Origin: Actibacterium naphthalenivorans
Lineage (GTDB): Bacteria > Pseudomonadota > Alphaproteobacteria > Rhodobacterales > Rhodobacteraceae
NCBI RefSeq assembly: GCF_014196965.1
Contig: NZ_JACIEQ010000004.1
Span: forward strand, 124,001-188,000
Direction of reading: 5' to 3'
DNA: 64,000 nt
The first letter of the stretch is position 1; each line of letters begins with the position of its first letter. The position numbers and the translations under genes are program-made. The notes beneath the pieces were generated by a model that was not told where the DNA came from, ran no database searches, and was given only the letters and a program-made list of their open reading frames with translations. Shown here piece by piece: positions 1 to 64,000 of the stretch.

Positions 1-39
1 GCAGGCGACGAGCCCGCCCTTGAGCACCAGCCCGCTCAT
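1..39 (-). CDS. Amidohydrolase (dihydropyrimidinase/allantoinase-like), N-terminal fragment
   Basis: A minus-strand ATG at 39 overlaps the stop codon of the preceding gene in an ATGA arrangement, and 13 codons are readable before the window ends: MSGLVLKGGLVAC. This short stretch looks like the first beta strand of cyclic amidohydrolases (dihydropyrimidinase, hydantoinase, allantoinase), which often begin with an LVxKGGxV pattern. The four-base overlap indicates translational coupling to the PuuE-like gene, so it is probably the seventh gene of the operon. The family call rests on 13 residues and on context, so it is tentative; that a coding region starts here is more secure. Confidence 0.45.
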   Translation of the reverse strand, partial: MSGLVLKGGLVAC

Positions 40-932
40 GCCGCCGGGGGCGGCGGGCAGACGCCTGCGAAATGACGCGCCACATCGGCGCGCCCGGCGA
101 ACCACACGCCCTCGGTTGCGCGGATGTCGGCCAGGAAGCCGCGCAGCGCGTCGAACCGCGCCGGCTGACCCGAGACGCGGTTGTGCAGGCTGATCGTCAT
201 CAGCCGCGGCGAGCTCCGGCTTTCGCGCAGCAGCGTGGTGAACGCAGAGGCCAGATAGGCGCGGAAATCCTCGGCCGTGGGCAGCTTGGCGCTGGCCAGG
301 CGGTTGTCGTTCAGCGTGAAGCTGTGCGGTACGATCAGCCGCCCGTCATGCCAGAAAGGCAGATCGTCGGCATAGCTGTCGGCGTCGTAGAACAGGCATT
401 CATGCTCTGCGATCAGCGCGCGGGTGCGGACCGATGGCGCATAGCGGCTCTGCCAGCCGGTCGGCGGCCGCCCGATGGCGCGGGTGATGCCCGACACGGC
501 ATTGGCGATGGCGGCGCGTTCCTGTGCGTCGTCCATCAGGAAATGACGCATGAACCGGTCGCCATGGGCGCAGACATCCCAGCCCGCTTCGGCGATCAGC
601 CCGGCGGCGTCGGGGTTGCGCGCCAGCGCCTGTGCGCAGGCCGAAACCGTCGGTGGCAGGTCCAGCTCGGCAAAGAGATCGGCCAGCCGCCAGAACCCGG
701 CACGGCTGCCGTATTCAAAAAGGCTTTCGGCCACCAGATCGCGCGTGCCGGCGGGCACCTCGCCGATGATCGCATCGGTGAGCGCAAGTTCGGTTGCCGG
801 ATCACCGTCGGGGATCGAGGGCTCGGCGCCTTCCTCGAAGTTCAGCACCACGACGATGGCCAGACCCGCCCCGCCGGGCCAGCGGAAATCGGGCTTGTGC
901 CGCCCGTAGCCGATGAAATCGCGCTGGCTCAT
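36..932 (-). CDS. Polysaccharide deacetylase-fold hydrolase, PuuE allantoinase-like
   Basis: The predicted protein has 298 residues, close to the length of PuuE-type, metal-independent allantoinases of the NodB/polysaccharide-deacetylase fold. It opens with an FIGYGRHKPDFRWPGG segment followed by VVLNFEEGAE, a pattern typical of this branch and distinct from chitin deacetylases. An AHGDRFMRH segment lies mid-protein. The ATG at 932 overlaps the amidase stop by four bases, and the stop overlaps the next start the same way. PuuE-like enzymes open cyclic amides (allantoin in the known case). Here the neighbours are a ring hydroxylase, an amidase and an amidohydrolase, so the substrate is probably a cyclic amide or imide other than allantoin (inference). 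There is no signal peptide, so it should be cytoplasmic. Confidence 0.72.
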   Translation of the reverse strand: MSQRDFIGYGRHKPDFRWPGGAGLAIVVVLNFEEGAEPSIPDGDPATELALTDAIIGEVPAGTRDLVAESLFEYGSRAGFWRLADLFAELDLPPTVSACAQALARNPDAAGLIAEAGWDVCAHGDRFMRHFLMDDAQERAAIANAVSGITRAIGRPPTGWQSRYAPSVRTRALIAEHECLFYDADSYADDLPFWHDGRLIVPHSFTLNDNRLASAKLPTAEDFRAYLASAFTTLLRESRSSPRLMTISLHNRVSGQPARFDALRGFLADIRATEGVWFAGRADVARHFAGVCPPPPAA

Positions 933-2119
933 GCGGCCCGCCCTGCCGGGAGTTGCGCGTGGAGCGTGGCGGCCATGGCCAGCAGGCGCTCCTCTCCGCG
1001 CGGGCCGGCGATGAACGAAAGGCCGACCGGCACGCCCTCGACCATCGTCGCGGGGATGTTGAGCTGGGGCAGGCGGGCGAGCGAGGCCACGCAGGTCAGC
1101 GCAAGGGTTTTCTCGCGGAACTCGATCAACTGCTCCAGACCGCCGCCCACGAAGGGGGGCAGATCGTGGGCTGTGGGGATGCAGATCACCCCGTCCGCGC
1201 CCAGCAGATCTATCATGTGCTCCGTCAGCCCTTCGCGCCAGCGCGCGGCGGGGGCGATATCGGCGGCGGTCACTGTCGCGGCCAGTGCCATGCGTTGCGC
1301 GATCGAGGCCGAGACCTGCCGCCCCTCCGCCGCCGCCCAGGTGCCGAGCGTGGCGTGAAGATCGCCCAGTTGCAGCGGGCGGAACGTATCGAGCCAATGC
1401 GCCACGCCGCCGCGATACAGATCGACCTCGGCCACGGGGCCAAGCGCCCTGGCCAGCGGCAAGAGCGCCTGCGCCACGCGGGGGTTGGGGATCGCGAAAG
1501 CATCGCGCGCCAGCAACAGGCGGGTGGCGGACAGATCGCCCGTGGGGCCGAAGTAAACCTCGCCCACACGGGACATCACGGCCGGAGAACGCGCCATCCA
1601 GCCCACGGTATCAAAGCTGGGCGCCATCGCCATGACACCGGCCACGGAGATCCGTCCGAAGGTGGTGCGCAGCCCGAAGATGCCGCAAAAGCTGCCCGGC
1701 ACCCGGATCGAGCCGCCGGTATCGGTGCCAAGCGCGAAATCGACCAGCCCGCCCGCCACCGCCGAGGCCGAGCCGGCGGAAGATCCGCCCGGCACCCTGT
1801 CGGGGGCGGCGGGGTTGATCGGCGTGCCGAAGAACTCGTTGTCGCCGAACATGCCGCAGGCGACCTCGTCGGTATGGGTCTTGCCGGCGCATTGCGCCCC
1901 GGCGGCCAGCGGAATCTGCACCGCGGGCGCCGTGGCGCGGGCGATCACCCCCGCCTTCAGCCGGTCGGGGTTGCCGCAGGCTGTCACCGCGCCTTCGATA
2001 TCGAACAGATCCTTCACCGCGAAGGAGAGATCGGCCAACGGCCCTTCCCATGTGGCGCGAAAGGGCGCGGGGCTATGCCCGACGAAGGCGGCCCGGCGGA
2101 TCGTTTCAATCTGCGTCAT
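929..2119 (-). CDS. Amidase signature family hydrolase
   Basis: This 396-residue protein belongs to the amidase signature family (AtzE, GatA and fatty-acid-amide-hydrolase type). The Ser-Ser-Lys catalytic set is visible: the lysine in FAVKDLFD (K36), the GGSSAGSAS loop near residues 111-119, and the nucleophile serine in GTDTGGSIRVPG (S137). It is shorter than GatA (about 480), which fits small-substrate amidases. I chose the ATG at 2119, which has GGAG five bases upstream; a GTG at 2125 would overlap the upstream stop and is the alternative. It lies two bases after the HpaB-like gene and overlaps the next gene by four, so it is co-transcribed. Likely role: hydrolysis of a linear amide intermediate in the same pathway (inference). 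Confidence 0.82.
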   Translation of the reverse strand: MTQIETIRRAAFVGHSPAPFRATWEGPLADLSFAVKDLFDIEGAVTACGNPDRLKAGVIARATAPAVQIPLAAGAQCAGKTHTDEVACGMFGDNEFFGTPINPAAPDRVPGGSSAGSASAVAGGLVDFALGTDTGGSIRVPGSFCGIFGLRTTFGRISVAGVMAMAPSFDTVGWMARSPAVMSRVGEVYFGPTGDLSATRLLLARDAFAIPNPRVAQALLPLARALGPVAEVDLYRGGVAHWLDTFRPLQLGDLHATLGTWAAAEGRQVSASIAQRMALAATVTAADIAPAARWREGLTEHMIDLLGADGVICIPTAHDLPPFVGGGLEQLIEFREKTLALTCVASLARLPQLNIPATMVEGVPVGLSFIAGPRGEERLLAMAATLHAQLPAGRAA

Positions 2120-2121
2120 GA

Positions 2122-3603
2122 TCACTCCGCCGCGACGTTCAGCTTGTTCTCGACGTCGAGATCGTAGCTGGCCATGAAATCATCCACCCGGGTCTTGGCG
2201 TTGTCCCAATCGAAGAAGCGGAAGCTGTTGCCGCGGGTCACGAATTGCGCGCCGGAATAGAACATCTCGTATTGCAGGTGCCGCGAGCCGAACTCTGACC
2301 CGACCGCATCCCACGCCAGTTTCATCAGCTTCACCCGGTCGTGCGAACCGGCAACGGGCGAACGCTGGGTGCGGGCGATGATGTCGGCGGTTTCGTCCGC
2401 CGCGAAATCCAGATGCGATGACGGCACCATGATCATGCCGCCCCCCGACAACAGGCGGATCGCCTCGACGATCTCGGGATAGGTCGTCTGCGCCACCACC
2501 TGCGCGGTACACAGCAGGCTGCGGTCGGGGACGAAATACTGCCCGAACTGCTCGCCTTTCGCTTCCATCGCGATGACAAGCGCATCCATGTTGGCGACCT
2601 TGGCGGCGATAAGGCCGAGCTGTTCGCGCACCTGCGGATAGGTGATGATGTTGTTCAGATCGGCGATCTTGCGCGCCAGACCCAGCAGGAAATGCAGCTT
2701 CTGCGTCAGCCGGATCATGCTTTGATAGTTCTGCATCACATGGGCGCGGGTCTGGTGCCACTGGGCCTGCGCCATCTTCAGATCCCTGTAGACGAAGACC
2801 CGCTCCCACGGCACTTTGACATCGTCGAAGACCACCACCGCGTCATTCTCGTCGAAGCGCGCGGAGAGCGGGTAGTCGAAGGTCGAGGTGGCCGCGCCTT
2901 CGTAAGAGCGGCGCGACAAGAGTTTCAGCCCCCTGGTCGCCAGCGGCATGGCGACGGTAAAGGCGTAATCCTCGTCGCCCTGCTGCAGTGCCTGAAAGCC
3001 CGACACCATGATCTCGTTCGCCAGGATACCGGAGGTGGCCAGCATCTTGGCCCCCCGGATCGTCACGCCCTCGGCGTCTTCATCAACGATGGAGGCGACG
3101 AGGTTCTTGTCGGGCTGGCCGGAGGCGGATTTCGCCTTGTCTGCCTGCGGATTGACGATCACGTAGGACAGGAACATGTCATTGTCGCGGATGTAGTCGA
3201 AATAATCGGCCAGCGCGGCGGCGCGTTTGGGATCATTCGCGCCGAACACATCCAGCCCCATGCGGAAACCCACGAAGGTCGAGGCGACGTGATCGGGCGA
3301 CCGGCCCAGCATGCCGCAGGTCTGTGCCGACCAGCGTTCGATCGACACGCGCCGCGCGACAAGCTCGGCGTGGCTGGTGGGCATCATCCAGGATTTGTTC
3401 ACCCGCGCGCCGGTCTTTGGCGAGGCGAAGGTCATCGTCTCGATATTCTCGGGTGCGGCCTGGTAATCATAAAGGGCGCAGGCCGAGGCCACGGCGCCCC
3501 TGAAGGCGGGATCGGTGGTGACATTCTCGACCCGCTTGCCATCGATGAAGACGCAGCGGTCGTCCTGAAGGCTTGCAAGGTGGGCGGCGCCGTTCTTGGG
3601 CAT
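2122..3603 (-). CDS. HpaB-type flavin-dependent aromatic hydroxylase (4-hydroxyphenylacetate 3-monooxygenase family)
   Basis: The 493-residue product matches the 4-hydroxyphenylacetate 3-monooxygenase oxygenase family in length (about 480-520) and layout. An N-terminal helical domain is followed by the acyl-CoA-dehydrogenase-like core, with recognisable family segments: NPQADKAKSASGQPD, the GAKMLATSGILANEIMV strand, VPWERVFVYRD, and LLSGGGMIMVPSS near the C-terminus. These enzymes use FADH2 supplied by a separate reductase to hydroxylate phenols or, in some members, N-heteroaromatics. No hpaC-type reductase is adjacent; a flavin reductase occurs far away at 50443-50961. The start ATG at 3603 has GGAG eight bases upstream. 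No other genes of the classical homoprotocatechuate pathway are visible, so 4-hydroxyphenylacetate is probably not the substrate. Confidence 0.85.
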   Translation of the reverse strand: MPKNGAAHLASLQDDRCVFIDGKRVENVTTDPAFRGAVASACALYDYQAAPENIETMTFASPKTGARVNKSWMMPTSHAELVARRVSIERWSAQTCGMLGRSPDHVASTFVGFRMGLDVFGANDPKRAAALADYFDYIRDNDMFLSYVIVNPQADKAKSASGQPDKNLVASIVDEDAEGVTIRGAKMLATSGILANEIMVSGFQALQQGDEDYAFTVAMPLATRGLKLLSRRSYEGAATSTFDYPLSARFDENDAVVVFDDVKVPWERVFVYRDLKMAQAQWHQTRAHVMQNYQSMIRLTQKLHFLLGLARKIADLNNIITYPQVREQLGLIAAKVANMDALVIAMEAKGEQFGQYFVPDRSLLCTAQVVAQTTYPEIVEAIRLLSGGGMIMVPSSHLDFAADETADIIARTQRSPVAGSHDRVKLMKLAWDAVGSEFGSRHLQYEMFYSGAQFVTRGNSFRFFDWDNAKTRVDDFMASYDLDVENKLNVAAE

Positions 3604-3771
3604 GGGGTAAACTCCGGTCTCGGCGGCGCAGGGGAATCTTATCCTGCGATGCACCGCGGGCATCTGGTTTGCAAACGGCCCCCGTCTCCACTTGCCCTTT
3701 TTCGGATCCGGCGACGGGGTGTCGCGGCAAGTCTGGAAAGGCGGCGCAAGTGGGTCAATCCCGCAGAAAAC

Positions 3772-3836
3772 GCCCCGCAGGCACAGGCATTTCAGAGCGC
3801 AGGGGCGGCCATATCCTGCCTGCCCCCGTGCGGGGC
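3772..3836. terminator. Large interrupted hairpin with flanking T/A tracts between operon genes
   Basis: GCCCCGCA at 3772-3779 pairs with TGCGGGGC at 3829-3836, and inner segments (GCACAGGCA near 3781, TGCC repeats near 3818-3825) can extend the structure. On the minus strand the structure is followed by GTTTTC; on the plus strand it is followed by CTTTT. It lies between the decarboxylase-like and HpaB-like genes, within a 236-base gap in an otherwise tightly packed minus-strand operon. It could therefore be a partial terminator or an mRNA-stabilising element that sets different expression of the two halves. Confidence 0.45.
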
Positions 3837-3839
3837 TTT

Positions 3840-4823
3840 TCAGGTGGCGCGCATATCGGCATCGAACATGTCCCCGGCCGTCAAATCTGTCGTCAGCAGG
3901 CCCTCGTTCCTCATGTAGCCTATCACGGTCTCCAGCGTCTCGCGATTGGCCGCGAAGCCGGCGGCCCAGTAATCCGCGCCGAGCCTGCGTTCGCTTTCCA
4001 GCAGGTGGTCGAACAGCCATGGCAGCATGACGTTGAGCGCGGCGCTGTTGAAAAGCCGTGCGCGCGCCTCGCCCTGCGCATCGCAGAGCGCGGCGTAAAG
4101 GCGCCGTGTCAGGCCCGGATTGGCCTCGGCGATCTCGCGTTTCAGGGCGAAGATATGCATCGGCGGGAAGATCCCGGTCTTTTGGTAATAGGCCGTCTCT
4201 GCCGCCACCGGATCATCAAACAGCCGCGCGACGGGGCAATCCGGATCATGGGGGGCATAGGTTGACGGGGCGCCGGCGGTGTAGAGCGCGTCGATCTTGC
4301 CGTCCGCCAGCATCTTCGCCAGCCCGCCGTCATCGCTGGCGTGGATGATCTCGAACCCGCCGGGATAGGCCTGCGGGTGCTCGTCGGCGGTGCGGCCGAA
4401 CTCCAGCCCGTTGGTCACATAGACCGGCGCCCGCATGTCGAGGCCATGGTGTTCGTCGAAAATTCCCCGCAGCCAGACGGCGGCGGCCATGTCCCAGATC
4501 GGTATGCCGACACGCTTGCCGGCCAGATCGGCGGGGGCCTTCAGCCCGGCGGCCTTGTTCACGAAGACGCAGGAAAAGCGGAAATGGCGCGAGGGAAAGA
4601 CCGGCAGCGCCAGATAGCGCCGCGCGCCTTCGAGATCACGCAGATAGGTTGCCAGCGGAAATTCGGCCGCGTCATAGGTATGGTGCGTGCATTGTTCGTT
4701 GAAAAGCTGCTGCACGCCGTGAACATGCCAATCGGCCTCGACCCCGTCGATCGTGACCGCCCCGTCGATCAGCGGCCGGATACGGTCGCAGTCAGAGGCC
4801 CCTATACTCAGTTTCAACGTCAT
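3840..4823 (-). CDS. 4,5-dihydroxyphthalate decarboxylase (Pht5)-like protein
   Basis: The 327-residue protein has the periplasmic-binding-protein-like fold shared with nitrate/sulfonate-binding proteins, but it has no signal peptide. It starts directly with a TLKLSIGASDCDRIRPLIDG segment, the hallmark of the Pht5 4,5-dihydroxyphthalate decarboxylase group. Further family features are the EFPLATYL, ALPVFPSRHFRFSCVFVN and DLAGKRVGIP segments. The length agrees with Pht5 (about 330). Co-location with an HpaB-type hydroxylase suggests decarboxylation of a hydroxylated aromatic acid (inference). The gene starts three bases after the stop of the DUF5591 gene. It could instead be a soluble ligand-binding protein, because the fold supports both roles. 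Confidence 0.68.
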   Translation of the reverse strand: MTLKLSIGASDCDRIRPLIDGAVTIDGVEADWHVHGVQQLFNEQCTHHTYDAAEFPLATYLRDLEGARRYLALPVFPSRHFRFSCVFVNKAAGLKAPADLAGKRVGIPIWDMAAAVWLRGIFDEHHGLDMRAPVYVTNGLEFGRTADEHPQAYPGGFEIIHASDDGGLAKMLADGKIDALYTAGAPSTYAPHDPDCPVARLFDDPVAAETAYYQKTGIFPPMHIFALKREIAEANPGLTRRLYAALCDAQGEARARLFNSAALNVMLPWLFDHLLESERRLGADYWAAGFAANRETLETVIGYMRNEGLLTTDLTAGDMFDADMRAT

Positions 4824-4826
4824 GGC

Positions 4827-5858
4827 TCAGCTTTCCAGTTGGTGAATGCGGGTGATCAGCACGTCGAGAAGTTCGGGCAGGGCGAGCGGTGTGGCATTGG
4901 CGCCGCCCCGCGACCAGGCCCCGCCGACACGATCGGGCGTGGTGCCGAGACGCCGCGCCAGCTGCTCTATCGCATCGGTGCAATCGGCGGTCTCGGGCAG
5001 GCAGGTGATGCGAAGCTCGGGCGGCAGGAGATCGTTGGCACCGACGAAGGCCAGCCGCTCTGTGCCGCAAAGCTTGGAGGCGGTGACGCCGTGTTCCTTG
5101 CGCGCCGCCTTTTCCAGCACGAAACTGCGGTGCGTCAGGCCGGGCGCCACCCATGAAATCCGCGCATCGTAAAGCCCGCCGATCCGTTCCATTACCTTGG
5201 CCAGCAAGGTGGCCATGATATTGTGCATCTCGACATAGGCGCGTTTCTCGTTCGCGCCCCAGATCCACTTGCCGGGCCCGACCTGTTGCGCCGTGCTGTC
5301 CGCCCGCCAGGGAGAGACCGCATTGCCGCGCTTTTCGAAAAGCCCCGGATCGTCGTAGGCATGGGAGGGCGAGGGCTTGCCCTCGTACCCGGTAACCGTT
5401 TCGTAGGGGACCAGCGCCATGGGCTCGGAAATCACCGCGCGGTGGATATACGTCCCCTTGCCGTCGCTCAGGATCGAGACGTCCATCAGCTCTTGCGGAT
5501 CGTCCGGCCCGAGGCGCGCGCAAAGCTCCTGCGCCAGCGGCTGGCGGGCGATGGGGCGGAAGCCTTCGTCGTAGAGCCGCCGGTTGATCGCCCGATGTTC
5601 CGAGGAAAAGGGATAGGGCTTTGTCGCCGTGCAGGGCAGCATCAGCAGCACCTTGCGCCCCTCTTGCGGCAGCTCCGGCATGTAGCGCTCGGTGATGAAG
5701 GCGATCCAGTCGGCGATCCGCGGATGGGTGAGGGATTCGAGGTTGTCCTGCGGGCTGTAGAGGCACAGCTCGGGGTCCAGCGCATAGGGGGGCTGGATCT
5801 TTTCCTGCGACTGGTGGAACCGGTCCGCCTTGTCTTCGACGATCACTTTGTTCGACAT
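4827..5858 (-). CDS. DUF5591 protein with archaeosine synthase (ArcS) core motif
   Basis: The 343-residue protein carries P75-C76-x3-K80-P-Y82-x2-S85-x2-H88, matching the PC-x3-KPY-x2-S-x2-H signature that defines the catalytic core of archaeal ArcS, and a later SEPMALVPYE segment that also resembles the DUF5591 domain. ArcS adds an amine (lysine) to the nitrile of preQ0 in tRNA. This protein lacks the tRNA-guanine-transglycosylase-like and PUA domains of full archaeal ArcS. The start ATG at 5858 has AAGG upstream and lies ten bases after the monooxygenase gene; the next gene follows after three bases. Its presence in a bacterial catabolic operon is unexpected. A role on a nitrile, amidine or deazapurine-like intermediate is speculation; the motif itself is directly visible. 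Confidence 0.7.
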   Translation of the reverse strand: MSNKVIVEDKADRFHQSQEKIQPPYALDPELCLYSPQDNLESLTHPRIADWIAFITERYMPELPQEGRKVLLMLPCTATKPYPFSSEHRAINRRLYDEGFRPIARQPLAQELCARLGPDDPQELMDVSILSDGKGTYIHRAVISEPMALVPYETVTGYEGKPSPSHAYDDPGLFEKRGNAVSPWRADSTAQQVGPGKWIWGANEKRAYVEMHNIMATLLAKVMERIGGLYDARISWVAPGLTHRSFVLEKAARKEHGVTASKLCGTERLAFVGANDLLPPELRITCLPETADCTDAIEQLARRLGTTPDRVGGAWSRGGANATPLALPELLDVLITRIHQLES

Positions 5859-5868
5859 CTGAAACCTT

Positions 5869-7323
5869 TCACACAGGTGTTTCGCTGGAATCGGCAAGGG
5901 CGGGATCAGGCATGGGCGCGGCCTCGGGGCGCAGTTCGGGTTCGTCATAGGCCATCAGTGCGGCCAGATGGGCGTCGGCATCTTCGGTGAAAAGCTGCCG
6001 CGTGATGCCGCGCACCACCCGCTCGGCCCCGAATTTCAGGGCCGAGATGCCGGCGGAGCAGCCCTGTGACACCATCGACGCGAAGGTGTAGCAGTAATGC
6101 CGGGCGAGCATGGCGTCGCTTTCTTCGGTCTTGCCCCGGAACTGGAAGGCATCGCCCAGATAGGGATAGCTGCCCAGCCCGTAATCCCCGGGGCCACGCG
6201 CGGGCCCGTGCCTGTCGGCCCAGGTGGCGATGTCGGCGGCCATCCGGCGCAGCTCTGGCCGGGCGGTGAAATCCACCACCATGCCGGTGCCCACGATCAG
6301 GAAATCCGCGTCGAAACCGCCCTTTGGCGTGGTGATGCGGATCTTGCCGCCGGCCTCATGCAGATCGGTGAAGGGGCTTTCATAATGGATGCGGAAGGCC
6401 CCGAACACGGCGCAGCGGTTGTAGGTGTCCTGCGGGGGCGGCTGGTTCATGCGGAAGATCCGCTGCATGAACGCCCATTTTCTCGCATCATCCAGATCCG
6501 GAAAATTGCGCAGAAAGCCGGTGAACTCCATCCAGCGATAGGGGTTCACCGGCGGCAGTTTCGGCCTGCGCACAAACATATCCACATGCGCGCCCGCCTC
6601 CAGCGCCCGGGCGGCGTTGTCGAAGGCCGAGGCCCCGCCACCCAGCACGGCGACACGCTTGCCCTTCAACGCGGCAAAGTCGATGTCATCGGCGGTATGC
6701 GCAAACAGCGGCTCGGGCAGGGCGGCGCGCGCGAAATCGGGCACCGCCCAGGCGCCGGTGGCCTCTATCCCCGGGGTCAGCACCACGGCGCGGGCGTAAT
6801 CCACCGTCTCGCGCCCCGCGGCATCGCGCTGGCGAACGGCGGTGATGCCGCCGGGAAGGGGCTCCAGATCCACCACTTCGACGCCGTGCCGGATCGGCGG
6901 GTTCACCGTGTCGCGCAGCCAGTCCAGATAATCCTGCCAGTCTTCGCGCGGGATCTTGCCAAGCTGCGCCCAGGCCAGATCCCCGAAACGGGCCCGGTAC
7001 CACGCCTCGGGCGTCAGCGCCGGTATCCCCATCTCGGGGCCGGAGACATGTTTCGGGGTTCGCAACGTCTTCATCCGCGCGAAGCTGCGCCAGGGCCCGG
7101 CCTTGCCCGGCAAGGCCCGTTCATAAAGGCGGATATTCGTCACGTTCTCACGCATCAAACCGAGCGCGATGGTCATGCCGGATTGCCCGGCGCCCACGAT
7201 CGCGACGTCCAGCACCTCGGTGCCCTCATGCTGGCGCGGAACGACCCATGGCCGCGCGGGATAGGACAGCATGTCAAGCTGGGCTTGCGCCTGCGCGGCC
7301 AACGCGTCGAGCGGATCGGTCAT
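5869..7323 (-). CDS. FAD/NAD(P)-binding monooxygenase-like oxidoreductase
   Basis: This 484-residue protein resembles flavin-containing and Baeyer-Villiger-type monooxygenases. The FAD-binding VAIVGAGQSGM motif is at residues 41-50, and a second dinucleotide-binding GKRVAVLGGGASAFD motif lies near residue 225, as expected for NADPH. It is the first gene of the minus-strand operon. Its start ATG at 7323 has AGGAG upstream, and the DUF5591 gene follows ten bases after its stop. The family oxidises soft nucleophiles or inserts oxygen next to a carbonyl; the exact BVMO fingerprint is not obvious to me, so the subclass is left open. No signal peptide or membrane segment is visible. Confidence 0.78.
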   Translation of the reverse strand: MTDPLDALAAQAQAQLDMLSYPARPWVVPRQHEGTEVLDVAIVGAGQSGMTIALGLMRENVTNIRLYERALPGKAGPWRSFARMKTLRTPKHVSGPEMGIPALTPEAWYRARFGDLAWAQLGKIPREDWQDYLDWLRDTVNPPIRHGVEVVDLEPLPGGITAVRQRDAAGRETVDYARAVVLTPGIEATGAWAVPDFARAALPEPLFAHTADDIDFAALKGKRVAVLGGGASAFDNAARALEAGAHVDMFVRRPKLPPVNPYRWMEFTGFLRNFPDLDDARKWAFMQRIFRMNQPPPQDTYNRCAVFGAFRIHYESPFTDLHEAGGKIRITTPKGGFDADFLIVGTGMVVDFTARPELRRMAADIATWADRHGPARGPGDYGLGSYPYLGDAFQFRGKTEESDAMLARHYCYTFASMVSQGCSAGISALKFGAERVVRGITRQLFTEDADAHLAALMAYDEPELRPEAAPMPDPALADSSETPV

Positions 7324-7631
7324 GGAAACTCCTGATCAGGGCGGATGGACGCCCCCGTTCAGGGGGCTGGCTTCGGGCGTGCCCGTTTCTCCGGTTGCAA
7401 CGACCTGTCTCGGCCTCCGTTCTAAGGATTTTCCGGGGTGGGGTTTAGAAGGGCGGAAGCCCCGCCCGGTGCGCTGCCAAGCGAGCAAAGAAAACACGCG
7501 CGCTCGTCCACGCTTGTGCCTAAATCTTGTTCAGCCGTGCAAGGCGCAGGGGCCGCTGGCGTGCCGGCGCCCCCCGAACAGCCCGGTGCGCGGACCCGAA
7601 GGCGCGCGCACCGGATGCCTGAAACGCCGGA
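7324..7631. other. Gap between formamidase and catabolic operon, with hairpins
   Basis: I see no credible gene in these 308 bases. A perfect 6-bp hairpin (GCCCCC at 7351-7356, GGGGGC at 7362-7367) lies just upstream of the monooxygenase start, in what would be the 5' leader of the minus-strand operon. The operon promoter should lie in this gap unless the operon is read through from the formamidase gene. No convincing -35/-10 pair is visible. Confidence 0.4.
7583..7614 (-). terminator. Hairpin downstream of the exported formamidase gene
   Basis: A perfect 10-bp stem (CCGGTGCGCG at 7583-7592, CGCGCACCGG at 7605-7614) encloses a smaller CC/GG stem with a CGAA-type loop. It begins 18 bases beyond the formamidase stop on the minus strand, where a terminator is expected. 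There is no strong T-tract after it, so termination may be partial or Rho-assisted. Confidence 0.5.
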
Positions 7632-9071
7632 TCAGACGCGGCCCGCGAAGATGTCTTTCTTGACGATCGCATGGACGCCCCAGTTGCCGTCGACGACCTG
7701 CGTGATACCGAAATCGACCCCGACCGACATCAGCGAATGCGCCTCGTCCTCGGTCAGGCCCTTGGTGGTCATCAGGAATTTCCGCATCTTGCGGAACGCA
7801 TCGCGCATCGCATCGTCGATCGAGGATTTGCCATAGATGTCGGATTGCGCGGTCGGCCCCAGCGTGTCGAGGTAGTTGGGCACCGAAAAGCCGTGCACCA
7901 GCCACTCGGTCTGGGTTTCGAGCATCGGGTGATCCATCTCTTCCAGCGGCGTGCCGCCCAGATCGGCCTTCTTGTGCAGGATCAGCTGGAAGGTGCCGGT
8001 CAGCGAACATTCGATCGCCGTTCCGCAAAGCTCGCTGTCGCCCTGAGAGGCGTGGGGGTCGCCGACCGACAGCAGCGCGCCGTCGACCGCGACGGGGTAG
8101 TACATGGTCGCCCCCTTGCCGATGCGCCAGTTGTCGACATTGCCGCCGGTGTAGCTGGGCGGCACGGAATCGACGAAATCGGCCTCGGACGGCGCGACGC
8201 CAAGGGTGCCGAAATGCGGGCGGATCGGCACGCGGATGCCCTTGAGCACATCGTAGTTGCGGCTGGTCAGGCTGTGATCGACCGGCACGCCGGGATAGTC
8301 GATCGTGGGGTGGGTGATGCCGTAGGGATCGGTCTGGGGCACCCATTTGAAGTTATAGACCGCCTGGGCCCAGCTCTTGTCGCCGGTGGCATCAACCTCG
8401 TAGATCGTGATGACCTCGCGCTTGGCGTCATTCAGCATGTCGTTATAGTGAAACCCCCACCAGGCGGCGGCGTTCGAGCCAAAGCTCTTGCCGGTGAATT
8501 CGGGGTTGGCCGAGGGGCGCGGGGTGCAATCGAGGATCCGCACCTCCAGCACGTCGCCGGGTTCCGCGCCGCGCACATAGACCGGGCCGGTCATGATATG
8601 CACGCCCTGTCCTTCGCCCGAGCCGATCTTGTAGACCGCCGGATCGGTGGAACCGGCCCCGCGCCGTTCCACGCCCTTCTTGTCCTTGGTCCACAGATAC
8701 ACGCTCTCGGCGCCTTCATCGCCCTGGACCATCCGCTCCAGATCATCGGCGGCATGGTGGGTCAGGGTCTCGATGGTGACAAAATCGCCGCTGTCGATTT
8801 CGACGCGGGGGCTCAGGGTCTTGCTGAAATAGCCCCAATGCACGGTCTCGGCAGTGGCCGGAAGGTAGTGGAAAGACGGCGTGGCGGGGCCGTTCCTGGC
8901 GCTGGTCTGGGCCAGCGCCGGGGTCACGAGCGACAGGCCGCCCGCCGCGCCCGCGGCCGCGCCCAGCATGCCGCTGCGCAGGAAATTCCGGCGGCCCGGG
9001 TCGATCTCCTGCTTGAAGGCTTTGAAATGGGTCTCGAAATCGGGGCAGTTCACATCATCTCCACGGCACAT
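7632..9071 (-). CDS. Tat-exported acetamidase/formamidase family protein
   Basis: The 479-residue protein is a full-length acetamidase/formamidase (FmdA) family member. It is preceded by an N-terminal extension of about 25 residues and a twin-arginine signal (GRRNFLRSG, R27-R28, then an Ala-rich hydrophobic stretch ending ALAQ near residue 55). FmdA enzymes hydrolyse short amides such as formamide to the acid and ammonia. Conserved family segments include TVHWGYFSKTL, HIMTGPVYVRGAEPGD, PRPSANPEFTGKSFGSNAAAWWG, and VDGALLSVGDPHASQGD. Export to the periplasm is unusual because known formamidases are cytoplasmic. The ATG at 9071 has AGGAG nine bases upstream. It is divergent from the AraC-FmdA fusion, whose C-terminal half is a clear paralog. 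Confidence 0.85.
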   Translation of the reverse strand: MCRGDDVNCPDFETHFKAFKQEIDPGRRNFLRSGMLGAAAGAAGGLSLVTPALAQTSARNGPATPSFHYLPATAETVHWGYFSKTLSPRVEIDSGDFVTIETLTHHAADDLERMVQGDEGAESVYLWTKDKKGVERRGAGSTDPAVYKIGSGEGQGVHIMTGPVYVRGAEPGDVLEVRILDCTPRPSANPEFTGKSFGSNAAAWWGFHYNDMLNDAKREVITIYEVDATGDKSWAQAVYNFKWVPQTDPYGITHPTIDYPGVPVDHSLTSRNYDVLKGIRVPIRPHFGTLGVAPSEADFVDSVPPSYTGGNVDNWRIGKGATMYYPVAVDGALLSVGDPHASQGDSELCGTAIECSLTGTFQLILHKKADLGGTPLEEMDHPMLETQTEWLVHGFSVPNYLDTLGPTAQSDIYGKSSIDDAMRDAFRKMRKFLMTTKGLTEDEAHSLMSVGVDFGITQVVDGNWGVHAIVKKDIFAGRV

Positions 9072-9408
9072 GTTATCTCTCTCCTGCTGGTGGTCACTTT
9101 GGTGTGGTTCCTAGCAATGGACGCAGTCCGGCGAATCCGGCAACCGTTGCGCCACACCGGCAGAATCGCCTGCACACGCGCCTGAAAAGGCGTGAATATG
9201 ACGTAAAATCAGAAGGGTATGGGACCTGTCGGAGGGGGAGGGGCGGGCGCGTGCCATGCCGGGCTGCGCGCCCGGGCAACAGATTGTGCATATGGTGAAA
9301 AGCGCGTGGCGACACTTCCGCGCAAAAAAGCGGCATAGTGGCGGAAAGTCAAAAACGCAAGACGATTACAGGCCCGGCATCACGCGGCCGCGCGTTAGGC
9401 TTGGAGCA
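9072..9408. promoter_or_regulatory. Divergent control region of the two formamidase genes
   Basis: This 337-base region separates the exported formamidase (minus) from the AraC-formamidase fusion (plus). It contains an imperfect inverted repeat, ACTTCCGC at 9314-9321 and GCGGAAAGT at 9341-9349, separated by 19 bases, which is a plausible operator for the adjacent AraC-type regulator. A small hairpin (CGCCT at 9179-9183, AGGCG at 9188-9192) lies nearer the formamidase. No small gene is convincing here. Confidence 0.4.
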
Positions 9409-11775
9409 ATGGATATGACATCTGACCCCGATCACCTGGATCTTTCGACCTTTCCCGAAGCGGCACGGGCCGATGTCTGGCGCCAGCGCCTGGCGGCGTT
9501 CGGGCTGGCGGCGGCGGAGGATGCCGGGGCCGGGTTGAGCGGGGCGCTCAGCGTTCTGCAATCGGTCAGCGGCTTGCGGATCGGCCGGATCGTGGCCCCG
9601 GCGCAGGATCTGCGCCCCGCCAGGGTTCAGCCGCGGCCGGCCCCGCTTCTGTTTGTCCTGACGCTGCGCAGCCGCGGCGTTCTTTCGGCACAGGGCCACC
9701 TGCAATATTTCGCGCAGAACGATCTGGCGGTGCTCGATCAGGGCAATGACTGGCAGTTGCGCTGGTCGGGGGATGCGAAGGCGATCCTGCTGGAACTGCC
9801 CCGCTCGGCCGTGGCGACGCGCCTTGGCCGCCAGAAGCCCCGGCTGCCGCTTGTGCTGGGCGGGTCCGTGGCCGCCGACATGGCGCGCTCGATGCTGGGG
9901 GTTCTGGGGGCGCAGTTCGATGCCCTGACGCAAGAGGATCTGGCCGCGAGCGAGGGCGCGCTGCTGGATCTGCTGTGCAGCGCCCTGATCGGAGAGGCCG
10001 ATTTCGACGGGGGCGCCATGACGCCGGTGCAGGTCGCCCATTTCCGGCGCGTGGCGGCGGCGATCGACACACGGTTGCAGCGGCCCGATCTGACACTGGC
10101 CGACATCGCGGGGCAGGTGGGCCTTTCGGCGCGCTATGTGCAGCGGTTGTTCGAGCTTCATGGCGACAGCTTCTCGCGCTATGTCCGCCAGAAGCGGCTG
10201 GAGCGCAGCCGGGCCGATCTTCTGAACATCAGCCAGAATGGCGTGAGCATCGCCCAGATCGCCCATCGCTGGGGCTTTGCCAGCGCGTCGCATTTCAGCC
10301 GCTCGTTCCGCGAGGCCTTCGGCATATCGGCCAGCGCCCTGCGCGAGGACAATCTGGAGGCCCGCCTGCCATATGCGTTTCGCGGCCATCCGGGCGGTGC
10401 GGTGAAGCATCCCGCGAAAGGCCAGCCTCCGCCGCCCCATGGCGAGCCCTGCGATCCGGCCTCGGACCTGCCCGAACCGGCGCCGAACCCCGACAACATG
10501 GCTGATTTCCTGTTGCCCGCCCGTGCGGATACGGTGCATTGGGGCTATATCAGCCGCGCCATTCCGCCCGTTCTTTACGTGCCGTCCGGCGCGGTGGTCA
10601 GGGTTGAAACCCTGACCCAGCACGGCGGTGACGATTACGCCCGTTTTGTCGAGGGCGATCCGGGCGCGCAAAGCGTGTTTCACTGGACCCGCGAGGCCAA
10701 GCCGGTGGATCGGCGCGGCGCCGGGCCGATGGATGCCTCGATCTTCGGGCGCGGCGCGGGCGAGGGCTTTGGCGTTCACATCTGCACCGGGCCGATCCAT
10801 GTCAACGGCGCCGAGCCGGGCGATGTGCTCGAGGTCGAAATCCTCGAGATCGCCCCGCGCCCCTCGGCCAATCCGCTGTACCGTGGCAAGGCGTTCGGCT
10901 CGAACGCCTCGGCCTGGTGGGGATATCAGTACAACGACCCGCTCAAGGGCACCAAGCGGCACGAGACGATCACCATCTTCGAGGTCGATCTCGAGCGGCC
11001 GGACGAGGCGCGGGCGCTGTATCAATATGTCTGGACACCGCAGACCGACCCGTTCGGCGTGGTGCATGAGACGATGGATTACCCGGGGATCCCGGTCGAT
11101 CATCGCCTGATCGAACGGCGGCCTTCCCTCGACAATGTCACCATCCCCGCGCGCCCGCATTTCGGTTTCATCGGCGTCGCCCCGCGCGAGGCGGAGATCG
11201 TCGACAGCATCCCGCCCGGCTATTTCGGCGGCAATGTCGACAACTGGCGCGCCGGGCCGGGATCGCGCGTCTATCTGCCCGTCGCGGTCGAGGGGGCGCT
11301 GCTGTCGATCGGCGACGGCCATTTCAGCCAGGGCGACGGCGAGATCAACGGCACAGGGCTCGAGATGTCGCTCACCGGCACGGTCCGCCTGCGCCTGCAC
11401 AAGGCGGGGGCACAGACCGTTCCGCAGATCCGGGGCCTCTCGACGCCGCTGATCGAGACGCCCGAGGAATGGGTGATCCAGAGCTTCAGTTTCGAAAACC
11501 ACCTGCGCGATCTCGGCCGCAGCGCGCAGACCGATGTCTACACGCGCGCGTCACTTGACCGCGCGTTGCGAAACGCTTTCCGTCAGGCCCGCCGCTTTCT
11601 GATCGACACTTATGGTTTGACCGAAGACGATGCCCACGCGCTGTTGTCCGTCGCGGCGGATTTCAGCGTTACCCAGGTTGCGGATGGGAATTTCGGCGTC
11701 CATGTCAGTATCCGGCGCTCCTTGTTCGGCGACAAGCACAGCGGCAATGCCGTGGGTGGATCATCGGGTTCCTGA
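9409..11775 (+). CDS. AraC-family regulator fused to an acetamidase/formamidase domain
   Basis: A single uninterrupted frame of 788 codons joins two normally separate proteins. Residues 1-315 form an AraC regulator: an N-terminal AraC-binding-like domain, then a double helix-turn-helix from about 219 to 313 with LTLADIAGQVGLSARYVQRLF and the second helix pair VSIAQIAHRWGFASASHFSRSFREAFG. A Pro-rich linker of about 45 residues follows. Residues 364-788 are a complete FmdA-family domain resembling the adjacent exported formamidase, with HICTGPIHVNGAEPGD and FGSNASAWWG. GGAG at 9403-9406 fits an ATG at 9415 better than the one at 9409, so the start may be two codons later. It is probably a regulator of the divergent amidase genes that uses the enzyme domain to sense or remove the inducer (inference). 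Confidence 0.85.
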   Translation: MDMTSDPDHLDLSTFPEAARADVWRQRLAAFGLAAAEDAGAGLSGALSVLQSVSGLRIGRIVAPAQDLRPARVQPRPAPLLFVLTLRSRGVLSAQGHLQYFAQNDLAVLDQGNDWQLRWSGDAKAILLELPRSAVATRLGRQKPRLPLVLGGSVAADMARSMLGVLGAQFDALTQEDLAASEGALLDLLCSALIGEADFDGGAMTPVQVAHFRRVAAAIDTRLQRPDLTLADIAGQVGLSARYVQRLFELHGDSFSRYVRQKRLERSRADLLNISQNGVSIAQIAHRWGFASASHFSRSFREAFGISASALREDNLEARLPYAFRGHPGGAVKHPAKGQPPPPHGEPCDPASDLPEPAPNPDNMADFLLPARADTVHWGYISRAIPPVLYVPSGAVVRVETLTQHGGDDYARFVEGDPGAQSVFHWTREAKPVDRRGAGPMDASIFGRGAGEGFGVHICTGPIHVNGAEPGDVLEVEILEIAPRPSANPLYRGKAFGSNASAWWGYQYNDPLKGTKRHETITIFEVDLERPDEARALYQYVWTPQTDPFGVVHETMDYPGIPVDHRLIERRPSLDNVTIPARPHFGFIGVAPREAEIVDSIPPGYFGGNVDNWRAGPGSRVYLPVAVEGALLSIGDGHFSQGDGEINGTGLEMSLTGTVRLRLHKAGAQTVPQIRGLSTPLIETPEEWVIQSFSFENHLRDLGRSAQTDVYTRASLDRALRNAFRQARRFLIDTYGLTEDDAHALLSVAADFSVTQVADGNFGVHVSIRRSLFGDKHSGNAVGGSSGS

Positions 11776-11905
11776 ACGGGCTTGCGGCCAGGGGGCGCGG
11801 GCCCGGCATTCGGGGAGTGGGTGGGAAGGCGCCTGGGCGATTTCCGAAAAGGTTGACGTATGAGAGGCGCTTTCTTTCGGGCCGGTCGCGCGATAGATTG
11901 CGGCC

Positions 11906-12487
11906 ATGCCTGCCGATCTTTCCGCCCATTTCCCCTTGCGCAAATCCCGCGTCCACGAAGCTTGTGGGCCGGGGGCGCCCGGTTTTGCCGGGGCGGTCTG
12001 CGCGCAAGGCAGCGGCCCTGTGCTCTGGGTTGTCGAGGCCTGGCGGCATGAGCAGGTGAATCCGGTTGCCTTCGGCGCCTTTGCCGATCCTGCGCGCTTG
12101 CTGGTGGCGCGGGCCGGTGACCAGCGCGAAGCGCTGGCCGTGGCCGAAGTGGCGCTGGGCGATGGCGCCGTGCCGTTGGTGATCGTCGAGCTTGGCGCGC
12201 CCCTCAGCCTGAAGGCGGGCCGGCGGCTGCAACTGGCGGCCAAGTCCGGCGGCACCACGGGGCTGTGCCTGATCCCCGAGGGGATGGGCAGCAATGCCGC
12301 CGAAACCCGCTGGCACTGCACCCCGGTTTTCGACGCATCTGACTCGACTCGGATGCGATGGGAGCTTATCAAGAACAAATCAGGAACACTTGGGGTCTGG
12401 GATGTTCGATGGGATGCAGCGGCGCGTCGTCTCGATGTGGTTCCCCCGGCTGGGAAGCGACCGGGTTCTCAGGGCGCGCCCGGTTGA
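11906..12487 (+). CDS. imuA: ImuA, RecA-like mutasome protein
   Basis: The 193-residue protein has the ImuA pattern: an N-terminal FPLRKSRVHEACGPG segment, a central RecA/SulA-like strand VLWVVEAW, LSLKAGRRLQLAAKSGGTTGLCL, and the C-terminal MRWELIKNKSGTLGVWDVRWD block. ImuA works with ImuB and DnaE2 in damage-induced translesion synthesis. Its last 86 bases are read in a different frame from the first codons of imuB. The C-terminal block is homologous to other ImuA C-termini, so the overlap appears real rather than a mis-set stop. I looked for the alphaproteobacterial LexA site (GTTC-N7-GTTC) in the 130 bases upstream and did not find one. Confidence 0.82.
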   Translation: MPADLSAHFPLRKSRVHEACGPGAPGFAGAVCAQGSGPVLWVVEAWRHEQVNPVAFGAFADPARLLVARAGDQREALAVAEVALGDGAVPLVIVELGAPLSLKAGRRLQLAAKSGGTTGLCLIPEGMGSNAAETRWHCTPVFDASDSTRMRWELIKNKSGTLGVWDVRWDAAARRLDVVPPAGKRPGSQGAPG

Positions 12488-13883
12488 AGGGCCTTTCGCC
12501 CTGACGCTGAAGCAGAACAATGCCGAGCGGCTTTCTTGCCTGAACGCGCTGGCCGAAGGGCAGGGCCTGCACCGCGGTATGGCCTATGCCGATGCGCGCG
12601 CCTTTTGCCCGGATCTGATCACCAGGCCCGCCGACCCGGCACAGGAGGCGCGGTTTCTGCACGCCCTGCGCCGCTGGGCCACGCGCTATTGCCCCTGGGT
12701 GGGGCTGGAGGGCGCGGATGGTCTGGTGCTTGATATCACCGGCTCGGCGCATCTGTGGGGCGGCGAGGGCGAAATGCTGGCCGATATGCGCGCGCGGATG
12801 GCGCGGACGGGGGTGTCGGTGCGGCTGGGGCTGGCCGATACGCGCGGTGCGGCATGGGCGCTGGCCCGCCATGGCGAGGGCGTGGCGCCCCCGGGTGCGG
12901 CGCTGGCGGCGCTCGGGCCGCTGCCGGTGGCGGCGCTGCGGCTGGAACAGGCGACATCGGTGGCCCTGCAGCGGCTGGGGTTGCGGACAGTGGCTGATCT
13001 GGCCGCCGCACCCCGCGCGCCCCTGGCGCGGCGCTTTGGGCCGGGGCTGTTGCTGCGCCTGGATCAGGCATCGGGCGCGCAGGCCGAAGAGATCAGCCCG
13101 CTGGCCGACCCTCCTCATTTCGGTGTGCGGATGGCCCTGCCGGACCCGATCGGCCTGGCCGATGACGTGATGGCCGGAACCGAGCGCCTGCTGTCCCGGC
13201 TTTGCGCCCGGCTGAAAGCCCACGAGATGGGCGCGCGGGTGTTGTGCCTGACCCTGCGCCGCGTCGATCAGGGCAGCCAGCAGCTCGAGCTGCGCCTTGC
13301 CAGCGCCATGCGGGATCCGCACCGCATCTTGCCCCTGTTCCGGCGCGGCGTGGAAGGGATCGAGGCCGGTTTCGGCATTGACCAGCTGCGGCTTGAAGCG
13401 GTCCAGATCGAGCCCTTGCCGATGCAACAGCTCGGCCATGGCGGCCCGCCGGGGCAGGACGGGCTGGATGATCTCGTGACCCGTATCGGCAACCGTATCG
13501 GGCTGGAGAATGTGCTGCGCTTTCTGCCCGCCGACAGCCATATCCCCGAGCGCGCCTTTCTGATCGCCCCCGCCGCTTATTCCGCGCCGGAAAACGGCCC
13601 GTGGGTGGCTCCGCGCCCGCGCCCCCTGCGCCTGTTCCCGCCCGAGCCCATCGCGGGTTCGGGCGCCCGCCCGCCAAAGCATTTCCGCTGGCGGCGCATG
13701 GCGTTTGCGGCCGCGCGGGCAACGGGGCCGGAACGCATCGCCCCCGAATGGTGGCTGGAGGATGACAACTGGCGCAGTGGCGTGCGCGACTACTGGCAGG
13801 TGGAAACCCTGCAGGGGCGGCGGCTCTGGCTTTATTATACGCCGCAAAACCCCGGCTGGTTCGTGCAGGGGGAATTCGCATGA
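12402..13883 (+). CDS. imuB: ImuB, Y-family polymerase-like mutasome protein
   Basis: The 493-residue protein starts at MFDGMQRRVVSMWFPRL and carries the Y-family polymerase fold: palm/fingers (YADARAFCPDL, LVLDITGSAHLWGGE, VRLGLADTRGAAWALAR), an HhH thumb (LGLRTVADLAAAPRAPLARRFG) and a little-finger-like C-terminal region. ImuB is catalytically inactive in characterised species and acts as the hub linking ImuA, DnaE2 and the beta clamp. The start overlaps imuA by 86 bases, and the stop overlaps the dnaE2 start by four (ATGA), indicating tight coupling. An alternative start is the ATG at 12414. The length agrees with ImuB proteins. Confidence 0.88.
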   Translation: MFDGMQRRVVSMWFPRLGSDRVLRARPVEGPFALTLKQNNAERLSCLNALAEGQGLHRGMAYADARAFCPDLITRPADPAQEARFLHALRRWATRYCPWVGLEGADGLVLDITGSAHLWGGEGEMLADMRARMARTGVSVRLGLADTRGAAWALARHGEGVAPPGAALAALGPLPVAALRLEQATSVALQRLGLRTVADLAAAPRAPLARRFGPGLLLRLDQASGAQAEEISPLADPPHFGVRMALPDPIGLADDVMAGTERLLSRLCARLKAHEMGARVLCLTLRRVDQGSQQLELRLASAMRDPHRILPLFRRGVEGIEAGFGIDQLRLEAVQIEPLPMQQLGHGGPPGQDGLDDLVTRIGNRIGLENVLRFLPADSHIPERAFLIAPAAYSAPENGPWVAPRPRPLRLFPPEPIAGSGARPPKHFRWRRMAFAAARATGPERIAPEWWLEDDNWRSGVRDYWQVETLQGRRLWLYYTPQNPGWFVQGEFA

Positions 13884-16800
13884 TCGAAGTGAACCGTGAT
13901 TTGCGGCCCGTAAAGGCCTTCCGCCGTGATCTGCTGCAGAGCGGGGCCGGCGCACCGGGCTATGCCGAGCTGTGCGTCACCTCGAATTTCACCTTTCTCA
14001 CGGGGGCCTCTCATCCCGAGGAGCTGATCGCCCGGGCCGCCGAACTGGGGCTCGAGGCCATCGCCATCACCGACCGCAACTCGCTGGCGGGCGTGGTGCG
14101 GGCGTTTTCGGCGCTGAAGGAACTGCGGCGCGAGGCCGAAGAGGCGATCCGCATCCGCTCTCAATGCCGCACCGACAGTTGCTCGCGGCAGGAGCTGGGC
14201 AATGCGCAAGGCATCTCGCGCCCTTCGGCACCCAAACTGCCCCGGCTGATCATTGGCTGCCGCCTGGTCCTGCGTGACAGCCCCGTGGACTGGATCGCCC
14301 TGCCACGGGACCGGGCGGCCTATCAGCGGCTGACACGCCTGCTGTCTCTGGGCAAGCGGCGGGCCGGGAAGGGCGAATGCCACCTCGACATGGCGGACAT
14401 GCTGCGATCCTGCACCGGCATGATCCTGATCGCCCTGCCGCGCGCGGGCGTGGAGGTGGCCGAGGCGCCTATCCGGCAAGTCCGCAAAAGTTTCCCCGGC
14501 CATGTCTTCGTAGGGGCCGCGCCGCGGTATGACGGGTCCGATCAGGCCTGGCTGACTGCCTGCGCCCGCCTTGCCCAGAAGACATCCGCGCCGATGGTCG
14601 CGGTGGGGGATGTTCTGATGCACCGGGCCAGCCGCAAGCAACTGGCCGATGTGCTGACCTGCATGCGCGCGCATATCACCATCGATCAGATCGGCACCCG
14701 CGCCCTGCCCAATGCCGAACGCCGCCTGAAAGGGGGCGCAGATATGGCGCGCCTGTTCCGCGATCATCCCGCCGCCCTGCGCCGAACCCTGGAAATCGCC
14801 GCCCGGTGCGCCTTCTGCCTGAGTGAGCTGAGCTATGAATATCCCGATGAAGCCTCTCAGGGCGAAGCCCCGCAGGAGCGGCTGGAGCGCCTGGCCCGCG
14901 AAGGGCTCGGGCGCCGCTATCCGGGTGGCGCGTCCGGGCGGGTTCTCGGCCTGATGACGAAAGAGTTGAAGCTGGTCGCGGAGCTGGGCTTTTCCGCCTA
15001 TTTCCTGACGGTCCACGACATTGTCCAATATGCCCGCTCGCAGGGCATCCTGTGCCAGGGGCGCGGCTCGGCGGCCAATTCGATCCTGTGCTATCTGCTC
15101 GGCATCACCGATGTCAGCCCCGACCAGATCGCCATGGTGTTTGAGCGCTTCGTCTCGAAATACCGGGGCGAGCCGCCGGATATCGATGTGGATTTCGAGC
15201 ATGAGCGACGCGAAGAGGTGATTCAGTGGATCTATGAAAAATACGGCCGCCACCGCGCCGGGCTATGCGCGACCGTGATCCATTTCCGCAGCCGTGCCGC
15301 GATCCGCGAGGTGGGCAAGGTGATGGGGCTGTCCCAGGATGTGACAGCCGGTCTTTCGGGGCAGATCTGGGGCCATTCCAACAGTGGCGCCGATGCCGGG
15401 CGCATTCGCGAACTGGGGCTCGACCCGGCCGACCGCCGGCTTGCCCAGACCATCCGCCTGATCGGCGAGATCATCGGCTTTCCCCGGCATCTGTCGCAGC
15501 ATGTGGGCGGTTTCGTCATCACCAGGGGGCGGCTGGACGAATTGTGCCCGATCGAGAACGCGGCGATGGAGGCGCGCACGATCATCGAATGGGACAAGGA
15601 CGATATCGACACGCTGGGCATTCTGAAGGTCGATGTGCTGGGCCTTGGCATGCTGACCTGTATCCGCAAGGCTTTCGGGCTGATGCAGCGGCACGAGGAC
15701 AGGGCGTTGACGATCGCCACCGTCCCGCAAGAGGACAGGCAGACCTACGACATGTTGCAAAGGGCCGATGCGATCGGGGTGTTTCAGGTCGAAAGCCGGG
15801 CGCAGATGAACTTCCTGCCCCGGATGCGGCCCGCGACCTTCTATGATCTGGTGATCGAGGTCGCCATCGTCCGCCCCGGCCCGATCCAGGGGGGGATGGT
15901 TCAGCCCTATATCCGGCGGCGGCAGGGGCTGGAGGTGCCGGAGCCGTTCGGCCCGGCGCTGGAGGAGGTCACGAAACGCACCCTGGGTGTGCCGCTGTTT
16001 CAGGAGCAGGCGATGCAGATCGCCGTGGTGGGCGCGGGTTTTACCGCCGAAGAGGCCGACCACCTGCGCCGCTCGCTGGCGTCGTTCCGGCGGATGGGCA
16101 CGATCGGGGCCTTCCGGGACAAATTCATCAACGGGATGCTGGGCAACGGCTATGGCCTTGATGTGGCGGAACGCTGTTTCGGGCAGATCGAGGGGTTCGC
16201 CGACTACGGCTTTCCCGAAAGCCATGCCGCCGCCTTCGCCATGCTCGCCTATGTCTCGGCCTGGCTGAAATGCCATCACCCGGCAATCTTTGCCTGCGCG
16301 CTTCTCAATTCGCAGCCGATGGGGTTCTACGCCCCGGCCCAGATCGTGCGCGATGCCCGTGAACATCAGGTCGAGGTGCGGCCGGTCTGCGTCAACAGCA
16401 GCGTGTGGGACAATACGCTGGAGCGCCGTATGGATGGCACGCTGGCCCTGCGGCTCGGGTTTCGGCAGATCAAGGGCTTCAGGAAAGAGGATGCGGACCT
16501 GATCGTCCGGCATCGCGGCAACGGTTATCGCCAGCCGGAATCGGTCTGGCTGCGCGCCGGTGTCGCGCCGCCGGTGCTGGAGCGGCTGGCCGAGGCGGAT
16601 GCGTTCGCCGACATGGGATTGACCCGGCGCGATGCGATCTGGCAGGTCCGGGCCGTTCGCGGACAGGCCCCTTTGCCGCTGTTCGACGATCCGATCGACG
16701 GGGAGAGCATCCAAGAACCGCAGGTGGACCTGCCCGCCATGCACCTGGGAGAGGAGGTGGTCGAGGATTACGTCTCGATGCGCCTGTCGCTCCGGGCGCA

Positions 16801-17263
16801 TCCGCTGGAATTGCTGCGCCCCACCATGCCGGGCCTGACACCACATGACAGGCTGATCACCGCACCGCTCAAACGCACCAGCGTCTGTGGCCTTGTCATC
16901 ACCCGCCAACGCCCCGGCACCGCCTCGGGCGTGATCTTCCTGACCCTGGAGGATGAAACCGGCGTTTCGAATGTGGTGGTCTGGCCCAAAGTCTATGAGC
17001 GCTTCCGCCGTATCGTCATGGGCGGGCGGCTGCTGCGGGTTACAGGGCATCTGCAGCGCGAGGGGAGTGTCGTGCATCTGATCGCACAACAAATCGAGGA
17101 TATGTCACACCGGCTGGCCGAACTGGGCCACCCGCTTGATGACGCTATCGGCATCACGCAGCCCCGGGCCGACGATGCGCCGCGCAAGCCCCACCAGCCC
17201 GCCCGCGCCAGGCATCCACGCGAACAGGCCAAGCGGCTGTTTCCCAGCCGGGACTTTCACTGA
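13880..17263 (+). CDS. dnaE2: DnaE2, error-prone DNA polymerase III alpha subunit
   Basis: The 1127-residue protein is a full-length DnaE2. It has an N-terminal PHP domain ([36 protein letters not shown]), the polymerase III palm with [19 protein letters not shown] and [28 protein letters not shown], the fingers, an HhH region and a C-terminal OB fold ([18 protein letters not shown]). DnaE2 performs error-prone bypass of DNA lesions and mediates induced mutagenesis. It is translationally coupled to imuB through the ATGA overlap. The only local insertion I notice is at residues 91-115, a polar segment between PHP strands. Confidence 0.93.
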   Translation: [1127 protein letters not shown]

Positions 17264-17456
17264 CGGCCCGCGCCGCGATTGGTTTGTTCGCAGAACAAGC
17301 GCCTTTCTCGTGCCGGGCCCGCCGGCTTGGGCCCACAGCGCGGCCCGAGGGGGCCTTGCGGATAGCGGCGCGCCCCGTAACCGCGCGCGCAAATCCATCC
17401 GGGATCAGATCATTCGGGTGGCCGGTTCCTGGGAAGGCGCTAGTATCGGGGGCTGT

Positions 17457-18062
17457 CTACAGCAGTTCCTTGCGGTCGGTCAGCACCGCCACCACGCGGG
17501 CGATCGCGCGGTCGAGTTCGCGCCGGTCGATCACCGAAAGGCGCGGCTCGCGCCCCAGCGCGACCAGCCCGTGGACCGTGGCGAACAGGATGCGGGCGTT
17601 TTCAATATTGGTGCGGTCGGTGTTGACCGGCGAAAGCCGGGCCAGCGGGCCGGCGTAAAGCGCGATCAGCGGGGCCATCGCATCGTGAAACCCCGGCGTG
17701 TCTTCCCCCGGCGAAAGCCCGATGGAAAACAGCGTGCTCCAGCGCGGGGCCTCGGTTTCGGCATAGGCCAGATAGGCGTGGGACAGGGTAATCAGAACAT
17801 CGGTGGGCGCCTCTTCCGCCAGCCCTTCGACGGCGCGGGCCATCTGCGCGGTCATATGCACCATGGTGCGGCGGTTCACCTCGACCGCGATATCGCCCAG
17901 ATCACCAAAGACCGTATAGATCGCCCCCAGCGCGCAGCCCGCCTCCTGCGCCAGATCGCGGGCGCGCAGGGCGACGATGCCGCCACGGGCGATCTCGGCC
18001 TCGGCGATATCCAGAAGCCTGGCCCGCAGGGCATCGCGTTTCGGATTGGGGTTGCGGGCCAT
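17457..18062 (-). CDS. TetR/AcrR family transcriptional regulator
   Basis: The 201-residue protein has an N-terminal TetR helix-turn-helix (residues about 10-55: RARLLDIAEAEIARGGIVALRARDLAQEAGCALGAIYTVFGDLGDI) and an all-helical C-terminal ligand domain of the WHG type. It lies 84 bases downstream of the divergently unrelated alpha/beta hydrolase start-to-stop pair on the same strand, so the two genes may be co-transcribed. The ligand is unknown. Confidence 0.85.
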   Translation of the reverse strand: MARNPNPKRDALRARLLDIAEAEIARGGIVALRARDLAQEAGCALGAIYTVFGDLGDIAVEVNRRTMVHMTAQMARAVEGLAEEAPTDVLITLSHAYLAYAETEAPRWSTLFSIGLSPGEDTPGFHDAMAPLIALYAGPLARLSPVNTDRTNIENARILFATVHGLVALGREPRLSVIDRRELDRAIARVVAVLTDRKELL

Positions 18063-18146
18063 GGCTGCCTCCGTCCTGAACGTGGTTCAAGCGTGGCATG
18101 CAGTTTCCCATGCGTCAACGGTTGAGTTTTCCGGCGGCGGGGCCGG

Positions 18147-18869
18147 TCACGCAGCCTGTGAAATGATCCTGTTCAGAAGCTCTGCCAGCTCGGGGGCCGC
18201 GGTCAGCTGCGGGAAATGCCCGGTCGGCAGCGTGTGAACCGCCGCGCAGGCGGTTTCGGTGGCCATGGTCTTTTGCAGCGCGGGCGTGATGGTGCGATCC
18301 GATGCGCAGAGGATATAGGATTTGGGCACCGAGCCGACGCGCGCGGCGGTCAGATGCACCGGATCGGTCTGTGCCGCGTTGGACTGGGGCCCCAGATGGC
18401 GCAGGCCTTCGGCGCGCTGTGCGGGCGTGGCATCGTGAAACAGGTAATCCGCCGCAAGCTCGGGGGCCAGCCGGGTGGTGCCTTTCACCGGGCCGGGGAT
18501 CACCGCCGCGCCGATGGTCGGACCCTCGCGCTTTTTCAGCGACAGCAGGCTGTCGCCGTCACGCGGCAGGAACGCGGCCAGATAGATCAGATGCGCCACG
18601 CGCTCCGGCATCGCCTCGGCCACCGCCGAGATGACCATGCCGGCCATGGAATGGCCGATCAGAACCGCGGGCGGCCCCTCTGGCAGCAGCGCGGCAACCG
18701 CGCGGGCGTAATCCGCCAGGCTCACGCTTTCGGGCGCGGTTGGATCGGCGCCGTGGCCGGGCAGGTCGGGCACTGCAACCTCATGCCCGCGCGCGGCCAG
18801 AAGCGGCCCCACCGCCCCCCAGCTTCGGGCGCAGCTCCAGGCGCCATGTACAAGGATCAGGCGCGCCAT
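18147..18869 (-). CDS. Alpha/beta-fold hydrolase
   Basis: The 240-residue protein starts at MARLILVHGAWSCARSWG, which contains the oxyanion-hole HGAW region. It has the nucleophile elbow GHSMAG near residue 76, and a C-terminal histidine in TGHFPQLTAAPELA. It resembles the salicylate/methyl-ester-type hydrolases (AB hydrolase 6, 'EstC-like'), which are around 230-260 residues. I rejected an upstream extension of 84 residues because it lacks family similarity and the HGAW strand normally begins within ten residues of the N-terminus. It precedes the TetR gene on the same strand. Confidence 0.8.
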   Translation of the reverse strand: MARLILVHGAWSCARSWGAVGPLLAARGHEVAVPDLPGHGADPTAPESVSLADYARAVAALLPEGPPAVLIGHSMAGMVISAVAEAMPERVAHLIYLAAFLPRDGDSLLSLKKREGPTIGAAVIPGPVKGTTRLAPELAADYLFHDATPAQRAEGLRHLGPQSNAAQTDPVHLTAARVGSVPKSYILCASDRTITPALQKTMATETACAAVHTLPTGHFPQLTAAPELAELLNRIISQAA

Positions 18870-19071
18870 GTTTGCCTCGGTTGTCGGCTCATGCGCCTTG
18901 AAGTCATCGTTCGGCCCGGCAAAGTCAAGCCAAACCGCCCGTGCCCCTGTTGCGGCCAGGAGACAGGCCGGCGCATCCTTTGAAAATTCCGCATCAGCGC
19001 GCTTGCGCGGCAATCTGTGCAGGCGACAGTCGGGCGGTATCTGTAGAGAGTGACGGAAAACGGGGGGTGAT

Positions 19072-20835
19072 GTGACAGGCGCGCATTCAACATCCGGGGA
19101 GGCTCGGGCCAGACCCGCCACGCCGCTGCGCGAAACCGCCCGGCTGGCGGCCTATTTCACCGAACAGAAATGGGCGGCGCTGCTGATGGTCGTGCTCGGC
19201 CTTGGCGCCGCGCTGGCCGAGACGCTGGGCATCGGTCTGGCGGTCATGCTGCTGTTCGCGCTGCTGGATCAGAGCGCCCAGATCATGGAGGGCGGCGGCC
19301 TTCTGGCGCGGCTTTACGGCGCGATCCAGAACGTTTTCGGCGCGTCGGCCTCGCTGATCGCCGTGGTGTTCTTCATGCTGATCCTGTTCAACGCCCTGCT
19401 GATCTATGCCTATCAGCTCATGGCCGCGACCATGCTGAACCTCGTGGCCGAGCGCTTGCGCGACATGGTGCACCGGCAATATGTGACGGTGGGCTACCGG
19501 TTCCTGCAGCAGCGTGAACATGGCGAGCTGATCCATACGCTGGCGACGGAAACATGGACGGTGTCAGGCGCGTTTTTCTCGATCGCGCGGATCGTGGTGA
19601 ACATGTGCGCCGTTCTGGTGTTCGGGCTGGGCATTTTCGCCCTGTCATGGGTGGTGGGGCTGACGGCGCTGGTCTGCGCCGTGGCGGTGTTCGCGCTGCT
19701 GCGGCTGCTGGCGCGCCCGGTCCGGCGGCTGGGCCAGGAAACGCTGGAGGCCAACCAGATCCTGGCGGAGCGGATGCTGGTCAGCCTGACCGGGATGCGC
19801 ACCTTGCGGGTATTCGCGCAGGAGAGCTATGTGCTGCGGGTGTTCGGCAGCGCGTCGTCGCGAGTGCGCCGGCTGGCGGTGCGGACAGAGCGGATCAAGG
19901 CTCTGATCGGCCCGCTGGGCGAGCTGGGCAGCATTTCCACCCTGATCATCATCGCGCTGGTGGCCAAGGCGGCCGGGGTCGATGTGCCGACGATCGTGGC
20001 GGCGGTTCTGCTGCTGTTCCGGTTGCAGCCGCATCTGCAGGAGATCGAGACCCACCGCATGGCGCTGGCCGAGATGCAGGCCTCGTTGCGAAACGTGCGC
20101 GAGATGCTCGACCGCTCCGACAAGCCCTGGCCGACCGAGGGCACGCTGACCTTTCCGGGCCTGGCACGCGAGGTGCGGTTCGAGAATGTGAACTTCTTCC
20201 ACGATCCGCGGCGCGGGCCCAGCCTGGGTGATGCGAGCTTCACGATCCGGCGGGGCGAGACGACGGCCCTGTCGGGGCCCAGCGGATCGGGCAAGACGAC
20301 GGTCATGAACCTGTTGCTGCGGCTCTACGAGCCAGATTCAGGGCGGATACTGGTCGATGGCGCCGATCTGAACGATTTCACGCGGGCAAGCTGGCTGTCG
20401 CGGCTTGCGATTGCCGGGCAGGATGTGGAGCTGATCGAGGGCACGGTGGAGCAGAACATCCGCCTTGCCGCCCATGACGCGACCATCGAGGAGATCCGCG
20501 CGGTCTGCGAAATGGTCGAGATTCTGGATGATATCGAATGTCTGCCCGACGGGTTCGACGCGCGGATCGGTGCGGGCGGCCTGAACTTTTCGGGCGGGCA
20601 GCGGCAGCGGATCGGGCTGGCGCGGGCGCTGTTGCGCGACCCGGAATTCCTGATTCTGGATGAGGCGATGAGCGCGATCGAACCGGCGCGCGAAGACCGG
20701 ATCCGCCGGCGCATCGCCGAAATGATGCGCGGGCGCACGATCCTTGTGGTCAGCCATCGCAGCACCCCGAGCATCGACGCCGATCACACGGTTTTCGTCG
20801 AGAACGGCCGCGCGCGAGAGGCGGCGCGCGCTTAG
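19072..20835 (+). CDS. ABC transporter, fused permease/ATPase exporter
   Basis: The 587-residue protein is a type I half-exporter. Its N-terminal membrane domain has about six hydrophobic segments between residues 30 and 310. The C-terminal ATPase has Walker [10 protein letters not shown] at residues 402-410, signature FSGGQRQR, and Walker [14 protein letters not shown]. The start is GTG at 19072, preceded by a GGGGGTGA Shine-Dalgarno; an overlapping ATG at 19070 is out of frame. The last bases overlap the convergent glycosyltransferase by four. Neighbouring glycan genes suggest export or flipping of a lipid-linked glycan or glycolipid, similar to MsbA/PglK-type proteins (inference). Confidence 0.85.
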
Positions 20836-21875
20836 TGCACGTCTTCGATATCCACCACGCCAAGCCGGAACCGGCGCCGCAGATAATTGTAGAACCTCGG
20901 CGTCAGCAGGAAGATCACGAGGCGCCGGATACGCATGTTCACCCGGTCGGTCAGGGCAGTGGGGATATTCAGCAGCCGCCACAGGCGCGGCCTGTCGAAG
21001 CGGAACATCTCGGCCCGGAAGGCGCGCCACAGCCGGCGGCTGGTGAAGCCGTTCTTGATCATGTAGTCCTGCAACCATTCCAGAAAGACCGGGCGCATGG
21101 CCGCGTCGCCCGCCGACCCACCGGCCTGATGGCAGGCTGAATCCGGGTGCTGGCGGTAATAGTCGAGCACCTGATCGGTGGTGATCACCCGGTAATGAAG
21201 GGTCATCTTGAAGAAGAACACCTGATCTTCGTAAAGCGTGCGGAACGAAGCCTCGAACCCGCCGACCGCCAGCAGATCCTCGCGCCGGACAAGCAGGCTG
21301 CAGATACCTGGCACGTTGCCGCCGTGGTTTTCGAGAAAGCCGATGGCGACGATCGGCGGCTCCAGCACCTGGCCGACCGGCAGGCCCAGCTCCGTCTGGA
21401 TGTCGGAGGCCAGCCAGGGACGGCGGCGCGGCAGGTTTTCGCTGTTCCAGTTCGACCATAGCAGCGTCGGCCCCATGACCATGGACACATCCGGGTGCTC
21501 CGCCAGGATGCGGGTATGCACCGCGAGCCGCTCCGGCAACCAGATATCGTCGGCATCGAGAAAGGCGATAAATTCGCCGCGCGCCAGATGCAGCCCGGCA
21601 TTGCGCGAGGCGCTCATGCCGCGATTTTCGTGGCCCGGATGCTCGGTATAGATGATGCGGCCGGGGTGGGCGGCGGCATAGCGCTGCGCGATCGCGGTGG
21701 CGCCGTCGGTGGACCCGTCGTCGACCAGGATCAGTTCCCAGTCGGTCATGGTCTGCGACAGAACGCTTTCGATGGCCTCTGCCAGATAGGCCTCGCCATT
21801 GAGGAAGATGATGATGCCTGAAACCTTCGGCGCATCGCCGGGTGCGGTCGTTACGGAAGTCGTCTCACTCGTCAT
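20832..21875 (-). CDS. Family 2 glycosyltransferase
   Basis: The 347-residue protein has a GT-A fold of family 2: SGIIIFLNGEAYLAEAIESVLSQT, ILVDDGSTDG, and the metal-binding DADD in FIAFLDADDIWLP. After the catalytic domain, about 90 residues contain basic and hydrophobic stretches (RRLVIFLLTPRFYNYLRRRFR) that may associate with the inner membrane. It transfers a sugar from an activated donor to a glycan or lipid acceptor. It is convergent with the ABC exporter (four-base overlap) and 32 bases downstream of the deacetylase gene on the same strand. Confidence 0.86.
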   Translation of the reverse strand: MTSETTSVTTAPGDAPKVSGIIIFLNGEAYLAEAIESVLSQTMTDWELILVDDGSTDGATAIAQRYAAAHPGRIIYTEHPGHENRGMSASRNAGLHLARGEFIAFLDADDIWLPERLAVHTRILAEHPDVSMVMGPTLLWSNWNSENLPRRRPWLASDIQTELGLPVGQVLEPPIVAIGFLENHGGNVPGICSLLVRREDLLAVGGFEASFRTLYEDQVFFFKMTLHYRVITTDQVLDYYRQHPDSACHQAGGSAGDAAMRPVFLEWLQDYMIKNGFTSRRLWRAFRAEMFRFDRPRLWRLLNIPTALTDRVNMRIRRLVIFLLTPRFYNYLRRRFRLGVVDIEDVH

Positions 21876-21907
21876 TTTGCTGTCCCGGAAGGTGGCGTTG
21901 GGTTGTC

Positions 21908-22996
21908 TCAGGGGCCCGTGAACTCTCTGAGCATGGCTTCGAACATGTCTCCGGGCCAGTTTTTCACATGGATGCGCGGGATCTGGAACGGGTCTGACCT
22001 GGTGGTCGCGATGTCTTCGTAGACGGTGCAGGCGCAGCGCAGACCGGCTGCCTGCGTGTGCTCCAGCACGTTGCGGTCATACTTGCCGAAGGGATAGGCA
22101 AAGCTGGTGACGGGCCGGCCCAGCCAGCCTTCCAGATCGGCGCGGCTCTGGGTGATTTCGCGGGCGGCCTGATCGGGCGGGATCATGTCCAGCGGCGGAT
22201 GCCAGACCGTATGCGCCCCGATCTCGATCAGGTCACAGGCGGCGAGTTCGTCCAGCTCTGCCCGGTTCATGGGGTGATCGGCCGGATCGCCCAGCGGCGG
22301 CAGCCCGGCCCAGGCGGCCAGCGCGTCGATCGCGCGCATGCTGTCGTCATTGTCCGCCATCAGCAGCGCCCGCCACACCTCGGTAAAGGCCAGAAGCCGC
22401 GGATCGCGCGGGGGGCGGCGGGGCATCTTCCACGCGTCATAGGATTGCGCGGGCGCATCGGGGATGGCCCATTCCCGGCGCGCGCCGCCGATGTCGAGCG
22501 TCAGGGTCGGTGGCAGCGGGGCGCCCGTCAGGAAAATACGCACCAGCGCATCCCACCAGAACTCCCGCGCCGCGCCGATCGTGCCGGTGGCGACGAAGAT
22601 GGTGGCAGGCACCCCGGCGGCCTTCAGCGCGGGCAGGCCGGCGGCCATATTGTCGAGATAGCCATCGTCGAAGGTGACGGCGACCGAGCGTTTGGGCGGG
22701 GCGGGGCCAGCCAGGGTATCGGCCAGGTCGGTGAAGGTCTTGCAGGCGCCGAATCGGCGCAGGACCTCGAGCTGTTGAGCGAAATTCTCGGGCGAGACCG
22801 ACAGATCCCAGGGATCGGCGGAGGGTTCGGCGATACGGTGATAGAGCAGCACGATCCCATGCGGCGCGGTAGCGGCGCGCAGCCGTGTCGGAAACCGCCG
22901 CGCGCGGCGGGCCCGGGCAATCAGTAACGTCTTCAGGTCACCGGGTTTTCCGTGATCGGGCGGGTGTTTGCCTGAGGTGGCGTTGGCGTCCGTCAT
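21908..22996 (-). CDS. Polysaccharide deacetylase (NodB-like)
   Basis: The 362-residue protein contains a NodB domain: GIVLLYHRIAEPSADPWDLSVSPENFAQQLEVL, the metal-binding VAVTFDDGYLDNMAAGLPAL, IEIGAHTVWHPPL, and SFAYPFGKYD. These enzymes remove N- or O-acetyl groups from surface glycans. I chose the ATG at 22996 (AGGA 11 bases upstream); an ATG at 23032 has no Shine-Dalgarno. The N-terminus is basic (ARRARRFPTRLRAA) without a clear signal peptide. It is co-oriented with the downstream GT2 gene and divergent from galE. Confidence 0.82.
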   Translation of the reverse strand: MTDANATSGKHPPDHGKPGDLKTLLIARARRARRFPTRLRAATAPHGIVLLYHRIAEPSADPWDLSVSPENFAQQLEVLRRFGACKTFTDLADTLAGPAPPKRSVAVTFDDGYLDNMAAGLPALKAAGVPATIFVATGTIGAAREFWWDALVRIFLTGAPLPPTLTLDIGGARREWAIPDAPAQSYDAWKMPRRPPRDPRLLAFTEVWRALLMADNDDSMRAIDALAAWAGLPPLGDPADHPMNRAELDELAACDLIEIGAHTVWHPPLDMIPPDQAAREITQSRADLEGWLGRPVTSFAYPFGKYDRNVLEHTQAAGLRCACTVYEDIATTRSDPFQIPRIHVKNWPGDMFEAMLREFTGP

Positions 22997-23228
22997 GCTC
23001 GAAATTCCTGCCGTGCCGGGGCGGCGTTCCATATGATTTGAGGGGCATAAGCCCCGACTGACAATGTTTTGACAGCTAATCTTGTTTCTTGAGAAAGATC
23101 AATGTGGTCAATAAATTACCAATGTAATCTACATGTATTAGGCGAATTGTTCTTCTTTACACAGGGTCCGATTCGCCATCCTGATTGCCTTGGGGCACTA
23201 TCGTCTGTGATTGAAGGATGAGTTTTTC
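22997..23228. promoter_or_regulatory. AT-rich divergent promoter region between deacetylase and galE
   Basis: This region is much richer in A and T than its surroundings. It contains a hairpin (GGGGC at 23042-23046, loop ATAA, GCCCC at 23051-23055), a TTGACA at 23069-23074, an 8-bp palindrome TACATGTA at 23130-23137, and the galE ribosome-binding site AAGGA near 23214-23218. No -10 at a 17-base spacing to the TTGACA is convincing, so promoter positions are not assigned. Confidence 0.45.
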
Positions 23229-24278
23229 ATGTTGGAGATCGACCGTAATTCCTGGTCTACCTCGCCGCGTACTGTCCTGATCACTGGCGTCGCCGGGTAT
23301 ATCGGCAGCCACACCGCGCTCGCCTTTCTGGATGCCGGGTGGCAGGTGATCGGCATAGACAACCTGTCGGTGGGAAAGCAGCGCGCGGTGCCGCAGGGGT
23401 TGGATTTCATTCAGATCGACTGCACCGATCCCGCATTGCCGCTGATCATGCGGCAGATGAACATAGATGCCGCCGTGCATTTCGCCGGGCTGATCAGGGT
23501 GGATGAATCGGTTCAGAAGCCGGTTGAATATTATCAGGCAAACCTTTGTAATGCTGGTACATTCTTTAAATCCGCCTTGGCCATGGGCATAAAGGCGGTG
23601 GTGTTTTCCTCGACTGCGGCGGTTTACGGCGATACCGGTTCCGCGCCGGTGGTGGAGAACACGCCGACGCTGCCGATGTCGCCCTACGGGCGGTCGAAAC
23701 TGGCCGCCGAATGGGTGTTGCGGGATCTTTGCGCGGCGTCGGATCTGCGGCATGTCATTTTCCGTTATTTCAACGTCGCGGGCGCCGATCCCTGCGGGCG
23801 GGCGGGGCCGCGCAAGGACGCCTCGCATCTGATAAAGGCCGTGTCGGAGGCGGCCGTCGGGCGACGCACCAGCCTCGTGATCAACGGCGAGGATTACGAC
23901 ACACCCGACGGCACCTGCGTGCGCGACTACATCCATGTGTCGGATCTGGCCGATGCCCATGTCGCCGCGGTGACCCATCTTCTGCATGGCGGGCAGAGCA
24001 TGACGCTGAACTGCGGCTACGGGCGCGGGTTTTCGGTGCGGGATGTGATCGACCGCGCGTTGCCGCTGGCCGATCGACCGTTCGACGTTGCCGTTGGCCC
24101 GCGCCGGCCCGGCGACTCTCCGAGTGTGGTCGCGGATGTTCAGGCGTTGTGGAAGGCGTTACGCTGGACACCACGGTTCGATGATCTCGGCTTGATCCTC
24201 AAAACCGCGATCGACTGGGACCGGGCGACGCTTCTGTCGGAGCCGGAGGCTGCGGAAACCGCCGGGCAGCAGGCCTGA
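23229..24278 (+). CDS. galE: UDP-glucose 4-epimerase
   Basis: The 349-residue protein is a short-chain dehydrogenase-type UDP-glucose 4-epimerase. The NAD-binding GVAGYIGSHTA motif is near residue 24, IDNLSVG follows, the catalytic serine lies in FSSTAAVYGD, and the YxxxK pair lies in SPYGRSKLAAEW. FRYFNVAGADPCGR and the GTCVRDYIHVSDLADAH segment are diagnostic of GalE. The ATG at 23229 was chosen because AAGGATGAG lies seven bases upstream; a TTG at 23211 is a weaker option. It interconverts UDP-glucose and UDP-galactose for glycan synthesis, in line with the flanking glycosyltransferases. Confidence 0.9.
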   Translation: MLEIDRNSWSTSPRTVLITGVAGYIGSHTALAFLDAGWQVIGIDNLSVGKQRAVPQGLDFIQIDCTDPALPLIMRQMNIDAAVHFAGLIRVDESVQKPVEYYQANLCNAGTFFKSALAMGIKAVVFSSTAAVYGDTGSAPVVENTPTLPMSPYGRSKLAAEWVLRDLCAASDLRHVIFRYFNVAGADPCGRAGPRKDASHLIKAVSEAAVGRRTSLVINGEDYDTPDGTCVRDYIHVSDLADAHVAAVTHLLHGGQSMTLNCGYGRGFSVRDVIDRALPLADRPFDVAVGPRRPGDSPSVVADVQALWKALRWTPRFDDLGLILKTAIDWDRATLLSEPEAAETAGQQA

Positions 24279-24305
24279 GGCTCTGACGGGGGCGGGCAGC
24301 ATGGA

Positions 24306-25409
24306 TTGTACAACGTGACGCGTGTCACTGTGATCATCCCGGCATATAATGCCCGGGCGACGCTGGGCCGGACATTGCAGAGCGTGTTTGATCAGACCCA
24401 CCGCAACCTAGAGATCTTCGTCGTCGATGACGGGTCTACCGACAGCACGCCCCTGCTGGCCGAAAGGGCGGCCTGCCGCGACAAGCGCGTCATCGTGCTG
24501 CGCCAGCAGAACGCGGGCGTGGCGGCGGCGCGGAACCTGGCCCTGGCGCAGGCGTCGGGCGAATATACCGCCTGGCTGGATGCCGACGATCTGTGGCACC
24601 CGACCAAGATCGAAAAGCAGCTCGCGGTATTCGCGAATGCGCCCGAGCCGCCAAGCTTTGTCTACACCGGCTATCGGCTGATCGACACGGACGACCGGAT
24701 CCTGCCCAATTTCCGCACCCTGACGGATGTGTCCGGCCATACGCTCTGCCGCCAGATCGCGACCAATTTCTTCAGCAATGTCAGCAGCATCATGATCCCG
24801 ACAGAGCTTGCGCGGCGGTTTGGCGGGCATGATCCGCGGCTGCGCGGCTGGGGGATCGAAGGGGCGGAGGATCTGTTGTTGCAGCTTCAGCTTTCCACCA
24901 TCGGCCCGGCCGGCTGCTGCCCCGAGGCGCTGGTGGGTTACCGGATGCATCCGCATAACATGTCGCTGGGCCACAAGCGGGCGGCACGCTCGAACCTGCG
25001 GGCGCTGGACCTGATCGAAGAGATGGACCCCGATGTGCCGGGCTGGGTGTTCCGGCTGGGGCGGGCGCGGACGGTCGGCTATGTGCTGCACATGCTGCAT
25101 GGTGGCGATGTGGCGGGCGCGCGGGCGCTGTTGTGGTGCGTATTGAAGCGGCAGCCGCTCTACACGCTGCTGACGCTGGCGCTGATCGCCCGGTGGAAGC
25201 TGTGCGCGGCGCTTGGCATCGGCCCGCAGCGCGATCCGGAGGTCGGCACCGATTTCCTGCAGGCCGATCCGGTGCGCGCGCCGTGGCATGGCCATATGCT
25301 GCTGACATCGTGGCACCGGCGCAGGCTCGACGCCGCCGATGCGGCGCGGCGCGAGGCGATCCCTCAGCCGGCCACCGGCACCTGTTCGCGCCGCCAGAAG
25401 GGCATATAG
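24306..25409 (+). CDS. Family 2 glycosyltransferase
   Basis: The 367-residue protein has the GT2 pattern: VTVIIPAYNARATLGRTLQSV, IFVVDDGSTDST, AGVAAARNLALAQASGEYTAWLDADD with the DAD metal site. The rest is an alpha-helical C-terminal half including a hydrophobic segment (LYTLLTLALIARWKLCAAL). There is no in-frame ATG at the expected start. Candidates are TTG at 24306 and GTG at 24315; a run of G residues near 24286 serves as the Shine-Dalgarno. It follows galE by 27 bases, so the two are likely one operon. The last 46 bases overlap the convergent membrane protein gene. Confidence 0.82.
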   Translation: MYNVTRVTVIIPAYNARATLGRTLQSVFDQTHRNLEIFVVDDGSTDSTPLLAERAACRDKRVIVLRQQNAGVAAARNLALAQASGEYTAWLDADDLWHPTKIEKQLAVFANAPEPPSFVYTGYRLIDTDDRILPNFRTLTDVSGHTLCRQIATNFFSNVSSIMIPTELARRFGGHDPRLRGWGIEGAEDLLLQLQLSTIGPAGCCPEALVGYRMHPHNMSLGHKRAARSNLRALDLIEEMDPDVPGWVFRLGRARTVGYVLHMLHGGDVAGARALLWCVLKRQPLYTLLTLALIARWKLCAALGIGPQRDPEVGTDFLQADPVRAPWHGHMLLTSWHRRRLDAADAARREAIPQPATGTCSRRQKGI

Positions 25410-26851
25410 GCCAGCAGCACAACAAGCATCATCGGCAGCAGAAAGATCACCCGCGCCCCATAGCGCTCCGCCGGTTGGGAAATGCCGCCGCAGACCAGCG
25501 CATTGGCCAGCACCCCCAGCAGAACCATCGCCACGAAACCGCGTATCCGCGCCGGTGGCCCGGCGTGGGGCATCACCATCAGGGCCAGAACCAGAACCGC
25601 GCTGAGGCGATAGAGGATGCGGTGCCACGCCTCGACCTCGTCCAGCCAGGGCGGCACCTGTGTCAGGCGCGACTGCCACAGGACCTGCGGCAACTCGTCG
25701 GTCATCGCGGCCATAAGCTCCAGCGTGTTGTCGATCGGCAGGGTCATGACGATGCTGACGGTTTCAAGCTGTTCGACCATATTGCCCAGAACCGCCAGCG
25801 CCACACCCACCGGATGGGTCCGGATCACATCAGAGACGAAGGCGGATTGTTCATAGGCGATGCGCTTTTGCGTCTCGCCGTCCAGCAGCGCGAAAGAACC
25901 CAGTTCGTCGGATTTGCCGAACATGATCTGGCTGGCGTCGATCCGTTCCGGGTGATCCTCGAGCGTGGCGTAGAGATCGCATGTGGCCAGCGTGTCGGAC
26001 GGGCAGACATCGGCCAGCCTGTCCATCCCCGGGCCGTCGACGATGAAGCGCACGGTCAGGAACGGCTGATACACCACCTCGGCATGCTGAACGGTTTCGA
26101 CAACCGTCTTGAACGCGGCGCGCTCGGCCAGACCGGCCACCGCGACGAGGCCGACAAGGGCGATGCCCAGCCATCCGCGCCGGGGCCGGATGGCCAGCGC
26201 CACGAGGATCGCGGCAGGCACTGCCAGCCCCGCGATCAGAAGGTGCGACGGGTGGGTGGTGACGGCCCAGGCGGCCAGCAAAACGCTCAGCAGCATTTCC
26301 CACCACCGCATGACCCCGGCAAAGAGGGTCAGCGCCGAGAGGCACAGGATCATGATCGGGGTGAAGATGTCGGGCATCAGATAGACGGTGTAGAAAGCGG
26401 CGGAGCCAAGGCAGGCGGCGCCGATGGCAAGGGCGGTGGCCGGCGCGGTTTTTGGCACGGTTTGCGGGGCCCCGGGCGCTGTGCGGGACGCCACGCGGAA
26501 CGTCAGAAACACGGCCAGGACCAGCAGCGCCGATTGCAGCACAGGGGCCGCGCCCGCGCCAAGCGCGCGGGTGGCAAGCGTCAGGAACAGCGCGTAGGTG
26601 GCCGAGCGGCTGCCGGTGACGACATCGTCGTTCTGCCCCGAGCCGGACGCGCCCCCGCCCTCGGCGCCGGCCGTGTCACGCCGAAAATCCAGCCCCAGCG
26701 CATCGGCCGAGGCCGCGCCCTGGGCGAAATAGGCGCCCGTGTCCACATAGGCCAGCGGCGCGCGGTTCACCGCCCACATCACAAGGCAGGCGGCCAGCGC
26801 GGCCGCGTACCACAAGCTATTGTAAAGCCGGGGTGAAATTGCGTTTCTCAT
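25364..26851 (-). CDS. Polytopic membrane protein of unknown function
   Basis: The 495-residue protein has roughly ten to eleven hydrophobic segments (for example residues 10-27, 100-118, 135-160, 175-215 and 225-240, plus three near the C-terminus). Two large polar regions separate them: residues about 50-80, Gly/Asp-rich, and about 250-350, with three cysteines. The arrangement resembles GT-C-type membrane glycosyltransferases, but I cannot point to a catalytic motif, so no function is assigned. Its neighbours suggest a surface-glycan role. It overlaps the convergent GT2 gene by 46 bases at the 3' end. Confidence 0.7.
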   Translation of the reverse strand: MRNAISPRLYNSLWYAAALAACLVMWAVNRAPLAYVDTGAYFAQGAASADALGLDFRRDTAGAEGGGASGSGQNDDVVTGSRSATYALFLTLATRALGAGAAPVLQSALLVLAVFLTFRVASRTAPGAPQTVPKTAPATALAIGAACLGSAAFYTVYLMPDIFTPIMILCLSALTLFAGVMRWWEMLLSVLLAAWAVTTHPSHLLIAGLAVPAAILVALAIRPRRGWLGIALVGLVAVAGLAERAAFKTVVETVQHAEVVYQPFLTVRFIVDGPGMDRLADVCPSDTLATCDLYATLEDHPERIDASQIMFGKSDELGSFALLDGETQKRIAYEQSAFVSDVIRTHPVGVALAVLGNMVEQLETVSIVMTLPIDNTLELMAAMTDELPQVLWQSRLTQVPPWLDEVEAWHRILYRLSAVLVLALMVMPHAGPPARIRGFVAMVLLGVLANALVCGGISQPAERYGARVIFLLPMMLVVLLAYMPFWRREQVPVAG

Positions 26852-26963
26852 GGTGTCTCCGGCCCGGCTGAAATATGATTACGGGTGGTGTTTCGCGGCA
26901 ATGAGGAAACGCTACAGGCCCGCAGGGGCTTCGCCAAGGGGGCAGATCCGCCCCGGCCGGTTC

Positions 26964-27899
26964 TCAGGGCAGCAGCGCCAGCCAGACCCAGACGGTGAAG
27001 ATGGATGACAGCGTGCCGACAAGCACCGCAGAGGCCGCGACCCGCCGCGCCGCGCCGTACATGTTGGCGAAGAGATAGGCATTCACGCCCGGCGCCATCG
27101 CCGCCGTCAGGATGGCAGAGCGAAACTGCCCCGTGGGCAGCGACAGCGCGGTGCCCATGAGCCAGACGACGGCCGGATGTAGCACGAGAGACACCGCACA
27201 GACAAAGGCGATGGTTTTCAGATCCCCCTCGGGGCGATAGCGGAACAGCACGCCGCCAAGGCCGAACAGGGCAGCGGGCAGGGCGGCGCGGATCATCAAG
27301 TCAATCGCGTCTTTCAGAACGCCGGGCACAGGCAGCCCGGTGAGGTTCACCGTAAAGCCAAGGACGATTCCGATGACCAGTGCATTTGAAAATATCGCCT
27401 TCAGCACCGAGCCCGCAGTGCCGGCAAGCCCGCGCCCGGTGCCACGGTTGCGCACGATCTCCATCACCGTGATGCCCAGAGTATAGCAGAACGGCGAATG
27501 TATCGCGATGATCGCATAGTTGGGTTCCAGCGCGTCGGGGCCATAGGCGCGCTCGGTGATCGGCAGGCCCAGCAGCAGCGAGTTGGAGAACAGCCCGACA
27601 AAGCCGATGGCGACGCTGTCTTCCCAGCTGCGCTTGAACAGATAGCGCGCGCCGAGCAGCCCGGCGAGAAAACCGGTGCTCGCCCCGGTGTAGAAGCTGA
27701 GCAGCAGGCGGATATCGAAGTGCTGATCCAGATCGAGGGTCGAGATCGCGCGGAACAGCAGGCAGGGGATGGCGAAGTTCTGGGCGAATCTCATCAGCCC
27801 GTCCACGCCTTCATCGGTTATCATGCCGCGCCATGCGGCGGCATAGCCGAACCCGAGGACCAGGAAAACCGGAAGGATGACCTGGATCAGCGCTTCCAT
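26964..27899 (-). CDS. AEC family permease
   Basis: The 311-residue protein has about ten hydrophobic segments and the auxin-efflux-carrier family pattern: VILPVFLVLGFGYAAAWRG at the N-terminus, QNFAIPCLLFRAIS, SNSLLLGLPI, and a final AILTAAMAPGVNAYLFANMYG region with VLVGTLSSIFTV. Bacterial AEC members export or exchange small organic acids or other metabolites. Its start codon lies three bases downstream of the MBL hydrolase stop on the same strand, so it is probably the last gene of the tmk-holB-tatD-MBL run. The substrate is not predictable. Confidence 0.85.
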   Translation of the reverse strand: MEALIQVILPVFLVLGFGYAAAWRGMITDEGVDGLMRFAQNFAIPCLLFRAISTLDLDQHFDIRLLLSFYTGASTGFLAGLLGARYLFKRSWEDSVAIGFVGLFSNSLLLGLPITERAYGPDALEPNYAIIAIHSPFCYTLGITVMEIVRNRGTGRGLAGTAGSVLKAIFSNALVIGIVLGFTVNLTGLPVPGVLKDAIDLMIRAALPAALFGLGGVLFRYRPEGDLKTIAFVCAVSLVLHPAVVWLMGTALSLPTGQFRSAILTAAMAPGVNAYLFANMYGAARRVAASAVLVGTLSSIFTVWVWLALLP

Positions 27900-27902
27900 C
27901 GG

Positions 27903-28700
27903 CTAAAGATCAAAGCTGATGGTCAGCCCGTCATACGCCGGGGTGACGTGTTCGGGCGTTTCGGCCGCGACCTTTTCGTAATCCAGATCGATATGCATGT
28001 TGGTCAGCACCGCCCGGCGCGGGGCCGTGCGCGCGATCCACTCCAGCGCCTTGTCCAGATGCAGATGCGTGGGGTGGGGCGTGCGGCGCAGTGCGTCGAG
28101 GATGAGCAGGTCCAGCCCTTCCAGCGCGGGCCAGCCTTCGGGGTACATCTCGGCCACGTCGGGCACATAGGCGACATCCAGCACCCGGAAGCCAAGCGCG
28201 TCGGTCGTGCCGTGGTTGACGCGGAACGGGGTCAGGGTGATCGTGCCGCCGGCGCCGGTGATCACGACGTCGCCCCGGACCGTGTGCATTTCAAGGATGG
28301 CGGGATAGGGAGAGCCTTCGGGCTGGGTGAAGGCATAGCCGAAGCGGGAATAAAGCGCGTCCTGGGTGGGGCCGTCGGCCCAGACCGGCAGCCGCGCCCC
28401 GGTGTTGAAGACGATCTGGCGCAGATCGTCCAGCCCGTGCACGTGATCGGCATGGGCATGGGTATAGACGACGGCGTCCAGCTCTCCGATCCCGGCGTTC
28501 AGAAGCTGGGTGCGCATGTCGGGTGTGGTGTCGATCAGCACGCGGGTGACGGCGCCCTCATCCTCGCGCTCGACCAGAAGCGAGCAGCGCAGGCGCTGGT
28601 TCTTCGGGTTGTCCGGGTCGCAATCGCCCCAGTGCCCGCCCAGCCGTGGCACCCCGCCGGAAGAGCCGCAGCCCAGAATGGTGAAATGCATCCGCGCCAT
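27903..28700 (-). CDS. MBL-fold metal-dependent hydrolase (PhnP-like)
   Basis: The 265-residue protein starts at MARMHFTILGCGSSGGVPR and carries the metallo-beta-lactamase HxHxDH motif in YTHAHADHVHGLDDLR, followed by FRVNHGTT and TNMHIDLDYE. It belongs to the PhnP/RNase Z-like branch that hydrolyses cyclic phosphodiesters; a true PhnP role is not implied because this copy sits next to tatD, the usual location in this family of bacteria. The ATG overlaps the TatD stop by one base (TGATG), indicating coupling. Confidence 0.86.
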   Translation of the reverse strand: MARMHFTILGCGSSGGVPRLGGHWGDCDPDNPKNQRLRCSLLVEREDEGAVTRVLIDTTPDMRTQLLNAGIGELDAVVYTHAHADHVHGLDDLRQIVFNTGARLPVWADGPTQDALYSRFGYAFTQPEGSPYPAILEMHTVRGDVVITGAGGTITLTPFRVNHGTTDALGFRVLDVAYVPDVAEMYPEGWPALEGLDLLILDALRRTPHPTHLHLDKALEWIARTAPRRAVLTNMHIDLDYEKVAAETPEHVTPAYDGLTISFDL

Positions 28701-29506
28701 CAGACGTCTTCCTCCCATGCGGCGGCCTTGCGGAACAGCCGGTCAAAGTTGGTCTGGGTCTGGGCGGCGAAATCGGCATAGTCCATGTCGAACAGCTGCG
28801 CCCCGACATGGGCGGTGTGGCGGGTATAGGCAGGCTCGTTGCGTTTGCCCCGATGCGGCGGCGGGGCAAGATAGGGCGCATCGGTTTCCACCAGAATGCG
28901 GCTGACCGGGGCGGCGGCGAAAATGTCGCGCAGCTCTGCCGATTTGGGAAAGGCGGAGATGCCGGACATCGACAGGTAGAACCCCAGATCAAGCGCCGCC
29001 TGCGCCAGCTCGGCGCTCGACGAAAAGCAGTGCATGACGCAGGAATAGGCGCCGGCGCTGTGTTCTTCGGCCAGAATGCGGGCCATGTCCTTGTCGGCGG
29101 CGCGGGCGTGGATGATCAGGGGCAGGCCGGTCTGGCGCGCGGCCTCGATATGCACGCGCAGGCTTTGCTTCTGCGCATCGGCGCTTTCGGCGCTGTAGTG
29201 GTAATCCAGCCCGGTTTCGCCGATACCCACGAATTTCGGGTGGCGGGCCAGCGTGATCAGTTCCTCGACCGTGGCCATCGGCTCTTCCGCCGCGCTCATG
29301 GGATGGGTGCCGGCGGCGAAGAAGACAGGCGCGTGGGCCTCGGCGATGGCGCGGACCTGCGGTTCAAGCCGCAGCTTGGTGCAGATCGTCACCATCCGCG
29401 TCACCCCGGCGGCCAGCGCCCGGTCGATGACCTGTGGCAGTTCGTCGGCGAAATCGGGAAAGTCCAGATGGCAATGGCTGTCGGTAATCTCTGGGGTGCT
29501 GGTCAT
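28700..29506 (-). CDS. TatD family deoxyribonuclease
   Basis: The 268-residue protein is a TatD-type metal-dependent hydrolase. It has the N-terminal DSHCHLDF metal motif, the GTHPMSA segment, GIGETGLDYHY with the bridging glutamate, LIIHARAADKD, MHCFSSS, and LVETDAPYLAP. TatD proteins are 3'-5' exonucleases involved in DNA repair and degradation. The start ATG overlaps the holB stop by four bases, and the stop overlaps the MBL gene start by one, so the three are co-translated. Confidence 0.9.
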   Translation of the reverse strand: MTSTPEITDSHCHLDFPDFADELPQVIDRALAAGVTRMVTICTKLRLEPQVRAIAEAHAPVFFAAGTHPMSAAEEPMATVEELITLARHPKFVGIGETGLDYHYSAESADAQKQSLRVHIEAARQTGLPLIIHARAADKDMARILAEEHSAGAYSCVMHCFSSSAELAQAALDLGFYLSMSGISAFPKSAELRDIFAAAPVSRILVETDAPYLAPPPHRGKRNEPAYTRHTAHVGAQLFDMDYADFAAQTQTNFDRLFRKAAAWEEDV

Positions 29507-30639
29507 GCGCTCGCCTGCCGGGCGGCAAGGGTTGCCGCCGTATCGTCAATCCTCAGAACCGTATCAAGGATCAGCGCGGCGGGGTCAAGGTTCACCGCGC
29601 GGCCATGGCGCGCGCGCGTGCCCAGCGTTTCGGCGGTTTCGGCCCAGACCCGCGCGGCATGGGCATCGGGGCAGAGCCGCGCCATCATCTCGGCCTCGCC
29701 CGGCGCGGCCTGTTGCGCCGGCGGGCCGGTGACGCCGCTGCGCGCCAGCCGCGACAGGAACAGATCGAACAGGCGCAGCATCAGATCGAACCGGGCCGCG
29801 CTGGCCTTGCCGGCGGCGCTGTCGGCCAGCTTCAGGGCGCGGGGCCGGTCGAGCCGGGGCAGGGTGGCAAAGAGCGCCACGATCTCGGAATAAAGCGCCA
29901 GCCCGTCCAGGTTGGTCAGCCGGATCGCCTCGCCCACCGAGCCTCCGGAAAGGGCGGCCAGCGTCCCCGCGTCGTTCACCTGCGCCCCGGCGGCCAGAAG
30001 CGCCTCGGCCATATCGTCGGCGCCCAGCGTGGCAAGCCGCAGCTCGCGGCAGCGCGAGCGGATGGTGGGCAACAGGCGCGAGGGCTGATGCGAGATCAGC
30101 AGAAGCGTGGCCTTTTCGGGCGGCTCCTCGAGCAGTTTCAGCAGCGCGTTGGCGGCGTTCACATTCATCTCGTCGGCCGCGTCCACGATCACCACGCGCC
30201 GGCCACCGTCGGAGGCAGAGAGCGAAAAGAACCCCTTCAGCCGGCGCAGCTCATCGACGGTGATGACGGTTTTCAGGCCCTTTTTCTTGTCGTCCCACGC
30301 GCGGCGCAGCAGGAAAAGGCCGGGGGCCGACATCGCCGCCACCTGGCGGGCGACCGGATGATCCGGTGCGATGTCGAGCGTGCCGGGCGGCGGCGGCGCG
30401 CCGAAAAGCCCGCCGTCCTCCTCTGCCGGCCGGGCCAGCAGGAACCGCGCGATGCGCCAGGCCAGCGTCGCCTTGCCCACCCCGCGCGGGCCGGTGATCA
30501 GCCAGCCGTGATGCATGCGCCCGGTGTTGAATGCTTCCAGAAACCCGGCCTCGGCGGCGCTCTGCCCCAGCAGGGCCAGCGTTTCGCGCGGATGCGGCGC
30601 ACCCTCGACGCGGTCGGCTTCGGGGATGTCGTCGCTCAT
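29503..30639 (-). CDS. holB: DNA polymerase III delta prime subunit
   Basis: The 378-residue protein is the AAA+ clamp-loader subunit delta prime. It has GRMHHGWLITGPRGVGKATLAWRIARFLL with the P-loop, VITVDELRRLKGFFSLSASDGGRRVVIVDAADEMNVNAANALLKLLEEPPE, and the SRC-type motif in TIRSRCREL. It forms part of the complex that loads the beta clamp. Sandwiched by ATGA overlaps with tmk upstream and tatD downstream, it lies in the standard alphaproteobacterial order. Confidence 0.91.
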   Translation of the reverse strand: MSDDIPEADRVEGAPHPRETLALLGQSAAEAGFLEAFNTGRMHHGWLITGPRGVGKATLAWRIARFLLARPAEEDGGLFGAPPPPGTLDIAPDHPVARQVAAMSAPGLFLLRRAWDDKKKGLKTVITVDELRRLKGFFSLSASDGGRRVVIVDAADEMNVNAANALLKLLEEPPEKATLLLISHQPSRLLPTIRSRCRELRLATLGADDMAEALLAAGAQVNDAGTLAALSGGSVGEAIRLTNLDGLALYSEIVALFATLPRLDRPRALKLADSAAGKASAARFDLMLRLFDLFLSRLARSGVTGPPAQQAAPGEAEMMARLCPDAHAARVWAETAETLGTRARHGRAVNLDPAALILDTVLRIDDTAATLAARQASA

Positions 30640-31262
30640 CCCAGGCGCCCGTCGGCAAGCCGCGCGACATCGGCGGCCACTGCGTCAATGCCCCGGTTGC
30701 CATCCACGACGACACAGCGATCCGCGAATTCCCGGGCCAGATCCAGAAACCCGGCGCGCATCTTTTGCTGCAGCGCCTCGCCGAAATCCTCGAACCGTTC
30801 CTCGGCGCCGTTGCGCCCCTTGGCGCGGGCCAGGCCAAGCGCGGGGTCCATGTCGATGATGAAGGTCAGGTCGGGCTCGCGCCCGATCATCAGCGCGTGA
30901 AGCTGATCGACCACCCCGCGCAGATCGCCGCGGGTGATGCCCTGATAGAGCCGGGTGGAATCCGCGAAACGGTCGCAGATGACGGCCTTGCCGGCGGCCA
31001 GCGCCGGGGCGATTGTCTTTTCCAGATGGTCGCGGCGGGCCGCTGTGAACAGCAATATCTCGGTTTCCGCCGACCACCGGTCGGGGTCGCCTTCCAGCAC
31101 CAGACGGCGGATCTCCTCGGCGCCCGGAGAGCCGCCCGGCTCCCGCGTCAGAACCACGTCGCGACCGATGGCGCGCAGATGGTCGGCCAGCCGCCGCGCC
31201 TGGGTGGATTTGCCGGACCCGTCGATACCCTCGAAGGTGATGAACACGCCCTGCGCCGCCAT
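30636..31262 (-). CDS. tmk: Thymidylate kinase
   Basis: The 208-residue protein has the thymidylate kinase P-loop FITFEGIDGSGKSTQ, the DRxxxS motif in AVICDRFADSTRLYQG and the TREPGGSPGAEEIR segment. It phosphorylates dTMP to dTDP. The length is typical (205-215). It lies two bases downstream of the D-Ala-D-Ala carboxypeptidase gene and overlaps holB by four bases. Confidence 0.94.
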   Translation of the reverse strand: MAAQGVFITFEGIDGSGKSTQARRLADHLRAIGRDVVLTREPGGSPGAEEIRRLVLEGDPDRWSAETEILLFTAARRDHLEKTIAPALAAGKAVICDRFADSTRLYQGITRGDLRGVVDQLHALMIGREPDLTFIIDMDPALGLARAKGRNGAEERFEDFGEALQQKMRAGFLDLAREFADRCVVVDGNRGIDAVAADVARLADGRLG

Positions 31263-31264
31263 GC

Positions 31265-32425
31265 TCAGAGGCCTTGCGCCTCTGCCGTCATCTTGCGGAA
31301 CAGTACCTGCGCGGCGGTGCGCAGACGGGGCAGGAAACCGCCCCTGGCCACGGCTGTCGCGGCCACCAGCGGCACGCGCACCTCCTCCATGTCGGGCAGG
31401 TTGATGACCAGTTCGCCGATCTCCTGGCCCGCCGCGATCGGCGCTTCGATCGGGGTTTCGAAGGCGATTTCGGCGTTGATCCCGCCCTGAAGCACGGCGG
31501 GCACGACCAGTTCTATATCGTCGGCGGCCACAAGGCCGACACGCGGCGCGGCCCCCAGCCAGACCCGCGCCTCGGCCAGGCGGGTGCCTTTTTCGACCAC
31601 GGTTTTCTGCACGAACTGCCGGAATGCCCAGTTGATCAGCCGCTCGGCCTCTTGCGCGCGCTCGGCTTCGGAATTGAGCCCGGATATCACCACGATCACC
31701 CGGCGCGGCCCCTGCTGGGCAGAGCCGACAAGGCCATATCCGGCCTCCTGGGTGTGGCCGGTCTTCATGCCATCGGCGCCGATGCCCATTTTCAAAAGCG
31801 GGTTGCGGTTGAACCGGTTCTGCGGCGCGCGGCCGTCAAATTCATATTCCGCCTCGCCGAAGAAACCGTAATATTCGGGGAATTCGGTGATCAGCCGGTT
31901 CGCCAGAATGGCCAGGTCCTTCATGCTCATCCGGTGGCCGGGGTTGGGCCAGCCCGAGGCATTGGCGAAGGTTGAGTTTTCCATCCCCAGCGCGCGGGCG
32001 CGTTCGTTCATCAGCCGGGCGAACCCGTCTTCGGTTCCGGCCAGCCCCTCGGCCACCACCACGCAGGCGTCATTGCCCGATTGCACGATGATGCCCCGAA
32101 TGAGGTCGCGCACGGTCGGGCGGTCACGGTCGTTCAGGAACATGGTCGAGCCGCCCATGTTCATGGCGTTCGTCGACACGGAAAACTGCGTGTCCATCGT
32201 CACCCGCCCGTCGCGCAGCGCTTCGAACAGCATGTTCAGCGTCATCAGCTTGGACATCGACGCCGGCGGCAGCGGCGTTTCGGCATTCTTGCTCAGCAGC
32301 ACCGTGCCGGTGGTCTGGTCCAGCACATAGGCCGCGGTTGCGCGCGTTTCGAACGAGGCGCGCGCGGCAGAGGCAAGGGGCAGGGCGGCCAGCAAGGCCA
32401 GAAGCGTGATGTATATGCGTCGCAT
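31265..32425 (-). CDS. D-alanyl-D-alanine carboxypeptidase (penicillin-binding protein 5/6 family)
   Basis: The 386-residue protein has an N-terminal signal peptide (about residues 1-23, ending ASAARA). Its serine-peptidase triad motifs are all present: SxxK as S56-M-S-K59, SGND for the SxN motif, and KTGHTQEAG for KTG. A C-terminal beta domain (PBP5_C, about residues 280-360) precedes a basic amphipathic tail expected to sit on the membrane. It trims the terminal D-Ala of peptidoglycan pentapeptides in the periplasm. It is followed by tmk after two bases and preceded by a SPOR lipoprotein gene. Confidence 0.9.
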   Translation of the reverse strand: MRRIYITLLALLAALPLASAARASFETRATAAYVLDQTTGTVLLSKNAETPLPPASMSKLMTLNMLFEALRDGRVTMDTQFSVSTNAMNMGGSTMFLNDRDRPTVRDLIRGIIVQSGNDACVVVAEGLAGTEDGFARLMNERARALGMENSTFANASGWPNPGHRMSMKDLAILANRLITEFPEYYGFFGEAEYEFDGRAPQNRFNRNPLLKMGIGADGMKTGHTQEAGYGLVGSAQQGPRRVIVVISGLNSEAERAQEAERLINWAFRQFVQKTVVEKGTRLAEARVWLGAAPRVGLVAADDIELVVPAVLQGGINAEIAFETPIEAPIAAGQEIGELVINLPDMEEVRVPLVAATAVARGGFLPRLRTAAQVLFRKMTAEAQGL

Positions 32426-32453
32426 CGGTTCGTCCGCTATGGTGTCAGAGGCT

Positions 32454-33302
32454 TTAGTTGGTCACGAAATACGCGTCCGTAAAGCCAAGCTCTTTTACGT
32501 TTTTCAAAAGCGCCGCGCGCTCGGCGCTGGTGCCGACAGGGCCGATGAGGACGCGCCAGAAGGTCTTGCCGCTGCTTTCCTGCATCAGCACCGTGGGCAC
32601 GATCCCGCTGTCACGCAACAGGTTGCCGGTGCCGGTGGCGTTTTCCTCGACCCCGAAGATGCCGATCTGGATGAAGGGTTTTTCCAGCGCCGAGGGTTTC
32701 GGGGCAGCGGCCGCTATCGGAGGCTCGGGCGCGATATCGGCCGCGGGCGCCCCGGTTTCAGCCTCGTCCAGCGCGGCGGCAGCCGCCGCCAGCGGGGCCA
32801 GCGGTTCGGCTTCGATGGGTTCGGGGGCGTCAAGCGCGGCCGTCGGTTCGGGGGCGGGCGGGTTCAGCGGCACCTCTTCCTTGCGCAGCGCGGTCACGTT
32901 CAGCAATGTCGGCTGCCCGGCCAGCATTCCCAGCGCCGAAGCCGCATCGGAAGAGATCATCAGCTTCGGCCCGGGATTTTCCCGTTCGCGCCGGAACAGC
33001 GCGCCGATCACGAATTTGCCGTTGGTTTCATTGCGGATGATCACCCGCTCCGGGTCGGTGACGCCGGGATAGGCCACCCAGATGCCGCCCAGCGAGGGGC
33101 GCCCGTCCCACAGGCCGTTTTCATTGGCCTGAAACACATCGGGTGCCTCGACATCGCGCTCGACCAGCCTAGTGGCGGTGGATGCCGTCGGGGTGTCGCC
33201 GGATTTGCCCGAGGGCGGGAACAGCCCGCCTTCTTCGCATCCGGCCAGCGCGACGGCCACGCATAGTGAAAGCGAAACCTTAAACAAACCCTTGGAAATC
33301 AT
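32454..33302 (-). CDS. SPOR-domain lipoprotein
   Basis: The 282-residue protein starts at MISKGLFKVSLSL and has a lipobox LAGC with the lipidated cysteine at residue 22. A conserved N-terminal domain (about 45-145) is followed by an Ala/Pro/Glu-rich linker (about 150-205). A C-terminal SPOR domain (about 207-282, FIQIGIFGVEENATGTGNLLR and WRVLIGPVGTSAERAALL) should bind glycan strands denuded of stem peptides at the septum. Placement next to a D-Ala-D-Ala carboxypeptidase fits a cell-wall role. I chose the ATG at 33302 because the signal sequence follows immediately. Confidence 0.85.
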   Translation of the reverse strand: MISKGLFKVSLSLCVAVALAGCEEGGLFPPSGKSGDTPTASTATRLVERDVEAPDVFQANENGLWDGRPSLGGIWVAYPGVTDPERVIIRNETNGKFVIGALFRRERENPGPKLMISSDAASALGMLAGQPTLLNVTALRKEEVPLNPPAPEPTAALDAPEPIEAEPLAPLAAAAAALDEAETGAPAADIAPEPPIAAAAPKPSALEKPFIQIGIFGVEENATGTGNLLRDSGIVPTVLMQESSGKTFWRVLIGPVGTSAERAALLKNVKELGFTDAYFVTN

Positions 33303-33520
33303 GCCTTGCCCCTGTTCGCGCACGACCGCTCCGCCGCGCCTGCGGCCTGTTCGTCCGACCGCCTGTCTGCCCGTTGACGCGTTGCTGTTATTTTGCGCCG
33401 TGCCACATCATAACGTCACCGGCGCTTCAAGGAAAGGGCGGGGCGGGGCGGCGGCGGCAAAAAACGGCCATTCTGCGGGCTTTCAGAATCGCACGGGCCG
33501 GGCTAAGCCGGGATGCCGTC

Positions 33521-33610
33521 GGAGGGGTGGCAGAGTGGTCGAATGCGGCGGTCTTGAAAACCGTTGAAGGTTTGCGCCTTCCGGGGGTTCGAATCCCCCT
33601 CCCTCCGCCA
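33521..33610 (+). tRNA. tRNA-Ser (anticodon TGA)
   Basis: The 90-base sequence folds as a class II tRNA. The acceptor stem GGAGGGG pairs with TCCCTCC (one G-T pair), followed by discriminator G and an encoded CCA. The anticodon loop CTTGAAA at 33553-33559 gives anticodon TGA at 33555-33557, with stem GCGGT/ACCGT. There is a long variable arm typical of serine tRNAs, and a TTCGAAT T-loop with stem GGGGG/CCCCC. It reads UCA and other UCN codons. Confidence 0.96.
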
Positions 33611-33932
33611 CATCCGATTATCGTCAGCAGTGTGCGATCCGCCCTTCGCGGTCGATTGAGTGCTGGGATGCGGCAAGGTCCGGCATCGCGGCTCTTGCCC
33701 CCTGTGCAGGGAAATGTCCGCCGCGCGGGACTCTCGGGCGTGCGTCGCCTTCACCGCCCGGAGTGGGGCCTGCCCCCGCCGTGCCAGGGCGCCAGGCAGG
33801 CGTTCGTCAGACATGAGCTGCACAATTCTTGTTCAGGAAAAGAAAAGCCGCGCCACGCGTCACGACATTTCTTGACAGCCTTAAAATTTAATCAAACGGT
33901 AAAGCGTGATTTGCAGAGGGGTGGAAAAAAAT
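33611..33932. other. Gap between tRNA-Ser and the BMP operon
   Basis: I see no gene in these 322 bases. The last 90 bases are AT-richer and should contain the BMP operon promoter; a TTGACA at 33872-33877 is a possible -35 element but has no good -10 at normal spacing. No purine riboswitch core could be recognised by eye. Confidence 0.35.
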
Positions 33933-34964
33933 ATGGAAAATCAACGTAAAGTTCGGCACGGGCGCGGGCTGACGCGTCGCGGGCTTCTGGCGACAAGCGT
34001 CGCGCTGGTCGCGGTTTCGACACTCGGCGCGGGCGTCGCGGTGGCGGCCGAGCCCGTGAAAGTGGCGGGCATCTATACCGTTCCGGTCGAGCAGCAATGG
34101 GTCAGCCGCATTCACAAGGCGGCCGAAACGGCGCAGGCGCGCGGCGACATCGACTACGCGTTTACCGAAAACGTCAGCAACACCGATTACGCCCGCGTCA
34201 TGCGCGAATACGCCGAGAAGGGCTATCAACTGATCATCGGCGAGATTTTCGGCGCCGAGCAGGAAGCCCGCGAAGTCGCCGCCGATTACCCCGACATCGC
34301 GTTCCTGCTGGGTTCCAGCTTCAAGGAAGACCCGGCGCTCGCCAATCTGGCGGTCTTCGACAATTACATCCAGGACGCGGCCTATCTGTCGGGCATCATC
34401 GCCGGGGCGATGACGAAAACCGGCAACATCGGCATGGTCGGCGGCTTTCCGATCCCCGAGGTGAACCGCCTGATGAACGCGTTCATGGCCGGCGCGCATG
34501 AGATGAACCCCGAGATCACGTTCCAGGTCAGCTTCATCGGCAGTTGGTTCGATCCGCCCAAGGCCAAGGAAACCGCCTTCGCGATGATCGAGCAGGGCGC
34601 GGATGTGCTCTATGCCGAGCGCTTCGGCGTGTCGGACGCGGCGCAGGAACGGAATGTGCTGGCCATCGGCAACGTGATCGACACCCAGGCCGATTATCCC
34701 GAAACGGTCGTGGCCTCGGCGATCTGGCATTTCGAACCGACGCTGGATCACGCCATCGCCGAGGTGAAGGCGGGCACGTTCAAGGCCGCCGATTACGGCG
34801 TCTATTCCTTCATGGCCGAGGGCGGCAGTTCGCTCGCGCCGCTGGGCACGTTCGAGGGCAAGGTGCCCGAGGCGGCGCTGGCGCTGGTGGCCGAGCGGGA
34901 AGCCGCGATCCGGGCCGGGACCTTCTCTGTCGAAATCAACGATGAAGAACCGAAGTCTTCCTGA
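33933..34964 (+). CDS. BMP family ABC transporter substrate-binding protein
   Basis: The 343-residue protein is a BMP/PnrA-like periplasmic binding protein, the group that binds nucleosides and purines. It has a twin-arginine-type signal (LTRRGLLATS followed by a hydrophobic stretch and AVAA). The mature domain carries VAGIYTVPVEQQWVSRIHKAAE, ENVSNTDYARVMREYAEKGYQLIIGEIFG, GMVGGFPIPEVNRLMNAFMAGA, and ADVLYAERFG. The ATG at 33933 was chosen; GTG codons at 33906 and 33921 are alternatives. Its stop (TGA) directly abuts the GTG of the ATPase gene, so the two are coupled. Confidence 0.88.
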   Translation: MENQRKVRHGRGLTRRGLLATSVALVAVSTLGAGVAVAAEPVKVAGIYTVPVEQQWVSRIHKAAETAQARGDIDYAFTENVSNTDYARVMREYAEKGYQLIIGEIFGAEQEAREVAADYPDIAFLLGSSFKEDPALANLAVFDNYIQDAAYLSGIIAGAMTKTGNIGMVGGFPIPEVNRLMNAFMAGAHEMNPEITFQVSFIGSWFDPPKAKETAFAMIEQGADVLYAERFGVSDAAQERNVLAIGNVIDTQADYPETVVASAIWHFEPTLDHAIAEVKAGTFKAADYGVYSFMAEGGSSLAPLGTFEGKVPEAALALVAEREAAIRAGTFSVEINDEEPKSS

Positions 34965-36515
34965 GTGGCGGGGACTGCACACAAGGCGCCGGTTGTCCTG
35001 CGCCTTGACCGCATCACCAAGACCTTCGGCGCGCTGACCGCGAATGACGCGATCAGCTTTGATCTGCGCGAAGGCGAGGTGATCGCCCTTCTGGGCGAGA
35101 ACGGCGCGGGCAAGACCACATTGATGAACATCCTGTTTGGCCAGTACACGGCCGACAGCGGGTCTGTGGCCGTGTTCGGCAAGACGCTGCCGCCGGGCAA
35201 TCCGCGCGCGGCGCTGACGGCGGGCGTGGGGATGGTGCATCAGCACTTCACGCTGGCCGACAACATGACGGTGCTGGAAAACATCGTGCTGGGCACGCAG
35301 CCGCTGTGGAAGGCCGGGTTCAACCGGGCCGGCGCGCGCCAGCGCATTCTCGAACTGGTGGGGGCCTACGGGCTGAGCGTCGATCCCGACGCGCTTGTCG
35401 GCAGTCTGACGGTGGGCGAGCGGCAGCGGGTAGAGATCCTCAAGGCGCTCTATCGCGATGCGCGCATCCTGATCCTGGATGAGCCGACCGCTGTTCTGAC
35501 GCCGCAGGAAACCGACGATCTGTTCGCCACGCTGCGCAAGGCCGTGGCACTGGGGCTGTCGGTGATCTTCATCTCGCACAAGCTGCACGAGGTGATGGCG
35601 GTGTCAGACAGGGTGGTGGTGCTGCGCCATGGCAGGCTGGTGGCGGAAACCGAAACCGCCGCGACCGACAAGTACACCCTGGCCGAGCTGATGGTCGGCG
35701 CGCGGATCGACCCGCCCGCCGTGCAGGCCGCGCCGGTGGGCCGGGTTCTGATCGAGCTGGAGAATGTCAGCACCCCTGACCGGGGCGCCGCGCCGGGGCT
35801 GAAATCGGTGCATCTGAAGATCCGGGGCGGGCAGATCGTCGGGCTGGCCGGGGTGTCGGGCAACGGCCAGGCGGCGCTGTTCGATGTTCTGGGCGGCCTG
35901 ATCACGCCGGCGCGGGGTGTGCTGCGGCGCGACGGTGCCGTGCCCGGCCGCTGGTCGCCGCGCGCGGCGGTGGCGGGCGGGATCGCGCGCATCCCCGAGG
36001 ACCGGCACAAAACCGGCACGATCCCCGATTTCAACCTGACCGAAAACGCGGTGCTGGAACTCTACGGGCAGCCACCCTTCAGCCGCAGGGGCTGGCTGAA
36101 CCGGGGCGCGGCGCGGGCCTTCGCGCGCCGGATCATCGATGCCTACGACGTGCGCTGCCCCGGGCCGGAGACGCGTATCCGGCTGCTGTCGGGCGGAAAC
36201 ATGCAAAAGCTGATTCTGGGCCGCGTGCTCGAGACGGTGCCGGATGTCATTCTGGCCAATCAGCCGGTGCGCGGGCTTGATATCGGGGCGCTGACATATG
36301 TGCATGAACAGCTTTTGGCGGCGCGTGGTCGCGGGGCAGGGGTGTTGCTGATTTCGGAAGACCTGGATGAGATCATGGCCTTGTCGGATGTGATTCACGT
36401 GATTTCGGAAGGGCGGCTTTCGCCGGGGTTCGAGCGCGGCAGCAAGACCACGGCAGAGCTGGGCGTCTGGCTGGCGGGTCACGGGTTTGGCGAGGGCGAC
36501 TCCGATGCGGCTTGA
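34965..36515 (+). CDS. ABC transporter ATP-binding protein, duplicated (nucleoside/BMP type)
   Basis: The 516-residue protein contains two fused ABC ATPase domains as in YufO/NupA and sugar importers. The first has Walker A LLGENGAGKTT (residues about 43-53), a Q-loop with GMVHQHF, signature LTVGERQRVEI and Walker B ILILDEPTAVL. The second (about 260-510) is degenerate: GLAGVSGNGQ instead of a canonical P-loop and LSGGNMQKLILGR as signature, the usual state for this subfamily. It starts with GTG immediately after the BMP stop and overlaps the first permease gene by 11 bases. Confidence 0.9.
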   Translation: MAGTAHKAPVVLRLDRITKTFGALTANDAISFDLREGEVIALLGENGAGKTTLMNILFGQYTADSGSVAVFGKTLPPGNPRAALTAGVGMVHQHFTLADNMTVLENIVLGTQPLWKAGFNRAGARQRILELVGAYGLSVDPDALVGSLTVGERQRVEILKALYRDARILILDEPTAVLTPQETDDLFATLRKAVALGLSVIFISHKLHEVMAVSDRVVVLRHGRLVAETETAATDKYTLAELMVGARIDPPAVQAAPVGRVLIELENVSTPDRGAAPGLKSVHLKIRGGQIVGLAGVSGNGQAALFDVLGGLITPARGVLRRDGAVPGRWSPRAAVAGGIARIPEDRHKTGTIPDFNLTENAVLELYGQPPFSRRGWLNRGAARAFARRIIDAYDVRCPGPETRIRLLSGGNMQKLILGRVLETVPDVILANQPVRGLDIGALTYVHEQLLAARGRGAGVLLISEDLDEIMALSDVIHVISEGRLSPGFERGSKTTAELGVWLAGHGFGEGDSDAA

Positions 36516-37554
36516 ACCGGTCGCGCAACCGACTCTGATCCGCACCATCGGCCTGCCGGCATTGGCGCTGGCGGCCACGGTCGCCATCGCCTCGCTGCTG
36601 GCGATGGTCGCGGGGGCGCCGCCGCTTTCGGTTCTGGGGCTGATCCTGCAGGGTGCCTTCGGATCGAAATTCGCGCTACTGGAAACGCTCAACCGGGCCA
36701 CGCCGCTGATCTTCACCGGGCTTGCGGTGGCGGTGGCCTTTCGCGCCCGGCTCTGGAACATCGGCGCCGAGGCGCAGCTTTACGCGGGGGCGGTGGTTAC
36801 GGCGACGCTGGGAACCGGGGCGCTGGCCTGGCCCTCGGGCCTGTTGCTGCCGTCGATCGCATCGGCGGCGATGCTGGCGGGAGCCATTGTGCTGCTGGTG
36901 CCGACCGTCCTGAAGACCCGGTTCGGGGTGGATGAGGTGGTAACGACACTGCTGCTGAATTTCGTGGTGCTCTTGTGGGTGTCGATGCTGCTGGAAGGCC
37001 CGCTGAAGGATCCGATGGGGATGGGCTGGCCCAAATCCGCGCGCCTGATCCCCGAGGCGCGGCTGCCGCGCATCGTCGAGGGGCTGCGCCTGCACTGGGG
37101 CTTCGGGCTGGCGCTGATCGCGGCGGCGGTGATCTGGCTGGTGCAGGCCCGCACCACGCTGGGGTACGAGATGCGCGCCGTCGGGTTGAACCGGGCCGCC
37201 GCGAAATTCGCGGGCATCCCCGTCGGCCCGGTTCTGATCAAGACGGCGCTGCTGTCGGGGGGGCTGGCCGCGCTTGCCGGGTTTTCCGAAGTGGCGGGTC
37301 TCAAGGGAAGCCTGACCTTGGATATTTCCCCCGGCTTTGGCTATACCGGCATCATCGTGGCGATGCTGGCGCTGCTCAACCCCTTCGGCGTCGTGGTGGC
37401 GGCACTGTTTGTCGCCGGGGTGTTCGTCGGGGCCGACAGCATGAGCCGCGCGGTGGGCGTGCCGACCTATCTGGCCGATATCATGCTGGCCACGGCCCTG
37501 CTGCTCATGGTGCTGGCGCTGATGCTGACCCGGTTCCGGGTCCGGTGGGCGTAG
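36505..37554 (+). CDS. ABC transporter permease (nucleoside/BMP type), subunit 1
   Basis: The 349-residue protein has eight to nine hydrophobic segments and the BPD_transp_2 family motif VVTTLLLNFVVLL, with AVGLNRAAAKFAGIPV as the cytoplasmic coupling loop. It matches YufP/NupB-type permeases. The start ATG at 36505 overlaps the ATPase gene by 11 bases; a TTG at 36487 is unlikely. It pairs with the following permease to form the membrane channel. Confidence 0.88.
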   Translation: MRLEPVAQPTLIRTIGLPALALAATVAIASLLAMVAGAPPLSVLGLILQGAFGSKFALLETLNRATPLIFTGLAVAVAFRARLWNIGAEAQLYAGAVVTATLGTGALAWPSGLLLPSIASAAMLAGAIVLLVPTVLKTRFGVDEVVTTLLLNFVVLLWVSMLLEGPLKDPMGMGWPKSARLIPEARLPRIVEGLRLHWGFGLALIAAAVIWLVQARTTLGYEMRAVGLNRAAAKFAGIPVGPVLIKTALLSGGLAALAGFSEVAGLKGSLTLDISPGFGYTGIIVAMLALLNPFGVVVAALFVAGVFVGADSMSRAVGVPTYLADIMLATALLLMVLALMLTRFRVRWA

Positions 37555-37557
37555 GCC

Positions 37558-38502
37558 GTGGATATCGTTGACATCCTTCTGTCCGCCAGTTTCTGGGCCG
37601 CCGCGATCCGCATCGCCAGCCCGCTGATCTTCGCCGCGCTGGGCGAGCTGATCTGCGAGCGGGCCGGGGTGCTGAACCTCGGGATCGAAGGCATCATGGT
37701 GGTGGGGGCCTTTGCCGGCTGGATGACCGTCTATTCCGGCGGCGGCCTTTGGGCCGGGGTCGGGGTGGCGATGCTGGCGGGCATGCTGTTCGGGCTGCTG
37801 CACGCTGTGCTGACGGTGCCGTTCGGCCTGTCGCAGCATGTGGTCGGGCTTGGCATCACCATGCTGGCGACCGCGCTGACCTATTTCAGCTACCGGCTGG
37901 CCTTGCCCGAAGTCACCTCGCCCCCCAAGATCGAGGCGTTCCAGCCGCTGCCGGTTCCGGTTCTGTCGGATATTCCGGTGCTCGGGCCGGCGGTGTTCAG
38001 CCAGACCCCGCTGACCTATCTGGCCTTCGGTCTGGTGATTGCGGTTTCGGTGATCCTGTACCGCACCCCGCTGGGCCTGGCGCTGCGCGCGGCGGGCGAG
38101 AATCCGGCGGCGGTGGCCGCCCAGGGCCTTTCGGTCGGGGCGATCCGCATCGGCGCGGTGATGGCGGGCAGCGGGCTCATGGCGCTGGGCGGCGCGTTTC
38201 TGACCATGTCGGCCTTCAACTCGTTCTTCTTCGAAATGGTGAACGGGCGCGGCTGGATCTGCATTGCGCTTGTGGTCTTCGGATCGTGGCGGCCGGGCAA
38301 GACGCTGATCGGCGCGATCCTGTTCGCCGCCTTCGACGCGCTGCAGGTTCGTGTGCAGCAAACGCCACTGGGCGCCGATCTGCCCTATCAGATATTCCTG
38401 ATGATGCCCTATCTTCTGTCGATCCTGGCGCTTGTCGTCATGTCGCGGCGGGCGCAGGTGCCGGCGGCCCTGATGGTGCCGTTCAACAAGGGAGAGCGCT
38501 GA
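37558..38502 (+). CDS. ABC transporter permease (nucleoside/BMP type), subunit 2
   Basis: The 314-residue protein is the second BPD_transp_2 permease, recognisable by ASPLIFAALGELICERAGVLNLGIEGIMVVGAFAGW and LALRAAGENPAAVAAQGLSV. It starts with GTG three bases after the previous stop, and its TGA overlaps the ATG of the deaminase by one base. With the two preceding genes and the BMP protein it makes a complete importer. Confidence 0.88.
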   Translation: MDIVDILLSASFWAAAIRIASPLIFAALGELICERAGVLNLGIEGIMVVGAFAGWMTVYSGGGLWAGVGVAMLAGMLFGLLHAVLTVPFGLSQHVVGLGITMLATALTYFSYRLALPEVTSPPKIEAFQPLPVPVLSDIPVLGPAVFSQTPLTYLAFGLVIAVSVILYRTPLGLALRAAGENPAAVAAQGLSVGAIRIGAVMAGSGLMALGGAFLTMSAFNSFFFEMVNGRGWICIALVVFGSWRPGKTLIGAILFAAFDALQVRVQQTPLGADLPYQIFLMMPYLLSILALVVMSRRAQVPAALMVPFNKGER

Positions 38503-39791
38503 TGTTCGATCTGATCGTCAAGGGCGGCAGCCTGCCGGACGGGCGTGTCGCCGATATCGGGATCGAGGCCGGAAAGATCACCGCGATCGGCACGATCGAG
38601 GCCGAGGCCGGCCGGATCATAGAGGCAACGGGCGATCTGGTCTGCCCGCCGTTCGTGGATCCGCATTTCCATATGGATGCGACCCTTTCCTATGGCACCC
38701 CGAGGATCAACGCCTCCGGCACGTTGCTGGAAGGGATCGGCCTGTGGGGCGAGCTGAAGGACGAGATGACCTTCGAACAGGTCCGCGACCGCGCGCTGGC
38801 CTATTGCGACTGGGCCGCGTCGATGGGATTGCTGGCCATTCGCAGCCATGTCGATACCTGCGACGACCGGCTGCTGGGGGTTCAGGCCCTGCTTGAGGTC
38901 AGAAAGCAGGTCTCGGGTTACATCGACCTGCAGTTGGTGGCCTTTCCGCAGGATGGCCTTTACCGCGACCCGACGGCACTGGCCAACACGATCCGCGCGC
39001 TGGACATGGGGGTCGAGGTCGTGGGCGGCATTCCGCATTTCGAACGCACCATGGCCGATGGCGCCGCCTCGGTGACGCAGCTGTGCGAGATCGCGGCAGA
39101 GCGCGGCCTGATGGTCGATATGCATTGCGACGAGACCGACGATCCCCTGTCGCGCCACATCGAAACGCTGGCCTATGAGGCGCAAAGGCTGGGCCTGCAG
39201 GGGCGCGTTGCAGGCTCGCATCTGACGTCGATGCATTCGATGGACAATTACTATGTCTCGAAACTGCTGCCGCTGATGCAGGAGGCCGGTATCGCCGCCA
39301 TTCCCAACCCGCTGATCAATATCGTGCTTCAGGGGCGCCACGACAGCTTTCCCAAGCGCCGGGGCCTGACCCGCGTCAAGGAGATGCTGGCGATGGGGAT
39401 CACGGTGGGCTTCGGGCAGGATTGCGTCATGGACCCGTGGTACAGCATGGGCACGGCGGATATGCTGGATGTGGCCTTCATGGGGTTGCATGTGGCACAG
39501 ATGACCAGCCCCGAAGAGATGCGCCAGTGCTTCGAGATGGTAACCACGAGCAATGCGAGGATCATGGGCCTGTCCGACTACGGGCTGCGCGTCGGTGCGA
39601 AGGCGTCGCTTGTGGTGCTGGACGCGGGCAACCCGATCGAGGCGCTGCGGCTGCGGCCCGACAGGCTTTGCGTGATCGCCGGCGGGCAGGTGATCGCCAG
39701 CAGGGCCAAGAACGACGCGCGGCTGTCACTGCCGGGGCGGCCCGCATCCGTGCGCCGGCGGCACCCGGCCCATACGGGCGCGCGGGCGTAG
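38502..39791 (+). CDS. Cytosine deaminase-like amidohydrolase
   Basis: The 429-residue protein matches the length and pattern of E. coli-type cytosine deaminase (CodA, 427): LVCPPFVDPHFHMDATLSYGTPRINASGTLLEGI with the metal-binding HxH, AIRSHVDTCDD, MVDMHCDETDDPLSRH, GSHLTSMHSMDN and GFGQDCVMDPWYSMGTADML. The start ATG overlaps the permease stop by one base (TGATG), so it is the last gene of the importer operon. Together they suggest uptake and deamination of cytosine or a related aminopyrimidine/triazine. I rejected a longer upstream extension because it lies in another frame of the permease gene. The C-terminal tail is Arg-rich. Confidence 0.85.
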   Translation: MFDLIVKGGSLPDGRVADIGIEAGKITAIGTIEAEAGRIIEATGDLVCPPFVDPHFHMDATLSYGTPRINASGTLLEGIGLWGELKDEMTFEQVRDRALAYCDWAASMGLLAIRSHVDTCDDRLLGVQALLEVRKQVSGYIDLQLVAFPQDGLYRDPTALANTIRALDMGVEVVGGIPHFERTMADGAASVTQLCEIAAERGLMVDMHCDETDDPLSRHIETLAYEAQRLGLQGRVAGSHLTSMHSMDNYYVSKLLPLMQEAGIAAIPNPLINIVLQGRHDSFPKRRGLTRVKEMLAMGITVGFGQDCVMDPWYSMGTADMLDVAFMGLHVAQMTSPEEMRQCFEMVTTSNARIMGLSDYGLRVGAKASLVVLDAGNPIEALRLRPDRLCVIAGGQVIASRAKNDARLSLPGRPASVRRRHPAHTGARA

Positions 39792-39808
39792 CGCCGGGAA
39801 CGGCGGCG

Positions 39809-40855
39809 TCAGTCCGGCTGATACCCCTGGATCAGGCGGCGCAGGCCGTAGAGCGCGCCGAAATAGATCGCGGCCAGCGTCACCGGTGCCGAATAGGCCA
39901 GCGTGGCAAAGCCGGTCAGCCCCTGGCCGACCGAACAGCCCATGGCGACGATACCGCCGACGCCCATCAGCGCCGCGCCCGACACCTGCCGGCCCAGCTC
40001 GCGCGGGTCTTCGCAGGCTTCCCAGCGGAAGTGGCCCTTGATCGAGGATCCGATGAACGCGCCGGCCAGCACCCCGGCGACGGAGCCGACGGCAAAGCCC
40101 AGCCCGCCCGAGGACGCCGTCATCAGCCACAAGAGCGCGCGGCCGAGCGGCGCGGTAAAGCTGTGGCCCTCGACGGGCACAGCGCCAAAGCTCATTGCGT
40201 TCAGCGTGCTGGTGCCCCAGAGCGCAAGGCTGATCGACAGGCCGGCAGCCACGCCCCAGCCGATGCGGTGGTGTGCCCGGCGCAGCGGGGCATAGGACAG
40301 GGCCCAGACCGTCAGCGCCGCCGCGACGATCGTGGCGAAGGCCAGCGGCGGCAGGCCAAGCTGGGCCGCCACCAGATGCGCATATCCTTGTGGCGCGTCG
40401 GCCGGGTGCTGCGGAAAGGCCAGAATGCGCAGATTGGCCAGCGGCCCGTTCAGCGTGACGTAGCCGCTGATCGCCATGACCACGACAACGACAAAGGCGC
40501 GCAGATCGCCGCCGCCGAACCGCGCCAGCGCGCCGAAGCCGCAGTTGCCGGCCAGCGCCATGCCATATCCGAAAACCGCGCCGCCTATGATACTGGCCAG
40601 CGGGTTCCAGGCGATGGCGTGATAGATCGTGGCCTCGATGTCGATCAGCCCCGCATCGGCCAGCAGGAAGGTGCTGAAGATGGCAGTGCCCAGCACGATG
40701 CCCCACAGGCGCAGGCGCCGCTGGTCATCGCCATAGATCGCGCTTTCGATGGCGCCCAATGTGCAGAATTCGCCCAGCCGCGCGGCCAGCCCTAGAACCA
40801 TTCCGGTCATCAGGCCAATCAGCGCGGCGAGGGCGCCAATCGGTAGCATGCCCAT
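39809..40855 (-). CDS. soxT: YeeE/YedE family sulfur transporter (SoxT-like)
   Basis: The 348-residue membrane protein has about nine hydrophobic segments and the YeeE/YedE cysteine motifs: LGEFCTLGAIESAIYG, LAGNCGFGALARFGGGD and AMGCSVGQGLTGFATLAYSA. In this family such cysteines relay thiosulfate or sulfur species through the membrane. It lies next to soxR and convergent with the deaminase gene, matching soxT in other alphaproteobacterial sox clusters. The start ATG at 40855 is preceded by GGGAGGGG; a second ATG two codons later is possible. Confidence 0.85.
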   Translation of the reverse strand: MGMLPIGALAALIGLMTGMVLGLAARLGEFCTLGAIESAIYGDDQRRLRLWGIVLGTAIFSTFLLADAGLIDIEATIYHAIAWNPLASIIGGAVFGYGMALAGNCGFGALARFGGGDLRAFVVVVVMAISGYVTLNGPLANLRILAFPQHPADAPQGYAHLVAAQLGLPPLAFATIVAAALTVWALSYAPLRRAHHRIGWGVAAGLSISLALWGTSTLNAMSFGAVPVEGHSFTAPLGRALLWLMTASSGGLGFAVGSVAGVLAGAFIGSSIKGHFRWEACEDPRELGRQVSGAALMGVGGIVAMGCSVGQGLTGFATLAYSAPVTLAAIYFGALYGLRRLIQGYQPD

Positions 40856-40904
40856 GCGTCCCCTCCCGCGGACGGGTCGGTCGTTGCGACCCGGCCGCCC
40901 GGTT

Positions 40905-41276
40905 TCAGTCCGGTGTCTTGCAGAACATGTCGTAGACGAGTTCGATCGTGCGCCGCGCGCGATCGTCGGCCAGCGAATAGAAGATCGCCTTGCCATCGCG
41001 GCGATGGGCGACGAGCCCCTCCAGCCGCAGCCGCGCGAGTTGCTGGCTGACGGCAGCCTGGCGCGACGACAACAGGCGCTCCAGCTCGGTCACGGTCTTT
41101 TCGCCGGTGGACAGGTGGCACAGGATCATCAGCCGCCCTTCATGCGACAGCGCCTTGAGAAAGCTTGATGCCGCCTCGGCCTTGGTGACCATGTCATTGG
41201 CGACGACGGATGCGTCTTCGCCATCCCCTGCCGCGTCCCGGACATCAAGGTCGAATGTGTGAATTGCGTCGGTCAT
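40905..41276 (-). CDS. soxR: SoxR/SqrR-type ArsR-family repressor of sox genes
   Basis: The 123-residue protein is an ArsR winged-helix regulator (about residues 35-112, ALSHEGRLMILCHLSTGEKTVTELERLLSSRQAAVSQQLARLRLEGLVAHRRDGKAIFYSL). Cysteines 53 and 119 are 66 residues apart, the same spacing as the persulfide-sensing pair of SqrR (C41 and C107) and of BigR. Sulfur species should link them and release DNA. It is placed next to soxT and upstream of the sox genes, matching characterised SoxR repressors that bind the soxS-soxV and soxW-soxX intergenic regions. Confidence 0.9.
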   Translation of the reverse strand: MTDAIHTFDLDVRDAAGDGEDASVVANDMVTKAEAASSFLKALSHEGRLMILCHLSTGEKTVTELERLLSSRQAAVSQQLARLRLEGLVAHRRDGKAIFYSLADDRARRTIELVYDMFCKTPD

Positions 41277-41434
41277 GTTCGTTCTATGGGGCGCTTTTGG
41301 GCCCCGTCCTCTGGTCTTGCGTGCCCTTGGCCGGGCGGGATTTCATTTTCGCTTAGCATGGAATTCGTTAATCTGCGAAGTAGCCTTTGTTTTAAGCAAC
41401 GAAATTGTGACTGTGGCGCACCGATTTAATGCGG

Positions 41435-41827
41435 TTAGCCTTCGGCATCGCCGTTTAATTGGGCAGTCCACTCCGGCTGGTTTTCCAGCATCTTGCCCAG
41501 AAGCCCCCAAAAGAAATCCTCTCCCGGATAGCCTTCGATGCGCCGAAGCTCGACCCCGTCGCGCAGCAGGATGAAGGTTGGCGTGAACTGCGGCTTGGAG
41601 CGCAGGGTGATATCGTCGGGCAGGGCGCGCAGGCTTTCCTTGCGCAGCGGCGCGGCGCGACCTTCGGAGGTTTTGGGGTAGATCGGGCCGATCTGCTTTT
41701 CCCACATGATGCAATAGGCGCAGCCCTGCTGTTCGACCATCAGAAGACGAAGGTCGGCGCGGGCCGGCACGGTGGCAGCCGCAAGCGCCATCGCAGCGGC
41801 GCAGGCCAGTGAGAGAATTCGCATCAT
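41435..41827 (-). CDS. soxS: SoxS, periplasmic thioredoxin-fold protein
   Basis: The 130-residue protein has a signal peptide (residues 1-24, ending ARA) and a thioredoxin fold with the active-site pair C36-A-Y-C39 in VEQQGCAYCIMWEKQIGPIYP, then TPTFILLRDGVELRRIEGYPGEDFFW. SoxS reactivates SoxYZ by reducing it in Paracoccus. It is divergent from soxV with 66 bases between the genes, and two ATG codons (41827 and 41824) are possible starts. Confidence 0.88.
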   Translation of the reverse strand: MMRILSLACAAAMALAAATVPARADLRLLMVEQQGCAYCIMWEKQIGPIYPKTSEGRAAPLRKESLRALPDDITLRSKPQFTPTFILLRDGVELRRIEGYPGEDFFWGLLGKMLENQPEWTAQLNGDAEG

Positions 41828-41845
41828 AGCTCTTTCCAGATAGAT

Positions 41846-41868
41846 CTAAAAAACATAATGTGTTTTAG
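41846..41868. promoter_or_regulatory. Inverted repeat, candidate SoxR operator between soxS and soxV
   Basis: CTAAAAAACA (41846-41855), a 3-base centre TAA and TGTGTTTTAG (41859-41868) form an inverted repeat with one mismatch in each arm pair. It lies midway in the 66-base soxS-soxV gap, one of the two regions bound by SoxR in characterised sox systems. It is markedly AT-rich compared with its surroundings. Confidence 0.55.
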
Positions 41869-41893
41869 CGTCCGGAACAAGGGAGGGTCCGCG

Positions 41894-42631
41894 GTGCTTG
41901 ATATTTCCTTTGGTGCGGCGGCCCTGGCGGGAATCCTGTCTTTCCTGTCGCCCTGCATCCTGCCGATCGTGCCGTTCTATCTGTGCTACATGGCCGGCAT
42001 TTCAATGGCCGAGCTGCGCAGCGACGATACGATCGCGCCGGGCGCGCAGCGGCGGCTGGTGCTCTCGGCGGTGTTCTTCGCGCTTGGCGTGACCTCGATC
42101 TTCGTGCTGCTGGGGATGGGGGCGACCGCACTTGGCCAGGCGTTCATCGCGTGGAAAGAGCCGCTGTCTTATGTGGCCGCCGCGATGCTGATCGTGTTCG
42201 GCCTGCATTTTCTGGGCGTCATGCGCATCCCTTTCCTGTACCGGGAGGCGCGGATCGAAAGCAAGGCGGAGCCCACCACCGTTCTGGGCGCCTATCTGAT
42301 GGGGCTGGCCTTCGGCTTTGGCTGGACGCCCTGCGTGGGCCCGGCGCTGGCGGCGATCCTGATGGTGGCCAGCGGCATGGGCGACATCTGGCGCGGCGGA
42401 TTGCTGCTGCTTGTCTACGGGCTGTCGATGACCGCGCCGTTCATCGTGGCGGCGCTGTTTGCCCGGCCGTTTCTGGGCTGGGCGCAGCGCAACCGAAAAT
42501 ACATGGGCTATGTGGAAAAGGCGATGGGGGTTATGCTGATCCTGTTCGGGATTCTGATCGCCACCAACGCCGTATCCTATATCGCCCAGTTCATGATCGA
42601 ACATGTCCCGTGGTTTTCGACCATCGGGTAA
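41894..42631 (+). CDS. soxV: SoxV, CcdA-family thiol-electron transporter
   Basis: The 245-residue protein has about six hydrophobic segments. The two CcdA cysteines lie in SFLSPCILPIVPFY and GFGWTPCVGPALAAI. It carries reducing equivalents from cytoplasmic thioredoxin to the periplasmic SoxW/SoxS. I chose the GTG at 41894 with AGGGAGG about eight bases upstream; a start at 41858 would overlap the candidate SoxR operator and lacks a Shine-Dalgarno. soxW follows after 17 bases. Confidence 0.88.
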   Translation: MLDISFGAAALAGILSFLSPCILPIVPFYLCYMAGISMAELRSDDTIAPGAQRRLVLSAVFFALGVTSIFVLLGMGATALGQAFIAWKEPLSYVAAAMLIVFGLHFLGVMRIPFLYREARIESKAEPTTVLGAYLMGLAFGFGWTPCVGPALAAILMVASGMGDIWRGGLLLLVYGLSMTAPFIVAALFARPFLGWAQRNRKYMGYVEKAMGVMLILFGILIATNAVSYIAQFMIEHVPWFSTIG

Positions 42632-42648
42632 GTGAGGGAGAGATTGAT

Positions 42649-43215
42649 ATGCGACTGATGTCTTTTCTGGCGGCGGGTTTCCTGGCGCTTGCCGCCCCGG
42701 CCTTCGCCACCGCCCCGATGGGCGACGACGGGCTGCACAAGCCCGAGTGGCTGCAGGACACGTTCAAGGACATGACCGAGGATCTCGAGGCGGCCACCGC
42801 CGAGGGCAAGCGCCTGCTGGTGATCTGGGAGCAGCGCGGCTGCATCTACTGCAAGAAGATGCACGAAGAGGTATTCCCCGACCCCGAGATCGCGGCGCTG
42901 ATCGAGGAGAATTACTTCGTGGTGCAGATGAATCTGTTCGGCGATGTCGAGGTGACCGATTTCGACGGTACCGCCCTGTCGGAAAAGGATATGGCCCGGC
43001 GCTGGGGGGTTGTCTTCACGCCCACGATGATGTTCATGCCCGACACGCTGCCCGATGGCGGCACCACCGCCGCGCAGGCCGCTGTGGTGACGATGCCGGG
43101 GGCTTTCGGCAAGGGAACCACCGAAAGCCTGCTGCGTTGGGTTCTGGAAAAAGGCTACGAGGGCGATGAACATTTCCAGAAATATCTTGCGCGCAAACTC
43201 AGCGAAGGCCAATGA
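42649..43215 (+). CDS. soxW: SoxW, periplasmic thioredoxin
   Basis: The 188-residue protein has a signal peptide (1-21, ending AFAT) and a thioredoxin domain with C65-I-Y-C68 in VIWEQRGCIYCKKMHEEVFPDP. FTPTMMFMPD supplies the cis-proline region. It receives electrons from SoxV and reduces SoxYZ or other sox components. It carries the GDDGLHKPEW N-terminal signature that recurs in the thioredoxin paralog at 49840-50433. Confidence 0.88.
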   Translation: MRLMSFLAAGFLALAAPAFATAPMGDDGLHKPEWLQDTFKDMTEDLEAATAEGKRLLVIWEQRGCIYCKKMHEEVFPDPEIAALIEENYFVVQMNLFGDVEVTDFDGTALSEKDMARRWGVVFTPTMMFMPDTLPDGGTTAAQAAVVTMPGAFGKGTTESLLRWVLEKGYEGDEHFQKYLARKLSEGQ

Positions 43216-43371
43216 TGGCTAACAATGTTGCGCAATCGCACCCATGATCGAAACAAAGGCGCGACACTGCGTCCGTTCAATGACATGCAATAAATTAGAT
43301 TTGTTGTTGCATACAAATGGATACCTCAGCTAGTTTGGGCTGACGGGAAAAGACACTGGGAGGAGTCTTGA
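43216..43371. promoter_or_regulatory. soxW-soxX intergenic control region
   Basis: This 156-base AT-rich gap is the second position where SoxR binds in characterised sox clusters. ATGCAA near 43285 and TTGCAT near 43307 form an interrupted inverted repeat around a smaller symmetrical core, AAAT-TAG-ATTT, at about 43291-43301. The main promoter of the structural soxXYZABCD genes should lie here. GGAGGA is placed just before the soxX start. Confidence 0.5.
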
Positions 43372-43857
43372 ATGAAACGCGTAATCCTGAGCACCGCTTG
43401 CCTGGTGGCTGGTGTCGGTCTTGCTTCGGCTTCTGAAGTCGCGCCGGAGAATGTGAAATATGACGAGTATGGCGCGATCTCCGAATCCCTGACGGGTGTT
43501 CCGGGAGACGCCGCCAACGGCCGCGTGATCATGGGCACCAAGAGCCTCGGCAACTGTGTGTCCTGCCATGCGATTTCGGAAATGGCCGAAGACGTGCCGT
43601 TCCACGGCGAGGTCGGGCCGATCCTGGACGGCGTCGCCGACCGCTGGACCGAGGCGGAGCTGCGCGGCATCGTGGCCAATGCCAAGATGACCTATGATGG
43701 CACGGTGATGCCGGCCTTCTTCAAGACCACCGGTTATATCCGTCCGGGTGACGCCTATACCGGAAAGGCGGCAAAGACCGATCCGCTGCCGCCGCTTCTG
43801 ACGGGGCAGCAGATCGAGGATGTCGTCGCTTACCTGATGACGTTGAAAGAGGAGTGA
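43372..43857 (+). CDS. soxX: SoxX, monoheme cytochrome c subunit
   Basis: The 161-residue protein has a signal peptide (1-20, ending ASA), and a single heme motif C62-V-S-C65-H66. With SoxA it forms the SoxAX cytochrome that joins thiosulfate to the SoxY cysteine. A distal methionine candidate lies in GTVMPAFFKTTGY. GGAGGAG precedes the start by about nine bases. soxY follows after 35 bases. Confidence 0.93.
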   Translation: MKRVILSTACLVAGVGLASASEVAPENVKYDEYGAISESLTGVPGDAANGRVIMGTKSLGNCVSCHAISEMAEDVPFHGEVGPILDGVADRWTEAELRGIVANAKMTYDGTVMPAFFKTTGYIRPGDAYTGKAAKTDPLPPLLTGQQIEDVVAYLMTLKEE

Positions 43858-43892
43858 TCCCGCGCGGATCCTTCCCGACAAAGGAGAGAGCA

Positions 43893-44309
43893 ATGGAACT
43901 TACAAGACGTGGGGCGATTGCGCTTGGAGCCGGTGTAGCGGCGACCCTCGCGCTGCCCATCCGTGCGGTGGCGAGCGTTGACGACGCGATTGCCGCCTTC
44001 ACCGGCGGCGCCGACATGGCCGATGCCGGCATCACGCTGACCAGCCCCGAGATTGCAGAGAACGGCAATACCGTTCCGGTCAGCGTCGATGCCCCCGGCG
44101 CGGTGTCGGTAATGCTTCTGGCATCCGGCAACCCCACCCCGGCTGTGTGCACGTTCAACTTCGGCCCGCTGGCCGCATCGCAGAGCGCGTCCACCCGGAT
44201 CCGTCTGGCCGGCACGCAGGATGTGGTCGCCATCGCCAAGATGGCCGACGGCAGCTTTGCCCGTGCCTCCAACACCGTGAAAGTCACCATCGGCGGCTGC
44301 GGCGGCTGA
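43893..44309 (+). CDS. soxY: SoxY, sulfur-carrier subunit
   Basis: The 138-residue protein has a twin-arginine signal (ELTRRGAIALGAG) and ends with the diagnostic VTIGGCGG, where C136 carries the sulfur intermediate. It forms SoxYZ, the substrate carrier of the Sox enzyme system. The start ATG at 43893 has AAGGAGAG upstream; a further upstream in-frame start lacks the proper signal placement. soxZ follows after 17 bases. Confidence 0.95.
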   Translation: MELTRRGAIALGAGVAATLALPIRAVASVDDAIAAFTGGADMADAGITLTSPEIAENGNTVPVSVDAPGAVSVMLLASGNPTPAVCTFNFGPLAASQSASTRIRLAGTQDVVAIAKMADGSFARASNTVKVTIGGCGG

Positions 44310-44326
44310 TCAGAGGAGATTGAGAA

Positions 44327-44656
44327 ATGGCAACTGGTGTAAAACCCCGCGTTAAGGTTCCGAAAACGGCATCGGCTGGTGAAGCGATCACGATCAAGAC
44401 CCTTATCAGCCACCCGATGGAATCGGGCCAGCGCAAGGACAGCAACGGGAACATCATCCCGCGCTCGATCATCAACCGCTTCACCTGCGATTTCAACGGC
44501 CAGAACGTCATCGACGTGACGCTGGAGCCCGCGATCTCGACCAACCCGTATTTCGAATTCGAGGCCCTGGTGCCCGAAGCCGGTGAGTTCAAGTTCACCT
44601 GGTATGACGATGACGGCTCGGTCTACGAGGAAGCCAAGCCGATCGCGATCGGCTGA
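44327..44656 (+). CDS. soxZ: SoxZ, sulfur-carrier partner subunit
   Basis: The 109-residue protein matches SoxZ in length and sequence: VKVPKTASAGEAITIKTLISHPMESGQRKDSNGNIIPRSIINRF and FEFEALVPEAGEFKFTWYDDDGSVYEE. It has no signal peptide and is exported as a partner of the Tat substrate SoxY in known systems. AGAGGAGA precedes the start. soxA follows after 29 bases. Confidence 0.95.
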   Translation: MATGVKPRVKVPKTASAGEAITIKTLISHPMESGQRKDSNGNIIPRSIINRFTCDFNGQNVIDVTLEPAISTNPYFEFEALVPEAGEFKFTWYDDDGSVYEEAKPIAIG

Positions 44657-44685
44657 GCGGGTTGCTGCATTCAGGGAGGAAACGC

Positions 44686-45540
44686 ATGGAACTGAAATCG
44701 CTCAAGGCTGTCACGTCTGCTGTTGCACTGCTCGCGCTTGGCGCGGGCCTTGCATCGGCGGGTGAAGACGATCAGCTCATCATCAACGGCGAGACCGAAA
44801 TGGTGACCCGGACCGAAGCGCCGGCGCATATGGAGTATATCGACGAAATCCGCTCCGGCTGGACGTTCCGTTCCGACGAAACGCAGGCGCTGCAGATGGA
44901 TGACTTCGATAACCCCGGCATGATCTTCGTCGATCAGGGGCTCGACACCTGGAACGAGGTCGACGGCTCCGAAGGCAAATCCTGCGCGTCGTGCCACGAC
45001 GGGCCGGAGAGCCTGGCCGGCCTGCGCGCGGCGATGCCGAAGTATAACGAGGCCGCTGGCGAAGTCTGGACGATGGAGATGTATATCAACGACTGCCGCG
45101 AAAACCGGATGGGCGCCGAGAAATGGGGCTGGAATTCCAACCCCATGGTCAACACGACCGCCCTGATCTCGCTGCAGTCACGCGGTATGCCGGTGGATGT
45201 GAAGATCGACGGCCCGGCCCAGGAAACCTGGGAAAAGGGCAAGGAGATCTATTACACCCGCTACGGTCAGCTCGAACTGTCCTGTGCGAATTGTCACGAA
45301 GACAATTATGACAACCTGATCCGCGCAGACCATCTGAGCCAGGGTCAGATCAACGGCTTCCCGGCCTATCGCCTGAAGAACGCCAAGCTGAACTCGATCC
45401 ACAACCGGTTCAAGGGCTGCATCCGCGACACCCGTGCCGAGACCTTCAAGGAAGGCTCGGCCGAGTTCATCGCGCTGGAGCTTTACGTCGCCTCGCGCGG
45501 CAACGGCCTGTCGGTCGAAGGCCCTTCGGTGCGCAACTAA
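44686..45540 (+). CDS. soxA: SoxA, diheme cytochrome c subunit
   Basis: The 284-residue protein has a signal peptide (1-25) and two heme motifs, C100-A-S-C103-H104 and C200-A-N-C203-H204, so it is the diheme form. C137 (NDCREN) and C245 (FKGCIRDTRAETF) fit the cysteine heme ligands, C245 being the active-site cysteine that becomes a persulfide. With SoxX it conjugates thiosulfate to SoxYZ. GGGAGGA precedes the ATG at 44686. Confidence 0.94.
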   Translation: MELKSLKAVTSAVALLALGAGLASAGEDDQLIINGETEMVTRTEAPAHMEYIDEIRSGWTFRSDETQALQMDDFDNPGMIFVDQGLDTWNEVDGSEGKSCASCHDGPESLAGLRAAMPKYNEAAGEVWTMEMYINDCRENRMGAEKWGWNSNPMVNTTALISLQSRGMPVDVKIDGPAQETWEKGKEIYYTRYGQLELSCANCHEDNYDNLIRADHLSQGQINGFPAYRLKNAKLNSIHNRFKGCIRDTRAETFKEGSAEFIALELYVASRGNGLSVEGPSVRN

Positions 45541-45548
45541 GCACACAT

Positions 45549-45575
45549 CCCCGCGCGGGCCTGTTTCGCGCGGGG
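45549..45575 (+). terminator. Intercistronic hairpin between soxA and soxB
   Basis: CCCCGCGCG (45549-45557) pairs perfectly with CGCGCGGGG (45567-45575) across a 9-base loop. It begins nine bases after the soxA stop and is not followed by a strong T-tract. It may act as a partial terminator or as an mRNA stabiliser giving higher levels of the periplasmic carrier genes than of soxBCD. Confidence 0.5.
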
Positions 45576-45670
45576 CATTCGTTAGTTCCTTTACCCAGCG
45601 CCTTGTCGCCGGCAGATGCTTCGCATTTCGCCGGACGGTGGGTTGCATTCTGAACGGAGAGACGACGAGC

Positions 45671-47362
45671 ATGATTTCGCGGCGAGATTTTCTGCAGGCC
45701 ACCGTGGCGGCCTCGGCCATCTATGGCGCTTCGGGCGTTGGCAACTGGTCGAAACTGGCGGCGCAGCAGGCGCTGACGCAGGATGACCTGCTTCAGTTCG
45801 ATACGTTCGGCAACATCACCCTTGTGCATGTGACAGACATCCACGGCCAGCTGAAGCCGGTCTATTTCCGCGAGCCCGAGATCAACCTCGGCGTTGGCGC
45901 CGTGAACGGGCTGCCGCCGCATGTGACCGGCGCCGATTTCCTGAAGATGTTCAACATCGCCCCCGGCACGCCCGAGGCCTATGCGCTGACCTATCCCGAT
46001 TTCGCGGCCCTGGCGAAAAGCTACGGCCGGATGGGCGGGCTGGACAGGGTGGCGACGATCCTGAACGCGATCCGCGCCGACCGGCCCGACGCGCTGCTGC
46101 TGGATGGCGGCGACACCTGGCACGGCTCCTACACCTGCCTGAAGACCGGCGCGCAGGACATGGTCAACGTGATGAACGCGCTCAAGCCCGACGCGATGAC
46201 CAGCCACTGGGAATTCACCCTGGGCGTGGATCGGGTGAACGAGATCGTTGAAGGGCTGGATTTCCCCTTCCTCGGCGCCAACATCTTCGACGCCGAATGG
46301 GACGAGCCGGCCTATGAACCCTACAAGATGTTCGAGCGGGGCGGTGCCAAGGTTGCCGTGATCGGGCAAGCCTTTCCCTATCTGCCGATCGCCAACCCGA
46401 AATACATGTTCCCCGGCCTCAGCTTCGGCGTGCGCGAAGAGCGGATGAACGAGGTGGTGCAAGAGGTGCGCGACGCGGGTGCCGAACTGGTGGTGGTGCT
46501 GTCGCACAACGGCTTCGACGTTGATCGCAAGATGGCCGCCCAGGTGCCAGGCATCGACGTGATCCTGACCGGCCACACCCATGACGCGCTGCCAGAGCCG
46601 GTGATGGTGGGCGGCACGATGCTGATCGCCTCGGGCTCGAACGGCAAGTTCGTCACCCGGCTGGATCTGGATGTTCAGAACGGCCAGCTCATGGGCTTCC
46701 GCCACAAGCTGATCCCGGTGTTTTCCGACGTGATCGCCCCCGACAAGCAGGTCGCCGCCCTGATCGACGAACAGCGCGCGCCCTATGAGGCCGAGCTGTC
46801 CGAGGTTCTGGGCCACACCGACAGCCTGCTGTACCGGCGCGGCAATTTCAACGGCACCTGGGACGATCTGATCTGCAACGCGCTGATTGATGAGCGTGAG
46901 GCGGATATCGCCATGTCGCCCGGTTTCCGCTGGGGGCCGAGCCTGCTGCCCGGCGATGCGATCACCCGCGAGGATCTGTTCAACGCCACCTCGATGTCCT
47001 ATCCGGCGGCCTATCGGTCGGAGATGACCGGCGAGACGATCCACGTGATCCTGGAAGATGTGGCCGACAACCTGTTCAACCCCGACCCCTATTATCAGCA
47101 GGGCGGCGACATGGTTCGCGTCGGCGGCATGGGCTATCACATCGACGTCAGCAAGCCGCAGGGCAGCCGCATCACCAACATGACGCTGCTGAAAACCGGC
47201 GAGGCGATCGATCGGGCCAAGAGCTATGTCGTGTCCGGTTGGGCCAGCGTGAACGAGGGCACCGAGGGCCCCGCGATCTGGGATGTGGTGGAGAGCTACG
47301 TCAAGCGTATGGGCACGGTCAGCATCGACCCGAACAAATCGGTGAAGGTGACCGGGGCGTGA
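45671..47362 (+). CDS. soxB: SoxB, thiosulfohydrolase
   Basis: The 563-residue protein has a twin-arginine signal (MISRRDFLQA) and a 5'-nucleotidase/metallophosphatase fold with dimanganese motifs: VHVTDIHGQ, LLDGGDTWHGS, VLSHNGFDVD and VILTGHTHD. It hydrolyses the sulfone sulfur off SoxY-thiosulfonate. The ATG at 45671 places the Tat motif at residues 4-5 as expected. It lies 130 bases after soxA and is followed by soxC after 68. Confidence 0.94.
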   Translation: MISRRDFLQATVAASAIYGASGVGNWSKLAAQQALTQDDLLQFDTFGNITLVHVTDIHGQLKPVYFREPEINLGVGAVNGLPPHVTGADFLKMFNIAPGTPEAYALTYPDFAALAKSYGRMGGLDRVATILNAIRADRPDALLLDGGDTWHGSYTCLKTGAQDMVNVMNALKPDAMTSHWEFTLGVDRVNEIVEGLDFPFLGANIFDAEWDEPAYEPYKMFERGGAKVAVIGQAFPYLPIANPKYMFPGLSFGVREERMNEVVQEVRDAGAELVVVLSHNGFDVDRKMAAQVPGIDVILTGHTHDALPEPVMVGGTMLIASGSNGKFVTRLDLDVQNGQLMGFRHKLIPVFSDVIAPDKQVAALIDEQRAPYEAELSEVLGHTDSLLYRRGNFNGTWDDLICNALIDEREADIAMSPGFRWGPSLLPGDAITREDLFNATSMSYPAAYRSEMTGETIHVILEDVADNLFNPDPYYQQGGDMVRVGGMGYHIDVSKPQGSRITNMTLLKTGEAIDRAKSYVVSGWASVNEGTEGPAIWDVVESYVKRMGTVSIDPNKSVKVTGA

Positions 47363-47430
47363 CCGATCATCGCATTCATACATCGAACAAACCGAATATA
47401 ACCCACGCATCTTCAGAGGAGGTTGCAGAT

Positions 47431-48696
47431 ATGACGGACAAGTCAGACCCCACGACCACCCGGCGCGGCTTTCTGAAAGCCGGGCTTGCCGCGGGTGGTG
47501 CGGTGGCCGCCGGTGGCGCGGCCCATGCGGCGGGCGATCCGCTGATCACCGAGATCCAGCCCTGGGCGCAGGGCCTTGGCGAAGGCGTCGACGCCACGCC
47601 CTATGGCCTGCCGATCAAGTATGAGGGCGACGTGGTGCGCCGCAACGTGGAATGGCTGACCGCCGACACGATCAGCTCGATCAACTTCACGCCGATTCAT
47701 GCGCTGGATGGCACGATCACCCCCCAGGGCTGCGCGTTCGAACGCCACCATTCGGGCGCGATCGAGCTGCGCAAGGAAGACTACCGGCTGATGATCAACG
47801 GGCTGGTCGATACGCCGCTGGTGTTCACCTACGCCGATCTGGAGCGTTTTCCGCGCGTCACGCGCACCTATTTCCTTGAATGCGCGGCGAACACCGGCAT
47901 GGAATGGGCGGGTGCGCAGCTCAACGGCTCGCAGTTCACGCATGGCATGATCCACAACATGGAATATACCGGCGTCACCCTGCGCACGCTTCTGGAAGAG
48001 GCGGGCGTGAAGCCCGAGGGCAAGTGGGTGATGGTCGAAGGCGCCGATGCGTCATCGAACGCCCGCTCGATCCCGCTGGAAAAGGCGATGGACGATTGCC
48101 TTGTCGCCTTCAAGGCCAATGGCGAGGCGCTGCGCATGGAGCATGGCTATCCGGTGCGTCTGTGTGTGCCCGGCTGGGAAGGCAACATGTGGGTGAAATG
48201 GCTGCGCCGCATCGAAGTGGGCGACAAGCCCTGGGAAAGCCGCGAAGAGACCAGCAAATACACCGACACGCTGGAAGATGGTACGAGCCGCAAGTGGACC
48301 TGGGTGATGGATGCCAAATCCGTCGTCACCAGCCCCAGCCCGCAGATGCCGATCACCCATGGCAAGGGGCCGCTGGTCATCACCGGGCTGGCCTGGTCGG
48401 GCCGCGGCGCGATCGCCCGTGTCGATGTGTCGGTCGATGGCGGCAAGAACTGGAAAGAGGCGCGGTTGGCCGCGCCGGGCCAGGACATGGCGCTGACCCG
48501 GTTCTACCTGGATCACGATTGGGACGGCTCCGAGATGTTCCTGCAAAGCCGCGCGATCGACAGCACCGGCTATGTGCAGCCGACAAAGACCCAGCTGCGC
48601 GAGGTGCGCGGGCTGAACTCGATCTATCACAACAATTGCATTCAGACCTGGTGGGTCAAGCCGAGCGGGGAGGCAGAGAATGTCGAAGTATCGTAA
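47431..48696 (+). CDS. soxC: SoxC, molybdopterin sulfane dehydrogenase subunit
   Basis: The 421-residue protein is a sulfite-oxidase-family molybdoenzyme with a twin-arginine signal (TTRRGFLKAG). The molybdenum-ligating cysteine is C151 in YFLECAANTG; GYPVRLCVPGWEGNMWVKWL and a C-terminal Ig-like dimerisation domain follow (IARVDVSVDGGKNW). With SoxD it oxidises the SoxY-bound sulfane sulfur by six electrons. AGAGGAGG lies about 11 bases before the ATG. The end overlaps soxD by 17 bases. Confidence 0.94.
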   Translation: MTDKSDPTTTRRGFLKAGLAAGGAVAAGGAAHAAGDPLITEIQPWAQGLGEGVDATPYGLPIKYEGDVVRRNVEWLTADTISSINFTPIHALDGTITPQGCAFERHHSGAIELRKEDYRLMINGLVDTPLVFTYADLERFPRVTRTYFLECAANTGMEWAGAQLNGSQFTHGMIHNMEYTGVTLRTLLEEAGVKPEGKWVMVEGADASSNARSIPLEKAMDDCLVAFKANGEALRMEHGYPVRLCVPGWEGNMWVKWLRRIEVGDKPWESREETSKYTDTLEDGTSRKWTWVMDAKSVVTSPSPQMPITHGKGPLVITGLAWSGRGAIARVDVSVDGGKNWKEARLAAPGQDMALTRFYLDHDWDGSEMFLQSRAIDSTGYVQPTKTQLREVRGLNSIYHNNCIQTWWVKPSGEAENVEVS

Positions 48697-49729
48697 TCTG
48701 GTGATCGGCACGGCGCTGGCCTCGGCGCTCATGGCCGCGCCGGCGCTGGCCGAAAAGCTTGGCCTCGGCCGCCCGGCCTTGCCCGAAGAGGTCGCCGCCT
48801 GGGACAAGGACGTGCGCCCCGACGGGCTGGGCCTGCCCGACGGGTCGGGCTCGGTCGAGGATGGCGAGATGATCTTCGCCGACAGTTGCGCCGTCTGCCA
48901 TGGCGACTTTGCCGAAGGCGTGGGCAACTGGCCGAAACTGGCGGGCGGGGCGAATACGCTCGATCACGCCGACCCGCTGAAGACGGTCGGCTCCTACTGG
49001 CCCTACCTTTCCACCACATGGGACTATGTGCATCGCTCGATGCCTTTCGGCGACGCCCAGACCCTGAGCGCGGACGAGGTTTATGCGATCGTGGCCTATA
49101 TCCTCTATTCCAACGATCTGGTGGAGGATGATTTCGTTCTGTCGAAGGAAAACTTCCTCGAGGTGGAGATGCCCAACGCGGACGGTTTCATCGTGGATGA
49201 CCGGGAAGAGACGGAACTGCCGCTGTTCACCGCCGAGCCCTGCATGGAGAATTGCAAGGACACGGTGGAAGTCACCATGCGCGCCGCGGTTCTGGACGTG
49301 ACCCCGGACATTGGCGAAGAGGCCGCCGCCGAAACGCCGGCCGAGGCCGAGGTGGCTGAAGCGGCCCCCGCCGCCGAAGAGCCGCCTGCCGCTGAAACCG
49401 CCGCGCTTGACCCCGAGATGGTTGCCAAGGGCGAGAAGGTCTTCAAGAAGTGCAAGGCCTGCCATCAGGTGGGCGAGGGGGCGAAGAACCGGACCGGCCC
49501 GGTGCTGAACGGCGTCTTCGGCCGCACGGCGGGTATGGTTGACGGGTTCAAATACTCCAAGGTGATGGCCGCCGCCGCCGATGACGGGCTGGTCTGGGAC
49601 CACGAAACCCTGAGCGCCTATCTGGAAAACCCGAAGGCCTATCTTCCCAAGAACAAGATGTCCTTCGCCGGGCTGAAGAAAGAGGAAGACCGCGCCGCCG
49701 TGATCGCCTATCTGCGGTCGTTCGACTAG
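48680..49729 (+). CDS. soxD: SoxD, diheme cytochrome c subunit
   Basis: The 349-residue protein has a signal peptide (1-24, ending ALA) and two c-type heme domains: C70-A-V-C73-H74 in the N-terminal half and C258-K-A-C261-H262 in a C-terminal cytochrome c2-like domain (VGEGAKNRTGPVLNGVFGRTAG). They are joined by a Glu/Ala/Pro-rich linker (about 210-245). It is the electron acceptor subunit of the sulfane dehydrogenase SoxCD. The gene begins 17 bases inside soxC, indicating coupling. Confidence 0.94.
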   Translation: MSKYRNLVIGTALASALMAAPALAEKLGLGRPALPEEVAAWDKDVRPDGLGLPDGSGSVEDGEMIFADSCAVCHGDFAEGVGNWPKLAGGANTLDHADPLKTVGSYWPYLSTTWDYVHRSMPFGDAQTLSADEVYAIVAYILYSNDLVEDDFVLSKENFLEVEMPNADGFIVDDREETELPLFTAEPCMENCKDTVEVTMRAAVLDVTPDIGEEAAAETPAEAEVAEAAPAAEEPPAAETAALDPEMVAKGEKVFKKCKACHQVGEGAKNRTGPVLNGVFGRTAGMVDGFKYSKVMAAAADDGLVWDHETLSAYLENPKAYLPKNKMSFAGLKKEEDRAAVIAYLRSFD

Positions 49730-49753
49730 ACGCGCCTTGCCTCACGTAAAATT

Positions 49754-49779
49754 GCGGGCGGTCCTTCGGGGCCGCCCGC
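49754..49779 (+). terminator. Rho-independent terminator after soxD
   Basis: An 11-bp stem (GCGGGCGG then TCC, with GGGCCGCCCGC opposite, one G-T pair) is closed by a TTCG tetraloop and followed within a few bases by CGTTTT. It begins 25 bases after the soxD stop and should end the soxXYZABCD transcript. Confidence 0.78.
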
Positions 49780-49839
49780 CTGCGTTTTGGCCAACCCGCC
49801 CCGAATGTGCTAGACTACCTTCTGAAAAGGGAGGAGATC

Positions 49840-50433
49840 ATGCTGTCACGGCGCGTGATGCTTGGGGCCGTTGCCGCGCTTGCCGCGCCGCGCCTGTCGG
49901 TCGCGGCGGCCCGGTTGGGCGATGACGGGTTGCACAAGCAGGACTGGTTTCTCGACAGTTTCCTGGAGCTTGGCGACGATCTGGAAACGGCGGCGGCGCA
50001 GGGGCGCGGCCTGATGGTTCTGGTCGAACAGGCGGGCTGCCCCTATTGCCGGGAGCTGCATCTCGTCAATTTCGAACGGGCCGCGATCGTGGAGTACATC
50101 ACCGCGCATTTCGACGTTGTGCAGCTTGATCTGTGGGGCGCGCGGGCGGTGCTGGATTTCGATGGGGAAGAGCTGGAAGAGCGGCGCCTGGCCGCGAAGT
50201 GGGGGGTGAATTTCACCCCGACCACGCTGCTCTTCCCGGCCGCGAATGCGGGTGCCACGCGCGCCGCGCAGGCCGAGGCGTTTCGGCTGCCAGGCTATCT
50301 GAAACCGTTCCACTACCTGTCGTCTCTGGAATATGTGGCGCGGGGGGAATACCTCAAACAGCCCTTTCAGCGCTATCTGCAAGACAGGTTCGAGGCCCTG
50401 CGCGCGCAGGGCATCGAACCGGATGTCTGGTGA
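49840..50433 (+). CDS. Thioredoxin-fold protein, SoxW paralog
   Basis: The 197-residue protein has an N-terminal signal (LSRRVMLGAVAALAAPRLSVAAA, with an RR pair) and a thioredoxin domain with C67-P-Y-C70 in VLVEQAGCPYCRELHLVNFERA, then FTPTTLLFPAAN. It shares the GDDGLHK plus acidic-Trp start with SoxW. GGGAGGAG precedes the ATG. It lies after the soxD terminator, so it is probably transcribed separately or by read-through. A role in thiol maintenance of Sox proteins is likely but unproven. Confidence 0.8.
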   Translation: MLSRRVMLGAVAALAAPRLSVAAARLGDDGLHKQDWFLDSFLELGDDLETAAAQGRGLMVLVEQAGCPYCRELHLVNFERAAIVEYITAHFDVVQLDLWGARAVLDFDGEELEERRLAAKWGVNFTPTTLLFPAANAGATRAAQAEAFRLPGYLKPFHYLSSLEYVARGEYLKQPFQRYLQDRFEALRAQGIEPDVW

Positions 50434-50442
50434 CCGGGCCGC

Positions 50443-50961
50443 TCAGGGCGCCGGGGCGAAGCGCCCGTAGCATCCGTCGACGAAGATCAGCGGCGGCAGC
50501 GCGCTGACAATGGCCTCTTTGACCAGGCCCAGAACCAGCACGTGATCGCCGGCATCATGCACCGCGTGGCGGGTGCAGGTGAACCGCGCCGCGAAATCGG
50601 CAAGGCGCGGGCAACCCTGCGCATCCTCGTGCCAGTCGACCGGGGTGAAATCCTGCCCGTTGCGCGCGAAATGCCGGGCCAGCGAAAGCTGGTTTTCCGC
50701 CAGAACATGGATGGCAAAGCGCTGCGCGTCGCGGAAGGGTTCGAACCGGCTGGAGGCCTTGGCCGGCGCCCACAGAACAAGCGGCGGGTCCAGCGACACC
50801 GATGAAAAGCTGTTGGCGGTGATGGCCAGCGGCCCCCGCGGGCCGGCTGTGGTGATGATGGTGACGCCGGTGGCGAAACGGCCCAGGGCATCGCGATAGG
50901 CGCGTTCGGCCCCCGGCTGCGGTGTAACGCTTTTCACGCGTGGCTCTCCTTTTGCCGGCAT
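50443..50961 (-). CDS. Flavin reductase-like domain protein
   Basis: The 172-residue protein is a flavin reductase of the HpaC/FMN-binding split-barrel type: RDALGRFATGVTIITT near the N-terminus, GPLAITANSFSSVSLDPPLVLWA, FAIHVLAENQLSLARHFA, and GDHVLVLGLVKEA near the C-terminus. It should reduce free FMN or FAD with NAD(P)H for a two-component oxygenase. I chose the ATG at 50961; a GTG at 51006 is a longer alternative. It is convergent with the thioredoxin gene and divergent from phnC. It could serve the HpaB-type oxygenase at 2122-3603, which has no reductase beside it (inference). Confidence 0.83.
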   Translation of the reverse strand: MPAKGEPRVKSVTPQPGAERAYRDALGRFATGVTIITTAGPRGPLAITANSFSSVSLDPPLVLWAPAKASSRFEPFRDAQRFAIHVLAENQLSLARHFARNGQDFTPVDWHEDAQGCPRLADFAARFTCTRHAVHDAGDHVLVLGLVKEAIVSALPPLIFVDGCYGRFAPAP

Positions 50962-51057
50962 GGCGTGGCTTTCGTGCGACCGCCCGACGGCGTGCCGTGC
51001 CTGCACATACCATGATTACCGGGCCGGGCAACCCGGCCCCCGGCGCGCGCGCGGGCT

Positions 51058-51087
51058 GCGTTACAAAAGCTTCAAAAATCTGAAACA
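51058..51087 (+). promoter_or_regulatory. Candidate PhoB box before phnC
   Basis: Three related 7-base half-sites lie on one face of the helix at 11-base steps: GCGTTAC at 51058, GCTTCAA at 51069 and CTGAAAC at 51080, separated by AAAA and AAAT. This phasing and AT-rich spacing is the hallmark of PhoB boxes, and related half-sites recur near gdpd. The block ends about 50 bases before the phnC start. Confidence 0.45.
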
Positions 51088-51138
51088 TTCATTTCGCACC
51101 CGGTCTGTATCCGGCGCAGGACTGGTTATGGGGATCAC

Positions 51139-51963
51139 ATGCTGCTGAGCGTCGAGAGCGTCACGAAGACATTCGGGCGAAACAACGCGGTGGAAAACGC
51201 AAGTTTCGCCGTCGAAAAATCCGCGATGATCGGCATCATCGGGCGCTCGGGCGCCGGGAAATCCACTTTTCTGCGGATGATGAACCGCCTGACCGACGCC
51301 ACATCGGGTGCGATCAAGTTCGATGGGCGGAACATCCTTCCGCTGCAGGGCGCGCAGAAGCGCGCTTGGCAATCCGAATGTGCGATGATCTTTCAGCAGT
51401 TCAACCTGGTGCCGCGCATGGATGTGGTGTCCAACGTGCTGCATGGCACGTTGAACCGCCGCTCGACCCTGGCCACCATGTTCAACCTGTTCCCGCAATC
51501 CGACATTCACCGCGCCATCGACATTCTGGATCGGCTCGGCATCGCCGAACAGGCCCCCAAGCGGGCCGAGGCGCTTTCGGGCGGCCAGCAGCAGCGGGTG
51601 GCGATCGCCCGCGCGCTGATGCAGGACCCCAAGATCATCCTGGCCGACGAACCGATCGCCAGCCTCGATCCGATGAATGCCCAGGTGGTGATGGACGCGC
51701 TGCGCCGCATTCACGAAGAAGACGGCCGCATGGTCATCGCCAATCTTCACACGCTTGATACCGCCCGGCGCTATTGTGACCGCGTGATCGGCATGCGCGA
51801 CGGGCGCATCGTGTTCGACGGCACGCCCGAACAGCTGACCACAGGCGTGGCGCGCGACATCTACGGCGCCGATGCCTCGTTCTCCGAGGCCGCGACCTCC
51901 ACCTCCATCGACGCGCTGAACGAAGACGCCCGCGCGATGATGGAGGCCAAAGAAGTTATCTGA
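51139..51963 (+). CDS. phnC: Phosphonate ABC transporter ATP-binding protein
   Basis: The 274-residue protein is an ABC ATPase of the PhnC type: Walker [12 protein letters not shown]-loop [14 protein letters not shown], signature [16 protein letters not shown], Walker [14 protein letters not shown] and H-loop NLHTLDTA. It energises phosphonate uptake with PhnD and two PhnE permeases downstream. It is the first gene of the phnCDEE transcription unit; phnD follows after 53 bases. Confidence 0.92.
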
Positions 51964-52016
51964 GTTTTCATCCGTCCGGCGCTCCTCGCCGGGCAAGTTC
52001 AACCTGGAGAGAAAAG

Positions 52017-52919
52017 ATGAAAAAACTGCTGGCCGCCCTCGTGGCAACCACTGCCCTGGCCGCCCCGGCCCTGGCCGAAGACATCACGGAATTCCGCATC
52101 GGAATTCTTGGCGGCGAAAACGCCCAGGACCGTCTGAACAGCCACGAGTGCCTGAAGAACTACACCGAGGAAACCCTCGGCGTTCCGGTCAAGCTCTTCG
52201 CCCCGGCCGACTATAACGGCGTGATCCAGGGCCTGCTGGGCGGCACCATCGACATGGCCTGGCTGGGCGCGTCGGGCTACGCCGCGACCTATCTGAACGA
52301 TCCCGAAGCGGTCGAGCCGGTTCTGGTCAAGATCAACCTGGATGGCTCCTACGGCTATCACTCGATCGGTTTCGCCCGCAAGGACAGCGGCATCACCTCT
52401 CTGGCCGACATGAAGGGCAAGAGCTTCGGCTTCGGTGATCCGAACTCCACCTCCGGCTACCTGATCCCGTCGATCGAGATCCCGATGGAAACCAGCGCCT
52501 CGATGGAATCCGGCGACTATTTCGGCGAAGTGAAATTCACCGGTGGCCATGAGCAGACCATCGTTGCCGTGAACAACGGCGACGTGAACGCCGGCGTGAC
52601 CTGGGCCGACGGCCAGGGCAACTGGGAAGACGGCTTCAACTCGGGCGCGCTGCGCAAGGCGGTTGACGCCGGCCTGATCGACATGAACGATCTGGTCGAA
52701 ATCTGGCGCTCCAAGCCGATCCCGGAAGGCCCGATCGTGCTGCGCAAGGCGCTGCCCGAAGATGTGAAGGCCAAGATGGTCGCCCTGGTCGACGGCATGT
52801 ATGACGCCGACAAAGAGTGCACCTACAACATCTCCGCCGGTGAATCGCTGGGCTTCGACCCGATCACCCACGAGGCCTATCTGTCGATCATCGAGGCCCG
52901 CAAGGCCAAATCCAACTAA
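52017..52919 (+). CDS. phnD: Phosphonate-binding periplasmic protein
   Basis: The 300-residue protein has a Sec signal peptide (MKKLLAALVATTALAAPALA, cleavage after residue 20) and a PhnD-type binding domain: FRIGILGGENAQDRL, VKLFAPADYNGVIQGLLGGTIDMAWLGASGYA, SFGFGDPNSTSGYLIPS and AGVTWADGQGNW. It captures phosphonates in the periplasm. GGAGAGAAAAG precedes the start. A strong hairpin follows the stop. Confidence 0.92.
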   Translation: MKKLLAALVATTALAAPALAEDITEFRIGILGGENAQDRLNSHECLKNYTEETLGVPVKLFAPADYNGVIQGLLGGTIDMAWLGASGYAATYLNDPEAVEPVLVKINLDGSYGYHSIGFARKDSGITSLADMKGKSFGFGDPNSTSGYLIPSIEIPMETSASMESGDYFGEVKFTGGHEQTIVAVNNGDVNAGVTWADGQGNWEDGFNSGALRKAVDAGLIDMNDLVEIWRSKPIPEGPIVLRKALPEDVKAKMVALVDGMYDADKECTYNISAGESLGFDPITHEAYLSIIEARKAKSN

Positions 52920-52934
52920 GCACCGCTTAGAACC

Positions 52935-52967
52935 GGACGGGCCCCGCCACTTGCGCGGGGCCCGTCC
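52935..52967 (+). terminator. Intercistronic hairpin after phnD
   Basis: A perfect 13-bp stem (GGACGGGCCCCGC at 52935-52947, GCGGGGCCCGTCC at 52955-52967) closes a 7-base loop. It starts 16 bases after phnD and is followed by TTCGCATTC rather than a T-tract. Hairpins in this position commonly stabilise the binding-protein mRNA and reduce expression of the permease genes. Confidence 0.7.
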
Positions 52968-52990
52968 TTCGCATTCAAAGGCAGCATGAA

Positions 52991-53863
52991 ATGGCAGAGC
53001 TTTCGGCATCGACCGGCCCCGGCGTGATGGACACGCGCGCGCAATACATGGCGATGATCCGCCGCAAACGGATGTATGGCGGCCTGATGCTTTCGATTTT
53101 CACGCTGTTGATGGTGTCGGGCTTCATACTGGCCGACGAACGCAACGCCGGCGGGTTCTGGGACGGCATCCTGAACATCTTCGATTTCCCGTCCGAAGTG
53201 GTATCCGAGGCCTGGTCCAAGATCGACCTTCTGCCCGGCCATCTCGTGACCTTCTTCCCGGCGCTGGTCGAAACCATCAACATCGCCGCGGTCTCCAGCC
53301 TGCTGGGCGCGGCCGTCGGCATGGTCCTGTCGCTTCTGTCGACCCGCGGCCTGGCGCGGTTCCCGCGCCTGATCCCGCTGTTTCGCCGGATCATGGATAT
53401 CATGCGCGCCATCCCCGAGATCGTGATCGCGCTGGTACTGATCTTCATCCTCGGCGGCGGCCCTGTGCCCGCCATGATCGCCATCGCGTTTCATACCGCC
53501 GGCGCCCTGGGCAAGCTTTTCTCCGAGGTCAATGAAAACGCCGATCTCAAGCCCGTCGAGGGGCTGCAATCGGTCGGCGCCAGCTGGGCACAGCGCATGT
53601 GGCTCGGGGTGATCCCGCAGGTCGCGCCCAACTACCTCAGCTATGCGCTGCTGCGGTTCGAGATCAACATCCGCGCCTCCGCAATCCTAGGCTTCGTCGG
53701 CGCCGGCGGCATCGGCTATGAGCTGAAGAACGCGATGAGCTGGGGCCAGGGCAAGTTCGACGAGGCCGCGGCGATCTTCATCCTGCTGTTCCTGTCGATC
53801 GTTTTCTTCGATCAGCTCTCCAGCCACTTCCGCAACCGGCTGACAAGCGGAGGTCCTGCATGA
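52991..53863 (+). CDS. phnE: Phosphonate ABC transporter permease, first PhnE
   Basis: The 290-residue protein is a PhnE-type permease with about six membrane segments. The coupling region reads HTAGALGKLFSEVNENADLKPVEGLQSVGASWAQRMWLGVIPQVAPNYLSYALLRFEINIRASAILGFVGAGGIGYEL. It forms a heterodimer with the second PhnE, whose ATG overlaps its stop by four bases. Confidence 0.91.
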   Translation: MAELSASTGPGVMDTRAQYMAMIRRKRMYGGLMLSIFTLLMVSGFILADERNAGGFWDGILNIFDFPSEVVSEAWSKIDLLPGHLVTFFPALVETINIAAVSSLLGAAVGMVLSLLSTRGLARFPRLIPLFRRIMDIMRAIPEIVIALVLIFILGGGPVPAMIAIAFHTAGALGKLFSEVNENADLKPVEGLQSVGASWAQRMWLGVIPQVAPNYLSYALLRFEINIRASAILGFVGAGGIGYELKNAMSWGQGKFDEAAAIFILLFLSIVFFDQLSSHFRNRLTSGGPA

Positions 53864-55191
53864 ACACCATCGCGCTCAAGGCCGAGGCCGACCAGATATT
53901 CACCCGCAAGCGCCTGACGAATTTCGGCCTGCCGGCGGTGGTGCTGGCCTATCTGGCCTATATCTTCTTCGCCTTCGATATCCCCGGCCTGGCCGAACGC
54001 GCCCGGATGGACAATGCCCGCACTCTGGTCGCCGACAGCTACAGCTACAAAACCCACGTGACGCGCGACAACCGGTCCGGCGCGGTCACGGTGTCGATCG
54101 AGGGCGAGCGCAAGGGCAACTACCCCGAAGGGCAGACGCCCGCCTGGGTGACGGTGAACGACGGCACAACCCTGATCGATCTGGGCGACGGGCATCTGGT
54201 GAACTTCCACGCCGACGGCGGCATGGACTACACCATCCCCGACTTCGGGCTGATCACCGCCCGCCCGACCACCGGCGGGGTGGAAACCAACCTCGATCCC
54301 GCCGCGGTGCCCGACTGGATCAACCTGTCGAAGAACCGCCTTGCCATCACCACCGGGGCAGGGCGCGTCAGCGTCACCCGCAACCGGACCGAGGTCTTCC
54401 GCTACTTCCCGGGTTGGGAGCTCTTCTTCTTCACCCTCGACAGCCCGTTCCACGGCCGCTCGCCACTCGATCTGGCCGGGCTCGCCCTGTCGTCCGACCG
54501 GGTAGAGCCCGCCCGTTCCAACCTCTCCGCGATCGTCGATGATTTCTGGAACAATGCCATGTGGCGTCACGGCGATGTCGCCTGGGCCCTGTTCGAAACC
54601 ATCCTGATGGCCTTCCTCGGCACGATGGGGGCGGCGATGGTTGCGCTGCCGATGGCCTTCATGGCGGCAAAGAACTTCACCCCGGTGCTGACCGTGCGTT
54701 TCGGCATCCGCCGGCTGTTCGACTTCGTGCGCGGGGTCGACGGGCTGATCTGGACGATCATCCTCTCCCGTGCCTTCGGCCCCGGCCCGATGACGGGGGC
54801 GCTGGCGATCCTGGTCACCGATACCGGCAGCTTCGGCAAGATGTTCTCCGAGGCGCTGGAAAACGTCGACGGCAAACAGATCGAGGGCGTGCAATCCACC
54901 GGGGCCAAACCGCTGCAACGCTACCGCTTCGGGGTGATCCCGCAAATCACCCCGGTGCTGCTCAGCCAGGTGCTCTACTATCTGGAATCCAACACCCGCA
55001 GCGCGACCATCATCGGTGCGATCACCGGCGGCGGCATCGGCCTGCTGCTGACACAGGCGATCATCACCCAGAAAGACTGGGAAGAGGTCACCTATTACAT
55101 CGTGCTTGTCATCCTCATGGTGATGATGATGGATTGGCTGTCCGGGCTGCTGCGCCGCCGCCTGATCCGCGGCGATGAAAGCGGCCACTGA
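53860..55191 (+). CDS. phnE: Phosphonate ABC transporter permease, second PhnE with large extracytoplasmic insertion
   Basis: The 443-residue protein has one N-terminal membrane segment (about 22-42), then about 190 residues predicted to lie outside the membrane. From residue 241 a standard PhnE core follows (WALFETILMAFLGTMGAAMVALPMAFMAAKN, DTGSFGKMFSEALENVDGKQIEGVQSTGAKPLQRYRFGVIPQITPVLLSQVLYYLESNTRSATIIGAITGGGIG). The usual PhnE length is about 260-300. The insert contains two repeated beta-rich stretches and DGTTLIDLGDGHLVNFHADGG. Such long second permeases occur in marine and soil alphaproteobacteria. The insert may contact the binding protein (inference). Confidence 0.9.
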   Translation: MNTIALKAEADQIFTRKRLTNFGLPAVVLAYLAYIFFAFDIPGLAERARMDNARTLVADSYSYKTHVTRDNRSGAVTVSIEGERKGNYPEGQTPAWVTVNDGTTLIDLGDGHLVNFHADGGMDYTIPDFGLITARPTTGGVETNLDPAAVPDWINLSKNRLAITTGAGRVSVTRNRTEVFRYFPGWELFFFTLDSPFHGRSPLDLAGLALSSDRVEPARSNLSAIVDDFWNNAMWRHGDVAWALFETILMAFLGTMGAAMVALPMAFMAAKNFTPVLTVRFGIRRLFDFVRGVDGLIWTIILSRAFGPGPMTGALAILVTDTGSFGKMFSEALENVDGKQIEGVQSTGAKPLQRYRFGVIPQITPVLLSQVLYYLESNTRSATIIGAITGGGIGLLLTQAIITQKDWEEVTYYIVLVILMVMMMDWLSGLLRRRLIRGDESGH

Positions 55192-55260
55192 TCCGCCTCA
55201 TCTTTCCGGAAATATCCCCGCCGGAGGCAAGAAAGTCTCCGGCGCCACGAAAGCCACGCC

Positions 55261-55878
55261 ATGCCCCGCCTGAATGAACATACGCCCTATCTTCACCCCG
55301 ATTGCGACGTGGTCGACAGCACCTTCGGAAAATTCGTCGAAATCGGCCGCGGCTCGCGCGTGGCCCGCTCGGAGTTCGGCGATTACTCCTATTGCGACCG
55401 CTACGCCGACATCGCCAATACGACGATCGGCAAATTCGCCAATATCGCCAGCTTCACCCGCATCGGCCCGACCGACCACCCGATGCACCGCGCCTCGCTG
55501 CATCATTTCCTCTACCGATCCGCCGACTACTGGGACGATGCCGAAGCCGATGCCGCGTTCTTCGATCACCGGCGTTCGCGCCGCGCGGAGATCGGCCATG
55601 ACACCTGGATCGGGCATGGCGCGATCATCCGCCCCGAGGTAACCATCGGCCATGGCGCCGTTGTCGCCGCCGGGGCGGTGGTGACAAAGGATGTCGCGCC
55701 TTACATGATCGTCGCCGGCCTCCCGGCCACGCCGCTGCGCGAACGATTTCCCGGCCCGGTCGCGGACCGGCTGATGGCGCTGGCCTGGTGGGATTGGTCG
55801 CATGACCGGCTGCGCGCCGCGCTGCATGATTTCCGCAGCCTCGCGATAGAGGCGTTCCTCGAGAGATATGGCGGCTGA
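55261..55878 (+). CDS. Phosphonate-linked hexapeptide-repeat acyltransferase
   Basis: The 205-residue protein is a left-handed beta-helix acetyltransferase, related to chloramphenicol/virginiamycin acetyltransferases and to the phn-associated transferase family. Hexapeptide repeats run from GKFVEIGRGSRVARSEFGDYSYCDRYADIANTTIGKFANIA, with a second block IGHDTWIGHGAIIRPEVTIGHGAVVAAGAVVTKDVAPYMIVAGLPATPLRERF. It probably acetylates an aminophosphonate or a phosphonate intermediate before C-P cleavage. It lies 69 bases after the permease gene. Confidence 0.82.
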   Translation: MPRLNEHTPYLHPDCDVVDSTFGKFVEIGRGSRVARSEFGDYSYCDRYADIANTTIGKFANIASFTRIGPTDHPMHRASLHHFLYRSADYWDDAEADAAFFDHRRSRRAEIGHDTWIGHGAIIRPEVTIGHGAVVAAGAVVTKDVAPYMIVAGLPATPLRERFPGPVADRLMALAWWDWSHDRLRAALHDFRSLAIEAFLERYGG

Positions 55879-55890
55879 GGCGCGGAAAAA

Positions 55891-55913
55891 GGGGGCGGTC
55901 ATCGACCACCCCC
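55891..55913 (+). terminator. Hairpin after the hexapeptide transferase gene
   Basis: GGGGG, a mismatch, and GGTC pair with GACC, a mismatch and CCCCC across ATC, 13 bases after the gene's stop. No T-tract follows on the plus strand; an A-tract precedes it. It is a likely but weak transcript end for phnCDEE plus transferase. Confidence 0.4.
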
Positions 55914-55973
55914 GGCACTGATGAAAAGGATTTGTGATGAAATCCGCGCTGCCGCCCGCAGCGGCATATTCAT

Positions 55974-56018
55974 TTACACCCCAAAACTGCGCCCGCGATG
56001 TAACGCCCGCTTGAAACT
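55974..56018. repeat. First copy of a 45-base element flanking gdpd
   Basis: TTACA at 55974-55978 is followed, 19 bases later, by ATGTAACGCCCG then TGAA (55998-56018). The same arrangement with identical spacing occurs at 57390-57434 on the other side of the gdpd gene; the 21-base 3' parts match at 18 positions. It lies in the gap between the transferase and gdpd 3' ends, where no promoter is needed for an annotated gene. Confidence 0.5.
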
Positions 56019-56065
56019 CCGGCGAAGGTTTTCTGTCGCGGCGCAGGGCCCGCGCCAAACGAAAA

Positions 56066-56087
56066 CGGGCGGCCCCGGGGCCGCCCG
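56066..56087 (-). terminator. Rho-independent terminator of gdpd
   Basis: A 22-base perfect palindrome starting CGGGCGGCCCC and centred at 56076/56077 is followed on the minus strand by TTTTCGTTT. It begins 27 bases beyond the gdpd stop codon and should end that transcript. Confidence 0.75.
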
Positions 56088-56113
56088 CCGAAAATCCGCG
56101 CCGGTGGCGGGGA

Positions 56114-57343
56114 TCAGTTCAGGCCCATGCAGCTTGCATAATAGCTGACGGTCGCCGGCCAGTCGCTGAACACGCCCTCGACACCCACGTCCTGCGCCAG
56201 CACGTCGAGAATTTCGAAGTAATCCGCATCATTGTCGACGGTATCGGCCACCGACTGGAAGTACCAGCCGCCGCCGGTGCCCAGCGGGCCAGAGCGTTCC
56301 AGTGTCCAGGTGATGATCTTCAGGCCGGCCGCCTTGGCCTGCGTGGCATAGGGCGAGGGCACCATCTTGCCGTCTTCCAGGGTCACGAGCATCCACATCG
56401 GCGGCGCGATGTATTTCACGCCCATATCCGCCAGGTCCTGCATCGAGGGCTGAAAGGTTTCGGGCTTCTGCGGGTCGAGCAGGCCGCCGTCACCTTCCAC
56501 GGCTTCATAACGGTCATCCAGATAAACCGCCTGCGCGCCGAACTGGGGCTCGTGCTCGATCCAGTACAGGATGTCCTGCAGGTTGAAGCTCTGGGCCCAG
56601 ACGTCAGAGGCCGGAACGCCGGCGGCCTTGTATTCGTCGATCATCTTCTGGGCATAGTCGGCCTGTGTGAAGCCGTCATAGGGCATCTCGACCGAGGCGG
56701 ATTTCAGCTCGGGGGTGAACTTCACGCCCAGATCCTTGAACAGCGCGATCGATTCGGCGTGGGTCATGACGGTGCCACCCTGAACCGCGTAAAGATCGGT
56801 GCGCCAGGGGGCGGTGGCGTTCATGTATTCCTCGGCCGTGGTCGCGGCCTTGTTGCCCGCATCCATCTTGCCGCTCAGGCTCTGGAACTCGGCCAGCGTC
56901 AGGTCGGAGGCGCGGCATTCCACCGTGGCGCTGTCGTCGCCCGCGGCGGGGGTAAAGGGGGTGGTGCATTTCTCGGCCAGATCCGTGGCCAGGATGTTGG
57001 TGGTGGTGTGCAGGTCGTTCTGCGCGTGGCGGCAGACCAGCTCCTTGTCGGCGGTGAAGGTCACGTCGCATTCGACGATGCCGGCGCCCATCCGCGCGGC
57101 GGCGCGATAGCTTTCCTTTGTATGTTCGGGGAACATCATCGCGGCGCCGCGGTGGCCGATGGAAAACAGGGTGCGCTTGACCGGCGCATCGGCGCAGGCG
57201 GCAAGCTTGTCCTTCAGCGCGCCGTCTTCCATGCGGTCGATCAGGTAATAGGGGCGGGGGCCGACCTCGACCTCGGCGGCGCCGGCGGCAGTGGCGCCGA
57301 AAGCGGCGAGAATGGCGATCAGACTGGAGCTTTTGGAAAGCAT
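56114..57343 (-). CDS. Secreted glycerophosphodiester phosphodiesterase
   Basis: The 409-residue protein has a signal peptide ([22 protein letters not shown]) and a GDPD TIM barrel: [57 protein letters not shown], with HR, ExD and H metal/catalytic residues. An insert of about 60 residues with paired cysteines ([15 protein letters not shown]) follows the H motif. It releases glycerol-3-phosphate from glycerophosphodiesters in the periplasm, a common PhoB-regulated function. It is flanked by the two copies of a 45-base element, one in its promoter region. Confidence 0.88.
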
Positions 57344-57389
57344 GATGTTCCCTCGGGTGGTTGATGAAGACCCGGAACCATTGACGAAA

Positions 57390-57434
57390 TTACATGACGA
57401 GTTGTTGACCCGCATGTAACGCCCGTCTGAAGCT
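57390..57434 (-). promoter_or_regulatory. Candidate four-half-site PhoB box before gdpd (second copy of the 45-base element)
   Basis: Read on the minus strand toward gdpd, related half-sites GCTTCAG, GCGTTAC, GGGTCAA and TCGTCAT recur every 11 bases (starting at about 57433, 57422, 57411 and 57400). The core GTCA/TTCA/GTTA sits at the same position in each. This matches PhoB-box geometry and uses the same half-sites as the phnC upstream block. It is 47 bases upstream of the gdpd start and abuts the phnM stop. Confidence 0.5.
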
Positions 57435-57435
57435 T

Positions 57436-58617
57436 TTATTCCGCTGCCATGTTCAGCGCGGTGATGCGCCCGGAAAAGCGGTGCGCGGCCTCGCCCGACA
57501 GAAAGCTGAGCCTGCCGCCGGCGATTGTCATCTCGATCCGGCGGGTCTGTCGGTTGATCACGCACAGATCGGCGCGCTTGCCGAAATCGAGCCGCCCGCG
57601 ATCGGGCAGCCGCAGGATTTCCGCCGGTTTCTGCGAGATCATCGCCCAGGCGGCGGGCAGCCCCATCACCCCTTCATCGACCAGCCGCCACGCGGCGCCG
57701 GCCAGCGCGGGGTAGTAGTAATCGGATACCAGCGCATCGCACAGGCCCTGATGGATCAGGTCCATCGCCGCGATATTCCCCGATTGCGATCCGCCGCGCA
57801 TCACGTTGGGCGCGCCCATCAACACCGGGTCGTTCATCGCCTTGGCCGCCGCCGCAGCCTTGCGCGAGGTCGGGAATTCGGCGATGCGGGCGCCGATCAT
57901 CGAATAACGCTCGCGGGTTTCACCGTCCGGATCGTCATGCGAGCCATAAAGCACGCCCATCTCGTCAAAGGCTTCGGCCAGGCTGCACAGATGGCGCGGC
58001 ACTTCGCGGGCGCGGGCCAGCGCGCCGTTGACCAGGGTCATGTGCTCATCCGGGGTGCGCCCGGCCTGACGGGCCCAGTGATAGATCACCTCGGGCCGTT
58101 CGCGGGCATGATCGACCGCTTCTTCCAGATGGTTGTTGAACACCACATAGTCGATGCCGTGCCGCCGGATCGCCGCCAGCAGGCGCGGGCCGCTGTCGAC
58201 CAGATGGGTTTCGCAGCGCACCTGAAGGCGCAGATCGGTCAGGGCGTGGTTGCGATAGGCGCTCAGCGCGGCCATGATCTCTTCGGCGCGCTCGGGGCCG
58301 CGATGGCCGCCTTCCCAGGACCAGCTTTGCGCCAGCCACGCGGTTGTCACGCCATTGGCGGCGGCGTCACGGTCGGTACTGGCCAGCCCGGTCGGCAAGT
58401 CGAACGGGGCCGAGGGGCGCGGCGCGATGTGGCGCTCGAACGCGTCGCCATGCAGGTCGATGATGCCGGGCAGGATCAGGTATCCCGAAAGATCCACCTC
58501 GGGCAGGGGGCCTTTCGTGATCCGACCATCCGCGATCGCGAGCGAGCGCTGCTGCAACTCGCCGTCACGAAGGATGGTTGCGCCGGTAAAGCGCAAGGGA
58601 TGAAGAACCTGCGGCAT
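57436..58617 (-). CDS. phnM: Alpha-D-ribose 1-methylphosphonate 5-triphosphate diphosphatase
   Basis: The 393-residue protein is a PhnM-type amidohydrolase: [30 protein letters not shown] with HxD in place of the usual Hx[36 protein letters not shown], and [34 protein letters not shown]. It removes pyrophosphate from the C-P lyase intermediate. I chose the ATG at 58617; a TTG at 58632 is possible. It lies 81 bases downstream of phnF on the same strand. Confidence 0.91.
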
Positions 58618-58698
58618 AAGTCTGCTCGTCAATTGGGTTTTGCCTGTGGATAACCCGAATCTGTATCGCGGATGTGACAGGAAACAGCGGTATTCCGA

Positions 58699-59409
58699 CT
58701 ATTCGGGGGTGATCGTCAGGCTGATCCGGTCGCCGGCGAACCAGGTGTGGCCATATTCCACTGGTTGATCATGCTCATCCACGTTCACGTTTATGGTGCG
58801 GAGAATCGGCGCGCCCTCGGAAATCCGCAGGTGCAGGGCCTGTGTGGCCGTGGCCAGTTTGGCGGTCAGCCGGGTCGAGGCGCGGGTGTAATCGGCCAGC
58901 CCTTCGCGGGCCAGCGCCGCCGTGACCGAATGGGTTTCTTCCAGCGCCGACAGCAGGCCGGGAAAGCGGGCGGCGGGAAACACGCTGCGCGACAGGGCCA
59001 AGGGCGCGCCATCGGCAAGCGAGATGCCTTCGTACACATGCACCTCGCTGTTTTCCGGCAGGTTCAGCGCCTCTGCCTCGCGGCTGTCGGCCAGGCGCGT
59101 TTCCAGGCGAAGGATCTGTTTTTCAGGGGTTTGCCCGGCCGCCTTCAGGTTCTGGTGGAACCGCACCCGCCGGCCGATCGGGTAATCTGTGGGCTTGGCC
59201 GCCACGAACACGCCGGCGCCGCGGCGGGCGTGTATCATCCCGCGCTCGCCCATGTCGGCCAGTGCCCGGCGCACCGTGTGCCGGTTGACGCCGAACCGCT
59301 GGGCCAGCTCCGCCTCGGAAGGCAGCTTGTCACCGGGGCGATAGTGGCCTTCGCCGATTTCCGTGGTCAGCGACGCGGCGATGGATTTCCAGATCGGGGT
59401 GCGGGCCAT
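58699..59409 (-). CDS. phnF: PhnF, GntR/HutC-family regulator of C-P lyase genes
   Basis: The 236-residue protein has an N-terminal winged helix (PIWKSIAASLTTEIGEGHYRPGDKLPSEAELAQRFGVNRHTVRRALADMGERGMIHARRGAGVFV) and a C-terminal UTRA ligand domain. It is divergent from phnG with 105 bases between the start codons, the usual arrangement for the local repressor PhnF. Its own Shine-Dalgarno (GGTGA) overlaps a CTGTCAC half-site on the other strand. Confidence 0.9.
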   Translation of the reverse strand: MARTPIWKSIAASLTTEIGEGHYRPGDKLPSEAELAQRFGVNRHTVRRALADMGERGMIHARRGAGVFVAAKPTDYPIGRRVRFHQNLKAAGQTPEKQILRLETRLADSREAEALNLPENSEVHVYEGISLADGAPLALSRSVFPAARFPGLLSALEETHSVTAALAREGLADYTRASTRLTAKLATATQALHLRISEGAPILRTINVNVDEHDQPVEYGHTWFAGDRISLTITPE

Positions 59410-59410
59410 T

Positions 59411-59428
59411 CTGTCACCAAATATTCAT
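59411..59428 (+). promoter_or_regulatory. Candidate PhoB half-site pair before phnG
   Basis: CTGTCAC at 59411-59417, CAAA, and TATTCAT at 59422-59428 have the classic 7-4-7 PhoB-box layout oriented toward phnG. The first half-site coincides with the complement of the phnF ribosome-binding site, so the match could be partly accidental. Confidence 0.35.
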
Positions 59429-59468
59429 ATGACTTTGCTTGCGCGACTCGATCGTCGTGCGTAATAAC

Positions 59469-59512
59469 TTGTCTAGTTGTATAGAAATATAGACAAATCG
59501 GCAAGCTGTCTA
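59469..59512. promoter_or_regulatory. PhnF operator candidate overlapping the phnG start
   Basis: TTGTCTA (59469-59475) and TAGACAA (59490-59496) form a perfect inverted repeat around 14 AT-rich bases. A direct half-copy TTGTATA lies inside, and a further TGTCTA (59507-59512) sits two bases before the phnG ATG. HutC-family regulators bind such short GTCTA/TAGAC pairs. No Shine-Dalgarno precedes phnG, so its transcript may be leaderless with the operator at the transcription start. Confidence 0.55.
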
Positions 59513-59514
59513 AC

Positions 59515-59961
59515 ATGAAAAAAATCGACACACGGCAAGGCTGGATGGGCCTTTTGGCGAAGGCCCCGGCAGAGGCGGTCGGGCGGTACTGGGCGGCGCT
59601 GGGGATGGCGCCCGCCTTTACCTGGCTGCGCACGCCCGAGATCGGCGGCGTGATGGTGCGCGGCCGCATGGGCGGCACCGGCGCGCCCTTCAACATGGGC
59701 GAGATGACGGTGACCCGCTGCGCGCTGCGGCTGGAGCAGGGCGGGGCCATCGGCCATGCCTATGTGCAGGGGCGCGACAAGGCCAAGGCCGAGCAGGCGG
59801 CGCTGCTGGACGCGCTGATGCAGACAGGTGACGCCGACAGCGTGCGCGTGGGGGTGCTGGAGCCTTTGGCGGCGGAGATGGAGGCCGTGGCCGCGACCCG
59901 CGCCGCCAAGGCCGCCGCCACCAAGGTTGATTTCTTCACAATGGTCCGCGGAGAGGATTGA
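59515..59961 (+). CDS. phnG: C-P lyase subunit PhnG
   Basis: The 148-residue protein matches PhnG: RQGWMGLLAKAPAEAV at the N-terminus, FTWLRTPEIGGVMVRGRMGGTGAPFNMGEMTVTRCALRL, and GHAYVQGRDKAKAEQAALLDALMQ. It is part of the PhnGHIJ core complex. The initiating ATG lies two bases after a candidate operator half-site. phnH follows after three bases. Confidence 0.92.
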   Translation: MKKIDTRQGWMGLLAKAPAEAVGRYWAALGMAPAFTWLRTPEIGGVMVRGRMGGTGAPFNMGEMTVTRCALRLEQGGAIGHAYVQGRDKAKAEQAALLDALMQTGDADSVRVGVLEPLAAEMEAVAATRAAKAAATKVDFFTMVRGED

Positions 59962-59964
59962 GCG

Positions 59965-60564
59965 ATGCAAGGCAATGCCCTGACCGGCGGTTTCGAAAAC
60001 GCCCCGATCGACGCGGCCCATGCGTTCCGCGCGGCGCTGAACGCGATGGCCCGGCCCGGCCGGATCTACACGATCACCGGCGCCACGCCGCCCGCGCCCC
60101 TGTCGAAGGCGGCCGGCACGCTGTTGCTGACGCTGGCGGATGCGGAAACGCCGGTCTATCTGGCCCCGTCGCATGATCTGCCCGAGCTGCGCGACTGGCT
60201 GACCTTTCACACCGGCGCGCCGCTCTGCGGCCCGCAGGAGGCGGTATTCGCGGTGGGCGGCTGGTCGGCGCTGCAGCCGCTGAAGGCCTACCGGATCGGC
60301 GAGCCGGAATACCCCGATCGCTCGGCCACGCTGATCGTGGAAGTGGGAGTGCTCTGCAAGGATGCGGGCGCCACCCTGACAGGGCCGGGGATCGAGGTGT
60401 CGGAAACGCTGCGCCTGCCCAAGGTCACCGCGTTTCAGAACAATGCGGCGCTCTTCCCGCTGGGGCTCGATTTCTATTTCACCGCCGGCGATGAGCTGGC
60501 CGCGCTGCCGCGTACCACGAAGGTGACCGCAACCGCGGAAAACAGCGAAATGGGGGCCGTCTGA
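59965..60564 (+). CDS. phnH: C-P lyase subunit PhnH
   Basis: The 199-residue protein matches PhnH: AFRAALNAMARPGRIYTI near the N-terminus, LLTLADAETPVYLAP, and TLIVEVGVL near residue 125. It is a structural subunit of the C-P lyase core. Its TGA overlaps the phnI ATG by one base. Confidence 0.92.
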   Translation: MQGNALTGGFENAPIDAAHAFRAALNAMARPGRIYTITGATPPAPLSKAAGTLLLTLADAETPVYLAPSHDLPELRDWLTFHTGAPLCGPQEAVFAVGGWSALQPLKAYRIGEPEYPDRSATLIVEVGVLCKDAGATLTGPGIEVSETLRLPKVTAFQNNAALFPLGLDFYFTAGDELAALPRTTKVTATAENSEMGAV

Positions 60565-61652
60565 TGTATGTTGCCGTCAAGGGGGGCGAACGCGCCATCG
60601 ACAACGCCCATGCCTGGCTTGCCGAAGAGCGGCGCGGCGACACATCCGTGGCCGAGCTTTCGGTCGCGCAGATCCGCGAGCAGCTGGCGCTGGCGGTCAA
60701 CCGGGTGATGGCCGAAGGTTCGCTCTACGATCCCGATCTCGCGGCGCTGGCGATCAAACAGGCGCGCGGCGATCTGATCGAGGCGATCTTCCTGATCCGC
60801 GCCTATCGCACGACGCTGCCGCGTATCGGCAATTCCAACCCGGTGGATACCGGCGCGATGGCCTGTGACCGCCGCATCTCGGCCACCTTCAAGGATGCGC
60901 CGGGGGGGCAGGTTCTGGGGCCGACCTTCGATTACACCCACCGGCTGCTGGATTTCAAACTGGCCGCCGATGGCGAGGCGCCCGAGGCACCGCAGGCCAC
61001 GCCCGGAAATGCGGACGTGCCACATATCACCAGCTTTCTGAATCGTGACGGGTTGATCCAGACCGAAGAGCCCGGCGACGAAACGCCGCCCGACCTGACC
61101 CGCGCGCCGCTGGAATTTCCCGCCAGCCGCGCCCTGCGCCTGCAGTCGCTGACGCGCGGGGACGAGGGGTTCGTTCTGTCGATGGCCTATTCCACACAGC
61201 GCGGCTATGGCCGCAACCACCCGTTCGTGGGCGAGCTTCGGGTGGGCCGCGTGGCGGTGGAGATGGAGATCCCCGAGCTGGGCTTTGCCATCGAGATCGG
61301 CGAGGTGCAGATGACCGAATGCGAGACGGTCAACCAGTTCACGGGCTCAAAGACCGAGCCGCCGCAGTTCACCCGGGGCTACGGGCTGACCTTCGGCCAT
61401 GCCGAGCGCAAGGCCATTTCCATGGCGCTGGTCGACCGGGCGTTGCGGTGGCAGGAACTGGGCGAGGACAATATCGGCGCGCCCGCCCAGAACGAGGAAT
61501 TCGTGCTGAGCCATTCCGACAATATTCAGGCCACGGGGTTTCTGGAGCATATCAAGCTGCCCCATTACGTGGATTTTCAGTCGGAACTGGAACTGGTGCG
61601 CAAGCTGCGGGCCGAAGTGGCCGCGTCGGCCAAACGGGACGCGGCGGAATGA
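60564..61652 (+). CDS. phnI: C-P lyase subunit PhnI
   Basis: The 362-residue protein matches PhnI: MYVAVKGGERAIDNAHAWLAEERRGD, EGSLYDPDLAALAIKQARGDLIEAIFLIRAYRTTLPRIG, ISATFKDAPGGQVLGPTFDYTHRLLDF, GYGLTFGHAERKAISMALVDRAL, and SHSDNIQATGFLEHIKLPHYVDFQSELELVRKLR. It is a nucleosidase subunit that makes ribose triphosphate-linked phosphonate. A 205-base gap separates it from phnJ. Confidence 0.94.
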   Translation: MYVAVKGGERAIDNAHAWLAEERRGDTSVAELSVAQIREQLALAVNRVMAEGSLYDPDLAALAIKQARGDLIEAIFLIRAYRTTLPRIGNSNPVDTGAMACDRRISATFKDAPGGQVLGPTFDYTHRLLDFKLAADGEAPEAPQATPGNADVPHITSFLNRDGLIQTEEPGDETPPDLTRAPLEFPASRALRLQSLTRGDEGFVLSMAYSTQRGYGRNHPFVGELRVGRVAVEMEIPELGFAIEIGEVQMTECETVNQFTGSKTEPPQFTRGYGLTFGHAERKAISMALVDRALRWQELGEDNIGAPAQNEEFVLSHSDNIQATGFLEHIKLPHYVDFQSELELVRKLRAEVAASAKRDAAE

Positions 61653-61657
61653 GCCGC

Positions 61658-61801
61658 CTATTCCGCCCCGGTATCCACCAGCCAGCCACCGGGGCCGGCG
61701 ATGTCATCGGGCAGGAGCTGAACCATCGCGCCGCGGATCGTGGCAAGGGTCAGAAAGCTGATTGCCAGTTGATCAAAGGTGATGGTGGACAGCCATGCCA
61801 T
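61658..61801 (-). CDS. Small antisense-strand ORF in the phnI-phnJ gap (47 residues)
   Basis: An ATG at 61801 is preceded on the minus strand by GGAG at eight bases. The 47-codon frame begins MAWLSTITFDQLAISFLT and ends GGWLVDTGAE; third positions are about 70% G or C, compatible with a real gene. It lies between the co-directional phnI and phnJ genes but points the other way. I recognise no family. It may be a small protein, or a chance ORF in a spacer that carries its own phnJ promoter. Confidence 0.4.
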   Translation of the reverse strand: MAWLSTITFDQLAISFLTLATIRGAMVQLLPDDIAGPGGWLVDTGAE

Positions 61802-61857
61802 GTCGTGAACTCCGTTCCTGCTACGCGATCTGAATCGCAGGAAAAAAGGGCCTAAAA

Positions 61858-62736
61858 ATGACGGAAAGCGGTCAATATAATTTTGCCTATCTCGATGAGC
61901 AGACAAAGCGGATGATCCGCCGCGCCTTGCTGAAGGCGCTGGCGGTTCCGGGCTATCAGGTGCCCTTTGCCAGCCGCGAAATGCCGATGCCCTATGGCTG
62001 GGGCACGGGCGGTGTGCAGGTTTCGGCGGCCTGCCTGACCCCCGACGACACGTTCAAGGTGATCGATCAGGGCGCCGACGACACCACCAACGCGGTATCG
62101 ATCCGCAAGTTCTTTCAGCACACGGCCGGGGTGAACGTCACCGAGCATACCGCCGAGGCCACCGTGATCCAGACCCGCCACCGCATCCCCGAGCAGGCGT
62201 TGGGCGAGGATCAGATCCTCGTCTATCAGGTGCCGATCCCCGAACCGCTGCGCTATCTCGAGCCGCGCGAGACTGAGACTCGCAAGATGCATGCGTTGCA
62301 GGAATACGGGCTGATGCATGTGAAGCTCTACGAGGATATCGCGCGGCACGGCTCCATCGCCACCTCCTATGCCTATCCGGTGAAGGTCGAGGAGCGCTAT
62401 GTGATGGATCCGTCACCGATCCCGAAATTCGACAATCCGAAGCTGGAAATGGCGGGGATTCAGCTGTTCGGCGCCGGGCGCGAGCAGCGGATCTATGCCG
62501 TGCCGCCCTATACCCGCGTCGTCAGCCTGGATTTCGAGGATTACCCGTTCGAAGCGTCGAAGGCCGATCATCCCTGCGGGCTTTGCGGCGCGGAAGATAC
62601 CTATCTGGACGAGGTGATCATGGATGACGAGGGCGGGCGGATGTTCGTCTGCTCCGACACCGATTACTGCGCCAGCCGCCGCGCCGCCGGCCACGTGGGC
62701 GCCATGGGCGTGCCTGTCGGGGAGGACGCGGCATGA
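61858..62736 (+). CDS. phnJ: C-P lyase catalytic subunit PhnJ (radical SAM)
   Basis: The 292-residue protein matches PhnJ. The four conserved cysteines are in the expected C-x2-C-x21-C-x5-C spacing: C240 and C243 (HPCGLCGAEDTYLDE), C265 and C271 (FVCSDTDYCASRR). Three ligate the 4Fe-4S cluster and one forms the thiyl radical that cleaves the C-P bond. Other family segments are NFAYLDEQTKRMIRRALLKALAVPGYQVPFASREMPMPYGWGTGG. GCAGGAAAAAAGG precedes the start. Confidence 0.95.
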   Translation: MTESGQYNFAYLDEQTKRMIRRALLKALAVPGYQVPFASREMPMPYGWGTGGVQVSAACLTPDDTFKVIDQGADDTTNAVSIRKFFQHTAGVNVTEHTAEATVIQTRHRIPEQALGEDQILVYQVPIPEPLRYLEPRETETRKMHALQEYGLMHVKLYEDIARHGSIATSYAYPVKVEERYVMDPSPIPKFDNPKLEMAGIQLFGAGREQRIYAVPPYTRVVSLDFEDYPFEASKADHPCGLCGAEDTYLDEVIMDDEGGRMFVCSDTDYCASRRAAGHVGAMGVPVGEDAA

Positions 62737-62745
62737 GCGGAATCG

Positions 62746-62797
62746 GAAAAATCTTCCCGAAGATTTTTCAGCCGAAAATTTTTCGGGAAAAATTTTC
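62746..62797. repeat. Two tandem AT-rich perfect palindromes between phnJ and phnK
   Basis: GAAAAATCTTC (62746-62756) and GAAGATTTTTC (62759-62769) form an 11-bp perfect inverted repeat with a two-base centre CC. Four bases later, GAAAATTTTTC (62774-62784) and GAAAAATTTTC (62787-62797) form a second, with centre GG. The two units are also complementary to each other (20 of 24 positions), so they can fold as one long cruciform. The block is strikingly AT-rich in a GC-rich operon and follows phnJ by nine bases. Confidence 0.85.
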
Positions 62798-62821
62798 ATC
62801 AGCCGGGATCGGAGATCTGCG

Positions 62822-63592
62822 ATGACACCGCTTCTGAAAGTACAGAACATCACGAAAACCTATGGCGCGCGGATCGGCTGCGCCGATGTGTCGTTCGATC
62901 TCTATCCGGGCGAGGTGATGGGGATCGTCGGCGAAAGCGGCTCGGGCAAATCGACGCTGCTGAACTGCATGGCCGGGCACCTGACGCCCGACAGTGGCGA
63001 GGTCTTGTTCGATACCCGCACCGAGGGGCTGAAAGACACCGTGAAGATGAACGAGCCCGAGCGGCGGATGCTGTCGCGCACCGATTGGGCCTTCGTGCAT
63101 CAGAACCCGCGTGACGGGCTGCGCATGGGTGTCAGCGCGGGCGGCAATGTCGGCGAGCGGTTGATGGCCGTGGGCGCGCGGCATTACGGCAATATCCGCG
63201 AGAGCGCGCTGGACTGGCTGGGCCGGGTGGAAATCGCGGGCGACCGTATCGATGACAGGCCGTCGGCGTTTTCGGGGGGCATGCAGCAGCGGCTGCAGAT
63301 CGCGCGCAACCTGGTGACCGGGCCGCGGCTGGTGTTCATGGATGAACCCACCGGCGGGCTGGATGTCAGCGTGCAGGCGCGGCTGCTGGATCTGCTGCGC
63401 GGGCTGGTGCGGCAAATGGGGCTTTCGGCGATCATCGTCACCCATGATCTTGCCGTGGTGCGGCTTCTGGCGGATCGTCTGATGGTGATGAAATCGGGCC
63501 ATGTGGTGGAAACCGGCCTGACCGATCAGGTGCTTGACGATCCGCAGCACGCCTATACCCAACTTCTGGTAAGTTCGGTGCTGCAGGTCTGA
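62822..63592 (+). CDS. phnK: C-P lyase-associated ATPase PhnK
   Basis: The 256-residue protein is an ABC-type ATPase with Walker A GIVGESGSGKSTLLN, FVHQNPRDGLRM as the Q-loop region, signature AFSGGMQQRLQIARNLVTGP, and Walker B LVFMDEPTGGLD. It binds the PhnGHIJ core in characterised systems. It starts 85 bases after phnJ, beyond the double palindrome, and is followed by a CorA-like gene rather than phnL. Confidence 0.92.
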   Translation: MTPLLKVQNITKTYGARIGCADVSFDLYPGEVMGIVGESGSGKSTLLNCMAGHLTPDSGEVLFDTRTEGLKDTVKMNEPERRMLSRTDWAFVHQNPRDGLRMGVSAGGNVGERLMAVGARHYGNIRESALDWLGRVEIAGDRIDDRPSAFSGGMQQRLQIARNLVTGPRLVFMDEPTGGLDVSVQARLLDLLRGLVRQMGLSAIIVTHDLAVVRLLADRLMVMKSGHVVETGLTDQVLDDPQHAYTQLLVSSVLQV

Positions 63593-63620
63593 GCGGACCG
63601 CCGAACAACAGGAGTATGCC

Positions 63621-64000
63621 ATGATCCGCGCCTTTGCCCATGAGAACGGACAGCTTGCCCAGCTTGAGGGCCCCGCGGTGCCGGACGCGGCGATCTGGGT
63701 CGACCTCGCCTTGCCCGACGCGCAGGAGATCGCGCTTGTCGCACAGCAGGTCGGTGTGCCCCTGCCGTCGCGCGCGGATATGGAAGAGATCGAGCTTTCC
63801 AGCCGGCTCTACCACGATCATGGCGCCGATTACCTGACAGTGATGGTGCCCGGCGCGATCGAGACGGATCACGCCACCGTCGCGCCCGTTACCTTTGTGG
63901 TGATGCCCGGGCGGATCGTCACCCTGCGCCATCACGCGCCCCGGCCGTTCGATACCTTCCCGGCCCATGCCGGCAAGACCACCTTCGGCTGCGCCGGCAG
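63621..64000 (+). CDS. CorA-family magnesium/divalent cation transporter, partial
   Basis: A new frame starts at ATG 63621 with CAGGAG upstream and stays open to the window end, giving 126 codons. MIRAFAHENG is the usual CorA-family N-terminus in this group; IWVDLALPDAQEIALVAQQVGVPLPSRADMEEIELSSRLYHDHGADYLTVMVPGA matches the soluble cytoplasmic domain. The membrane part with the GMN motif is beyond the window. It lies 28 bases after phnK, suggesting co-transcription. It may be unrelated to phosphonates or may supply Mg2+ for the pathway's ATP use. Confidence 0.75.
   Translation, partial: MIRAFAHENGQLAQLEGPAVPDAAIWVDLALPDAQEIALVAQQVGVPLPSRADMEEIELSSRLYHDHGADYLTVMVPGAIETDHATVAPVTFVVMPGRIVTLRHHAPRPFDTFPAHAGKTTFGCAG

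Follow-up and report, generated by a model that had tools for sequence, protein, structure and literature searches.

What would a protein built on the core domain of an archaeal tRNA-modifying enzyme do in an alphaproteobacterium, encoded within what looks like a catabolic operon? The question is raised by an open reading frame at positions 4827-5858 (minus strand) of the window, by which we mean the whole 64,000-nucleotide stretch that was analysed. It codes for a stand-alone protein of 343 amino acids that is matched by the Pfam model of the DUF5591 (ArcS-core) family, PF17884. To our knowledge, DUF5591 is known only from archaeal tRNA modification. The gene is the second in a tightly packed minus-strand run, and this arrangement is conserved in other genomes. 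ArcS itself transfers lysine to preQ0 in tRNA (PMC11298593). An alternative in-frame start lies 30 codons upstream of the ATG at 5858, and the relatives of the protein start at or near the 5858 ATG.

Residues 75-88, whose codons occupy positions 5595-5636 (minus strand), read PCTATKPYPFSSEH and match exactly the pattern P-C-x3-K-P-Y-x2-S-x2-H, which we take to be the ArcS signature. A preliminary description of this DNA had reported the motif, and it withstands scrutiny, with one match to the back-translated pattern in the window and none in 100 shuffles. Among 29 aligned proteins, Pro75, Cys76, Lys80, Pro81, Tyr82, Ser85 and His88 are invariant, and so are the segments LCLYSPQDN, SEP-x3-VPY, YDDPGLFE, W-x-WG-x2-E and PGLTHRSF. 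The second family-like segment named in the same description, SEPMALVPYE, does occur (residues 144-153), but the claim that its spacing from the motif is right does not hold: its serine comes 56 residues after the motif histidine, versus 20 in archaeal DUF5591 domains. The longer spacing in the bacterial family is due to an insert. To judge from its sequence, the protein is probably an active enzyme and not a decayed one.

PF17884 recognized the protein with 31 bits (cut-off 26), and it matched all 29 aligned family members at E≤0.01. Scores were seen for five members; four of them were 31, 32.6, 33.1 and 27.5 bits, and the fifth (L029), at 25.2 bits, fell under the cut-off. The HMMER alignment covers only DUF5591 positions 2-44 of 150 (43 positions), and the remainder of the domain was therefore tested by other comparisons. 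With hhalign, residues 53-247 were placed on columns 19-136 of three archaeal DUF5591 domains (probability 94.3%; E 9.8e-8 for a single comparison), the archaeal side being three plasmid-borne TGT-DUF5591 proteins from two haloarchaeal plasmids and no chromosomal ArcS. In this alignment the bacterial family carries inserts of about 36 and about 25 residues, and shares with the archaeal domains an S-x5-V-P segment and a later T-x-R segment. The AlphaFold2 model of the protein has a mean pLDDT of 90.4 and a pTM of 0.91. The top Foldseek match was 2q07 (AF0587 of Archaeoglobus, which bears DUF5591), but it was weak (E 0.3). A structural aligner superposed the model on 2q07 over 138 residues at 2.9 Å with 25% identity and a Z of 11.1, which exceeds the Z of 7-8 typical of models without a clear match; the next matches, DNA glycosylase and cutinase chains, reached Z 6.0 or less. 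One outcome that had been named beforehand as refuting the idea, a profile comparison without a significant match beyond the short motif, was not what we found. The assignment to DUF5591 is upheld by HMM, profile-profile and structural comparison, and common descent of the protein with archaeal DUF5591 is well supported.

Judged over the full length, the protein does not qualify as an ArcS: the ArcS models NF040592 and NF053620 gave it 31.9 and 29.4 bits, whereas their full-length cut-offs are as high as 440 and 600. No Pfam family other than DUF5591 reached E≤0.1, and neither a TGT nor a PUA domain was detected in the 343 residues, in agreement with the earlier view of a core without the transglycosylase-like and PUA parts. 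Compared with ArcS (PF17884; NF040592, NF053620; 2q07), the bacterial family has in common the predicted fold, PCxxxKPYxxSxxH, S-x5-V-P and T-x-R, and it differs by the absence of the TGT-like and PUA domains, by the two inserts, by the extra invariant blocks (the four listed above besides SEP-x3-VPY), and by its bacterial hosts and catabolic neighbours. The haloarchaeal plasmid proteins (L036, L037) carry a DUF5591 domain with the motif and, as in the bacterial family, no PUA domain by Pfam; they are fused to a TGT domain, whereas the bacterial proteins are unfused.

The genes packed around 4827-5858 all lie on the same minus strand. At 5869-7323 an FAD/NAD(P)-dependent monooxygenase-like protein (FADmo) is encoded, matched by Pfam Pyr_redox_3 and Lys_Orn_oxgnase, and at 3840-4823 a protein like 4,5-dihydroxyphthalate decarboxylase (Pht5), whose Rhizobium orthologue matches 9jp7 (E 1.7e-47). 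These are accompanied by an HpaB-type flavin-dependent hydroxylase of 493 amino acids (2122-3603; HpaB_N and HpaB in Pfam), whose start at 3603 was set by comparison with relatives, the frame itself reaching 4020; by an amidase-signature amidase (929-2125; PF01425, and NF006169 with 421 bits, cut-off 391); and by a PuuE (allantoinase)-type hydrolase of 298 amino acids (36-932; TIGR03212 with 280.5 bits, below the cut-off of 424.6), whose start at 932 was likewise placed from its relatives. Positions 1-105 hold the 5′ end of AHa, an amidohydrolase of the cytosine/guanine deaminase type, in a frame that spans the window and the stretch L003; AHa extends beyond the window, and its true start is uncertain. 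Outside the window, the same contig (L003, L056) holds relatives of an Amdase/EutA-like gene, an aldo-keto reductase, an OYE-type oxidoreductase, an NMT1-type ABC transporter, an aldehyde dehydrogenase, a class III aminotransferase, an AraC regulator, a CobW-type GTPase and a second polysaccharide-deacetylase-type hydrolase, together with an asparaginase relative (37% identity) and an 8-oxoguanine-deaminase-type amidohydrolase (AHb; 620 bits, cut-off 532). The monooxygenase, Pht5-like decarboxylase, HpaB and amidase that had been named as neighbours are therefore as described. The amide hydrolases had been counted in the same coupled set, and this stands for the amidase at 929-2125 and fails for the FmdA genes: for the one at 7632-9071, a comparison with 64 other stretches gave no match at E≤1e-10, and FmdA was ruled out as part of the conserved system.

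A pattern scan of genome contigs yielded 28 further bacterial loci, and one more was found on a Rhizobium plasmid. The 28 came from a pattern built on a two-sequence alignment, a scan with the single protein having found none. They belong mostly to Alphaproteobacteria (Pseudooceanicola, Maritimibacter, Kaistia, Bradyrhizobium, Bosea, Mesorhizobium, Parvibaculum, Acetobacteraceae and others), with three in Actinomycetota. Soil and marine bacteria are among the hosts. The gene is rare and patchy among bacteria: of 147 drawn genomes related to the window's, only the window's own held it; in the class, PF17884 was found in 3 of 385 genomes, all three with members of the bacterial stand-alone family; and in the phylum survey it was found in 1 of 398. 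The 25 locus genomes searched carry one copy each. In L031 the copy is split in two by a frameshift, and this gene was therefore omitted from the protein alignments and still counted in the neighbourhood tables. No relative was found in the phage records or viral contigs searched.

Neighbouring genes were then counted at 30 loci (the window, the Rhizobium plasmid and the 28), with a further member, G386, treated separately. A relative was defined by at least 40% identity over at least half of the reference protein, and the genes counted are open reading frames with homology support, not curated genes. The flanks were unequal, 6-32 kb in a first census and 6-73 kb in a second. They were extended for the window and 16 genomes (L004-L012, L014, L016, L018, L019, L025, L028 and L030), and not for L013, L015, L017, L020-L024, L026, L027, L031 and the plasmid; the extra stretch of L029 merely repeated L029. 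Relatives of the Pht5-like gene were found at 22 of the 30 loci, and those of HpaB, the amidase and the FAD monooxygenase at 20 each; the PuuE-type hydrolase and AHa followed with 18 each and AHb, the second deaminase-type amidohydrolase, with 16. Less frequent were the Amdase/EutA-like gene (13), the aminotransferase and the second deacetylase-type hydrolase (12 each), aldehyde dehydrogenase and a flavin reductase (11 each), and a histone-deacetylase-like gene, the OYE, the aldo-keto reductase and the NMT1-type binding protein (9 each). All relatives of Pht5 (21), HpaB (19), amidase (20), PuuE (13) and the FAD monooxygenase (18) seen in the first census share the strand of the DUF5591 gene. 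The counts are not independent of one another: most of the reference proteins were taken from the Rhizobium plasmid, of which L010 is nearly a duplicate (96-99% identity in most partners).

Some loci deviate. In L018, 36 kb contained no cluster gene, and only a cytidine-deaminase-like gene lies upstream, which has no relative near the closest ArcS-like gene, that of G386. In the genomes of G386 and L018, the Pht5 relatives were only distant (30-31%), and no AHb was found at E≤1e-60; in the L015 genome a Pht5 relative of 67% identity is located at one end of a separate contig. The neighbours of the gene in L025, L028, L029 and L031 are of another kind, with DUF1989, class II aldolase and amidohydrolases unlike those above, and in L027 (Ilumatobacter) an AtzD-type amidohydrolase, of the kind that opens cyanuric acid and barbiturate rings, lies close downstream. 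These loci show that there is no universal partner gene. A neighbourhood analysis, proposed in the preliminary description as the way to tell a catabolic role (HpaB, Pht5, amidase) from one tied to tgt, nevertheless comes out on the catabolic side, and the catabolic placement of the bacterial DUF5591 gene is well supported.

What compound would such clusters handle? In 5 of the 30 clusters (three of Kaistia, one of Bosea and one of Mesorhizobium) we observed relatives of nucleoside hydrolase (PF01156) together with ECF S components, and in four of these five an EcfT-like gene. The five lie among the 17 genomes with extended flanks, the other 12 being without these genes, and there is no nucleoside hydrolase in the 56 kb of the window's own cluster. 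The S components scored 27-30 bits with ECF_trnsprt (cut-off 30.7) and 125-127 bits with the CD3073 model (cut-off 180). The equation of a CD3073-type S component with QrtT was considered and rejected, the scores being below the cut-off and no paper being found that equates the two. A Bmp/PnrA-type ABC binding protein adjoins three Bradyrhizobium clusters. AHb, whose closest PDB entry is 7ww2, passes the NCBI cut-off for 8-oxoguanine deaminase (532) not only in the window's genome but also in Rhizobium (618 bits), and plasmid proteins with the annotation allantoinase PuuE share 46-54% identity with the PuuE-type hydrolase from the Rhizobium plasmid. A search of the window and of L002-L031 with Rfam revealed no riboswitch at the gathering threshold, and only two tRNAs.

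The surroundings of the gene in G386 are the most explicit. On the same strand and before the DUF5591 gene lie a PuuE-type gene (44% identical to the Rhizobium one) and an allantoicase gene (E 6e-63). Also before it on this strand are a nucleobase permease, nearest to uric acid-xanthine permease (E 1e-29) and then to uracil permease (E 5e-28), and a hydrolase-like frame and a dihydroorotase-like amidohydrolase, the last two named by eye from their sequences. Further out there is a PuuD-type gene (66-68% identity to annotated PuuD). On the other side of the DUF5591 gene there is a Mo-hydroxylase, and one that is 83% identical flanks the gene in L015. The amidase and the FAD monooxygenase have relatives (44% and 41%) at distances of about 11 kb and about 23 kb from the G386 gene. 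The permease, allantoicase and PuuD of G386 had no match among the other stretches (69 stretches searched). Together, the nucleoside hydrolases, the nucleobase-type transporters and the urate/allantoin genes of G386 suggest a purine-like substrate, a reading that is moderately supported. It is more specific than the small-molecule nitrile or amidine idea put forward earlier.

We consider it probable, with some reserve, that a stand-alone ArcS-core enzyme has been recruited into the bacterial uptake and breakdown of a small purine-like base or nucleoside. Action on a free small molecule, the purine-like nature of this substrate, the order of the steps and all of the chemistry are what we infer from the domain, the predicted fold, the motif and the gene association. 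The compound would be imported by an NMT1-type, Bmp-type or ECF transporter, varying with the host, and the nucleoside hydrolase, where present, would release the base. The ArcS-like enzyme might then, by means of Cys76, Lys80, Tyr82, Ser85 and His88, add a nucleophile (an amine or water) to an electrophilic carbon of a side group, which by analogy with ArcS would be nitrile-like. Cys76 may attack this carbon, with the amine or water then releasing the product; the idea of a thioimide intermediate comes from QueF. It is the homology to ArcS that suggests nitrile or amidine chemistry. The amide and acid products could feed the amidase and the Pht5-like decarboxylase, and these two, together with the ring deaminases, HpaB/flavin reductase, the FAD monooxygenase and the PuuE-type hydrolase, would remove the side group and open the rings. 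The ArcS of T. kodakarensis is described as also accepting preQ0 nucleoside derivatives, so a version of the reaction on a free base is chemically plausible; its Km for the 5′-phosphorylated preQ0 nucleoside is 433 µM, and the authors think the reaction rare in cells (PMC11298593).

A narrower form of this proposal, in which the clusters are a breakdown pathway for 7-deazaguanines (preQ0, preQ1, queuosine and its base), is put forward tentatively, and we think it rather doubtful as a precise answer. Here the ArcS-like enzyme would convert the 7-cyano group of free preQ0 or of its nucleoside; aminotransferase and aldehyde dehydrogenase could turn a 7-aminomethyl group into a carboxylate, to be removed by the Pht5-like enzyme; a deaminase would take off the 2-amino group; and HpaB/FAD monooxygenase, with the PuuE-type hydrolase, might open the rings.

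The clusters may instead degrade another N-heterocycle (a pyrimidine, pyridine, triazine or natural nitrile), with the DUF5591 enzyme acting on that compound. HpaB, Pht5-like and Amdase/EutA-like proteins also occur in other aromatic pathways, and all three families are present here; the ring-opening enzyme next to the Ilumatobacter gene fits as well, and so do the class III aminotransferase, aldehyde dehydrogenase and histone-deacetylase-like genes of some loci. We judge it unlikely, although worth keeping in mind, as a purine-type ring fits better with the nucleoside hydrolases, the transporter parts (Bmp and ECF), the enzyme of the 8-oxoguanine deaminase type and the urate/allantoin genes around the gene in G386, and the known relative ArcS acts on a deazapurine.

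A different kind of alternative concerns the mechanism: the fold could be that of a UDG-like nucleosidase or binding protein, which cleaves or senses a nucleoside with no ArcS-type addition. This is compatible with either substrate, so the likelihoods of the readings need not add up to certainty. It derives from the structural comparison, in which thymine and uracil DNA glycosylases come up behind 2q07; their Z of about 4 to 6 is, however, common for unrelated models with this tool, and cutinases score equally. Since in addition the residues of the ArcS motif are invariant, and five clusters have nucleoside hydrolases that belong to another family, we regard a UDG-like role as improbable.

Could the cluster import and reshape queuosine precursors (queuine, preQ0 or preQ1) for the cell's own tRNA? 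Searches for TGT, QueC and PF02592 covered 21 genomes (all but L013, L015, L017, L021, L023, L024, L027, L031 and the plasmid). TGT was found in 20 of them, as a single match in 19 and split in two in one, and was absent from one. In none of the 20 did it lie within 100 kb of the DUF5591 gene on one contig, the distance in the window's genome being 122 kb; most assemblies are drafts, so that a TGT on a separate contig could in principle be close. The gene is thus not linked to TGT, in line with the preliminary description. Full-length QueC was present in 6 of the 21 genomes and absent from 15, the window's among them, and PF02592, the queuosine-precursor transporter family, in 6 of the 21 including the window's, again never within 100 kb of the DUF5591 gene on one contig. 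In favour of salvage, the window's genome has TGT and no full-length QueC, and C. difficile salvages queuosine with a nucleoside hydrolase and an ECF transporter (queK-qrtT-queL; PMC11477304). The bacterial clusters resemble that system in five cases by these two components, and differ in that their S components are nearest to the CD3073 family, below its cut-off, and in that TGT is not near. Missing QueC says little because in the window's family it is also lacking from 71 of 80 genomes (full-length QueC in 9 of 80), and this absence was rejected as support for salvage. Moreover, six cluster genomes do have QueC, and the ring-opening-type enzymes would have no obvious use in salvage. With PF02592 not near the gene, these enzymes favour breakdown over salvage, which we hold to be quite improbable.

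That the protein still modifies tRNA (or DNA), and sits by chance inside a catabolic operon, is very improbable: its nearest characterised relative, ArcS, acts on tRNA (PMC11298593) and haloarchaeal plasmids carry TGT-DUF5591 fusions, but the protein has no TGT or PUA domain, the genomic TGT was never near, the same-strand catabolic neighbourhood recurs and the distribution is patchy (3 of 385 genomes in the class).

The reading that we prefer, breakdown of a purine-like compound, can be compared with oxidative purine breakdown. The likeness consists in AHb, which passes the 8-oxoguanine deaminase cut-off, in the similarity of the PuuE-type hydrolase to annotated PuuE, and in the one member, G386, that lies among PuuD-, PuuE- and allantoicase-type genes. 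The clusters differ by the addition of HpaB, the Pht5-like decarboxylase, the FAD monooxygenase, the amidase and the DUF5591 enzyme, and we know of no purine route that includes any of these. The term "DUF5591" did not occur in the literature searched, mostly open-licence papers, and neither such a cluster nor a breakdown route for 7-deazaguanines was found there, which is weak evidence of absence. In the Q pathway figure of a 2024 paper possible degradation is drawn as dashed arrows only (PMC11130926); the 7-deazaguanine reading would therefore fill a gap, and, if true, it would mean that a tRNA enzyme core has moved into small-molecule catabolism. The bacterial DUF5591 family supplies a list of recurring partner genes, and if the broader proposal is true, the core of an RNA-modification enzyme would have been recruited for metabolism in bacteria with its active-site motif kept.

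In the window, two acetamidase/formamidase genes lie near the cluster of catabolic-type genes that recurs beside the ArcS-like (stand-alone DUF5591) gene. A single open frame of 839 aa (9256-11775, + strand) combines two parts recognized by domain matches: an AraC-type regulator, with its matches falling inside residues 104-364, and an acetamidase/formamidase domain (residues 507-802). The second acetamidase/formamidase, also recognized by a domain match (7632-9071, - strand), carries a Tat-signal match below the cut-off. At 12294-17263 (+ strand), two long frames overlap each other and resemble ImuB and DnaE2, the putative components of an SOS mutagenesis cassette.

In the Ilumatobacter locus (L027), a tetrahydrofolate dehydrogenase/cyclohydrolase gene lies directly upstream of the ArcS-like gene, and close downstream of it is an AtzD-type cyanuric acid amidohydrolase gene (12492-13814; 528.7 bits, cut-off 360). 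In a further bacterial locus, L018, a cytidine/deoxycytidylate-deaminase-like gene (9190-9783) is found directly upstream of the ArcS-like gene; this gene aside, no cluster partner was detected in the 36 kb examined.

Two differing TGT-DUF5591 fusions are encoded on one Haladaptatus plasmid (L036:2432-4453 and 5167-7131), and another on the haloarchaeal plasmid L037 (2453-4456). No PUA domain was detected in these fusions, which possibly serve DNA modification. The archaeal DUF5591 domain weakly matches proteins (E 0.004-0.008) of Synechococcus phages (PP438428.1, OM868081.1) and Sulfolobus virus STSV2.

In two stretches from cluster-bearing genomes, an ECF S component related to the CD3073 family, labeled 'putative' at NCBI, adjoins a nucleoside hydrolase (L051:7403-8008 and L050:10557-11180). 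The cluster may give a clue to the substrate of the CD3073-related ECF transporter.
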